The notes below the pieces were generated by a model that did not search any database, was not told the DNA's origin, and saw only the letters and a list, made by a program, of their open reading frames with translations. A stretch of 43,714 nucleotides of DNA. It comes from Selenomonas sp. (GTDB lineage Bacteria > Bacillota > Negativicutes > Selenomonadales > Selenomonadaceae). Below are positions 1 through 43,714 of this stretch, piece by piece; the first letter of the stretch is position 1; the number at the start of each line of letters is the position of its first letter. The stretch covers positions 1 through 43,714 of the forward strand of contig JALEZZ010000067.1 in the NCBI GenBank assembly GCA_022773585.1, in the 5' to 3' direction. The translations under genes and the position numbers were made by a program.

Positions 1-95
1 TCAACAACAAGATCAAGACGTTGCGCAGGCAGGCCTATGGATATCCTGACGATGAATACTTCTTCTTGAAGCTCATCGACATGAGTCGCCATTGA
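1..95 (+). CDS. ISL3-family transposase, C-terminal fragment cut by the window edge
   Basis: The open frame starts at base 3 and ends with TGA at 93-95. The visible protein begins NNKIKTLRRQAYGYPDDEYF and ends IDMSRH. The NNKIKxLKRxAYGxxxxxxF pattern is the characteristic tail of ISL3-family DDE transposases, just after the catalytic glutamate region. Only about 30 of some 400 residues are present, so activity cannot be judged. The coding frame is intact up to the left edge. The element sits immediately against the truncated chemoreceptor, which it appears to have disrupted. Confidence 0.7.
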   Translation, partial: NNKIKTLRRQAYGYPDDEYFFLKLIDMSRH

Positions 96-137
96 CTCGC
101 TGTGCATCATTCATCCCACAGAAAAAATGATTGAGCC
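1..137 (+). mobile_element. Right end of an ISL3-family insertion sequence
   Basis: This stretch holds the last 30 codons of a transposase (stop at 93-95) and about 40 bp of non-coding end. The end finishes near the GAGCC at 133-137, which I take as the outer tip of the terminal inverted repeat because chemoreceptor homology starts at the next base. The left end lies outside the window, so the inverted repeat and the 8-bp target duplication expected for ISL3 elements cannot be checked. If present, the duplication on this side would be about 138-145. The family call comes from the transposase C-terminus and is an inference from recognition. Confidence 0.65.
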
Positions 138-1988
138 GAAATCTAGGCAAATGTCGAAAGCCAGCGCCAGAATCTTTCAGGCTGGGTCGCAGCGCATACG
201 CGCGTCGCAGAGGATGCAGCCGCGCATATGGGCGCACTCGATGATGCTTCGGGCGTGCCGTCGGTGGACGAAATCCAGCCGTCGAAGGACGAGATGCTGC
301 TCGGCCTGACGGTCGGCCGCGAAGACGGCCATGTCGTGAGCTATCCGTCCGGCGACCTGACGGGCAAGCTCGTCCCGTCGGAGCGTTCCTGGTACAAGGA
401 CGCGAAGGCGACGGGCAAGACGCTTTATACGGATCCGTACGTCGACAAGATCACGAACAAGCTCTGCGTCTCGATTGCCGTGCCATACTATAAGAAGGAT
501 GGTGCCTTCGGCGGTGCCGTCTGCGAGGACATCTCGCTCGAGCGTCTCGACGACTATATCGAAAAGCTGAACTACAAGGGCGAGGGCATGGGCACGATCA
601 TCACGCCGTCCGGCAAGGTGGTCGCCTCGAAAGACCCTGCTTTGCAGGACAAGGACGTCAAGGACGTCCCGGGCCTCGACAAGCAGTTTGACGAGATGGT
701 GAAGAATGGTTCGGGCACGCTGACGCAGAACGTCGGCGGCGAGAACATGGTCATCTCGTATGCGACGGTCGATGGCACGAACTGGATCATGCTGCTGACG
801 GTGCCGGAGAGCTTCGTCTACAGCGAGCTCACGACGATGAAGATTGCATTCGCCATCGTGACAATCATCGGCCTCATCGTCATCATGGTCATCTGCCAGA
901 TGTTCGCGCGCCGCATCACGGAGCCGGTCGTGCTGCTCAAGGAGCGCGCCGAGCTGCTGGCGGGCGGCGACCTGCGGTCGGAAGGCATCGTCGTGGATTC
1001 GAGCGACGAGCTCGGCGACCTCGCGCATGCATTTGACGCGATGACGAAGAACCTGCGGGAGCTCATCGGCAATGTGGCGAACACGTCGGATCAGGTCGCG
1101 GCGTCGTCCGAACAGCTCACGGCGAGCTCGCAGCAGTCGGCGCAGGCAAATGAAAGCGTCGCGCAGACCATCGTCGATGTCGCAAATGGCATGGAAGCGC
1201 AGCTCACGAGCATTGATGGCGTGAAGGAAAGCGTCGATAATGTCGACGGGCAGGTGCTCGAGACGACAGCGCGCGCGCAGGGCGTCTCCGAGCGCTCGGC
1301 CGATACGGCGGATGCCGCAAAGCACGGCCAGAGCCTCATGGAAAGCTCTGTCACGAAGATGGAGGAAATCGAGAAGAGCGTCAACGAGACGGCCGACGTC
1401 ATGGACATGCTCGGCAAGAACTCGAAGGAAATCGGCGCCATCGTCGAGACCATCAGCGGCATCGCCGAGCAGACGAACCTCTTAGCGCTCAATGCGGCCA
1501 TCGAAGCAGCGCGTGCCGGCGAGGCAGGCCGCGGCTTCTCCGTCGTTGCCGACGAAGTCCGCAAGCTCGCCGAAGAGTCGCAGCAGGCGGCCAGCGAAAT
1601 CGAGGAGCGCATCGGCGCCATCCAGAGAGATACAGAACAGGCAGTCGAGAGGATGCAGGCAGGCCGCGGCCGCGTGCAGGAAGGCACCGAAGCCATCCGC
1701 AAGGTCGGCGCGGAGTTCCAGAGCATCATGGACAAGATTGCCCAGACGAATGACGACATGACGGCCATCAACGAGACGATGCAGAATCTCGCGGAGGGCA
1801 CGAAGAAGATTGTCGACGTCATCGGCCAGGTCGACGAGATCAGCCGCGAGACGTCGGAGCACACGCAGACCATCAGCGCGGCGGCCGAAGAGCAGAGCGC
1901 TTCGGCCGAGGAAATCGCTTCGGCATCGCAGTCGCTCGCCAAACTCGCGGCAAAGCTGCAGGAAGCGACGAAGAAGTTCAAAGTCTGA
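138..1988 (+). pseudogene. Methyl-accepting chemotaxis protein, 5' end removed by the IS
   Basis: A chemoreceptor paralogous to the next two genes. Homology starts at base 138 (codons for E-I, then stop TAG at 144-146, then A-N-V-E-S), equivalent to residue 40 of the downstream receptor. TM1 and the first extracellular residues are therefore missing, and the codon matching Ser/Thr in the paralogues is TAG. An ATG at 228 opens a 586-residue frame with most of a dCache_1 domain (R-x-W-Y motif at about 390-400), TM2 (about 835-905), HAMP, and the full cytoplasmic signalling domain with the [19 protein letters not shown] tip near 1468-1525. No ribosome binding site is evident before 228. Without TM1 the sensor domain would lie in the cytoplasm, so I treat it as non-functional. 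A truncated cytosolic signalling protein is possible but less likely. The 5' part may lie beyond the IS. Confidence 0.85.
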
Positions 1989-2029
1989 AGAATCTGCTGC
2001 CAAGAATTTCATACGACATTCGCAAAGAC

Positions 2030-2063
2030 GCGAGACCGTGCTATCTTCACGGTCTCGCTTTTT
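2030..2063 (+). terminator. Intrinsic terminator after the broken chemoreceptor
   Basis: A perfect 11-bp stem, GCGAGACCGTG with CACGGTCTCGC, encloses a 7-nt loop and is followed by five T residues. It separates the first chemoreceptor from the second. Confidence 0.9.
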
Positions 2064-2114
2064 ATATAGATAGAGAGAAATAAAAGGAAACCAAAAGGAA
2101 GGAATGGATTCACT

Positions 2115-4082
2115 ATGGGGATTCGAAAGAAATTCTTGCTTCTGACGGTTGTGGTCGGTGTCTTGCTCGCGCTTGTCTCCGGCCTCGGCTATTTCATGGC
2201 GTATCGCGCGCTTGATGCAAGTATCCAGGATGAGATTTCGGCGAGCATGGAGGCCGAGCGTCAGAAACTCTCTGGATGGGTCGCGGAGCACACGCGCATT
2301 GCGGAAGACCTCGCTGCACATGCAGCTGCGATGGATGAGGCGGTCGGAAAACCGACGCCGGGGATGATCCAGTTCGCGAAGGATGACATGATCCTCGACA
2401 TTACGCTCGGGCGCGAAGACGATTACGCGATTGGCGCCAAGGATGGCAACCTCACAGGAGAATTCTTCCCGACGACGCGCGATTGGTACAAGGATGCAAA
2501 GGCGCAGGGCAAGACGATTTATACCGATCCGTACATTGATGCTACGACGAAGAAACTCTGCGTCTCCATCGCCGTGCCGTATTATCGTGCAGATGGCAGT
2601 TTTTCCGGTGCAATCTGCGAAGATGTCCTCCTGACGACATTGGATGATTATGTATCAGAGCTCAAGTACAAGGGAGAAGGCAAAGGCAAGATTCTCAGTG
2701 AAAATGGTACGGTGCTTGCGTCTGTTGATACGGAAGATAATAACAAGAAGTTCTCGGATTTTGATTATTTGAGCCGGTATTTCGATGAGATGAAGGCAAA
2801 CGGCAAGGGATTCTTTGTCACGGATGTTGATGGCACCTCGTCAGTGGTAGCCTATGCAACCGTGGATCGCGCAAATTGGATGATGGTGCTGACTGTGCCG
2901 GAATCCGTCGTTTACAGCGGCATGACGACGATGAAGATTGCGTTTGTCATTGTGACGATTCTCGGCATCCTGCTCGTCATGGGCATCTGCCAGCTGTTTG
3001 CGCGCCGCATCACGGAGCCGCTCGTGCTGCTCCGTGGCCATGCAGAGCAGCTTTCGGGCGGCGATCTCCGCGTGGATGGCTGCGGCGTGGATACGGATGA
3101 CGAACTCGGCGAGCTTGCCCGTGCCTTTGACACGATGGCAAAGAACCTGCGCGACCTCATCCACGGCGTTGCCTCGACGGCAGACCAGGTGGCTGCATCC
3201 TCGGAACAGCTGACGACGAGCTCTCAGCAGTCGGCGCAGGCGACGGAGAGCGTCGCGCAGACAATCGTCGATGTCGCGAACGGCATGGAGCAGCAGCTCA
3301 CGAGCATTGACGGCGTCAAGGGCAGCGTCGACGAGGTCGACGGGCAGGTGCTCGAGACGACGACGCGCGCGCAGGATGTTTCGGATCGCTCGTCCGATAC
3401 AGCGGATGCGGCCAAGCACGGACAGAGCCTCATGGAGAGCTCCGTCACGAAGATGGAAGAAATCGAGAAAAGCGTCAACGAGACGGCCGATGTCATGGAC
3501 ATGCTCGGCAAGAATTCAAAGGAAATCGGCGCCATCGTCGAGACCATCAGCGGCATCGCGGAGCAGACGAACCTCCTTGCGCTCAATGCGGCCATCGAGG
3601 CGGCGCGCGCAGGCGAACAGGGCCGCGGCTTCTCTGTCGTCGCCGACGAAGTTCGCAAACTCGCTGAGGAATCGCAGCAGGCCGCGAGCGAGATTGAGGA
3701 ACGCATCGGCACGATCCAGAAGGACACGCAGGCCGCCGTCGAACGGATGTCCGGCGGGCGCACGCGCGTGCAGGAAGGCACGGATGCCATCCGCAAAGTC
3801 GGCGAAGAGTTCCAGAGCATCATGGACAAGATTGCGCAGACGAATGATGACATGACGGCCATCAATGACACGATGCACGGCCTCGCGGACGGCACGAAGA
3901 AAATCGTCGGCGTCATCGGCGACATTGACAAGATCAGCCGGGAGACCTCGGAACACACGCAGACGATCAGCGCGGCGGCCGAAGAGCAGAGCGCTTCGGC
4001 CGAGGAAATCGCCACGGCCTCGCAGTCGCTCGCGAAGCTCGCACAGCAGCTGCAGGAAGCGACAAAGAAGTTCAAAGTGTAA
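2115..4082 (+). CDS. Methyl-accepting chemotaxis protein, dCache sensor
   Basis: A transmembrane chemoreceptor of 655 residues that would signal through CheW/CheA. TM1 is at about 6-30, a dCache_1 sensor domain at about 35-270, TM2 at about 273-295, HAMP at about 296-350, and the methylation and signalling domain at about 360-655 with the [19 protein letters not shown] hairpin tip. In the sensor domain R122, W124, Y125, Y140 and D170 follow the spacing of the amino-acid-binding dCache_1AA motif (one residue longer before the Asp). The position of the first motif tyrosine is phenylalanine, so amino-acid sensing is only suggested. There is no C-terminal CheR/CheB pentapeptide; the protein ends EATKKFKV. 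The start follows AAGGAAGGAATGG. Its signalling half is nearly identical to both neighbours, which indicates tandem duplication. Confidence 0.93.
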
Positions 4083-4100
4083 TCGGATATTAACGCAGAG

Positions 4101-4144
4101 GAAGTCCCGCCACGGCCAGCTGTGGCAGGACTTCTTCGTTTTTT
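4101..4144 (+). terminator. Intrinsic terminator between chemoreceptors 2 and 3
   Basis: A 13-bp stem with one mismatch, GAAGTCCCGCCAC with GTGGCAGGACTTC, followed by TTCGTTTTTT. The third receptor is therefore probably transcribed from its own promoter, which I could not identify with confidence. Confidence 0.85.
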
Positions 4145-4199
4145 GGCGAATTGTAACGCCATAGGGGAAAACCATTTTGGGGAAAGGGATGATTCATTC

Positions 4200-6170
4200 A
4201 TGGGAATCAAGAAGAAGTTTATGGCGCTGACGGGGGTTGTCGGTGTCATGCTGATCGTCGTCTCCCTGCTCGGCTATTTCATGGCGTATCGGGCGCTCGA
4301 TACGAGCATCCAGGGCGAGATCACGGCGAATATGGAAGCGCAGCGGCAGGGCGTTTCTGGCTGGGTGGCCACGCATGCACGCATCAATGAAGACCTCGCG
4401 GCGCATATGGCCGCGCTTGACGCCTTGGCGGAAAAGCCGTCGAAAGACGTCATCATGAATTCAAAAGATGACATGGTGCTCGACATCACCGTCGCACGCG
4501 AGGCGGACAATTACGTCGTCGCAACGCTCGAAGGCGACCTCACGGGCAAGCTGATCCCGAACGATCGTCCATGGTATCGCGATGCAAAGGCGGCCGGCAA
4601 GACGATTTATACAGATCCATACGTTGCGAAGAGCACAGGACAGACGTGCATCTCGTTCGCGACGCCGTATTACAAGGTGGACGGTTCCTTTGCAGGCGCC
4701 ATCTGCGAAGACATCTCGCTCGCGAGCATGAATGACTATGTCGAGCAGCTCAACTACAAGGGCGAGGGCGTCGGTACCATCATCACGCCATCGGGCAAGA
4801 TCATCGCTTCGAAAGATGAGGAGCTCAGCAACAAGGACATCGCAGATGTTCCGGGACTCAGCGCGCATTTCGATGAAATGGTGAAGAATGGCAAGGGCTC
4901 GTTTACGGACAATGTCAATGGGACTTCGACGGTCGTGACGTATTCGACGGTCGATGGCGCGGGCTGGATCATGGTGCTGGCCGTGCCGGAGAGCGTTGTC
5001 TATGCGGAAATGACGACGATGAAAATCGCGTTCGCCGTCGTGACGATTCTCGGCATCATCTTCATCCTCGGCGTCTGCCGCGTCTTCGCGGGCCGCATCA
5101 CGGGCCCGATTGCCGTACTCAAGGCGCACGCGGAAGAGCTTTCGCAGGGCAATCTTCGCATGGATGACTGCGCCGTCGATTCTGACGATGAGCTCGGCGA
5201 CCTCGCGAATGCCTTTGATACGATGGCAAAGAATCTGCGCGATTTCCTGAAGAATGTCACGGAGACGTCCGACCAGGTCGCGGCGGCCTCGGAAGAGCTC
5301 ACGGCAAGCTCGCAGCAGTCGGCGCAGGCGACGGAGAGCGTCGCGCAGACGATTGTCGATGTCGCGAACGGCATGGAAGAACAGCTGTCGAGCATCGACG
5401 GTGTCAAGGAAAATGTGGACAACGTCGACGGGCAGGTGCTCGAAACGACGGCGCGCGCGCAGGGCGTTTCCGACCGCTCGGCCGATACGGCTCAGGCCGC
5501 AAAACATGGCCAGGAACTCATGGAGAGCTCGGTCGCGAAGATGGAAGAAATCGAGCGGAACGTCAACCAGACGGCTGATGTCATGGACACGCTCGGCAAG
5601 AATTCGAAGGAAATCGGCACGATGGTCGAGACGATTTCGAGCATCGCCGAGCAGACGAATCTCTTGGCGCTCAATGCGGCCATCGAGGCGGCCCGTGCGG
5701 GCGAACAGGGACGCGGCTTCTCCGTCGTCGCCGACGAAGTCCGCAAGCTCGCCGAGGAATCGCAGCAGGCGGCTGGCGAGATTGAGGAACGCATCGCCGT
5801 CATCCAGAAGGATACGGAACAGGCCGTCGCACGCATGCAGGCAGGCCGCGGCCGCGTGCAGGAAGGCACGGAGGCCATCCGCAAAGTCGGCGAGGAGTTC
5901 CAGAGCATCATGGACAAGATTGCGCAGACGAACGACGATATGACGGCCATCAATGACACGATGCACGGCCTCGCAGACGGCACGAAGCAGATTGTCGGCG
6001 TCATCGGCAACATCGACGAAATCAGCCGCCAGACGTCGGAGCACACGCAGACCATCAGCGCGGCGGCCGAAGAGCAGAGCGCTTCGGCGACGGAAATCGC
6101 CACAGCGTCGCAGTCGCTCGCGAAACTCGCGCAGCAGCTGCAGGACGCAACGAAGAAATTCAAGGTCTGA
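4200..6170 (+). CDS. Methyl-accepting chemotaxis protein, dCache sensor
   Basis: The third tandem chemoreceptor, 656 residues, same architecture as its neighbour: TM1 about 7-30, dCache_1 domain about 35-270, TM2 about 273-297, HAMP, then the signalling domain with the conserved [19 protein letters not shown] tip. The ATG at 4200 is chosen because it follows GGGGAAAGGGATGATT and gives the same MGIKKKF start as the paralogue. An in-frame ATG at 4122 lies inside the preceding terminator hairpin and is unlikely. The sensor keeps the R-x-W-Y and TDPY motifs but differs from its neighbour across the pocket region, for example [11 protein letters not shown] against [11 protein letters not shown], so the ligand may differ. 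Confidence 0.93.
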
Positions 6171-6208
6171 GGCTGGAAGGCTGAAGTTTTAAAGGGGGAC
6201 ATTATTCC

Positions 6209-6967
6209 ATGGCAAAGTATGCATTGATCACGGGCGCATCGAGCGGCATCGGACGCGCGACAGCATTTGCGCTGGCGAAGAAAGGCTATGACCTCGTTAT
6301 CGCGAGCCGCAATCTTGAAAAGCTCGAAGCCGTGAAGAAAGAAGTCGAAGCGGCAGAGCATGTCGCCGTGACGCCCATCGTGCTCGACGTCACGGACACG
6401 GCGGCCATCCATCAGGTGACGTCTGTCGTGCTCGAGAAATTCGGCGCACCGGACGTGCTCGTCAATGACGCGGGCCTCGCGCGCGGCCTCGAGCCGTATG
6501 CGGAGACGGACGAAGAAGACATCCTTGAGATGATCGATACGAACATCAAGGGGCTCTTCCTCGTCACGCACGATTTTCTGCCAGCGATGGTGAAGCGCAA
6601 TTCCGGCCATATCGTAAACCTCGGCTCGACGGCAGGGCTCTATGCCTATGCGGGTGCGGCCGTCTACTGCGCGTCGAAAGCCGCCGTCAAGACATTTTCC
6701 GACGGCATCCGCATCGACCTCATGGCGACGGATGTCAAGGTCACGACGATCCAGCCGGGCATGGTCGAGACGCCGTTCTCAGAAGTCCGCTTCCACGGCG
6801 ACAAGGCGCGGGCGGCGAATGTCTACAAGGGCATCGAAGCGCTGACGCCGGAAGACATCGCCGATACGATCGCCTACGTCGTCGACACGCCGCGCCGCAT
6901 GCAGGTCAGCGACGTCGTCATCCTCGCGAACCAGCAGGGGACGGGATTCCTGGCGCATAAAGAGTAA
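6209..6967 (+). CDS. Short-chain dehydrogenase/reductase
   Basis: A 252-residue classical SDR of the YdfG-like (NADP-dependent 3-hydroxy acid dehydrogenase) type. The nucleotide-binding motif TGASSGIG is at 8-15 and the catalytic set is S140, Y153 and K157 (YCASK). The structural motif usually written NNAG reads NDAG at 86-89, a minor variant. S33-R34 after the second strand (IASRN) is typical of NADP preference. The start follows AAAGGGGGAC. The gene is 38 bp downstream of the third chemoreceptor with no terminator between, so some read-through is possible, but no functional link is evident. The substrate cannot be told from sequence. Confidence 0.9.
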   Translation: MAKYALITGASSGIGRATAFALAKKGYDLVIASRNLEKLEAVKKEVEAAEHVAVTPIVLDVTDTAAIHQVTSVVLEKFGAPDVLVNDAGLARGLEPYAETDEEDILEMIDTNIKGLFLVTHDFLPAMVKRNSGHIVNLGSTAGLYAYAGAAVYCASKAAVKTFSDGIRIDLMATDVKVTTIQPGMVETPFSEVRFHGDKARAANVYKGIEALTPEDIADTIAYVVDTPRRMQVSDVVILANQQGTGFLAHKE

Positions 6968-6973
6968 AGACAG

Positions 6974-7036
6974 AAAAGCCGTGACTTTCACGGTGCGATT
7001 CGATGTCGCACCCGCGGAAGTCACGGCTTTCTTTTT
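6974..7036 (+). terminator. Intrinsic terminator after the SDR gene
   Basis: Long hairpin with outer arms AAAGCCGTGACTT and AAGTCACGGCTTT and an inner arm pair GGTGCGA/TCGCACC, followed by CTTTTTG. The opposite strand is also T-rich after the stem, so it may serve the convergent deacetylase gene as well. Confidence 0.85.
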
Positions 7037-7049
7037 GCTTTGACATACA

Positions 7050-7098
7050 GGGGACTCCCCCAGTCAGCTTTGCTGACAGCCCCCTCAACGAGGGGGCC
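7050..7098 (-). repeat. Dispersed palindromic repeat, copy 1
   Basis: The reverse complement reads GGCCCCCTCGTTGAGGGGG, CTGTCAGCAAAGCTGAC, then TGGGGGAGTCCC. It holds two nested hairpins and closely matches the block at 39624-39668 (GGCCCCCTCTCCGAGGGGG, CTGTCAGCGAAGCTGAC, TGGGGGTG). It lies between two convergent transcription units and has no coding potential. It looks like one member of a genome-wide REP-like family. Confidence 0.8.
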
Positions 7099-7110
7099 AG
7101 AGAAGATGGA

Positions 7111-7965
7111 TTACGGGACGATGATGAAACTTGCCAGTGTCGGATGATCTTTGCGGAGGTCCATTTTGATCTTGTTGAGCGGCGCGAAGAGCGGCGCGAA
7201 CGTCAGGCGGAGCTTGAAGCGCGCGAGCGTGTGGCTGTTGCTGCCGAAAATCGGGACGCGGTCGAGGATGAACGGATCCTCGCCGGGTTCGGCGAGACCG
7301 TAGTTGACGGTGAAGGCGGCACGGTAGCCAGCGTCCTTCGTTGCCTGCTCGATGTCCGCATCGTATTCGCCGCAAGGATAGGCGATGAAATTCACCTGCT
7401 TGCCGAGGTTCCACTCGATGGCCTGCTTCGAGCCGATGAGCTGGTGTTTCGCTTCGTCGAGGCTCGGTGCCTTCGTGAGTTCCTCATGCGAGAGCGTATG
7501 GCTTTCGAAGTCGATGAGGCCGCTTTCCTGCATGTCCTGCACAGCGCTCCACGTCAGGTAATTCGGATACGTGTTGACGTAATCGGAAATCAGGAAGATT
7601 GTTGCCTTGAGCTGATACTTCTCGAGAATGGGGAACGCGTGGTTGTAGTTGTCGAGATAGCCGTCGTCAAACGTGATGATGACAGGCTTTTCGGGAAGCT
7701 TTGTGCCGTTTTCCCAAGCATCGAGCATGTCAGCGGGCGTGATGGTCGTGTAGCCGTTTTCTGAGAGGTACTTCATCTGCGCCTCGAACTGCTCCGTGTT
7801 GACGGTCAGCGCGTTCTTTTCCGTGTCGTTGATCTGGTGGTAGTTCAGCACGGGGATGCCGTCTTTCGCGGATTGGAACAGCGAACCAATGAAGAGGGCT
7901 GCGGCGATGACGAGCGCAACAGCTGCGGCAAGCAGCCATTTGCAATGCTTTCGCAAGGGAAACAC
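7111..7965 (-). CDS. Membrane-anchored polysaccharide deacetylase (NodB fold)
   Basis: A carbohydrate esterase 4 type deacetylase of 284 residues, expected on the outer face of the inner membrane. A basic start and a single hydrophobic segment (about 10-30) act as an uncleaved anchor. The NodB domain shows TFDDGY with the metal-binding aspartates D100 and D101, and the histidine pair H156 and H160 in SHTLSH. Substrates in this family are N-acetylated glycans such as peptidoglycan or poly-GlcNAc; which one applies here is unknown. The start is GTG at 7963-7965 with AAAGGA almost touching it. A TTG three codons further in gives better spacing and could be the true start. No ATG fits. A consensus promoter lies upstream at 8025-8053. 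Confidence 0.9.
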   Translation of the reverse strand: MFPLRKHCKWLLAAAVALVIAAALFIGSLFQSAKDGIPVLNYHQINDTEKNALTVNTEQFEAQMKYLSENGYTTITPADMLDAWENGTKLPEKPVIITFDDGYLDNYNHAFPILEKYQLKATIFLISDYVNTYPNYLTWSAVQDMQESGLIDFESHTLSHEELTKAPSLDEAKHQLIGSKQAIEWNLGKQVNFIAYPCGEYDADIEQATKDAGYRAAFTVNYGLAEPGEDPFILDRVPIFGSNSHTLARFKLRLTFAPLFAPLNKIKMDLRKDHPTLASFIIVP

Positions 7966-8024
7966 ATCCTTTTTCTGTCAAAATGCGATGAAATCCAGAT
8001 AGTTTTCAGTTTGCCATAGCAACT

Positions 8025-8053
8025 AATATATTACAACGAACCATGGCTGTCAA
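8025..8053 (-). promoter_or_regulatory. Promoter of the polysaccharide deacetylase
   Basis: On the - strand TTGACA (8048-8053) is followed after exactly 17 bp by TATATT (8025-8030). It points to the deacetylase and leaves a leader of about 55 nt. Confidence 0.7.
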
Positions 8054-8128
8054 GGAATCTTTCCGTTCTGTGCCATGAACAATTGGGAATCCGATGGAAA
8101 CACTCTTTTTTCGTTGGGGAAACTATGG

Positions 8129-8134
8129 TATCAT
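8129..8134 (+). promoter_or_regulatory. Possible extended -10 for the metallophosphatase
   Basis: TGGTATCAT fits an extended -10 (TG-N-TATNAT) 25 bp before the start codon at 8160. There is no recognisable -35 box, only a T-rich stretch, so this is tentative. Confidence 0.35.
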
Positions 8135-8159
8135 AAAGGCGTGCAGAGGGGGTGCAGCC

Positions 8160-8888
8160 ATGTCATATCGGCGGATTCTGGCCATCGGGGATATTCATGG
8201 GAACTTCCGGAAATTCCTGACGCTCTGGCGGCAGCTGGCGTTTGATGGGACGCGGGAAATCGCCATCTTCCTCGGCGACTATACGGATCGCGGGCCGGAG
8301 AGCCGCGAGGTCATGTCCTGGGTGATGGAGCATTTCCATCGGCAGGGGTTCGTGTTCCTGCGCGGCAACCATGACGAGATGATGCTTGCGGCCTGTCTCG
8401 GCATCGAGAAAAATCTCTGGCTGCAGAACGGCGGCCGCACGACGGTCGAGAGCCTGCGCGCCTTGGAGAAAAGCGATGCCGATGACTTTCTGACGCGATG
8501 GGCGAAGACGATCCGCGAGATGAAGCTTTGCTATGAAGTCCTCCAGGACGGACAGCCGTACTGGTTCATGCATGCAGGCATCCGGCCTGGCGTGCCGCTC
8601 GCGGAGCAGGAGGAAGAGACGCTGCTCTGGGATCGTGACTTTGCAATGGCGGACACGTATGATGGCGCGCCTGTCGTGACGGTCGGCCATACGCCTGTGC
8701 CGTATCTTTCCATCGATGGGTCGGTGATCCCTCCAATCGCAGCACATCCGCTGATTCTCGACGACGGCCGCCGCATCCTCGTCGATACGGGCGGCTTTTT
8801 GCCGAAGGGGCGCATCTCGGCTGTCGATGTGCTGACGAAGCGATATTGGCGGTCGAAGCTGCTGCCGGAAGAAAGAGGTTTGGCGTGA
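8160..8888 (+). CDS. Metallophosphatase, PPP family (Ser/Thr protein phosphatase type)
   Basis: A 242-residue calcineurin-like phosphoesterase. All PPP metal-site blocks are present: GDIHGN (about 11-16), GDYTDRGPES (about 40-49), GNHDE (about 72-76), a MHAGIRPG histidine and VGHTPVP near the end. This fits the bacterial phosphoprotein phosphatase / symmetrical Ap4A hydrolase-like branch; substrate is not deducible. The ATG at 8160 is preferred because it follows AGAGGGGGTGCAGCC and is just before the conserved MSYRRILAIGDIHG. An in-frame ATG at 8094 would add 22 unconserved residues. The stop overlaps the GTG that begins the decayed hydrolase, suggesting the two were once translationally coupled. 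Confidence 0.9.
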   Translation: MSYRRILAIGDIHGNFRKFLTLWRQLAFDGTREIAIFLGDYTDRGPESREVMSWVMEHFHRQGFVFLRGNHDEMMLAACLGIEKNLWLQNGGRTTVESLRALEKSDADDFLTRWAKTIREMKLCYEVLQDGQPYWFMHAGIRPGVPLAEQEEETLLWDRDFAMADTYDGAPVVTVGHTPVPYLSIDGSVIPPIAAHPLILDDGRRILVDTGGFLPKGRISAVDVLTKRYWRSKLLPEERGLA

Positions 8889-9256
8889 AGATTTCAAGAC
8901 GGGAATTTCTCTTGGGAGGTGCTGGCATCTACAGCGATGTGGAAGTTCCTGTTTGGCGACAAGTCAAAGCTCACGCCTGCGCGGCCATTGATTTCGCAGA
9001 AGACGGATCTTTTTTCGCTGCCCCGTGATGAGGACGTCGTTGTCTGGATGGGGCATTCGAATTTCTACCTGCAGCTCGGCGGGCGGCGCATCCTGATCGA
9101 TCCGAGTGAAAAACATCGTCTGCCAGCTCGGCGTCGGCGAATACTTCGAGCAGTGGGGATTTGATGCAGAGAAGATTCACGAAGAGGACTTTGGAAGAAA
9201 ATTCGGCGGATGCAAAAACGGCTGACTTCCATCCGTGGTGGCAGCAGATGACATGA
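8885..9256 (+). pseudogene. Decayed MBL-fold metal-dependent hydrolase
   Basis: Fragments of a metallo-beta-lactamase-fold (UlaG-like) hydrolase can be read in order but not in one frame. From the GTG at 8885 comes KISRREFLLGGAGI, a twin-arginine-like start. After a frame change comes MWKFLFGDKSKLTPARPL through VVVWMGHSNFYLQLGGRR and ILIDP (ending near 9105). Then, with no intervening sequence, NIVCQLGVGEYFEQWGFDAE follows (about 9112-9170), which in this family lies well downstream, and finally ADFHPWWQQM to a stop at 9254-9256. The segment that should hold the HxHxDH metal site is gone. I see at least two internal deletions plus frame changes, so the gene is dead. The GTG overlaps the stop of the phosphatase gene. 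Confidence 0.75.
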
Positions 9257-9293
9257 GGCATGGACATTTTTACATAAAATATCCATTTCCCTG

Positions 9294-9322
9294 TTGACAA
9301 ACGACAGGAAAAGCGTAATAAT
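9294..9322 (+). promoter_or_regulatory. Promoter of the ilv-leu cluster
   Basis: TTGACA at 9294-9299, a 17-bp spacer, then AATAAT at 9317-9322. It sits 51 bp before the ilvN start. The leader has no obvious terminator or T-box, so transcriptional attenuation ahead of ilvN is not supported. Confidence 0.85.
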
Positions 9323-9373
9323 GTATACAATGTTTACAGACTTACACGCAAACGTCACGGGAGGAAGCACAGA

Positions 9374-9910
9374 ATGGACATGAAACATGTGTTGTCTGTC
9401 TTTGTCGAAAACCAGACGGGCGTGCTCGTGCGGGTTGTGAGCATGTTTTCCAGGCGGGAGTTCAACATCGACAGCTTGTCGGTGGGCGTCACGGAATCGC
9501 CGGAGTATTCGCGCATCACGATCGTGGTGCACGGGGATGAAGACCTTGTCGAGCAGATGATCAAGCAGCTCGAGAAGATGCCGGTCGTGCGCGGCGTGGA
9601 ACGCCTGGATCCCGAAGTCGCTGTATGCCGCGGGCTGACGATGATCAAGGTGCGCGCGGATGATTCGAACCGGCTCGATGTTTTGAAGATGGCGGAGCTT
9701 TTCCGGGCTCATGTCGTCGATGTCAAGCCGCAGACGCTGATTTTCGAGATTACGGGAGACGATGACAAGGTCACGGCCTTGCTGCAGCTCCTGAAACCGT
9801 ACGGAATCAGCGAAGTCATCCGGACGGGCCTCGTCGCGCTGGAGCGCGGAGAACATACGATTTATGAACATTGTGAGGAGAGAGAGTATTATGGCAAAAA
9901 CTTACTATGA
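9374..9910 (+). CDS. ilvN: Acetolactate synthase small (regulatory) subunit
   Basis: Regulatory subunit of acetohydroxyacid synthase, the first common enzyme of valine, leucine and isoleucine synthesis. It binds the large subunit and confers valine feedback inhibition. The 178-residue protein has an N-terminal ACT domain (about 4-78, starting [18 protein letters not shown]) and the second conserved domain (about 80-160), a normal length for the family (usually 160-175) with a slightly extended tail. The start follows GGGAGGAAGCACAG. It overlaps ilvC by 20 bp. The catalytic partner ilvB is not adjacent but is the last gene of the same cluster, about 4 kb downstream. Confidence 0.95.
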
Positions 9911-10904
9911 TCAGGATGCAGATCTCGAGATGCTCGCTGGCAAGACCGTTGCTGTCATCGGCTACGGCAGCCAGGGCCATGCCCATGCACTGAACCTCAA
10001 GGACAGCGGCGTCAACGTCGTCGTCGGCCTCTATGAGGGCTCGAAGTCCAAGGCAAAGGCAGAGGCTCATGGCCTTACGGTCCTTCCGGTCGCTGAGGCG
10101 GTCAAGAAGGCAGACATCACGATGGTCCTGATTCCGGATGAGAAGCAGGCAGATGTCTACAAGACGGAGATCGGTCCGAACCTCAAATCCGGCTCTGCTC
10201 TCGCTTTTGCACATGGTTTCAATATCCATTTCAAGCAGATTGTTCCGCCGGCTGACGTCGATGTCTTCATGGTTGCGCCGAAAGGCCCGGGTCATCTCGT
10301 CCGCCGCACGTACACGGAAGGTTCCGGCGTTCCGGATGTCTTCGCTGTGCATCAGGATGCTTCGGGCAAGTGCTTCGACATCGCGCTCGCTTATGCAAAG
10401 GCACTCGGCGGCACGCGTTCCGGCGTCCTCCAGACGACGTTCCGCGATGAGACGGAAGAAGACCTCTTCGGCGAGCAGTGCGTGCTGATGGGCGGTCTCT
10501 GCCAGCTCATGAAGACGGGCTTCGAAGTCCTCGTCGAGGCAGGCTATCCGCCAGAGATGGCATATTTCGAGTGCTTCCACGAGATGAAGCTCATCGTCGA
10601 CCTCTGCTACGAGGGCGGCATCACGAAGATGGTACAGTCGTGCTCCGACACGGCAGAGTATGGCAGCTATGTCATCGGCCCGCGCATCATCACGGAAGAT
10701 ACGAAGAAGGAAATGAAGAAGTGCCTGCATGAAATCCAGGATGGCACGTTCGCCACGAAGTGGCTGCAGGAGAACCGTGCGGGCGGCCGTGCGAACTTCC
10801 TCGCAATGCGCCGTCTCGCGCAGGAGCATCCGATCGAAAAGGTCGGTGCCGAGCTCCGTCAGATGATGCCGTGGCTGCGTGACAAGAAAGACCTCACGTT
10901 CTGA
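9891..10904 (+). CDS. ilvC: Ketol-acid reductoisomerase
   Basis: Converts acetolactate or acetohydroxybutyrate to the dihydroxy acid with NAD(P)H and Mg2+, the second step of branched-chain amino acid synthesis. The 337-residue length is that of the class I (short) enzyme. The Rossmann motif [12 protein letters not shown] lies at about 24-35, and the C-terminal knotted domain has the metal-ligand region [12 protein letters not shown] and the [12 protein letters not shown] motif. ATG 9891 is chosen for its GAGGAGAGAG site and the standard [15 protein letters not shown] start. It overlaps the end of ilvN, so the two are co-translated. Confidence 0.97.
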
Positions 10905-10953
10905 TTTTGATGCAAAACGCGAAGGAATCGTGTAAAATAGAATACTGAAGGTC

Positions 10954-10984
10954 GAAAGCCTTCCCACTCGGGAAGGCTTTCTTT
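10954..10984 (+). terminator. Hairpin with short T tract between ilvC and leuC
   Basis: A perfect 12-bp stem (GAAAGCCTTCCC with GGGAAGGCTTTC) and a 4-nt loop, followed by TTTATAAGGAGG. The T tract is short and merges into the leuC ribosome binding site. It may only partially terminate, giving lower leu than ilvC expression, or act as an mRNA end-stabilising stem. Confidence 0.75.
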
Positions 10985-11002
10985 ATAAGGAGGGCAAATT
11001 TC

Positions 11003-12274
11003 ATGGGCATGAATATGAGCGAGAAGATTCTCGCCCGGCACGCCGGCCTCGCGGAGGTGCACGCAGGCGAGCTCATCACGTGCGATCTCGACATGGTGCT
11101 CGCGAATGACATCACGGCGCCGCCGTCGATTGCGAAGTTCAACGAGATTGGCGGCAAGGTCTTTGACAAGACCAAGATTGCGCTCGTGCCGGATCATTTC
11201 CAGCCGTCGAAGGACATCAAGAGCGCAGGACTTGCGAAAATCGTGCGCGATTTCGCGAAAGAGCAGGGCATCGTCAATTATTTCGAGCAGGGCCGCGTCG
11301 GCATCGAGCACGTCATCCTGCCGGAGTTCGGCCTCGTGGGGCCGGGCATGCTGACGATCGGCGCGGATTCGCATACCTGCACGTATGGCGCCGTCAATGG
11401 CTTTTCGACGGGCGTCGGCTCGACGGATCTCGGCATGGCGATGGCGACGGGCAAGGCGTGGTTCAAAGTGCCGGAGGCCATAGAAGTTAAGTTGTTCGGA
11501 AAGAAGCCTGCGGACATCACGGGCAAGGATGTCATCCTGACGCTCATCGGTATGATCGGCGTTGATGGCGCACTCTACAAATCGCTCGAGTTCACGGGCG
11601 AGGGCGTGCACGAGCTCACGATGACGGATCGCCTGACCATCTCGAACATGGCCATCGAAGCCGGTGGCAAGAACGGCATCTTCCCGTATGACGACGTTAC
11701 GGAGGCATATGTCAAGGGCCGTGTGAAAAAGCCGTATGAGCCCGTGGCTGCCGACCCGGATGCGAAATACTGCCAGACGGTCGAAATCGACATCTCGAAG
11801 CTCACGCCAGTCGTCGCGTTCCCGCATCTGCCCGGCAACACGAAGCCCGTGGCTTCCATTAACACCCCAATCAAGATCGATCAGGTTGTCATCGGCTCTT
11901 GCACGAACGGCCGTCTCGAAGATCTCGAAATCGCCGCGAACATCTTCAAAGGACATGAAGTCCATCCCGATGTGCGCTGCATCGTGATTCCGGGCAGCCA
12001 GGCCGTGTACAAGGAAGCCATGCATCGCGGTTACATCGACACGTTCATCGATGCGCACTGCGTCGTTTCGTGCCCGACGTGCGGCCCGTGCCTCGGCGGC
12101 TACATGGGCATCATGACGGCGGGCGAGCGCTGCGTCTCGACGACGAACCGCAATTTCCGCGGCCGCATGGGCGATGTCACGAGCGAAGTCTACCTCGCAG
12201 GCCCGCAGACGGCAGCCGCGAGCGCAATCCTCGGCCGCATCGCCGCACCGAACGAGCTGAAGGAGGCAAAATAA
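11003..12274 (+). CDS. leuC: 3-isopropylmalate dehydratase large subunit
   Basis: With LeuD it isomerises 2-isopropylmalate to 3-isopropylmalate in leucine synthesis. It is an aconitase-superfamily [4Fe-4S] enzyme of 423 residues, the length of the archaeal/Firmicutes HacA-like subfamily rather than the about 466-residue enterobacterial form. Cluster ligands are visible in [11 protein letters not shown] and in [10 protein letters not shown], and the substrate region [20 protein letters not shown] is present. Start ATG 11003 follows AAGGAGGGCAAATTTC. Its stop is followed at once by the leuD start. No leuA (isopropylmalate synthase) is in the cluster. Confidence 0.96.
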
Positions 12275-12772
12275 ATGGCAGAACTCAAGGGAAAAGTCTG
12301 GCGCTACGGCGACAACATCGATACGGATGTCATCATCCCGGCGCGCTATCTCAATACATTCGACCCGAAGGAGCTCGCGAGCCACTGCATGGTCGATATT
12401 GACGAGACGTTTGCGAAAAACGTCAAGGAAGGCGACATCATGGTCGGCGGCAAGAACTTCGGCTGCGGCTCGTCGCGCGAGCACGCGCCTGTCGCCATCA
12501 AGGCGTCGGGCGTGCCGGTCGTGATTGCCGCGAGCTTCGCGCGCATCTTCTACCGCAACGGCATCAACATCGGCCTGCCGCTCCTTGAAATCGGCGAAGA
12601 TGTCGAGAAGATTCATGCGGGCGACGAGCTCTCGGTCGATGTCTCGACGGGCGTCATCCACGACCTTACGACGGGCGACAAATTCCAGGCGCATCCGCTG
12701 CCGGGCTTCATCCAGGACATCGCGAAAGCGGGCGGCCTCGTGGAGTATGTGAAGCAGCAGGCAAAAAAGTGA
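12275..12772 (+). CDS. leuD: 3-isopropylmalate dehydratase small subunit
   Basis: The swivel-domain partner of LeuC, 165 residues, matching the short LeuD type that pairs with the 420-residue LeuC. Signature motifs are [14 protein letters not shown] near the start and [15 protein letters not shown] at about 58-72, which contributes to the active site. The ATG directly follows the leuC stop, and the ribosome binding site AAGGAGGCAAAATA lies inside leuC, so translation is coupled. leuB follows after 12 bp. Confidence 0.96.
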
Positions 12773-12784
12773 TCGGAGGGCATT

Positions 12785-13852
12785 ATGGCATATAAAATCA
12801 CGGTCATTCCCGGTGACGGCATCGGCAAGGAAATCACGGATGCCGCTGTCAAAGTCTTGAAAAAAGCAGATGAAAAGTTCGGCCTCGGTCTCTCGTTCAC
12901 GTACAAGGACGCCGGCGGCACGGCTTATGACAAGTTTGGCACGCCGCTGCCCGATGATACGGTCGCGGCCTGCAAGGCGTCGGATGGCGTGCTGTTCGGC
13001 GCGGTCGGCGGTGATAAGTGGGACAATGTCGCTCCTGCCCTGCGCCCGGAAAAAGCCATTCTCGGTCTCCGCAAACAGCTCGGCCTCTATGCGAACCTGC
13101 GCCCCGTCAAGGTCGCGGACGCGCTTGTCGAGTATTCGCCGCTGAAGCCGGAACTCGCGAAAGGCGTCGATCTCGTCATCGTGCGCGAACTCATCGGCGG
13201 CATCTACTTTGGCGACAAGTGCGAGTCCGAGCAGCATGATGGTGCCGAGCGCGCCTGGGATCTCGAAAACTATTCTGTGCCAGAGGTCGAGCGCATCACG
13301 AAGCTTGCGTTCGAGACGGCAAAGCTGCGCCGCGGCAAGGTCACGTCCGTCGACAAGGCGAATGTGCTCGCGACGTCGCGCCTCTGGCGCCGTACGACGG
13401 CTGAGGTCGCAAAAGCATATCCAGACATCGAACTCAACAACCTCTATGTCGACAACTGCGCCATGCAGCTTGCCATCAAGCCCGCGCAGTTCGACGTCAT
13501 TGTGACAGGCAACTTGTTCGGTGACATTCTCTCGGATGAAGCGGCGGTCGTCGGCGGCTCCATCGGCATGCTGCCGTCGGCGTCGATTGGCACGGACACG
13601 AGCCTCTACGAGCCGATTCACGGCAGCGCGCCGGACATCGCGGGCAAAGGTATCGCGAACCCGATGGGCACGGTGCTGTCGGCGGCGATGCTGCTGCGCT
13701 ACAGCCTGCACGAAGAGGCGGCGGCCGATGCCGTCGAGGCGGCTGTCGACAAGGCACTCGACGACGGCTACCGCACGGCCGACCTTTATAAGGAAGGCTT
13801 TCAGCGTGTCACGACGGACGAGATGGCCGACGTCATCTGCGAACGCGTCTGA
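12785..13852 (+). CDS. leuB: 3-isopropylmalate dehydrogenase
   Basis: Oxidatively decarboxylates 3-isopropylmalate to 2-oxoisocaproate with NAD+. The 355-residue protein shows the family blocks VIPGDGIGKEI at the start, VRELIGGIYFG, the TSVDKANVL lysine, and NLFGDILSDEAAVVGG carrying the metal-binding aspartates. The NAD site HGSAPDIAGKGIANP is near residue 280. ATG 12785 follows GGAGGGCATT. It lies 12 bp after leuD and 38 bp before ilvB with no terminator. Confidence 0.97.
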   Translation: MAYKITVIPGDGIGKEITDAAVKVLKKADEKFGLGLSFTYKDAGGTAYDKFGTPLPDDTVAACKASDGVLFGAVGGDKWDNVAPALRPEKAILGLRKQLGLYANLRPVKVADALVEYSPLKPELAKGVDLVIVRELIGGIYFGDKCESEQHDGAERAWDLENYSVPEVERITKLAFETAKLRRGKVTSVDKANVLATSRLWRRTTAEVAKAYPDIELNNLYVDNCAMQLAIKPAQFDVIVTGNLFGDILSDEAAVVGGSIGMLPSASIGTDTSLYEPIHGSAPDIAGKGIANPMGTVLSAAMLLRYSLHEEAAADAVEAAVDKALDDGYRTADLYKEGFQRVTTDEMADVICERV

Positions 13853-13890
13853 AAATCCGGACATCCTCTGATTTTGAGAGAAAGGTGTGA

Positions 13891-15558
13891 ATGACTGCGA
13901 TGAAGGGAGCACAGGCAGTCCTCGCGTGTCTGCGCGAACAGGGCGTTGACACCATTTTCGGTTATCCCGGCGGCATGATCCTGCCGCTCTACAACGCGCT
14001 CTATGACGCGAAAGACCTCCGCCAGATTCTCGTGACGCACGAGCAGAACGCCGCACATGCGGCGGATGGCTATGCGCGCGCCTCGGGCAAGGTCGGCGTC
14101 TGCATCGCGACCTCGGGCCCTGGCGCGACGAATCTCGTCACGGGACTCGGCACGGCATTCATGGATTCCATCCCCATCGTTGCCATCACAGGGCAGGTCG
14201 ATACGGCTTCGCTCGGCCGCGATGCGTTTCAGGAGACGGACATCCTCGACGTCACGATGCCGGTCACGAAGCACAACTACAAAGTCAAGAGCGCAGAAGA
14301 ACTCGTGCCGACCGTGCGCGCGGCATTCGCCATCGCGCGTCATGGCCGTCCAGGCCCCGTGCTCGTCGACGTGCCGCGCGACCTGTTCTTTGAAGAAGTC
14401 GAGTACACGCCGGAGACGCCGAGCGTCAAGAAGCCCGGCCAGCCTGACGCCGATTTCCTCATCTGCGTCGCTGAGGCCGAGCGCGAGATTGCAAAGGCGA
14501 AGCAGCCTGTCGTCATCGTCGGCGGCGGCGTGATTTCGGCGGGCGCGTCAAAAGAGGTGCAGGCGTTCATCGAGCGCTACCATCTGCCCGTCGTCCATAC
14601 GCTCATGGGCCTCGGCGCCATCCCGCGCTCGCATCCGCAGTCGCTCGGTTTTGCAGGCATGCATGGCAAGAAGGCCGCGAACTATGCCATCAACGACGCC
14701 GACCTCGTCATCGCGATCGGCAGCCGCTTCGGCGACCGCCAGACGGGCAACCTCGACAAGTACACCGAGGGCACGAAGTTCATCCACATCGACATCGACC
14801 CGGCGGAAATCGACAAGAACATCGCGCATTCGCTCGGTCTCGCAGGCGACATGAAGACGATTCTCGCTTTGCTGATGAAGCGCGAGCCGACGAGCAATCG
14901 CGCTGATTGGTGGGCGAAGATCCATGCCTGGGAGGACACGTATGACTACGACTACCAGGTCAACCGTCTGACCGTGCCGTGGGCTATGCACAGCGTCGCG
15001 AAGGCGACGGCGGGCAAGCCGTTTGCATTTGCGACGGATGTCGGCCAGCACCAGATGTGGGCGGCGCTCCACCTCGCCATCGAGGAGCCGCGGACGTGGC
15101 TGACCTCGGGCGGTCTCGGCACGATGGGCTTCGGCCTGCCCGCCGCGATGGGCGCGCAGCTCTACTACGGTGGATCGCGCCGCGTCGTGCATGTCGCGGG
15201 CGATGGCGGCATCAAGATGACGGGCAACGAATACTACACGATTGCGCGCCTGCACCTGCCCATCATCTCGATCATCGTGGACAACACGAGCCTCGGCATG
15301 ATCCGCCAGCTGCAGAAAGTCAACTACAACGAGCGCTACATCGCCTGCGAGTTCGACTATCCGATGGACTATGCGAAATATGCCGAGAGCTTCGGCATCC
15401 ATGCCGAGACCGTCGATACGCAGGAAGGCTTCGCTGTCGCGTTTGCTGACGCAATGGCGGATGCTTCGCAGCCGCATGTCATCGTCATGAAGGTGCACAG
15501 GAGCTTCGTCGAGCCGATGATCAAAGGCAGCGTCGGCGAGTTTGTCGAATTCAAGTAA
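13891..15558 (+). CDS. ilvB: Acetolactate synthase large (catalytic) subunit
   Basis: Thiamine-diphosphate enzyme that condenses two pyruvates, or pyruvate with 2-oxobutyrate; partner of the ilvN product. 555 residues. The catalytic glutamate is in THEQNAAHAADGYARA (about E51), the FAD-region motif GQVDTASLGRDAFQETD follows, and the TPP motif GDGGIKMTGNEYYTI runs on to VDNTSLGM. Start ATG 13891 follows GAGAAAGGTGTGA; a second ATG four codons later is less well placed. It is the last gene before a strong terminator, an unusual position because ilvB normally lies just before ilvN. Confidence 0.95.
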   Translation: MTAMKGAQAVLACLREQGVDTIFGYPGGMILPLYNALYDAKDLRQILVTHEQNAAHAADGYARASGKVGVCIATSGPGATNLVTGLGTAFMDSIPIVAITGQVDTASLGRDAFQETDILDVTMPVTKHNYKVKSAEELVPTVRAAFAIARHGRPGPVLVDVPRDLFFEEVEYTPETPSVKKPGQPDADFLICVAEAEREIAKAKQPVVIVGGGVISAGASKEVQAFIERYHLPVVHTLMGLGAIPRSHPQSLGFAGMHGKKAANYAINDADLVIAIGSRFGDRQTGNLDKYTEGTKFIHIDIDPAEIDKNIAHSLGLAGDMKTILALLMKREPTSNRADWWAKIHAWEDTYDYDYQVNRLTVPWAMHSVAKATAGKPFAFATDVGQHQMWAALHLAIEEPRTWLTSGGLGTMGFGLPAAMGAQLYYGGSRRVVHVAGDGGIKMTGNEYYTIARLHLPIISIIVDNTSLGMIRQLQKVNYNERYIACEFDYPMDYAKYAESFGIHAETVDTQEGFAVAFADAMADASQPHVIVMKVHRSFVEPMIKGSVGEFVEFK

Positions 15559-15571
15559 TCATGATAAAATG

Positions 15572-15604
15572 GAACCGCTGTACAGATGCAGCGGTTCTTT
15601 TTTT
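15572..15604 (+). terminator. Terminator of the ilv-leu cluster
   Basis: Stem GAACCGCTG with CAGCGGTTC, 8-nt loop, then seven T residues. It ends the amino acid cluster just before pyrK. Confidence 0.9.
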
Positions 15605-15624
15605 GCAGAATAGGGAGAAAGAGA

Positions 15625-16389
15625 ATGAAGAAATACGTCATCGAAGCGCCCGTGCTGGAAAATGTGCCGATTGCCGATGGCATCTACCGCATGGTGCTCC
15701 ATGCAGAGCTGCTCGCCATCGAGGCGCAGCCGGGACAGTTCGTCATGGTCATGAAGCCAGACGACCAGGGGACGTTCCTGCGCCGTCCGTTCGGCATCGC
15801 GGACGCCGACCCGGCCGCGGGCACGATTACGATTATCTACCGCCTTGTCGGCCGCGGGACGAAGGCTTTTGCGAAGATGAAGCAGGGCGAGCTCCTGAGC
15901 GTCGAGGGGCCGATCGGCCATGGCTTCACGCTGCGCGAAGGGCGGCAGCTGCTCGTCGGCGGCGGTCTCGGCATCGCGCCGCTCATCTTTCTCGCGAAGA
16001 GCCTGCCAGAGAAGCCGATTTTTCTGATTGGCGGCCGGAATGAAAAGGAAATCTTCTGGAAGGATCTGCTCGCGCCTTTCGCCGAAAAAATCTACGTGAC
16101 GACGGATGACGGTTCCTACGGCACGAAGGGCTTCACGACGACGCTCCTGCCGGATGTGCTCGAAAAAGAGAAGCCCGCAGGCGTCGTGACCTGCGGCCCG
16201 ACCATCATGATGAAGGGTATCGCAGAGCTCGTGCGCGCGAGCGGCCTGCCTTGCGAGGTTTCGCTCGAGAAGCGCATGGCCTGCGGCATCGGCGTCTGCC
16301 TCGGCTGCACATTCGAAACGACGGCAGGCACGCGCAAAAAAGTCTGCGTCGACGGCCCCGTGTTCCCAGCAGAGGAGGTATTCGCATGA
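15625..16389 (+). CDS. pyrK: Dihydroorotate dehydrogenase B, electron transfer subunit
   Basis: Passes electrons from the FMN of PyrD to NAD+ in pyrimidine synthesis. 254 residues: an N-terminal FAD-binding barrel (RRPFGIAD about 66-73), an NAD-binding domain (GGGLGIAPLIFLAK), and a C-terminal [2Fe-2S] site with cysteines spaced C-x4-C-x2-C-x12-C in the ACGIGVCLGC region. The ATG at 15625 follows GGGAGAAAGAG and begins MKKYVIEAPVLEN; upstream in-frame codons lie within the preceding terminator. Its last codons overlap the pyrD start (ATGA). Confidence 0.95.
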   Translation: MKKYVIEAPVLENVPIADGIYRMVLHAELLAIEAQPGQFVMVMKPDDQGTFLRRPFGIADADPAAGTITIIYRLVGRGTKAFAKMKQGELLSVEGPIGHGFTLREGRQLLVGGGLGIAPLIFLAKSLPEKPIFLIGGRNEKEIFWKDLLAPFAEKIYVTTDDGSYGTKGFTTTLLPDVLEKEKPAGVVTCGPTIMMKGIAELVRASGLPCEVSLEKRMACGIGVCLGCTFETTAGTRKKVCVDGPVFPAEEVFA

Positions 16390-17309
16390 ATCGAATGAAG
16401 AAAGAACGACTCAGCACGGAATTCTGCGGCATGCACCTCGCGACGCCTGTCATGGGCGCGTCGGGCACGTTCGGCTTCGGCGTTGAATATGAGGATTTCA
16501 TCGACATGAAAGACGTCGGCGCCATCCTCTCGAAGGGCATCACGCCCGAGCCGCGCAGCGGCAACGCGGGCGTGCGCATCGCCGAGACGCCCGCGGGCAT
16601 GTTGAACTGCATCGGCCTCGAAAACCCCGGCGTCGAGGTGTTCTTGCGGGATATCCTGCCAAAGGCAGGGAATCTCGCCGCGCCGCTCATCGTGAACATC
16701 TCAGCGGGAACGGCCGAAGAATACGGCGAGCTCGCGGCAAAGCTCGATGTGGATGGAGTTGCCGCGCTCGAAGTCAATATCTCATGTCCGAATGTCAAGG
16801 AAGGCGGCATCGTCTTCGGAACGAAGCCGGAGGCGGCGGCCAGCGTCACCAAGGAAGTAAAAGCGCATACGAAGAAGCCCGTCATCGTCAAGCTCTCGCC
16901 GAATGTCACGGACATCACGGTTATGGCGAAAGCCGTCGAGGCGGCGGGCGCGGACGCGCTGACGGTTTGCAATACGTTCATGGGCATGGCGATTGACGTC
17001 GAGCGCAGGAGGCCCTTGCTCGGCAATATCACGGGCGGTCTCAGCGGCGCCTGCATCCGTCCGCTCGCGCTGCGCCTCGTCTGGCAGACAGCGAAAGCCG
17101 TCAGCATCCCGATCATCGGCTGCGGCGGCATCCAGACGGGCGAGGACGTCGTCGCGTTCCTGCTCGCGGGCGCGTCTGCCGTCGAAGTCGGTGCCGAGAA
17201 CTTCCGCAACCCGCGTGCCGTCGTGACGGTCGCCGAAGAACTCGACGCATACCTTGAACGCCACGGCATCGCAAATGCCAGAGACCTGGTCGGTGCGCTC
17301 GAAGATTGA
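16386..17309 (+). CDS. pyrD: Dihydroorotate dehydrogenase B, catalytic subunit
   Basis: FMN enzyme that oxidises dihydroorotate to orotate, class 1B (NAD-linked with PyrK). 307 residues. The class 1B active-site cysteine is in VNISCPNVKEGG, and FMN-binding motifs include GITPEPRSGN, IVKLSPNVTD and IIGCGGIQTGED. The start ATG overlaps the pyrK stop (ATGA), with GAGGAGG upstream inside pyrK, so it needs coupled translation. A more upstream in-frame ATG would lie deep inside pyrK and is rejected. Confidence 0.95.
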   Translation: MNRMKKERLSTEFCGMHLATPVMGASGTFGFGVEYEDFIDMKDVGAILSKGITPEPRSGNAGVRIAETPAGMLNCIGLENPGVEVFLRDILPKAGNLAAPLIVNISAGTAEEYGELAAKLDVDGVAALEVNISCPNVKEGGIVFGTKPEAAASVTKEVKAHTKKPVIVKLSPNVTDITVMAKAVEAAGADALTVCNTFMGMAIDVERRRPLLGNITGGLSGACIRPLALRLVWQTAKAVSIPIIGCGGIQTGEDVVAFLLAGASAVEVGAENFRNPRAVVTVAEELDAYLERHGIANARDLVGALED

Positions 17310-17326
17310 CGCGTACAGCAGAATCA

Positions 17327-17381
17327 TGCCGTACATGGAGACTTCTGAAATGTTCAGAACGATTCCGTGCACGGCATTTTT
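17327..17381 (+). terminator. Terminator-like cruciform after pyrD
   Basis: Outer arms ATGCCGTACATGGA and TCCGTGCACGGCAT (two non-Watson-Crick positions) end in TTTTT. Inside lies a separate perfect palindrome TTCTGAA-ATG-TTCAGAA at 17343-17359. The whole probably terminates pyrKD. The inner palindrome could alternatively be a regulator site for the following LysR gene. Confidence 0.6.
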
Positions 17382-17385
17382 GGCA

Positions 17386-17414
17386 TGGACAATAACTCTG
17401 AGCTATGATAAAAT
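17386..17414 (+). promoter_or_regulatory. Promoter of the LysR gene and possibly smc
   Basis: TGGACA at 17386-17391, 17-bp spacer, TAAAAT at 17409-17414. It lies 90 bp before the LysR start. smc follows LysR by only 12 bp, so this promoter may drive both. Confidence 0.65.
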
Positions 17415-17503
17415 GAGACGGACAGAATCAATAGATAAAAAGCCCGAACATCAAGAAAACAGGGCTACTTTGGAACTGATTGATTTATGAGAGGAGAATT
17501 CCG

Positions 17504-18412
17504 ATGGAATTTCGACAGCTGGAGTATTTCGTCACAATCAGCGAGCTCGAGAACTTCACGCGCACGGCGGAAGTCCTCCATGTCTCGCAGCCGTCCGTCA
17601 CGAAGGCCATCAAGTCGCTCGAGGGCGAGCTGAAGCTCACGCTCATTGACCGCAGCCAGAAGCATGTGCAGCTCACGGAAGAGGGGCGCACGTTCCTCAT
17701 TCATGCGCAGCGCATCATGCGCGATGTGCAGGCGGCGTATCAGGACATGCAGCGCTTCCACAGCGAGGCGCGCGGCACGATCCGCTTCGGCATTCCGCCG
17801 ATGGTCGAGGGCTACTTGTTCCCAGACTTTTTTACGAAGTTCCGCGCGGCATATCCCGACATCACGCTCGACGTGCAGGAGCTCAGCGACTCCATGGAGG
17901 TGCGCGAGCAGGCGGACCTCGGCGAGCTCGATTTCGGCATCGTGCTCGCAAGCCCCGAGGATACCGTGGAAAATGAATTCCTCATCATGAAGGACGAAAT
18001 GGGTCTCTGCCTGCCGAAAGAACATGCGCTTGCGGCCTACGAACGCGTGCCGTTCGACCGCCTGCGCCATGAGAAATTCATCATGCAGCAGCCGCATACC
18101 TTCCAATATCGTTCCGTCTTCGATTGCTGCACGCAGCACGGCTTCACGCCCGACATCGTGCTCGCGACATCGCAGCTCAAAACGATCAAGCAGCTCGTCG
18201 CGAATGGCACGGGCATCTCGATCCTGCCGAAATTCGTCACGCATGGCGAGAAAATCTTTGCCCGCCGCGACACCGACCCGGCTATCGACATCCACATCTC
18301 GCTCTATTGGGGTTCGCACAAGACGTTTTCTGCCATCGACAACCGCTTCATGGACTTCATGCGCCACTACACGGACACGCCGGACTTCAAGAAGCATTTC
18401 TTCCAGAAATAA
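17504..18412 (+). CDS. LysR-family transcriptional regulator
   Basis: A 302-residue regulator. Residues 1-60 form the winged helix-turn-helix (MEFRQLEYFVTISE, then FTRTAEVLHVSQPSVTKAIK) and about 90-295 the periplasmic-binding-protein-like effector domain (starting GTIRFGIPPMVEGYLFPDF). It resembles the CynR/CidR-type group, but no ligand or target can be named. ATG 17504 is chosen because it follows GAGGAGAATTCCG and gives the canonical MEFRQLEYF start. No divergent gene accompanies it, so the usual LysR target clue is missing. It is 12 bp upstream of smc, a place more often taken by rnc. Confidence 0.93.
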   Translation: MEFRQLEYFVTISELENFTRTAEVLHVSQPSVTKAIKSLEGELKLTLIDRSQKHVQLTEEGRTFLIHAQRIMRDVQAAYQDMQRFHSEARGTIRFGIPPMVEGYLFPDFFTKFRAAYPDITLDVQELSDSMEVREQADLGELDFGIVLASPEDTVENEFLIMKDEMGLCLPKEHALAAYERVPFDRLRHEKFIMQQPHTFQYRSVFDCCTQHGFTPDIVLATSQLKTIKQLVANGTGISILPKFVTHGEKIFARRDTDPAIDIHISLYWGSHKTFSAIDNRFMDFMRHYTDTPDFKKHFFQK

Positions 18413-18424
18413 GAGGTTATCTAT

Positions 18425-21400
18425 ATGCAGCTCAAACGTCTCGAGGCCTATGGCTTCAAGTCTTTTGCCGACAATGTCGTCATCGAGTTCGACAAGGGCG
18501 TCACGGCCATCGTCGGGCCGAACGGCAGCGGCAAGAGCAACATCACCGACGCCATCCGTTGGTCGCTCGGCGAGCAGAACGTGCGGAATTTGCGCGCGGG
18601 AAAGGCCGAGGACATCATCTTTTCGGGCAGCGCGACGCGGAAGCCTTTGGGCGTCGCCGAGGTCTCGCTCGTTTTTGACAACACGGACGGCACGCTGCCC
18701 GTCGATTTCGCCGAAGTCGTCGTGACGCGCCGCCTCTACCGCAGTGGCGAGAGCGAAGTCTATCTCAACAAATCGCGCTGCCGCATCAAGGACATCTACC
18801 AGCTCTTCGCCGACACGGGCATCGGCCATGAGGGCATGAGCGTCATCGGGCAGAACCGCATCGACGACATCCTGAACAGCCGTCCCGAGGAACGCCGCGC
18901 GTTTTTCGAGGAAACGGCGGGCATCACGAAGTACAAGGCGCGCAAGAAAGAAGCGCTCAAGAAGCTCGACGACACGGAAAAGAACCTCGTGCGCGTCGGC
19001 GACATCCAGCAGGAAATCGAGAGCCAGCTCGGCCCGCTTGCCGCGCATGCCGAGCGCACGAGGACGTATCAGGAGCTCGAGGGCACGTACAAGAAGTGCC
19101 GCCTGACGAGCCTGAGCCAGCAGCATGAAAGCCTGATGGGAAAGCGCACGAAGGCAGAAACCGAGCGGCAGGGCGCCGAAACGGAAAAGACCGCCGCCGA
19201 GACGGCTGCGCGTACGGCTGAGACCGAGAAAGAGCGCACGCAGGCCGCCATCGTCGCCATCGAGCAGAACATGCAGAAAGAGGGCGAGAAGGGCGCGGCG
19301 CTCCAGAAGCAGGTGGACAGCGTGACGGCCGAGCTCGCGACGCTGCGCGAGCGCACGGAGAACAGTGCGTCCGTGCGCGAACGCCTCGCGGCGCGCAAAG
19401 AAGCCATCACGCAGGAACTCGTGCGCGCGGCGGGCGACATCGGCCGCCTGACGGAGACCGTCGCGAAGGGGAAGAAAGACGCAGCGGCCGCCGACGAGCG
19501 CATCGAGCAGGAGCGCGCGAAGCTGCAGGACATCAAGAACCGCGTGTCGGAAGCGCGAAAGAAAGCGGAATCCCTGAATGACGATGCCGAAAAGCTCCAG
19601 AACCAGCTGACGGAGCAGCAGCAGGCGATTGCCGTGCTCGAAAAAGACATCGAGCTCGGCGGCGAAGGCAAGCGCGAGCGCGAGAAGGCGCTTGGAGCGG
19701 CGAAAGAGCGTCTGGCCGCCCTTCAGAAAGAACGCGATGCATGCGCGGAAAAGCTCGCGGTGTGCGAGCAGGAACGCGATGCGTGCCTCAAAGCCGGAAA
19801 CGACAATGCCATTGCCATGCGCACGGCGCAGAATGCGCTCGAAGCGGCGCAGGAAGCCCGCGAAACAGCCGCACGCAACGCGAAGCGCACGGCTGACAAG
19901 CTCCAGATCCTGCGCCACATGCAGCAGTCGTACGAAGGCTTCGGCCGTGCCGTGCGTGCCATGCTGAAGAGCACGGCACCGTGGCACAAGGGCGTTGCCG
20001 GCGCCGTGGCCGAGCTCCTGAACGTGCCTGAGAAATACGTCACGGCGCTCAGCGTTGCACTTGCGTCCAGCCAGCAGCACATCGTCACCGAGGACACGGA
20101 GACGGCGAAAGCCGCCATCCATTACCTCAAGGCGCAGAAGCTCGGCCGTGCGACATTTCTGCCGCTCTCGACGATCCAGGTGCGCCAGCCCTCGGATGCT
20201 GATGCCATGCGGAACCGGATGGGCGTTGTCGGCTGGGCGAATGAGCTCGTCACGACGGAGGCAAAATACCGCCGCGTCGCCGACCATCTGCTCGCGCGTA
20301 CGCTTGTCGTCGATACGCTCGACCATGCACTCGCCATCGCGCGGGAAACGCATTATCGTCTGCGCATCGTCACCTTGGATGGCGGACTTCTGAGTCCCGG
20401 CGGCTCCCTGACGGGCGGCAGCCGCAGCCACAAAGAGGGCAGCTACCTCGGGCGGCAGGGCGAGATTGCCGCGCTCGAAAAAGAACAGGAAGAGGCGGCG
20501 AAAGAAGAAGATGCGCGCCAGCAGGAAGAAAACGAGGCGCGCATGGCGTTCAGCACTTGCCAGCGCAAGGCCGAAGACGTAGAAAAGCGGCTCCAGCAGG
20601 CAAATGTCGAAATGGCCGAGCTCCGCGTCGCACGGGCGAAAGCCGAAGAAGCAGCAAGAGAGCAGGAAGACGCGCTCACGGCGCAGCAGCAGCAGCATTC
20701 TGCCGCCGAGACCTCGTTTGCCAAGGCGCAGAAGCAGCGTTCCGAAGCGCGCGAAGCGGCGCGGGCCGTGCAGGAAGCGCTTGAAAAGGCGCAGAAATCA
20801 TGCGCCGCGCAGCAGGAAGACATCGACGACCTCATCGAAGATGCCGACGATCTCGAAGCCTTGCTGCACGACCGCGAGACGAAGCGTGCCGTGCTGACTG
20901 TCCAGTGCGAGCGCGATGCCGACCTCCTGCGTGCGAAGAAAGAAGAAAAGGCGAAGCGCGAGCAGGAGCTTTCAGACGTCGAGCAGGAGACGGAAGACCA
21001 GAAAGCGCTCGAAGCCACGAGCGCCGAGCGCCTGACTGCGCTCGAAGAAGAGGAAGGCCGCCTCGCCGAGCAGCAGATGGAGCTCCGCTCCGCGCATGAC
21101 CGCCTCTATGCGGAAAAGATGGAAAAGATGGCCGCGGCGCAGGACATCGAGAAGGACATCAAAAAGCATGCGCGCGAGGCCGCACGGCTGACCGACAAGC
21201 TTCATGCCGCAGAACTCGCCGTCTCGAAGGCGCAGTTCGCCATCGACGAATGCGAGAAGGCCATGTTTTCAGACTACGGCCTGACGCCCGACCGCGCGAA
21301 AGAAGAAGCACTCGACCTCCCGCCCGAAGAGCTCCAGCCGAAGATGCAGGAGCTCGAAGAAAAGATGAAGGCGCTCGGACCCATCAATCCGAATGCCGTC

Positions 21401-21979
21401 ACGGAATACGAGGAACTCAAGCAGCGCCACGACTTCATGGAAGCGCAGACCGAAGACCTGCACAAGGCGCGTGCGAACCTCGAGACGCTGCTCGCCGAAA
21501 TGGACGCGACGATGACAAAGCAGTTCGGCGAGGCATTCGCAAAGATTCAGGAATACTTCCAGGAGAGCTTCACGAAGCTCTTCGGCGGCGGCAAGGCCGA
21601 GCTCAAGCTGCTCGACGAGAGCGACATGCTCGCGAGCGGCATCGACATCCTCGTGACGCTGCCGAAGAAGAAGCGGCAGAACCTCTCGGCGCTTTCGGGC
21701 GGCGAACGGGCGCTCACCGTCATCGCGCTGCTCTTTGCCTGCCTGCATTACAAGCCGTCGCCATTTTCCGTGCTCGACGAGATCGATGCGCCGCTCGACG
21801 AGGCAAACGTCGTGCGCTTCGGCCACTACCTGCGCGAGCTTTCGGATCGCACGCAGTTCATCGTCGTCACGCACCGCAAGGGCACGATGGAGAACGTCGA
21901 CGTCCTCTATGGCGTCACGACCGAGGACGCCGGCGTTTCGAAGATTCTTTCCGTCAAACTCAGCGATTACGTGGGATGA
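18425..21979 (+). CDS. smc: Chromosome segregation protein SMC
   Basis: ATPase of the SMC-ScpAB condensin that organises and segregates the chromosome. 1184 residues, normal for the family. The N-terminal head has Walker A GPNGSGKS at 31-38. Two long coiled coils (about 165-500 and 670-1000) flank the hinge (about 515-640, around GVAGAVAELLNVPEKYVTAL). The C-terminal head has the signature LSGGERALT and the Walker B region FSVLDEIDAPLDEANV. The start is MQLKRLEAYGFKSF after AGAGGTTATCTAT. The usual downstream partner ftsY is present but separated from smc by a toxin-antitoxin pair. Confidence 0.97.
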   Translation: MQLKRLEAYGFKSFADNVVIEFDKGVTAIVGPNGSGKSNITDAIRWSLGEQNVRNLRAGKAEDIIFSGSATRKPLGVAEVSLVFDNTDGTLPVDFAEVVVTRRLYRSGESEVYLNKSRCRIKDIYQLFADTGIGHEGMSVIGQNRIDDILNSRPEERRAFFEETAGITKYKARKKEALKKLDDTEKNLVRVGDIQQEIESQLGPLAAHAERTRTYQELEGTYKKCRLTSLSQQHESLMGKRTKAETERQGAETEKTAAETAARTAETEKERTQAAIVAIEQNMQKEGEKGAALQKQVDSVTAELATLRERTENSASVRERLAARKEAITQELVRAAGDIGRLTETVAKGKKDAAAADERIEQERAKLQDIKNRVSEARKKAESLNDDAEKLQNQLTEQQQAIAVLEKDIELGGEGKREREKALGAAKERLAALQKERDACAEKLAVCEQERDACLKAGNDNAIAMRTAQNALEAAQEARETAARNAKRTADKLQILRHMQQSYEGFGRAVRAMLKSTAPWHKGVAGAVAELLNVPEKYVTALSVALASSQQHIVTEDTETAKAAIHYLKAQKLGRATFLPLSTIQVRQPSDADAMRNRMGVVGWANELVTTEAKYRRVADHLLARTLVVDTLDHALAIARETHYRLRIVTLDGGLLSPGGSLTGGSRSHKEGSYLGRQGEIAALEKEQEEAAKEEDARQQEENEARMAFSTCQRKAEDVEKRLQQANVEMAELRVARAKAEEAAREQEDALTAQQQQHSAAETSFAKAQKQRSEAREAARAVQEALEKAQKSCAAQQEDIDDLIEDADDLEALLHDRETKRAVLTVQCERDADLLRAKKEEKAKREQELSDVEQETEDQKALEATSAERLTALEEEEGRLAEQQMELRSAHDRLYAEKMEKMAAAQDIEKDIKKHAREAARLTDKLHAAELAVSKAQFAIDECEKAMFSDYGLTPDRAKEEALDLPPEELQPKMQELEEKMKALGPINPNAVTEYEELKQRHDFMEAQTEDLHKARANLETLLAEMDATMTKQFGEAFAKIQEYFQESFTKLFGGGKAELKLLDESDMLASGIDILVTLPKKKRQNLSALSGGERALTVIALLFACLHYKPSPFSVLDEIDAPLDEANVVRFGHYLRELSDRTQFIVVTHRKGTMENVDVLYGVTTEDAGVSKILSVKLSDYVG

Positions 21980-21995
21980 AGCTAGGATTTCTGTA

Positions 21996-22024
21996 TTGAC
22001 GACGTATGTATAAGATTTTATAAT
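21996..22024 (+). promoter_or_regulatory. Promoter of the toxin-antitoxin pair
   Basis: TTGACG at 21996-22001, 17-bp spacer, perfect TATAAT at 22019-22024. No terminator separates it from smc upstream or ftsY downstream. Confidence 0.85.
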
Positions 22025-22031
22025 GTACATA
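22005..22031 (+). promoter_or_regulatory. Candidate antitoxin operator over the -10 box
   Basis: An imperfect palindrome with outer arms TATGTA (22005-22010) and TACATA (22026-22031) encloses TATAA-GATT-TTATA (22009-22022) and spans the -10 box. This is where a RelB-type ribbon-helix-helix antitoxin would be expected to repress. The assignment is inferred from position and symmetry. Confidence 0.5.
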
Positions 22032-22044
22032 TGGGGGTGATCCT

Positions 22045-22317
22045 ATGACGATGGTTTCTTTTCGTACGGATGAAGAATTGAAAGAACAGGCGACGCGCGT
22101 TTATGAGGCGCTGGGCATGAATCTGACGACGGCTCTGAATATGTTTTTGCGTCAGACCGTCATCCAGCAGAAATATCCTTGCAGCCTGGAGCTTGATGTA
22201 GCCAAGGATGCGAAGAATACATACGGGCCGGGCTTTTTTGAATTGTTCGGGCAGGGGGCTGGCCTGGGCTTTGATGAGGAACCAGAGGATCTGCCACCAG
22301 AGGATGTTACGATATGA
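22045..22317 (+). CDS. RelB/DinJ-family antitoxin
   Basis: A 90-residue antitoxin. The N-terminal half (TMVSFRTDEELKEQATRVYE, then LGMNLTTALNMFLRQTV) is a ribbon-helix-helix DNA-binding domain of the RelB/DinJ type. The acidic, less ordered C-terminal half (ending DEEPEDLPPEDVTI) would wrap the toxin. The start follows GGGGGTGATCCT. The stop overlaps the toxin start (ATGA). Such antitoxins usually pair with RelE/YafQ toxins; here the partner is a PIN-domain protein. Confidence 0.85.
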   Translation: MTMVSFRTDEELKEQATRVYEALGMNLTTALNMFLRQTVIQQKYPCSLELDVAKDAKNTYGPGFFELFGQGAGLGFDEEPEDLPPEDVTI

Positions 22318-22718
22318 AATATTATCTTGATACGAATATCATCATTTATGCGCTCAACGGGAAATATCCGGCCGTGATGCCGCATTTCCAGCAGGTTCCG
22401 TCGATGTCCATCGTGATTCCTTCTACAGTCCTGGCCGAAATTGAATACGGCGCACGGAAAAGCCGTGACTATGGGAGAACCATCGGACTATATCGGAAGT
22501 TCATGGATTATTTTGCGAGCGAACCATTTGATGAGCTTTCTGCGGCATGTTATGGCCGCATCCGGGCGGACTTGGAGCAGCAAGGACGGGTCATTGGCGC
22601 GAATGACATGATGATTGCAGCGACAGTCATGGCAGCGAACGGCATCTTGGTGACGCATAATACGAGAGAATTTTCCCGTATCGGTGGCCTTGTTGTCGAG
22701 GATTGGACGCAAGGATGA
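22314..22718 (+). CDS. PIN-domain (VapC-like) toxin ribonuclease
   Basis: A 134-residue PIN-domain protein predicted to cleave RNA with Mg2+. Acidic active-site residues are visible: D6 in YLDTNIIIY, E42 in VLAEIEYG, and D98 in GANDMMIAA; the last region reads VTHNTREF with glutamate where aspartate is common. Length fits VapC (about 130). It is coupled to the antitoxin by a 4-bp overlap. Target RNA (tRNA or rRNA loops in known VapCs) cannot be predicted. ftsY begins 15 bp after its stop, so the pair shares a transcript with ftsY. Confidence 0.85.
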   Translation: MKYYLDTNIIIYALNGKYPAVMPHFQQVPSMSIVIPSTVLAEIEYGARKSRDYGRTIGLYRKFMDYFASEPFDELSAACYGRIRADLEQQGRVIGANDMMIAATVMAANGILVTHNTREFSRIGGLVVEDWTQG

Positions 22719-22733
22719 TGGAGGATTTTTTCT

Positions 22734-23654
22734 ATGGGATTTTTTGACAAACTGAAAAAAGGGCTCAACAAGACGCGCGAAAACCTCACGCAGAAGATTG
22801 AGAAGCTCGTCATCGGCTATGCCGACATCGACGACGATTTCCTCGACGAGCTCGAAGAGACACTGATCATGGCTGATGTCGGCGTGCAGACGACCGAAAA
22901 GCTCATGGCCGCCGTGCGCAAGGGCATCAAGAAGAAGGAAATCAACAGCCCCGCGGACTTGAAGCCGTTCCTCGCAAAGGAAATCACTGCCATCCTCACG
23001 GCGGGCGAGGAAAACGACAAAACGCGCGTCGCGGCCGAAGGCCCGACCGTGCTGCTCGTCATCGGCGTCAATGGTGCGGGCAAGACGACGACAATCGGCA
23101 AGCTCTCGGCCTATTACAAGGAGCAGGGCAAGAGCGTCATGCTCGCGGCGGCTGACACGTTCCGTGCGGCGGCCATCGACCAGCTCGAAGTCTGGGGACA
23201 GCGCACGGGTGCGAAAGTCATCAAGCACGAAGAGGGCTCCGACCCTGCGGCTGTCGCGTTCGATGCCGTCAAGGCGGCGAAGGCGCGTGACGTCGACGTC
23301 CTGATCGTCGATACGGCCGGCCGCCTGCAGACGAAGTCGAACCTCATGCAGGAGCTCGAAAAAATCAACCGCGTCATCGGCCGTGAAATCCCCGGCGCAC
23401 CGCATGAGACGCTGCTTGTGCTCGATGCGACGACGGGCCAGAACGCCATCAGCCAGGCCGAGCTCTTCACGAAGGCCGCGCCCATCACGGGCGTCGTGCT
23501 GACGAAGCTCGACGGCACGGCGAAAGGCGGCGTCGTCATCGGCATCAAGAGCCAGCTCGCGATGCCCGTCAAGTGGATCGGCGTCGGTGAAGCCGTCGAA
23601 GACCTGCGTCCGTTTGTTGCGGAAGACTTCGCAAAAGCGCTGCTGGGCGAATAA
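22734..23654 (+). CDS. ftsY: Signal recognition particle receptor FtsY
   Basis: GTPase that docks SRP-bound ribosomes at the membrane. 306 residues: the NG domain with little or no acidic A domain, as usual in Firmicutes. G-motifs are GVNGAGKTTTIGKL (about 105-118), ADTFRAAAIDQL, DTAGRLQTKSNL and TKLDGTAKGG. A basic amphipathic N-terminus (MGFFDKLKKGLNKTRENLTQ) fits membrane association. The start follows GATGGAGGATTTTTTCT. It is normally the gene after smc; here the toxin-antitoxin pair and its promoter sit between. Confidence 0.97.
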   Translation: MGFFDKLKKGLNKTRENLTQKIEKLVIGYADIDDDFLDELEETLIMADVGVQTTEKLMAAVRKGIKKKEINSPADLKPFLAKEITAILTAGEENDKTRVAAEGPTVLLVIGVNGAGKTTTIGKLSAYYKEQGKSVMLAAADTFRAAAIDQLEVWGQRTGAKVIKHEEGSDPAAVAFDAVKAAKARDVDVLIVDTAGRLQTKSNLMQELEKINRVIGREIPGAPHETLLVLDATTGQNAISQAELFTKAAPITGVVLTKLDGTAKGGVVIGIKSQLAMPVKWIGVGEAVEDLRPFVAEDFAKALLGE

Positions 23655-23683
23655 ATAACGCTGATTTTGAGCGGATTTTTGTC

Positions 23684-23712
23684 TTTACGGGGGGGGACTT
23701 TCCTTTTATAAT
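23684..23712 (+). promoter_or_regulatory. Promoter with a G8 tract in its spacer, copy 1
   Basis: TTTACG (23684-23689), then TATAAT (23707-23712) with a 17-bp spacer. The last base of the -35 box and the next seven form an uninterrupted run of eight G (23689-23696). The block ATTTTTGTCTTTAC-G(n)-ACTT recurs at 30582-30605 with seven G. A change in G number would shift the spacer away from 17. Confidence 0.75.
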
Positions 23713-23759
23713 AAAAGCAGTTTGTCCACAAGACTGTTTTTATAAGGGGAAGTTCCATC

Positions 23760-25139
23760 GTGGTAGAAGTGTCTGGAGCCGGAGAGATCTGGCAGAAAAT
23801 GCGCGCGCTTTATGCACGGGCAGCAGAGACGAAGTTCATCAATACGTCAGAGATTGCAGCAGAGCTCGAGCCGCTGTTTGAGAAGCATGGCTACCGGAAA
23901 CACGCAGAGGGAGAGCCGTTGCGCATCCTGCTGCTCCACGATGACGGCGTCGGCGACTTCATCAACTGCTCGCCAGCCATTCGCGAAGTCCGTCGCGCGT
24001 ATCCGGATGCGTATATCACGCTGGTTGTTTTTCGGCCGGGCTATGCGATGGCGGTGACATGTCCGTATGTTGACCAGGTGATTGCCGATGAGCGGAAGTG
24101 CGACTGGAACGATCCGCTCGCGCTCTTCGAGTGGTACGCCAGATTGGCACAGAAGCTTCTGCCGATGCATTTTGACCTGTCGTTTCATTTTACGGTCTAT
24201 GGAAGCCTGGTTCTGCTGTCGTATCTGTCGGGCGCGGCTCGACGGATTGGCTATGCGCCTGAGCATGGGATGCTGCCGGGCCCATTTCCGCTGGGGGCCG
24301 TGCGCGGCTTTGTGACGGATGCTGTCCCGACGATTCCTCGTGGGACGCATTCGGTGTATCGCTATCTGCCGCTCATTGAATCGCTCACGGGAAAGGAAAC
24401 GGAGGATTGCCGTCCGGAAATCTGGACGCTCGCACAGGAGACGGAGCGGTGGCGGGTTCAGCTCGGAAAAGCAGCGCCTGACGCGCTCTGGATTGCCGTG
24501 GCCATCGGCTCGACGGACGGGCGGCGCCACTATCCGGCGGCTTCGTATGCCGAGCTTTTCCAGCACATCCTCGAAGTGGAAGCACGCGACGTCCGGTTCC
24601 TGCTCCTCGGCGGCCCAGGCGACCGGGCGGATGGCGAGGTGCTTGCGGGCGCACTGCCGGAGCAGCGGGTATGGAACGCGGTCGGACAGATGAGCTATCG
24701 CGGTTCTGCGGCGGCGCTCAGCTGCTGCCGTCTCTATATCGGGAATGATACGGGCCTCATGCATGCGGCAGCGGCGTCCCGCCTCCCCGTGCTCACGCCG
24801 TGCTGCTATCCTGCCGACCGGCCGATGGTCACGAACGCCGTGCCCATTGTGCACTATCCCTATGGCGTGCCGGCCGTCCTCGTCCGTCCGGCGCATGCCC
24901 TGCCAGAGTGCCAGGACTCGGATGACATCTGGGGCTGTGCCATGAAGCGCCCGCACTGTATCACGCAGATTACGCCCGACTTGATGCTGCGCGGCTATCG
25001 CCTCCTGAACGAATTGATCCGGCAGGGGAGAAGCGAACTTTTCTGCATTTACGAGATGGAGAATCCGACGCATGACGGCAGAGTGACAGCGGTCGAGCAT
25101 CTCGATGTGGACACTTTTGAAACAATTGCTGAGAAATAA
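23760..25139 (+). CDS. Glycosyltransferase family 9-like protein
   Basis: A 459-residue GT-B fold enzyme related to ADP-heptose:LPS heptosyltransferases. After about 50 N-terminal residues the first Rossmann half begins RILLLHDDGVGDFINCSPAI, matching the GT9 start GxGDxxxxxPAxxxLR. The second half holds AIGSTDGRRHYPAASYAEL and FLLLGGPGDRADG, then the family hallmark YIGNDTGLMHAAAA, close to the donor site. A role in cell-surface glycan assembly is inferred; donor and acceptor are unknown. Start GTG 23760 follows AAGGGGAAGTTCCATC. It is a single-gene unit behind the poly-G promoter. Confidence 0.85.
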   Translation: MVEVSGAGEIWQKMRALYARAAETKFINTSEIAAELEPLFEKHGYRKHAEGEPLRILLLHDDGVGDFINCSPAIREVRRAYPDAYITLVVFRPGYAMAVTCPYVDQVIADERKCDWNDPLALFEWYARLAQKLLPMHFDLSFHFTVYGSLVLLSYLSGAARRIGYAPEHGMLPGPFPLGAVRGFVTDAVPTIPRGTHSVYRYLPLIESLTGKETEDCRPEIWTLAQETERWRVQLGKAAPDALWIAVAIGSTDGRRHYPAASYAELFQHILEVEARDVRFLLLGGPGDRADGEVLAGALPEQRVWNAVGQMSYRGSAAALSCCRLYIGNDTGLMHAAAASRLPVLTPCCYPADRPMVTNAVPIVHYPYGVPAVLVRPAHALPECQDSDDIWGCAMKRPHCITQITPDLMLRGYRLLNELIRQGRSELFCIYEMENPTHDGRVTAVEHLDVDTFETIAEK

Positions 25140-25160
25140 TGAAACTTAACGAATGATTCA

Positions 25161-25189
25161 TTGACATGCGTCCTACTGTTTCCTATAAT
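25161..25189 (+). promoter_or_regulatory. Consensus promoter of the ATP-grasp operon
   Basis: TTGACA (25161-25166), 17-bp spacer, TATAAT (25184-25189), a perfect sigma-A/70 consensus. An 8-bp inverted repeat GTTTCCTA (25178-25185) and TAGGAAAC (25191-25198) surrounds the -10 box and is a good operator candidate for an unknown repressor. Confidence 0.85.
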
Positions 25190-25213
25190 GTAGGAAACAA
25201 TCGTATAAAAGAT

Positions 25214-25287
25214 ATTGCATTCGCTCCGGATGCAATACGGATCAGGCAAAGGCGCCAGAGACTGCTCTGACGTCTTTGTCTTTTTTT
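25214..25287 (+). promoter_or_regulatory. Leader with hairpin and terminator (possible attenuator)
   Basis: Between the promoter and the ATP-grasp start lies a hairpin ATTGCAT (25214-25220) with ATGCAAT (25230-25236). A terminator follows: CAAAGGCGCCAGAG (25247-25260) pairs with CTCTGACGTCTTTG (25265-25278) with two imperfect positions, then seven T (25281-25287). The gene starts 33 bp later. Such an arrangement implies premature termination and regulated read-through. I do not recognise a known riboswitch or T-box in it. Confidence 0.65.
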
Positions 25288-25319
25288 GTACGACAAATCA
25301 TTTCCAAAGGGTGATTTCC

Positions 25320-26636
25320 ATGGGATTAAGAGAACTGCAAGATCACGTCCATGTAATCAATCAACAGATGGCCCGATACGGCGTGAAGTTCGGCATCTAC
25401 AAGAATGGTTCGTATAATGAAAGGCTGTTTCCGTTCGATCCGATTCCCCGCATCATCGAAGCGGACGAGTTCCAGACACTCGAGCGCGGTCTCGCGCAGC
25501 GCGTCAATGCGCTGAACAAGTTCCTCGCGGACATCTACGCGGACAAGAACATCATTCATGAAGGCGTCGTGCCGGAGGAATTCGTCTACCGCTCTCCCGG
25601 CTATCTCGCGCAGTGCGAGGGCATCCGCCCGCCCAAAGGCATCTACAGCCATATCTCGGGCATCGACCTCGTCAAAGGCAAGAACGGTGTCTGGTACGTC
25701 CTCGAAGACAACCTGCGCATCCCGTCAGGCGCGTCGTATCCGCTGATTGCGCGTTCTCTCTGCCGCCAGTGCTGCCCGCAGACGTTCCGCGAGCGCGCGA
25801 TCCGCGACAACCGCGGCTACGGACAGGCGCTCAAGACCATCATGGATCATGTAAACTGCGGCGGCATCAACGTCATCCTGACACCGGGCCGCTACAACTC
25901 CGCCTACTTCGAGCATTCGTATCTCGCGGAGCAGTCGGAAGCCGTGCTCGCGGAGAGCATGGATCTCTATGTGGAGAACAACTGCGTCTTCTACCGCAGC
26001 AACCACGGCCCGGTGAAAGTTGGTGCCATCTACCGGCGCCTCAGCGACGACTTCCTCGATCCGCTCTGCTTCCGCCCTGATTCTCTCATCGGCGTGCCGA
26101 ACCTCATGGCCGCCTACCGCGCGGGCAGCGTCGCCATCCTCAACACGCCGGGCAACGGTGTCGCGGATGACAAGGGCATCTACTACTTCGTGCCGAAGAT
26201 GATCCGCTATTATCTGGGCGAGGAGCCGATTCTCCAGAACGCGCCGACGTACCTGCCGTATTTCAAGGACGACCTCGACTACACGCTCGAACATCTTGAC
26301 GACCTCGTCATCAAGGACGTCGCCGAGGCCGGCGGCTATGGCGTCGTCTTTGGCAGCAGCCTGCCGAAAGAGAAGCAGCAGGCGCTCCGGGACAAGATCA
26401 TCGAGGAACCGCGCCGCTTCATTTCGCAGCAGGTCATCGATTTCGAAGACCTGCCCATCATGGATAATGAACGCGTCGTCGGACGCAAGGCCGACCTGCG
26501 TGCCTTCGTGCTCTCAGGCGAGGAAACATACGTCTGGCCCTGCGGCCTCACGCGCTTCTCGCGCAATCCGTCGAGCTTCATTGTCAATTCGTCACAGGGT
26601 GGAGGTTTCAAAGACACATGGGTTCTCTCACATTAA
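25320..26636 (+). CDS. Circularly permuted ATP-grasp protein (COG2308 type)
   Basis: A 438-residue protein of the circularly permuted ATP-grasp family predicted to ligate amino acids or peptides using ATP. Recognisable stretches are GVKFGIYKNGSYNERLFPFD, the region GIDLVKGKNGVWYVLEDNLR, RIPSGASYPLIAR, then NTPGNGVADDKGIYYFVPKM and DLVIKDVAEAGGYGVVFG, ending with the ATP-grasp-like RKADLRAFVLSG. Somewhat shorter than the usual 470 residues, mostly at the N-terminus. Start ATG 25320 follows AAAGGGTGATTTCC; the frame is open further upstream, but that would run through the terminator. First gene of the three-gene set known from comparative genomics: ATP-grasp, Alpha-E, transglutaminase. The product of this pathway is unknown. 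Confidence 0.88.
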   Translation: MGLRELQDHVHVINQQMARYGVKFGIYKNGSYNERLFPFDPIPRIIEADEFQTLERGLAQRVNALNKFLADIYADKNIIHEGVVPEEFVYRSPGYLAQCEGIRPPKGIYSHISGIDLVKGKNGVWYVLEDNLRIPSGASYPLIARSLCRQCCPQTFRERAIRDNRGYGQALKTIMDHVNCGGINVILTPGRYNSAYFEHSYLAEQSEAVLAESMDLYVENNCVFYRSNHGPVKVGAIYRRLSDDFLDPLCFRPDSLIGVPNLMAAYRAGSVAILNTPGNGVADDKGIYYFVPKMIRYYLGEEPILQNAPTYLPYFKDDLDYTLEHLDDLVIKDVAEAGGYGVVFGSSLPKEKQQALRDKIIEEPRRFISQQVIDFEDLPIMDNERVVGRKADLRAFVLSGEETYVWPCGLTRFSRNPSSFIVNSSQGGGFKDTWVLSH

Positions 26637-27301
26637 GCAAGATTGATCGTCTTTACTGGATGGGGCGCTACGCCGAGCGCGTCAACACGACGCTGCGCTT
26701 CCTGATGAAATACTACGACCAGCTCATCGACGGCCAGCCGATGGATCATCGCGAAATCTGCGAGCGTCTGACCGTGCCAGACATCTACACGGGCAACGAG
26801 GACTTCATCTCGCGCTTCACGTTTGACGAAACGAATCCCGACTCCATCTACACGGCGGCCGACCGGATGCTCGGCAACGGCATGATGCTCCGCGAGACCA
26901 TCAGCTCGGCCACACTCTCCTATCTGCAGATGGCGTTCAATGACCTCATCTCCGCGAAAAAGAGCGACTGCCCGATGATCGAGGTGCAGGCCATGATCGA
27001 CAGCATCATGGCGTTCCGCGGGAGCTTTGACGACACCGTCGAGGACGAGGGCGTGCGCAACGTCGTCAAGTGCGGCTGGACGGCCGAGCGCTGCATTCTC
27101 TACCTGCGCCTCGGCGAGCCCGACCGCATGTGCCTGAAGGAAATGGGCAAGCTCATCGACCGCGTCAAGCGCACGCCTGTGCGCACGCGCTCGTTTGCGT
27201 TCGCCGAGCTCCTGAAGGCAACAGCTGTCGGCGATGGTGGCAAGCTGCCCGAAGAGCGTGGCGACCTCATCCATGCCGCAGAAGAGCTGGTGGAGATTTG
27301 A
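26618..27301 (+). CDS. Alpha-E domain protein (COG2307 type)
   Basis: An all-helical 227-residue protein beginning with the family signature LSKIDRLYWMGRYAERVNTT. Alpha-E proteins always neighbour a circularly permuted ATP-grasp and often a transglutaminase; a role in binding or modifying the peptide product has been proposed but not shown. Most family members have about 310 residues, so this one lacks roughly 80, yet the frame is intact. It overlaps the ATP-grasp gene by 19 bp, with AGGGTGGAGG inside that gene as ribosome binding site, and overlaps the next gene by 3 bp. Confidence 0.85.
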   Translation: MGSLTLSKIDRLYWMGRYAERVNTTLRFLMKYYDQLIDGQPMDHREICERLTVPDIYTGNEDFISRFTFDETNPDSIYTAADRMLGNGMMLRETISSATLSYLQMAFNDLISAKKSDCPMIEVQAMIDSIMAFRGSFDDTVEDEGVRNVVKCGWTAERCILYLRLGEPDRMCLKEMGKLIDRVKRTPVRTRSFAFAELLKATAVGDGGKLPEERGDLIHAAEELVEI

Positions 27302-28095
27302 AAAAGCTATCTTTCATCTTTGAGACGCGCAATACGTATTCCTCCCCCGTCAACGAGCATGACTTCCTCTTGCGCTGTGTTCCGCAGGAACGCCCCGAAC
27401 AGCGCATCGTCGAGATGCACCTCGACGTCGAGCCGCTCGTCACGGGAGGGAATTTCGGCGTCGACAGTTTTGGCAACCGCACGTACACGGGGCGGCTGCC
27501 ACGCGGCCACACCGCGTTTTCCTACCGTGTACAGGGCATCGCGATCCGCGACGAGAGCCGCCGTCTGCCGTGCCCGCATCCGCTGCCTGTCTATTCCTAC
27601 CCCTCGACACTCACGCGTCCCTCGGAAACACTCCGCCGTCTCTACGAAAGCGTCGAAGCAACCGACGACGACCTCGAGCAGGCCGAGCGCTTCCGCGTCG
27701 CCGTCTATGAATTCATGACATACCGCGCAGGCGTCACGAACGTCCAGACGACGGCGGCTGAAGCGGCGCTCTTCCGCGCAGGCGTCTGCCAGGACTTCAC
27801 GCACATCTTTCTCGCGCTCTGCCGCATGAAGCATATCCCCGCCCGCTACGTCAGCGGCATCCCCGTCGGCGAAGGCGCGAGCCATGCCTGGGCTGAAATC
27901 TGGTACGATGGCAAATGGCACGGCATCGACGCGACGCGCAACTGCCCGGCTGACGAAAAATACCTCAAATTCTGCTCGGGCCGCGATTTCATCGACTGCC
28001 CGATCGAGCAGGGCGTCTTCTGGGGCTGCTGCACGCAGACGCAGGAAGTCTACACGAAACTGGAGGAGATCACCGACGCTGGACAAGCTGGATAA
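27298..28095 (+). CDS. Transglutaminase-like cysteine protease/ligase (COG1305 type)
   Basis: A 265-residue protein. The N-terminal beta domain (FIFETRNTYSSPVNEHDFLL) is followed by the transglutaminase core with catalytic cysteine in FRAGVCQDFTHIFLALC (about 160-176), histidine in GASHAWAEIWYDG and aspartate in WHGIDATRNCPADEKYL. The family hydrolyses or transfers peptide bonds. Start is TTG 27298, overlapping the Alpha-E stop (TTGA), with GGTGGAG upstream; the protein then begins MKKLSFIFETRN. No ATG gives a sensible start, since upstream in-frame codons lie in Alpha-E out of its frame. Last gene of the operon. Confidence 0.88.
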   Translation: MKKLSFIFETRNTYSSPVNEHDFLLRCVPQERPEQRIVEMHLDVEPLVTGGNFGVDSFGNRTYTGRLPRGHTAFSYRVQGIAIRDESRRLPCPHPLPVYSYPSTLTRPSETLRRLYESVEATDDDLEQAERFRVAVYEFMTYRAGVTNVQTTAAEAALFRAGVCQDFTHIFLALCRMKHIPARYVSGIPVGEGASHAWAEIWYDGKWHGIDATRNCPADEKYLKFCSGRDFIDCPIEQGVFWGCCTQTQEVYTKLEEITDAGQAG

Positions 28096-28101
28096 CCCCG
28101 A

Positions 28102-28165
28102 AAAAGGCACAGCTTCTGGAAGAATGGAACCATGTGGCTCCGTTCCTGTAGAAGCTGTGCCTTTT
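28102..28165 (+). terminator. Long hairpin after the transglutaminase gene
   Basis: Perfect 16-bp arms AAAAGGCACAGCTTCT (28102-28117) and AGAAGCTGTGCCTTTT (28150-28165) enclose a 32-nt loop with its own short stem. It ends TTTTGGTTT, so termination is plausible though the T tract is broken. Confidence 0.7.
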
Positions 28166-28212
28166 GGTTTGCATCGCCGGCAAAGAACGAGGAGCGTTCA
28201 GGACGCTGGTAC

Positions 28213-28242
28213 TTGCATGGCGCGGCGTTCCTGTCATATAAT
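28213..28242 (+). promoter_or_regulatory. Promoter of map and the helicase gene
   Basis: TTGCAT (28213-28218), 18-bp spacer, perfect TATAAT (28237-28242). The map start is 58 bp downstream. Confidence 0.75.
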
Positions 28243-28299
28243 AGGGCGTGTGTAAAAAGCAGGAAGCTCATCCATCTAGATAAAGGAGTACCAAATATC

Positions 28300-29172
28300 T
28301 TGAATCGCAATGATTTATGCTGGTGTGGCAGCGGCAAGAAGTACAAGAAATGCCACATGGACTATGACGAACGCATCAACGAGATGAAGTTCGACATCTT
28401 CAAGGGGCAGTGCCGTCCTCCCCACAAGATCATCAACAACGAGGCAGACATCGCTGGCATCCGCGCGGCGGCAGCCATCAACGACGCGGCGCTTGACCTC
28501 ATGGACGAGATGGCGAAACCGGGCATCGACACGGCAACGCTCGACAATGCCGTCTATGAATTCCTCACGGCGCGCGGCGCGGTCCCGGCCGACCTCAATT
28601 TCGAGGGCTATCCGAAAAGCGTCTGCATCTCGATCAACGACGTCGTCTGCCACGGCATCCCGTCAAAGAAGACGATTCTCAAAGAAGGCGACATCGTCAA
28701 CATCGACATGACGACAAAGTACAACGGCTACTTTGCCGATGCCTCGCGCATGTACATGATCGGCGAGGTCAGCGAAGAGGCGGCGCGCCTCGTGCGCGTG
28801 ACGCGCGAGTGCATGATGAAGGGCATCGAGGCCGCGAAGCCGTGGCATTTCCTCGGTGATGTCAGCGCGGCCTGCGGCAACCATGCGCACGCAAATGGCT
28901 ACACGGTCGTTACGGATCTCGGCGGTCATGGCGTCGGCAAGGAGTTCCACTGCGAGCCGTTCGTGCCGCATGTCGGCGAGCCGGGTACGGGCATGCTGCT
29001 CGTGCCGGGCATGACGATCACGGTCGAGCCGATGATCAACCAGGGCACGTCGAAAGTCAAGACCGACAAGGCGGACGGCTGGACGGTCCGCACGAAGGAT
29101 GGCAAGCTCTCGGCCCAGTGGGAGAACACGATTCTCATCACGGAGACGGGCGCGGAGGTCATTTCGTCATGA
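28300..29172 (+). CDS. map: Methionine aminopeptidase type I with SEC-C zinc motif
   Basis: Removes the initiator methionine from nascent proteins. 290 residues: an N-terminal SEC-C motif (CWCGSGKKYKKCH, about 6-18) that binds zinc and probably the ribosome, then the pita-bread domain with the metal ligands of type I enzymes: D in VNIDMTTKYNGYFADASR, H in GGHGVGKEFHCEPFVPH, E in MTITVEPM and E in WENTILITETG. The start is TTG 28300 because AAAGGAG lies upstream and the protein then begins with the SEC-C motif, as in relatives. The stop overlaps the helicase start (ATGA). Confidence 0.92.
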   Translation: MNRNDLCWCGSGKKYKKCHMDYDERINEMKFDIFKGQCRPPHKIINNEADIAGIRAAAAINDAALDLMDEMAKPGIDTATLDNAVYEFLTARGAVPADLNFEGYPKSVCISINDVVCHGIPSKKTILKEGDIVNIDMTTKYNGYFADASRMYMIGEVSEEAARLVRVTRECMMKGIEAAKPWHFLGDVSAACGNHAHANGYTVVTDLGGHGVGKEFHCEPFVPHVGEPGTGMLLVPGMTITVEPMINQGTSKVKTDKADGWTVRTKDGKLSAQWENTILITETGAEVISS

Positions 29173-30506
29173 TTTCGTTTGCTGATTTCGGCCTTGCGCC
29201 GTCCGTCGTCGAGACGCTCCGCCTGCATGGCATCAAAGAGGCGACGCCCGTGCAGGAGCGCGCCATCCCAGAAGTGCGCGCAGGACGTGACGTCATCGTG
29301 CAGGCGCAGACGGGCACAGGCAAGACGCTCGCGTTCCTGCTGCCGATTTTTGAAAAAATCAAGGCGCAGGCCGACGTCGCGCAGGCGCTCATTGTGACGC
29401 CGACGCGCGAGCTCGCCATCCAGATTGCAAAAGTCGCCGGACGCCTAGGCGAGGCGGCGGGCATCACGAGCCTCGTCATCTATGGCGGGCAGGACATCGA
29501 GCGGCAGAAGCAGAAGCTCCGCCGTCATCCGCAGCTCATCATCGGCACGCCGGGACGTCTGCTCGACCACCTGCGGCGCGGCACCATCGACCTCTCGCAC
29601 GTCAACAAGTTCGTGCTCGACGAAGCCGACGAGATGATGAAGCTCGGCTTCATCGAGGACGTCGAGCTGCTGCTGCACGAAGTCGCCGATGATCGCCAGT
29701 TCATGCTGTTCTCCGCGACGATGCCCGACCGCGTGCGCGGCCTCGCGAAAGCATACATGAAGTCGCCGGAGGAAATCATCGTCAAAAGCGACACTGTCAC
29801 GCTCGAGAACATCCATCAGGAAATCGTCGATACGCGCGAGGAGACAAAGCTCGACACGCTTTGCGAAGCCATCAACAAGTATCAGCCCTACCTCGCGATG
29901 GTCTTCTGCTCGACAAAGCAGCGCGTCCACCAAGTCACGATGGAACTCGCCGCACGCGGCTATCTCGCCGACGAGCTCCACGGCGACCTCTCGCAGGTGC
30001 AGCGCGCGCTCGTGCTCAAGCGTTTCCGCACGGCGAAGCTCCAGATTCTCGTCGCGACGGACATCGCGGCGCGCGGCCTCGACATCGAAGGCGTCACGCA
30101 TGTCGTGAACTACGACATCCCGCGCACGACGGAAGACTACATCCACCGCATCGGCCGCACGGGCCGCGCAGGCGCCGACGGCATGGCCATCACGTTTGTT
30201 AATGCGCGCCAGTACACGCAGCTCCGCCGCATCGAGGCAGGCATCAAAGCGCGCATCGAAAAGGCGCACGCGGGCCGCCACAAGAAGCATGCGGAAAAGC
30301 AGGCCGTCATGAAGGCCAAAGTCCTCGAAGAGCGGCAGAAAGAGCACGCGAAAAAAGCGAAGCCGCTCAGCAAATACGCAAACCGCAAAGGCGCAAAGCA
30401 CAAAGGCCGCAACGACCGCAGCCGCCGCCAAAGCGTCCAGCAGCGAAAAGCCGGCAACAAATCAAACATCGGCCACCGCTCGAAAATCGGCGGGCGGCGG
30501 AAGTAA
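29169..30506 (+). CDS. DEAD-box ATP-dependent RNA helicase
   Basis: A 445-residue RNA helicase with all family motifs in order: Q motif (ATPVQERAIPE), AQTGTGKT (motif I), PTRELAIQ (Ia), GTPGRLLDHL (Ib), DEADEMMKLGF (II), FSATMP (III), ATDIAARGLDIEGV (V) and HRIGRTGRAG (VI). The tail from about 370 is very rich in Lys, Arg and His and would bind RNA. It resembles CshA/CshB-like housekeeping helicases of RNA decay and ribosome assembly; which one is not certain. ATG 29169 overlaps the map stop by 4 bp, indicating coupled translation. Confidence 0.93.
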   Translation: MISFADFGLAPSVVETLRLHGIKEATPVQERAIPEVRAGRDVIVQAQTGTGKTLAFLLPIFEKIKAQADVAQALIVTPTRELAIQIAKVAGRLGEAAGITSLVIYGGQDIERQKQKLRRHPQLIIGTPGRLLDHLRRGTIDLSHVNKFVLDEADEMMKLGFIEDVELLLHEVADDRQFMLFSATMPDRVRGLAKAYMKSPEEIIVKSDTVTLENIHQEIVDTREETKLDTLCEAINKYQPYLAMVFCSTKQRVHQVTMELAARGYLADELHGDLSQVQRALVLKRFRTAKLQILVATDIAARGLDIEGVTHVVNYDIPRTTEDYIHRIGRTGRAGADGMAITFVNARQYTQLRRIEAGIKARIEKAHAGRHKKHAEKQAVMKAKVLEERQKEHAKKAKPLSKYANRKGAKHKGRNDRSRRQSVQQRKAGNKSNIGHRSKIGGRRK

Positions 30507-30517
30507 GGATTTTCAAG

Positions 30518-30559
30518 ACGTCCTCCGGGATGCAGGAAGCATCTCGGAGGATGTTTTTT
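30518..30559 (+). terminator. Terminator of the map-helicase operon
   Basis: A 16-bp stem with two wobble pairs, ACGTCCTCCGGGATGC with GCATCTCGGAGGATGT, a 5-nt loop, then a T run ending at 30559. Confidence 0.9.
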
Positions 30560-30589
30560 ATTATTGTGCACATAAAACGAATTTTTGTC

Positions 30590-30617
30590 TTTACGGGGGG
30601 GACTTGCCTGTTATAGT
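30590..30617 (+). promoter_or_regulatory. Promoter with a G7 tract in its spacer, copy 2
   Basis: TTTACG (30590-30595), 16-bp spacer, TATAGT (30612-30617). Seven G run from 30595 to 30601. The flank ATTTTTGTCTTTAC and the ACTT after the G run are identical to those at 23676-23700. The spacer is one base shorter than in copy 1, matching its one fewer G. Confidence 0.75.
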
Positions 30618-30670
30618 AGAAGTATCGCAGCAATTCCGTGCGAGAAATCTATGACAGGAGCGTGCATGAT

Positions 30671-32200
30671 ATGTCAGAACCCGTGAAATATATCGTTGTC
30701 CAGGCAGGCGGGCGCGGGAGCCGGATGGAGATCCTGACGCGGAACAAGCCGAAGGCGCTCGTCCCCGTGGAGAACCTGCCGATGCTGTTCCACCTGTTCC
30801 GGAAATATCCGGAGGCGCATTTCGTCGTCATCGGCGATTATCGGTACGACGTCCTCGCGAAGTATCTGAAGAGCTTTGCCGATGCATATGACTATGAGCT
30901 CGTCCATGCATCTGGCGCGAAGGGGACGTGCGCCGGCCTTGCGGAAGCGCTGCAGCGCGTGCCCGCGCATACGCCATTCTTCCTGATCTGGTGCGACCTG
31001 CTGCTTTCGAAGGATTGGCAGATGCCTGCCGCCGATGCAGACTACGTCGGCATCGCAGATGGCTTCTCCTGCCGCTGGAAATTCGAAGACGGGCACTTCG
31101 TAGAAGAACGGAGCAGCACGCATGGCGTGGCGGGCGCGTTCGTGTTCCAGGAGAAGGAGCGCCTCGCGGGACTTCCCGCAGAGGGGGAATTCGTCCGCTA
31201 TCTCGCGGAATCCCGCCATGCATTCCAGGAAATGAAGCTGATGGGGGCGCGGGAATACGGCCATTACAGCGACTGGGAGAAGCTGCCGCGCATGAAGTGG
31301 CGTCCGTTCAACCGTCTGGAAGTCCGCGGCGACCGCGTGACGAAGATGGGCATCGACGCGCAGGGCATCGCACTCGGCAAGCGGGAATCGAACTGGTATC
31401 GGAAGCTTGCGGGCTCGACGTTCCAGAACCTGCCGCACATCTATGGATACGAGCCGCTCGAGATGGAATGGATCGATGGCAAGAACATCTACGAGTATTC
31501 ATACCTGCCGGAGGAGCAGAAGAAGCGCATCCTCTCGGAAATCATCGGCTGCCTGAAGTCCCTGCATGCGCTCGGCAGCGTGCCGGCGGACGAAGCGAGC
31601 TACCGGCAGGCGTATCTCGGCAAGACGTATGACCGTCTGGCGAAAGTGCGCGACCTCGTGCCGTTTGCCAATGACGAAACCATCGTCATCAACGGCAAGC
31701 GCTGCCGCAACATCTTCTTCCAGCAGGAAGAGGTGGAGAGGCGTGTCCTGCGCTATCAGCCGGAGCAGTTCGTCTTCCTGCATGGCGATCCGACGTTCAG
31801 CAACATGATGCTGCGCCATGACACGGAGCCCGTCCTCATCGATCCGCGCGGCTATTTCGGCACGACGGAAATCTATGGTGATGCGGCGTATGACTGGGTC
31901 AAGCTCTACTATTCGCTCGTGAGCAACTATGACCAGTTCAACTTGAAGCGCTTCGCGCTCGACATCCGGGAGGATTTCGTGGATCTTCGGATGGCGTCGA
32001 ACAATTGGGAAGACATGGAAGATGAATTCTTCCATCTGCTCGATGGTGACGTGACGCGGCCGCAGATGAAGCTGCTGCTCGCGCTGACGTGGCTCTCGCT
32101 GACGACGTACGCATGGGAAGATTATGATTCCATCTGCGGGGCGTTCTATGAGGGCGTGTATCTGCTGGAGGAAGCGCTGGAAATGGAGGAAGAGGCATGA
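30671..32200 (+). CDS. Nucleotidyltransferase fused to an APH/choline-kinase-like phosphotransferase
   Basis: A 509-residue two-domain protein. Residues about 5-235 form a sugar/choline-phosphate nucleotidyltransferase of the MobA/LicC type (VQAGGRGSRM at about 10-19, then NKPKALVPV with the substrate lysine). Residues about 260-505 form an aminoglycoside phosphotransferase/choline kinase fold with the catalytic HGDPTFSNMML (about 370-380) and metal-binding VLIDPRGYFG. One polypeptide could thus phosphorylate a small alcohol or sugar and activate it with a nucleotide, as separate LicA and LicC do for choline; the substrate is unknown. ATG 30671 follows ACAGGAGCGTGCATGAT. It overlaps the next gene by 4 bp (ATGA). 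Confidence 0.8.
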   Translation: MSEPVKYIVVQAGGRGSRMEILTRNKPKALVPVENLPMLFHLFRKYPEAHFVVIGDYRYDVLAKYLKSFADAYDYELVHASGAKGTCAGLAEALQRVPAHTPFFLIWCDLLLSKDWQMPAADADYVGIADGFSCRWKFEDGHFVEERSSTHGVAGAFVFQEKERLAGLPAEGEFVRYLAESRHAFQEMKLMGAREYGHYSDWEKLPRMKWRPFNRLEVRGDRVTKMGIDAQGIALGKRESNWYRKLAGSTFQNLPHIYGYEPLEMEWIDGKNIYEYSYLPEEQKKRILSEIIGCLKSLHALGSVPADEASYRQAYLGKTYDRLAKVRDLVPFANDETIVINGKRCRNIFFQQEEVERRVLRYQPEQFVFLHGDPTFSNMMLRHDTEPVLIDPRGYFGTTEIYGDAAYDWVKLYYSLVSNYDQFNLKRFALDIREDFVDLRMASNNWEDMEDEFFHLLDGDVTRPQMKLLLALTWLSLTTYAWEDYDSICGAFYEGVYLLEEALEMEEEA

Positions 32201-33582
32201 GCCGCCGTTATCTGATGATGCCGAACCTGCCGAAGGAGGAGGCGCTGTTCCAGAACGTCGTGGCCGCTTTTGTCGAGAAGGCAATTTTCTCGGAGGCAGA
32301 GCTCATCATCGTCTGGGAGAAGGAAGAGGACATCCAGACCTATCTGGGGCGGTGGCTCTACGGACTGCCCGTGCAGGCCGGCCGTTTCCGCCATCTCCTG
32401 CGCACGAACCTCCAGGAGGGGCAGGAGGGGCAGCTGCTCTCTGCCGCAGATGCGTACATCATCGGCCGTCATCCCGGAGAGCTCCCCTTGATCGACATCG
32501 CGTTCCGGAAGGGCATGCCGATCTTCGGCCCGGAGGACGACTGGTTCCATGATCTGGAGCTGCTCCCGGAAGAGCAGGCGCGTCAGGATGCCTGCGAGAA
32601 ATTGATGCAGGATCTCCTGCTGCGGTTCCCGCAGAAGACGCATGAACTCCTGCTCGTCCATCAGGGGCTCGGGGAGAGCTCGGCACTGTTCTGCTGGCTG
32701 CAGGCCTATCGGGCGTCTGCCGGGAAGAAACTCCTCCTCATCTGCTTTCAGGCATCTCGTGGCGCACTGTTTTCCCAGTGTCCGGCGGCCGATGTCGTCG
32801 CCATGGTGCAGCCGTTCCTTTATGCCTATCTTGCGACGCGCCGCAGGAACGGGAACCCGTGGAAGAATTTCCTGGCGCTGCACTTCATGCCGCTGGAAGG
32901 GGAGACGAAGGACTGGACGGTCATCGAAAAAACGCGGCAGTTCCTCGGACTGCCAGGCGGGGCGGAACTGCCGCTGGTGCAGCCGAAATCCATCGCGCAG
33001 GAAGCACAGAGCGCTGTGGCAGCAGCACAGGAACTCGGGCTCCCGCGGGGGCGGAGCGTCATGCTCTTCACCGACGGATTCAGTTTCAGCAAGTTCTATG
33101 AAGCGCACCCCGATTTCTGGGCAGCATTGGTGCAGGAACTCCGGCAGAGAGGGTTTGCGGCCGTCGTCAATGGCGAGACGCAGATCCCCGGGGCGAAGAA
33201 TGTCTTCCTGCCCATCTGGGAGACGGTGGCGCTGGCCTCGTGGTGCGGCCATATCGTGAGCATCTCGACCGGCATGTCGGAGCTCTGCTGCACGTTTGCG
33301 CCAGCTGCGCATCTCTCCATGACGATGGTGTGGCCGAACGCCCGCGATCCCTATCACTGCCAGGATGCGATGCGGTGGAGATGGCGCATGGAGATGATCC
33401 AGGACTACGGGATGACCTTCATGGAGCACATGATCGCCAGCATGCATCGGTATGAAGACCGCCTCTGGAAAGAGAACGTCGATGCAGCGGATGTCATCCT
33501 CGCAGTCGATGATGCAGGAAATCGTGCGTTTGCCGCGCAGATTGCCGACCGCATCGCAGAGAGGAGCCGGGCATGGAACTGA
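32197..33582 (+). CDS. GT9-like (GT-B) protein of a surface-glycan operon
   Basis: A 461-residue protein I cannot name exactly. The C-terminal third looks like the donor-binding half of GT9 heptosyltransferases: GRSVMLFTDGFSFSKFYEAH (about 285), VVNGETQIPGAKNVFLPIWE, then ETVALASWCGHIVSISTGMS (about 342-361), where GT9 proteins have a switch-like loop before the nucleotide-sugar pocket. The N-terminal third (YLMMPNLPKEEALFQNVVAA) shows no domain I recognise. No signal peptide or membrane segment. It overlaps its upstream neighbour by 4 bp and the HAD gene by 10 bp, so the three form one operon. A glycosyl- or glycosylphosphate-transfer role is inferred. Confidence 0.65.
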   Translation: MSRRYLMMPNLPKEEALFQNVVAAFVEKAIFSEAELIIVWEKEEDIQTYLGRWLYGLPVQAGRFRHLLRTNLQEGQEGQLLSAADAYIIGRHPGELPLIDIAFRKGMPIFGPEDDWFHDLELLPEEQARQDACEKLMQDLLLRFPQKTHELLLVHQGLGESSALFCWLQAYRASAGKKLLLICFQASRGALFSQCPAADVVAMVQPFLYAYLATRRRNGNPWKNFLALHFMPLEGETKDWTVIEKTRQFLGLPGGAELPLVQPKSIAQEAQSAVAAAQELGLPRGRSVMLFTDGFSFSKFYEAHPDFWAALVQELRQRGFAAVVNGETQIPGAKNVFLPIWETVALASWCGHIVSISTGMSELCCTFAPAAHLSMTMVWPNARDPYHCQDAMRWRWRMEMIQDYGMTFMEHMIASMHRYEDRLWKENVDAADVILAVDDAGNRAFAAQIADRIAERSRAWN

Positions 33583-33941
33583 CGCTCTCGACACTGCCGA
33601 AGACGTGGCTCTTCGACATCGACGGCACGCTCGTGAAGCACAACGGCTACAAGGAAGGCGGCGACGTCCTGCTGCCCGGCGTTGCCGGATTCTTCTCGAA
33701 ATTGCCGCCAGAGGATGCTGTCATCCTCCTGACGGCGCGGCCGGAAGCGAGCCGGGAGGAAACGGAGCAGTTCTTGCAGAAAAACGGCATCCGCTACGAC
33801 AAGATTCTCTTCGGCTTGCCGACCGGTGAGCGCATCCTCGTCAATGACGACAAGCCGAGTGGTCTCTCGATGGGACATGCCGTCCGCAAAGACCGGGATG
33901 CGCCGCTCAGCATCGACGTCCGTATCGATCCGGCTCTTTGA
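33573..33941 (+). CDS. Small HAD-superfamily phosphatase
   Basis: A compact 122-residue HAD protein. Motif I is LFDIDGTLV (about 13-21) with the nucleophile and acid/base aspartates, motif II is ILLTARPE (about 51-58), and motif IV is VNDDKPSG (about 89-96). The NDDKPSGL and GHAVRKDRD ending resembles small HAD proteins of capsule or LPS clusters. It has almost no cap domain, so it probably acts on a larger substrate or a sugar phosphate. Its ATG lies 10 bp before the stop of the preceding gene, with GAGAGGAGCC as ribosome binding site. Together the operon encodes activation, transfer and dephosphorylation functions. Confidence 0.82.
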   Translation: MELTLSTLPKTWLFDIDGTLVKHNGYKEGGDVLLPGVAGFFSKLPPEDAVILLTARPEASREETEQFLQKNGIRYDKILFGLPTGERILVNDDKPSGLSMGHAVRKDRDAPLSIDVRIDPAL

Positions 33942-34086
33942 AAAACGCGGCATTGTCGTGACAGCAAGACAAAAATCTTGTAAAAATTCACGACAAAAGA
34001 AGGAAATTCAGAAAATAACGAGAATTAAACCGATAGAAACAAGAACCTAAGCACAAGCACACACAAGACGCAGAGGGGGATTTTTC

Positions 34087-35382
34087 ATGATCGGAATCAA
34101 GAATGTCGTTGCTATCGTCTGCGGTGGCGGGCCGGCACCTGGCATCAACAGCGTCATCTCGGGCATCACGAACGAGGCGACGCGGCATGGCTGGGATGTG
34201 CTCGGAATCTATGATGGTTTCTCGCGGATTGCGCGCGGCGAAAAGAATTATGTGCGCCTCGAGCCGAAGGACATCAGCCGCATCCATCTGACGGGCGGCT
34301 GCATCCTCAAGATGAGCCGCTTCAATCCGACGAAGAAGGAGTCGGATCTGCGCACGGTTGTCGAGACGCTGACGGAGCTCGGCGTCACGCACCTCGTGAC
34401 GATCGGCGGCGATGATACGGCGTACAGCTCGGCAGCTGTCTCCGATTACGCGCGTAAGATGGGCCGCACAATCAATGTCGTGCATGTCCCGAAAACCATC
34501 GACAATGACCTGCCGCTGCCGGACGGCGTCCCGACATTCGGCTTCGAGACGGCGCGCGCGTTCGGCACGGAAGAGGTCGAGAACCTCATGGAAGATGCGC
34601 GCACGACGAACAACCGCTGGTACTTCACGATTGCGATGGGCCGCACGGCAGGGCACTTGGCGCTCGGCATGGGCCGCAGCGCAGGCGCGGCGGTCACGAT
34701 CATCCCGGAGGAGTTCCCCGAGGAGAAGATTCCTCTGCAGCAGGTCGTCGACATCATCACGGGCTCGATCGTGAAGCGGTATCTGACGGGCAAGAACTAC
34801 GGCGTGGCTGTCATCGCGGAAGGTGTCATCGAAAAAATCGCGCCGGAAGATTTCAAGAAGCTCGGCAACGTCGTGACGGACGAGCACGGCCATATCCGCT
34901 ACAGCGAGCTCGACTTTGGTGAAATCCTCAAGCAGGCCGTCCTTGCCGAAGTCAAGAAGCTCGGCATCAAGCTCTCGATTATCGACAAGGAAATCGGTTA
35001 CGAGCTGCGTTGCACGGCACCGATTGCGTATGACATCGACTATGCGCGTTCGCTCGGCTATTCGGCGGTCCAGTTCCTGATGTCGGGTGATTCGAGCGCG
35101 CTGATCACGATTCAGGACAACAAAGCCGTGCCGATGCGCTTCGAAGACATCAAGGATCCTGTGACGGGCAAGACGAAGGTGCGCAAGGTCAACATCGACT
35201 CGATTCACTACAAAATCGCGCGCGGCCTTATGATGCGCCTCGAGGAAGGCGACCTCGACGATCCGGGCCTCGCGAATGCCTATCGCATGACGCAGGAAGA
35301 ATTCCACAAGCGCTATGCATATCTCTTTGGCAAAGGCGAGGTGCCGAAGGAGAAGGAAGAGAAGAAAGAAGAAAAGAAGTAA
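34087..35382 (+). CDS. 6-phosphofructokinase, probably pyrophosphate-dependent
   Basis: Phosphorylates fructose 6-phosphate at C1 in glycolysis. 431 residues. Visible motifs are CGGGPAPGIN (12-21), GGDD (107-110), PKTIDND (135-141, catalytic D), then MGRTAGHLALGMG and EGVIEK. In the family, GGDD instead of GGDG and PKTID instead of PGTID correlate with pyrophosphate rather than ATP as donor, so a reversible PPi-PFK is predicted. The C-terminus ends in a highly charged Lys/Glu tail (KEKEEKKEEKK) absent from core family members. Start ATG 34087 follows GAGGGGGATTTTTC. It is monocistronic, with a strong terminator. Confidence 0.9.
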   Translation: MIGIKNVVAIVCGGGPAPGINSVISGITNEATRHGWDVLGIYDGFSRIARGEKNYVRLEPKDISRIHLTGGCILKMSRFNPTKKESDLRTVVETLTELGVTHLVTIGGDDTAYSSAAVSDYARKMGRTINVVHVPKTIDNDLPLPDGVPTFGFETARAFGTEEVENLMEDARTTNNRWYFTIAMGRTAGHLALGMGRSAGAAVTIIPEEFPEEKIPLQQVVDIITGSIVKRYLTGKNYGVAVIAEGVIEKIAPEDFKKLGNVVTDEHGHIRYSELDFGEILKQAVLAEVKKLGIKLSIIDKEIGYELRCTAPIAYDIDYARSLGYSAVQFLMSGDSSALITIQDNKAVPMRFEDIKDPVTGKTKVRKVNIDSIHYKIARGLMMRLEEGDLDDPGLANAYRMTQEEFHKRYAYLFGKGEVPKEKEEKKEEKK

Positions 35383-35404
35383 AAAATGCGTTTTCACGCA
35401 GCGG

Positions 35405-35439
35405 TCTGGCAGGTCATCGGCATCTGCCAGATTTTTTTT
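35405..35439 (+). terminator. Terminator of the phosphofructokinase gene
   Basis: Stem TCTGGCAG with CTGCCAGA around an 11-nt loop, then eight T. Confidence 0.9.
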
Positions 35440-35459
35440 GAGTTTTTGCGAAAAAATGC

Positions 35460-35488
35460 TTGACGGATGGGAATGATTGCACTATAAT
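35460..35488 (+). promoter_or_regulatory. Promoter of the tRNA cluster
   Basis: TTGACG (35460-35465), 17-bp spacer, TATAAT (35483-35488), 52 bp before the first tRNA. Confidence 0.85.
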
Positions 35489-35539
35489 TATCTCTTGTCA
35501 GCCGGAAGCAACAAAGTTGCGAAGGCGGCACCTCAAAAT

Positions 35540-35615
<76 letters not shown>

Positions 35616-35667
35616 AGAAATTCCATAAATTTATATAGAAGGTTTTCGACAGAAAACCCACCCAGAT

Positions 35668-35743
<76 letters not shown>

Positions 35744-35752
35744 AGCATGTGT

Positions 35753-35828
35753 GCTGATATAGCTCAGTCGGTAGAGCGTATCCTTGGTAAGGATAAGGTC
35801 ACCAGTTCAATCCTGGTTATCAGCTCCA
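35753..35828 (+). tRNA. tRNA-Thr (GGT)
   Basis: 76 nt with encoded CCA. Acceptor stem GCTGATA/TATCAGC, anticodon loop TTGGTAA with anticodon GGT, T arm ACCAG-TTCAATC-CTGGT. Confidence 0.95.
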
Positions 35829-35834
35829 GATAGA

Positions 35835-35911
35835 GGCGGCATAGCTCAGTTGGCTAGAGCATGCGGTTCATACCCGCAGTGTCCGGAGTTCAAATCTCTG
35901 TGCCGCCACCA
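35835..35911 (+). tRNA. Elongator tRNA-Met (CAT)
   Basis: 77 nt with encoded CCA. Acceptor stem GGCGGCA pairs fully with TGCCGCC, unlike the initiators. Anticodon stem-loop TGCGG-TTCATAC-CCGCA. The body matches Bacillus-type elongator tRNA-Met; a lysidine-modified tRNA-Ile2 also carries CAT but has a different acceptor stem, so Met is favoured. Confidence 0.9.
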
Positions 35912-35922
35912 AGCCGATACAT

Positions 35923-35948
35923 AACCCCTCATTTCAGGGGTTTTATTT
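35923..35948 (+). terminator. Terminator of the tRNA cluster
   Basis: Stem AACCCCT with AGGGGTT around a 5-nt loop, followed by TTATTTAT. Confidence 0.8.
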
Positions 35949-35979
35949 ATGTATAGTTTCCAAAAATCGCTCGATATGA

Positions 35980-36008
35980 TTGACATGCCAGAAAAGGTGT
36001 GCTAGATT
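35980..36008 (+). promoter_or_regulatory. Promoter of the rpmG-secE-nusG-rpl cluster
   Basis: TTGACA (35980-35985), 17-bp spacer, TAGATT (36003-36008), 58 bp before rpmG. Confidence 0.8.
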
Positions 36009-36066
36009 ATATGGGTGACGTTTGGAAGCAAAGGTCATAATCCGAGACGTAAGGGGTGGAATGAGG

Positions 36067-36216
36067 ATGCGCAACAATATCACGTTGGAGTGCACGGAGT
36101 GCCATAGCCGCAACTACCGCACCAACAAGAACAAGAAGAACAACCCGGACCGGCTTGAAATGAACAAGTATTGCAAGTTCTGCAAGAAGCACACGGTTCA
36201 TAAGGAAACGAAGTAA
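36067..36216 (+). CDS. rpmG: 50S ribosomal protein L33
   Basis: A 49-residue ribosomal protein with the zinc-ribbon cysteine pairs of the C+ type L33 ([10 protein letters not shown] and YCKFCKKHT), the conserved [10 protein letters not shown] core and the usual C-terminus. The ATG at 36067 gives the family-standard MRNNITLEC start and is 7 bp after GGGGTGG; an ATG two codons earlier abuts that site. It leads the secE-nusG-rplKAJL cluster, the standard bacterial order. A C+ form implies zinc dependence; a zinc-free paralogue may exist elsewhere. Confidence 0.95.
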
Positions 36217-36241
36217 GCCGCCTCGTGGAAAGAGACAGGAT

Positions 36242-36457
36242 GTGAAGAATTTGGCAGACGAGAAATCATCGACCAGCACGAGTCCCGTGCAGTTCCTGCA
36301 TGAGGTCGTCGCCGAGATGAAAAAGGTATCGTGGTCCACGCGTAGAGAGCTCTTCACGTATACGTGCGTCGTCGGCATCGCCGTCGCCATCGTGTGCGCG
36401 CTCATCTGGATCTGCGATACGTTCTTCGCGAGACTGTTCCACATCATTCTGAAGTAA
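36242..36457 (+). CDS. secE: Preprotein translocase subunit SecE
   Basis: A 71-residue essential subunit of the SecYEG channel. Single-TM Firmicutes-type form: the conserved amphipathic helix VQFLHEVVAEMKKVSWSTRRE, then one membrane segment (about 44-62). Start is GTG 36242 after AGACAGGAT. It lies 25 bp after rpmG and just before nusG. Confidence 0.94.
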   Translation: MKNLADEKSSTSTSPVQFLHEVVAEMKKVSWSTRRELFTYTCVVGIAVAIVCALIWICDTFFARLFHIILK

Positions 36458-36476
36458 GATGGCTGGGAGAAACCAA

Positions 36477-37046
36477 ATGGAATCACAAAGCGAAACGGAG
36501 AAGCTGGAGAAGGAATCCAAGCGTGCCTGGTATGTCATCCACACGTATTCCGGCTACGAGAACAAGGTCAAGACCGACCTTGAAAGCAAGGTCCATTCGG
36601 CGGGCATGGAAGACAAGATCTTCCAGGTCGTCGTCCCGACCGAGGATGTAGCGGAAGAGAAGGATGGCAAGCGCAAGGTCACGAAACGGAAGATCTTCCC
36701 CGGATACGTGCTTGTCGATATGATCGTCAACCCGCGCAGCTGGTACGTCGTCCGCAATACGACGGGCGTGACGGGATTCGTTGGTTCCGACAACAAAGAG
36801 CCAATTCCTCTGACGGATGCGGAAGCAAGCCGCATCCTGCAGTCCATGGGCGAAGAAAAGGTCAAGACGGACGCCGACTTCGCAGTCGGCGATGCCGTCC
36901 GGATCACCTCCGGCAGCTTCGAGAACTTCATGGCGAAGGTTTCTGCCGTCGATGCGGAGAAGAACCGCGTGACGGTGCTCGCTGAGATGTTCGGCGGAGA
37001 AGAGACGCCGGTGGAACTCGGTTTCGATGAAATCGAGAAAATCTGA
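36477..37046 (+). CDS. nusG: Transcription termination/antitermination factor NusG
   Basis: A 189-residue elongation factor that binds RNA polymerase. The NGN domain starts RAWYVIHTYSGYENKVK and includes KIFPGYVLVDM and VRNTTGVTGFVG. The C-terminal KOW domain (GDAVRITSGSFENFMAKVSA) contacts Rho or ribosomal S10. ATG 36477 is preferred because CTGGGAGAAACCA precedes it with good spacing. An in-frame ATG at 36459, two bases after the secE stop, would add six residues and cannot be excluded. Confidence 0.95.
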   Translation: MESQSETEKLEKESKRAWYVIHTYSGYENKVKTDLESKVHSAGMEDKIFQVVVPTEDVAEEKDGKRKVTKRKIFPGYVLVDMIVNPRSWYVVRNTTGVTGFVGSDNKEPIPLTDAEASRILQSMGEEKVKTDADFAVGDAVRITSGSFENFMAKVSAVDAEKNRVTVLAEMFGGEETPVELGFDEIEKI

Positions 37047-37071
37047 TTCCCTTTTGGGGAGGTGAAAATAC

Positions 37072-37497
37072 ATGGCAAAGAAAGTTTCGAAAATCGTCAA
37101 GCTGCAGGTTGTCGCTGGCAAGGCCAACCCGGCTCCTCCGGTAGGTCCGGCACTCGGCCAGGCAGGCGTCAACATCATGGGCTTCTGCAAGGAGTTCAAT
37201 GAGCGCACGAAGGCACAGGCTGGCCTCGTGATTCCGGTCGTGATTACGGTCTATGAAGATCGTTCGTTCACGTTCATCACGAAGACGCCGCCGGCAGCTG
37301 TCCTTCTGAAGAAAGCAGCAAAAATCGACAAGGCTTCGGGCGAGCCGAACAAGAACAAGGTCGCCAAGCTCCCGCGCGCGGAAGCACAGAAGATTGCCGA
37401 GCTCAAGATGAAAGACCTCAACGCTGCAAACATTGATGCCGCAACCCGCATGATCGAAGGCACGGCGCGCAGCATGGGCATCGAAATCGTCGACTAA
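37072..37497 (+). CDS. rplK: 50S ribosomal protein L11
   Basis: A 141-residue protein of the ribosomal GTPase-associated centre. Family blocks are [32 protein letters not shown] and the C-terminal RNA-binding part ending [12 protein letters not shown]. The start follows GGGGAGGTGAAAATAC. It precedes rplA by 63 bp, which hold a hairpin that may bind L1. Confidence 0.97.
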
Positions 37498-37517
37498 TCG
37501 TATCGATGGTTTCGTCC

Positions 37518-37545
37518 CGTGGGAGGTACTACCGTTAAGACCACG
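37518..37545 (+). promoter_or_regulatory. Candidate L1-binding hairpin before rplA
   Basis: CGTGG (37518-37522) pairs with CCACG (37541-37545), enclosing GAGGTACTACCGTTAAGA. A GTGGGAGG...ACCAC structure at this place recurs between rplK and rplA in Firmicutes and resembles the L1 site on 23S rRNA, suggesting autogenous translational control. The assignment is by position and form. Confidence 0.5.
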
Positions 37546-37560
37546 AGAGGAGTCATACAA

Positions 37561-38244
37561 ATGGCAAAGGCTGGTAAGAAATACCAGGAAGCTTGCAAGC
37601 TCATCGAAGCTGGCAAGTTCTACACGCCCGCAGAGGCGATGGATCTCGTCAAGAAGACGGCAACGGCAAAGTTCGATGAAACGATCGAGCTCCACGTCCG
37701 CCTCGGCGTTGATCCGAAATATCCGGACCAGCAGGTCCGCGGTGCCATCGTTCTTCCGAACGGCACCGGCAAATCCAAGCGCGTTCTCGTCTTCGCAAAG
37801 GGCGAGAAGGTCAAAGAAGCAGAAGCTGCAGGTGCAGACTTCGTAGGTTCCGACGAGATCGTACAGAAAATCCAGGGCGGCTGGCTCGACTTCGACGTCG
37901 CTGTCGCAACGCCTGACATGATGGGTACGGTCGGCCGTCTTGGTAAGATTCTCGGCCCGCGCGGCCTCATGCCGAACCCGAAACTGGGCACGGTCACGAT
38001 GGATCTCCAGAAGGCTATCTCCGAGGTAAAAGCAGGCAAGGTCGAATACCGTACCGACAAGGCTGGCAATGTCCACGTCTCCATCGGCAAGGCTTCCTTC
38101 GACGCTGAGAAGCTCCAGCAGAACTTCCAGGCCCTGATTGATACACTGATTCGCGTCAAGCCGGCCGCAGCAAAAGGCCAGTACATCCGCTCCATCACGG
38201 TCGCATCCACGATGGGCCCGGGCGTGCCGGTTCAGCTTGGCTGA
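37561..38244 (+). CDS. rplA: 50S ribosomal protein L1
   Basis: A 227-residue L1-stalk protein and probable translational repressor of its own operon. Conserved parts include [33 protein letters not shown] and [23 protein letters not shown] 37561 follows GAGAGGAGTCATACAA. An in-frame ATG-like codon at 37519 lies in the leader hairpin and is rejected. The L10 leader separates it from rplJ. Confidence 0.97.
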
Positions 38245-38257
38245 TTCTTCGCAGGTC

Positions 38258-38405
38258 ATCGAGACTCCGGTCTCGCACAATCGAATATCTTGGCTGTAGA
38301 CAGCAGGTTTGAGATTTTCATCTAACGGAAATTTTTCCGCCTGCCGAGGCCGGAGTACATGAATGAGAAAATTCGAACCTCCGGCGTGCAGCCGGGGGTT
38401 CTTTT
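38258..38405 (+). promoter_or_regulatory. L10 leader with terminator
   Basis: The 208-bp gap before rplJ holds a stem CGAGAC-TCCG-GTCTCG, the region GTAGACAGCAGG paired across a large internal loop with CCTGCCGAGG, typical of the L10(L12)4 binding site, and a terminator-like hairpin GAACCTCCGGC/GCCGGGGGTTC (38375-38401) followed by CTTTT. This is the known ribosomal protein leader that limits rplJL expression when L10 is in excess. Confidence 0.8.
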
Positions 38406-38452
38406 GCTTCGCTTTACAAAACAAAAATCACAATCGAATGGAGGTGTAACTC

Positions 38453-38992
38453 ATGGGTGTTACTCCCGCAAAACAGGCCATCGTCGCTGAGCTCGCTGAG
38501 CAGCTCAAGAGCGCGAAAGGCATGATTCTCACGGGCTACAAAGGCCTGACGGTCGCACAGGACACGGAACTCCGCCGCGCATTCCGCGAGGCTGGCGTCT
38601 CGTACCACGTCGTCAAGAACACGATGCTCCGTCTCGCAGCAAAAGAGGCTGGCATCGAAGGTCTCGACGAGCATCTCGAGGGCACGACGGCATTCGCATT
38701 CTCCGCAGAGGATGCAGTTGCTCCGGCAAAGGTCGTCGTCGGCTTCATCAAGAAGAACAAGCTCGAGGAGACGGACGTGCTGACGGTCAAGGTCGGCATG
38801 GTCGAGGGCAAGGTCATCGGCCTCGACGAGGTCAAGGCACTCGCATCGCTCCCGAGCCGCGAGGAACTCATCGCCAAGCTCCTTGGCAGCATGAATGCCC
38901 CGATTTCGAATACGGTCAACGTCCTCCAGGGCGTTATCCGCAACGCGGTCTATGTGCTTGATGCCATCCGCGCACAGAAGGAATCCGCATAA
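38453..38992 (+). CDS. rplJ: 50S ribosomal protein L10
   Basis: A 179-residue stalk-base protein that carries L7/L12 dimers. It shows KGMILTGYKGLTVAQDTELR, the conserved YHVVKNTMLRLAAKEAG and the C-terminal helix that anchors L12 (after NTVNVLQGVI). The start follows ATGGAGGTGTAACTC. It is controlled by the leader just upstream. Confidence 0.97.
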   Translation: MGVTPAKQAIVAELAEQLKSAKGMILTGYKGLTVAQDTELRRAFREAGVSYHVVKNTMLRLAAKEAGIEGLDEHLEGTTAFAFSAEDAVAPAKVVVGFIKKNKLEETDVLTVKVGMVEGKVIGLDEVKALASLPSREELIAKLLGSMNAPISNTVNVLQGVIRNAVYVLDAIRAQKESA

Positions 38993-39059
38993 CCTGCGGT
39001 CCGCATAAAGAAGAAATTTCTACGTAATACAAAACCATTATCATTGGAGGTAAATTGAA

Positions 39060-39428
39060 ATGACGAAAGAAGAAATCATGGAAGCCATTGAGGGCATGAC
39101 GGTCCTCGAACTCTCCGAGCTCGTGAAGGCTATGGAAGAGAAGTTCGGTGTCAGCGCTGCTGCTCCGGTCGCTGTTGCTGCTGCTGGTGCTGCTGGCGGC
39201 GCCGCTGCGGAAGAGAAGACGGAGTTCAACGTCATGCTGACGGCTGTTGGCGACAAGAAGATCAACGTCATCAAGGCTGTCCGTGAAGCTACGGGCCTCG
39301 GCCTGAAGGAAGCAAAGGCTCTCGTCGATGGCGCTCCGGCTGCTGTCAAAGAGAACGTTGCGAAGGCAGAAGCTGAAGAGCTCAAGAAGAAGCTCGAAGA
39401 GGCTGGCGCTACGGTCGAACTCAAGTAA
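39060..39428 (+). CDS. rplL: 50S ribosomal protein L7/L12
   Basis: A 122-residue stalk protein that recruits translation GTPases. It has an N-terminal dimer domain ([20 protein letters not shown]), an Ala/Gly-rich hinge (about 38-55), and the C-terminal factor-binding domain ([20 protein letters not shown], then [15 protein letters not shown]). The start follows TTGGAGGTAAATTGAA. A strong terminator follows, and rpoB is not the next gene. Confidence 0.97.
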
Positions 39429-39446
39429 TTTCGTTCGAAATTGCAC

Positions 39447-39495
39447 AGAGGGCTGTGCAGTCGCGATTTTCGCGGCTGCATGGCCCTCTTTTTTT
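39447..39495 (+). terminator. Terminator after rplL
   Basis: Long stem AGAGGGCTGTGCAGTCGCG with CGCGGCTGCATGGCCCTCT (wobble pairs only) and a short loop, followed by eight T. Confidence 0.92.
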
Positions 39496-39524
39496 AGGGG
39501 CGGAGCAAGCCTCTCCTTTTTGTG

Positions 39525-39543
39525 GCAATGTCATTAAGTTAGC
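39525..39543 (+). repeat. 19-bp direct repeat, copy 1
   Basis: GCAATGTCATTAAGTTAGC, identical to 39578-39596. The two copies are 34 bp apart. Its AT-rich character differs from the surroundings; it may be the remnant of a mobile element end, but no transposase is near. Confidence 0.85.
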
Positions 39544-39577
39544 GCAAATCCCGCAAACCCAAGCCCCCTCTCCGAGA

Positions 39578-39596
39578 GCAATGTCATTAAGTTAGC
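39578..39596 (+). repeat. 19-bp direct repeat, copy 2
   Basis: Identical to 39525-39543. It is joined directly to CCCCCTCTCCGAGA, a broken copy of the palindromic repeat that is complete at 39624, as if one sequence had interrupted the other. Confidence 0.85.
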
Positions 39597-39623
39597 AGAT
39601 AAGCCGAAACCTAATCTATCTCA

Positions 39624-39808
39624 GGCCCCCTCTCCGAGGGGGCTGTCAGCGAAGCTGACTGGGGGTGTGTCGGAGGTAGGATGGAACATATCGTCGGATT
39701 GTCATCTGCGAAGACGTACCTTCGCAGTTGCGATCGAATAAATTGCCAGTTCCTACCTTCGCCACACCCACCACCGCTTCGCGGTTCCCCTCCCTCGGCG
39801 AGGGAGGC
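39624..39808 (+). repeat. 185-bp MITE/REPIN-like element with about 58-bp inverted ends
   Basis: The left arm (39624-39681) runs GGCCCCCTCTCCGAGGGGG to GGAGGTAGGA. The reverse complement of the right arm (39751-39808) runs GCCTCCCTCGCCGAGGGAGG to GAAGGTAGGA. Both share the order of a short palindrome, a GCGAAGC core, GGGTGTG and AGGTAGGA. The 69-bp middle has its own hairpin CTGCGAA/TTCGCAG (39709-39727). There is no coding potential and no clear target duplication. The left arm is the same family as the repeat at 7050-7098. Confidence 0.7.
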
Positions 39809-40085
39809 AGAAGTTTGCAGGCCTCCTCGCTTACCTTGATGACATTGATCCCCCAACGGGGGAGGCTTGGTTTGATGTGCTGCTGTGGGAAAACAAAACA
39901 CGACGAAAACGGAAAAATTTCCGACTTGGAAGTTCGTCCGTTTCTTATTTTCTGCATTTCGTGCCACGTTTGCGCTATGACGCCGGATTTTATGGTATGA
40001 TAGCGGTGTGAGAGAAGGAACTGCTGCGAAGAGGAGCCTCCCCAAGGGGGGAGGCTTCAAGGGAAATTCAAGGGAGTGGGACATC

Positions 40086-43000
40086 ATGAAACGGGCATAC
40101 AAACCAAATAACTTCTATCCGCACACGAAGGCGGAGCGGGCGCTGAGGGCGGCGGTGCTGGCGTCCTGCACGGTCGGCGCGACGCTGGCACTCGGTGCTG
40201 CCCCCCCCGTGCTGGACGGATGCCCTCGGTGTAGAGATTGGCGCGAGCGTCGCACATGCGGAGACGGCAGACGGCGAATACAAGGTGATTGATGTTTCTG
40301 GCTGGGGAAACTCATGGCAATATTTCAAAAACGATGGGGAAGTCAAGCTTGTCAAAGGCGGCACGGTGCTTGCTACGTTCACAGCGCCGAAGGCCAATGA
40401 TTTAGAGCCATCGGCATGGCTTTCCTATTCGTCAGAGGGTCCCGCGAACGGGACAATCACCATGGCTAATCGTCGTATCGACGACGTGACGATCTACGAG
40501 AATACGAAGTTGAAATGCGCGCTCTATACAAATCCCTATAGTCCGGTAACCTTGAAAGGTGAGGGAGCGTCCATCAGTGTGTTCGAAAACGAGTATAAAG
40601 CCACGCTCGCGGCGGGCAGCGCGGAAGCAACACTTTCGTTTGATGATATGCACGCGAATTGTTGGGATCTCACGGGCACGGACGGCACGAAGCTCTCTGG
40701 CGAGGTTGGGAATTATATGCTCTACGGCATGGTAGACATCAGCGACGTCTCCAAATCGACGTATACAGCGCATGTTGGTCCCAATGCCACCGTCAAGACG
40801 GCGCAAGGCACGATCCATGGTGCTTCGGAATACAAGTGGAACAATTTTCTTGTTGATGGTGACACGACCACGATTTGGAACGGGACGTTTGGCGATATCG
40901 AGAAGACGGGAAACGGCAAGCTGGTTGTTCGGAACGAGAATGAGGCATGGGACTTGACAGCAGGAAACATCACGGCGGATGAAGTTATTACTGCAGGAAA
41001 TGTCACGGCAAACTCCATCATGGCGGACGAGGTCAGTGGTAAAAATGTCTCGGTCACGGACACGCTTTCTGTTGCAAAAGAACTGAACGTGGATACGGTC
41101 ACTGCTTCGACCGTCATTCTTGCCAGCGGCGCAAGTGTGAGCGGGCAGAAGGGCGGCACGTCGAACATCAAAACGAACATGCTGCAAGTCGATCCGGCGA
41201 CTGCTGCAACCGCTCTTGCGAATGCGACGGTCGCAGCAAAGACCGAGGGCGGCACGGTCAACATCACGAATTTGGCGGGCCTCAAGATTCCAGATGCGAC
41301 GCTCGCCAAAATCGCTACGGCTGCGAAATTGAGTGAGGGCGGTTATACTTCCGCGACGACGGGAGACACGAAGAAGAACGTGACGGAAATGCTCGACAAA
41401 GCCGACCAGCTGGGCAAAGGCACGACCACCACGAAGCTGCAGGACGGCACCGATGCGGTCGCCTATGAACATACTTACACCAGCACGACCAATGCCGGCA
41501 CCGCGACGGTCACGACGACAGGCACGGTAACATCGGATGGCACCACTCCCGTCCTGAACGTCGATACGCAGAACTATACGTTCGATCTTTCCAAGGACGC
41601 GAAGGACAAGGACACGTTCCTTACGTCCACAAACCCGGGAACGACGACCATCCATGGTGCGGAAGTGAAGGTCAAAGCCGACAACAGCCAACTGCTTTCC
41701 CTCAACAAGGGAGAGTCCGTCACGTTGCTGAATGACGAAGCTGGCACGCTCGCGTATGATGGCACGAGCACGTTCGACCACAAATACACGAATTCCGCCG
41801 GCACCGCCACCGTCCGGACGACGGGCACGGTGCAGGCTGTGGACAACGACCTCATCCTGCGCATTGACGGCGCGGATTATGCGTTCACGCTCAACTCCGC
41901 TACGACGGCGGACGGCTATACATTCCTCACGTCTGCGAACACGGGGGAAACGAAGATTGACGCCGAGGACGTGACGCTCGACGACAGCAAACTTGCCAAT
42001 CAGATGCTTTCCCTCAACAAGGACGACAAGGTCTATCTGCTGAAAAACGACACGGCGGGCACGCTCGCTTATACCGATGCCAGCGGCGCAAAAGAGCTGA
42101 ACCACACCTACGAAAACAGCACCGACGCAGGAACCGCCACGGTCACAACGCATGCCAAAGTAGAGGCAAGCGGCAACGACCTCGTCCTGAATGTCGATAG
42201 TGTGAAGTATGCGTTCACGCTCGCACCGACCGTGAAGAACGAAGACACGCTCCTCGAACTTTCAAACGCAGGAGAAACGAAAATCAGCAACGGCGACGTG
42301 ACCGTGAAAACCAGCGGCGTCCTGAAAAAACTCAAACAGGGCGAAAAAGTCTATCTGCTCAAGAAGACGAATGGCACGCTGACTGCTACGGACGTCACGT
42401 ATCTCGTCAACCTGCCCACCATCTACGGCACCATCAGGGGCAACGTGGCAGAGGATGCCAGCAACAATGCCCTCGTTCTCAATGTCATGGGTGCAGAATC
42501 CCTCACGGACAATCTCGGGGATTACAAATACATCGTCATCGTGGAAGGTGACACGAAAAACACGGGGAACGAGGTCACGGTCGGCGCAGGTGAAATTGCC
42601 GACAGGAGCGCCATCGCCGCTTTGGCAAAGGATGAGACGAATGCGACGGAGCTGACGGACAACACATTGACTGTCAACGGTACAGTGACCGGCCGTGCCG
42701 TCGGTGCGAACAGCTATGCAGGCGATGTCACGAAGAACAACGTCACGATTGGCGCTGGCGCGCTCGTGGACGGATTTGTTGCCGGCGGCATGACGCAGGA
42801 CGGGACGGCAAATGGCAATACCGTCACCATCAACGGCGGCACGATCAAGGGCGACGTCTATGGCGGCTACAGCGAGAAGGAAGCCACGAACAACATCGTC
42901 AACCTCGCTGGCGGCACGATTTTTGGAACGGTCTATGGCGGCTATGTTGCCGATACGTCCGGCACGAGCAGCAATAACACGCTGAACGTCACAGGGGCGA

Positions 43001-43714
43001 CCACGGCTGGCAACATCGCGAAGTTCGATACGTACAACTTCGAGCTCCCCGCCGAAACGAAGGCGAACGATGTCCTCCTCCATCTCACGTCGAATGCAGA
43101 TACCAACATGCAGGGCAGCACGGTCAACGTCCATGCGGATGGCAGCACGAGCCTCAAGGATGCCGAGACCGTCTACCTCATCAAGAAAGATGGCGGCAAT
43201 CTGCTCACGGACACGGCCATCAAGCAGAACGTCGATGTCCTCGTCGGCGTCACGGCAAAGCTCAATGGCACCGTGACGAACGAAAACAACAACCTCGTCC
43301 TGACGACGAAAGCCGTGCCCGTAAGCAACTCGGGCGGCGGCGGATATTTCCCGCCGAGCCCGCCGAGCACGACGAGCACGACGGAGAAAACAGAAGAGAC
43401 GAGCAGCTCGGGCAGCTCCGGCGGCTCGGGAAGTTCGGAAAGCTCCGGCAGCACGACGAAGACGACCAGCAGCAATGCTGTCACCGTTGCGGCGGACAAG
43501 ACCGTCAAGAACGCATTCGGCGCTTATTCTGCGAAACGGAATGCGCGCGTCAAGATGGCGAGAAACACGCTGACCGTCACGGGCGACGTGGAAGGCACTG
43601 CCGCTGGCGCGAGCACCGCCTCTGGCGACGTCGCGCAGAACACCGTCACGGTGGCGGAGGGCGCAACGATCAGCGAGAACGTCTATGGCGCTCGGACGGA
43701 GGACGGCGCGGCAG
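40086..43714 (+). CDS. Large exported repeat protein, split frame at a C8 tract, cut by the window end
   Basis: ATG 40086 (after AGGGAGTGGGACATC) starts an extended signal peptide, MKRAYKPNNFYPHTKAERAL followed by a hydrophobic stretch ending LALGAA, as in autotransporter-type surface proteins. At 40201-40208 there are eight C. As written the frame then ends at 40292. The +1 frame continues without a stop from 40201 to the window end (about 1170 codons) beginning CWTDALGVEIGASVAHAETA. Seven C would join the two. The body is rich in Thr, Asn, Asp and Gly, with about three 100-residue repeats (about 41476-42400), beta-helix-like segments (NNTVTINGG, GDVYGGYSEK) and a Gly/Ser/Pro/Thr linker (43321-43470). 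No translocator or anchor domain is reached. It is probably an outer-membrane adhesin or autotransporter passenger. Confidence 0.75.
40201..40208 (+). repeat. C8 homopolymer in the signal-peptide region
   Basis: Eight consecutive C, immediately after the codons for ALGA of the signal peptide. The sequence before it is in one frame and the long body after it is in the next, so tract length decides whether the full protein is made. With 7 or 10 C the gene would be ON; with the 8 seen here it is OFF. Confidence 0.85.
41476..42400 (+). repeat. Three imperfect about 100-residue tandem repeats in the surface protein
   Basis: Units begin near 41476, 41786 and 42110. Each starts with an AGTATVTT or AGTATVRT type motif, then LxVD or LRID and Y-x-FTL or Y-x-FDL, DTFLTS-like, and the block LSLNKGESVTLL / LSLNKDDKVYLL / KKLKQGEKVYLL, then GTLAY or GTLTA. 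The periodicity suggests expansion by duplication, as in beta-solenoid surface passengers. Confidence 0.75.

What the first reader, a model, noticed from the sequence alone, without database searches (positions are those of the whole stretch)
40186..40300. C8 tract puts the signal peptide and the body of a giant surface protein in different frames: likely OFF phase variant
The signal peptide frame from ATG 40086 stops at 40292, while the next frame is open for about 1170 codons to the window end. The shift occurs exactly at eight C. Removing one C restores a continuous exported protein. The open body shows selection for coding, so the gene is either phase variable or very recently broken, or the sequence has a homopolymer error.
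Basis: partly seen in the sequence, partly recalled or inferred. Interest (0 to 1): 0.8.

Follow-up and report, generated by a model that had tools for sequence, protein, structure and literature searches.

The report
Surface protein switched by C tract
In a bacterium related to uncultured Selenomonas, a run of eight C's puts the predicted export signal and the body of a giant, predicted surface protein in different reading frames, likely a reversible off state, and similar runs sit in many of its predicted surface-sugar genes.

The parts
40086..40292 (+). Short frame: start codon, predicted signal-peptide region, then a stop
   Evidence: the ORF listing and sequence; signal peptide judged by eye
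40070..40076 (+). Shine-Dalgarno-like AAGGGAG upstream of ATG 40086
   Evidence: read from sequence; motif recalled; the aligned homologues have the same stretch
40201..40208 (+). C8 tract, the likely switch; C6 and C9 at the same site in two same-genus homologues
40147..43713 (+). Body frame of the predicted autotransporter passenger, open to the contig end
   Evidence: homologues; one-frame alignment
40252..40263 (+). Predicted signal-peptidase site AHA/E in the body frame, downstream of the tract
   Evidence: by eye and the aligned homologue; untested
39864..40085 (+). 5' region that aligns with those of the G003 and G001 homologues
   Evidence: DNA alignment

Best explanation
The C8 tract at 40201-40208 is likely a slipped-strand phase-variation switch inside the predicted signal-peptide region of a predicted giant autotransporter, and it stands here in an out-of-frame state. 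Shown: two frames meet at the tract, the tract length differs among homologues, and natural homologous copies exist both in frame and out of frame. Inferred: the tract gains and loses bases during replication. When out of frame, ribosomes starting at ATG 40086 would stop after 68 codons, before the predicted cleavage site is made in its own frame, so no passenger would be exported; when in frame, the passenger would be exported and displayed through a C-terminal barrel. This locus would be one of a set of G/C-tract loci in this genome that mostly affect surface-type genes.
Against: No read data, so no within-clone variation is shown. G001:C139 has an in-frame TAG and frame breaks, not all of them at long tracts. 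G000's only barrel match of this type, at the start of contig C78, has a frame break near base 265 that is not at a homopolymer; if C78 carries the 3' end of this gene, the gene has a second lesion, or the contig end is misassembled. All 7 of 7 loci with a recognised signal peptide in the genus assemblies are out of frame, where about 2 in 3 is expected (probability about 0.06). Only 4 of 7 genus genomes have a match to the signal peptide, three of them weak (E 0.01-0.07). dN/dS is 0.61-0.67, so constraint is weak. The methyltransferase tract is G8 with the same offset in both G000 and G002. The four in-frame proteins each come from a single metagenome contig.
Confidence: 0.78

Rival explanations
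1. The gene is recently and permanently broken: the tract slip is one lesion in a decaying autotransporter and will not revert.
For: Homologue G001:C139 carries a TAG and further frame breaks; the C78 barrel has a frame break away from tracts; dN/dS 0.61-0.67; 7 of 7 genus loci out of frame.
Against: The window body sits in an open frame of 1189 codons and aligns with G003 in one frame; in-frame copies exist; the tract is kept at one place at three lengths.
Confidence: 0.13
2. The tract length is an assembly or homopolymer sequencing error and the gene is in frame in the cell.
For: Single draft assembly, gene at a contig end, no reads available.
Against: Other assemblies also differ at this site; P0010 and P0033 differ in frame while the start of the body is near-identical; other tracts in the same genome are read in frame at G8-G11.
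Confidence: 0.05
3. The tract is a programmed or transcriptional slippage site that yields a small share of full-length protein without any DNA change.
For: Such tracts can slip in transcription (recalled); the methyltransferase keeps G8 and the same offset in two species.
Against: Tract length and offset are not conserved in this gene (C8, C6, C9) or in the second autotransporter class (G7-G9).
Confidence: 0.04

Closest known systems
Poly-G/C contingency loci of Campylobacter (phasome)
   Same: G/C runs of 7 or more inside reading frames, with the frame set by tract length (cut-off of 7 from passages of PMC6321876); genes for surface structures (search listings)
   Different: Found here in a Selenomonas relative; the window's tract is C on the coding strand inside a predicted signal peptide; switching not demonstrated
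Phase-variable Neisseria autotransporters such as NalP (their phase variation is recalled)
   Same: Predicted autotransporter with a homopolymeric C tract early in the gene; NalP is the top fold match for a relative's barrel
   Different: Passenger is repetitive and strand-rich, with no protease hit in Pfam; a profile of the family has no useful sequence match in the PDB
Veillonella parvula autotransporter adhesins (PMC7549365, PMC11633186: start of abstracts and term searches seen)
   Same: Diderm Firmicutes using autotransporters at the surface (abstracts in the listing)
   Different: Neither main text holds words beginning phase vari-, frameshift or homopolymer

Membership tests
Translational phase variation by a homopolymeric tract | G/C run of 7 or more inside the reading frame | tested here: met
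   C8 at 40201; cut-off from PMC6321876 passages
Translational phase variation by a homopolymeric tract | Coding frames differ on the two sides of the tract | tested here: met
Translational phase variation by a homopolymeric tract | Tract length differs between homologues | tested here: met
   C8/C6/C9; G7/G9 as the only gap in about 535 bases in a sister class
Translational phase variation by a homopolymeric tract | In-frame and out-of-frame versions both occur in nature | tested here: met
   P0004, P0005, P0009, P0010 against P0033; these are homologues from metagenome assemblies, not the window's own allele
Translational phase variation by a homopolymeric tract | Reversible, frequent switching within a clone, with a change of expression | not testable with these tools
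   needs reads and cultures
Classical autotransporter (type V secretion) | N-terminal Sec signal peptide | tested here: inconclusive
   judged by eye only
Classical autotransporter (type V secretion) | Beta-solenoid passenger | tested here: inconclusive
Classical autotransporter (type V secretion) | C-terminal translocator beta-barrel | tested here: inconclusive

The most novel reading that the evidence does not exclude
This Selenomonas lineage runs a Campylobacter-like phasome with two layers: G/C tracts inside autotransporter, glycosyltransferase, methyltransferase and acyltransferase genes that set the reading frame, and a repeated promoter element (TGTCTT, a G7-G8 run, then a TAnnnT box 9-10 bases on) before flagellin and glycan genes, so that a diderm Firmicute reshuffles its whole surface by slippage.
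Probability: 0.6. Interest if true: 0.75.

Novelty: new member of a known kind. Interest (0 to 1): 0.58.

Why it matters
Tract-based phase variation is mostly described in host-adapted pathogens of other phyla (recalled, and the tenor of the listings). A large set in a diderm Firmicute whose named relatives are uncultured Selenomonas-type bacteria would suggest that phage, grazing or community pressure also selects such switches, and could explain why surface genes of these bacteria look broken in assemblies. It also gives a directly testable list of loci.

Full report
What is there. The window is the whole of contig C9 of a 2.77 Mb draft genome of 94 contigs. ATG 40086, with a Shine-Dalgarno-like AAGGGAG nine bases upstream (by eye), opens a 68-codon frame that begins like an extended signal peptide and stops at 40292. 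The body frame is open from 40147 to the contig end. The two are open together for 146 nt, and C8 at 40201-40208 lies in that overlap. It is the only + strand C run of 6 or more in the window. Runs of 8 or more G or C number 2, against 0.5 in dinucleotide shuffles, so abundance alone is only mildly unusual; the place is the point.

The body is a real gene. A search of 41 genomes found the body or relatives in 14, its own included, best in the same genus. Translated in one frame, the body aligns with the G003 homologue over 723 columns, 388 of 666 aligned residues identical, with 20 gap runs and no frame break. dN/dS is 0.61 over 523 codons, 0.67 over the first 275, and 0.66 over 87 codons for G003 against G001, so constraint is present but weak. 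That RUG stands for rumen uncultured genome is recalled.

The tract varies. In an alignment of the 5' regions, the window has C8, G003:C176 has C6 and G001:C139 has C9 at one site in alignable flanks, and all three are out of frame. A second class of autotransporter-type genes in G001-G003 has a G run of 7 to 9 about 100 codons in; its 4 loci seen here are out of frame too. Two of them, G002:C38 (G7) and G001:C182 (G9), align over about 535 bases with the 2-base tract difference as the only gap; further on the alignment has more gaps. So 7 of 7 genus loci with a recognised signal peptide are out of frame, where two in three would be expected by chance. The window's signal peptide itself has no other copy in G000.

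Natural copies in both states. Of 32 database proteins related to the body (only the 7994 best candidates were scored), P0004, P0005, P0009 and P0010 run from a signal peptide straight into this kind of body, and P0032 starts with a signal peptide of the second class. A second search drawing on P0009 residues 1-300 gave 19 hits: these 4; P0033, whose start reads as the same signal-peptide DNA in another frame; P0014, which starts just after the junction; and 13 that start inside the body. P0010 (in frame) and P0033 (out of frame) share 148 of the first 149 residues from the junction, then diverge to 233 of 270 columns over their first 300 residues. This is the best evidence that nearly the same gene occurs in both states. 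The cautions are that these are metagenome assemblies, that each in-frame protein comes from one contig, and that they are homologues of the window gene (about 45% identical), not its own allele.

A set of such loci. The genome has 35 G/C runs of 8 or more: 13 of 9 or more and 22 of exactly 8. From frame translations I read 14 as lying inside genes. Clearly frame-shifted at the run (7): two GT2 glycosyltransferases (G10, G9), two methyltransferases (G9, G8), a GT9-like gene (G8; no Pfam hit, named by likeness to the window gene at 23760, itself named by eye), a hexapeptide transferase (G10) and the window gene (C8). In frame (6): a GT8 glycosyltransferase (G11), two methyltransferases (G8, G9), a GNAT acetyltransferase (G8), a hexapeptide transferase (G8) and an FkbM methyltransferase near its end (G8). 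One is unclear, at a contig end (G10, no hit). Eleven of the 14 have transferase Pfam hits at E 1e-3 or better; ten are over Pfam's cut-off, and one methyltransferase is under it. That these enzymes act on surface glycans is inference. In a GT2 array, the copy at G000:C14:5690 has G7 in frame, and the copy in the same place of the G001 array, C3:71584, has G12 out of frame. In the GT8 gene, G11 in G000 aligns with an interrupted G6 in G001 at 87% identity, both in frame. A methyltransferase tract is G8 with the same offset in G000 and G002, which fits slippage less well. The other 21 runs I read as lying outside genes, without annotating each; 7 of them share a promoter-like element.

Mechanism. 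Slippage at the tract would change its length during replication. Out of frame, translation would stop after 68 codons and the predicted AHA/E cleavage site of the body frame would not be made, so no passenger would be exported. In frame, the passenger would be exported. Steps shown: the frames, the tract, the length differences and the two natural states among homologues. Steps inferred: slippage, reversibility, export, function.

Known or new. Poly-G/C phase variation is well known in Campylobacter; PhasomeIt uses a cut-off of 7 and notes that all runs of 8 or more vary in strain NCTC 11168 (PMC6321876, passages). The terms Selenomonas and phase variable together gave 1 paper, on sialic acid metabolism (listing only). 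Searches showed no title about phase variation in this group among those listed; the library holds openly licensed papers only, and long hit lists were cut. Two Veillonella parvula autotransporter papers hold none of the terms phase vari-, frameshift or homopolymer, and the tract survey PMC2831843 does not name Veillonella or Selenomonas.

Noticed in passing
window 23684-23712 (before gene 23760-25139) and 30586-30617 (before gene 30638-32200): Promoter-like element: TGTCTT, G8 or G7, then a TAnnnT box. In G000 the same element stands before genes that by eye read as a flagellin (L072), a GT2 (L081) and two methyltransferases (L076, L085). In the TTTACG type, G8 copies have a 17-base spacer and G7 copies 16.
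   Followed up: partly
L094 (G000:C78) 1-936: Autotransporter barrel at a contig start with a frame break near base 265, not at a homopolymer; possibly the 3' end of the window gene.
   Followed up: partly
L058 (G000:C14) 2836-10183: Array of GT2-like paralogues, two of them shifted at G10 and G9, one in frame at G7, one without a tract.
   Followed up: partly
68 distinct G/C runs of 7 or more in held loci: CAGAYG lies just after the run in 7 of 68, against 0.29 expected from flank shuffles, in unlike genes; some of the 7 are homologues, so the excess is inflated.
   Followed up: partly
G061, another genus of the family: 88 G/C runs of 9 or more, the highest count among the 121 genomes tallied.
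   Followed up: no
window 228-6170: Three tandem paralogous genes that read like methyl-accepting chemotaxis receptors (by eye).
   Followed up: no
P0008 772-791: Weak hit, under cut-off, to the NCBIfam LOFI repeat protein model (Campy_LoFi_RPT, E 0.00043).
   Followed up: no
window 40086-40200: The window's signal peptide resembles those of the G-tract autotransporter class (46% to G002:C171, E 0.013) more than that of its body homologues, so the N-terminus may have been exchanged.
   Followed up: no
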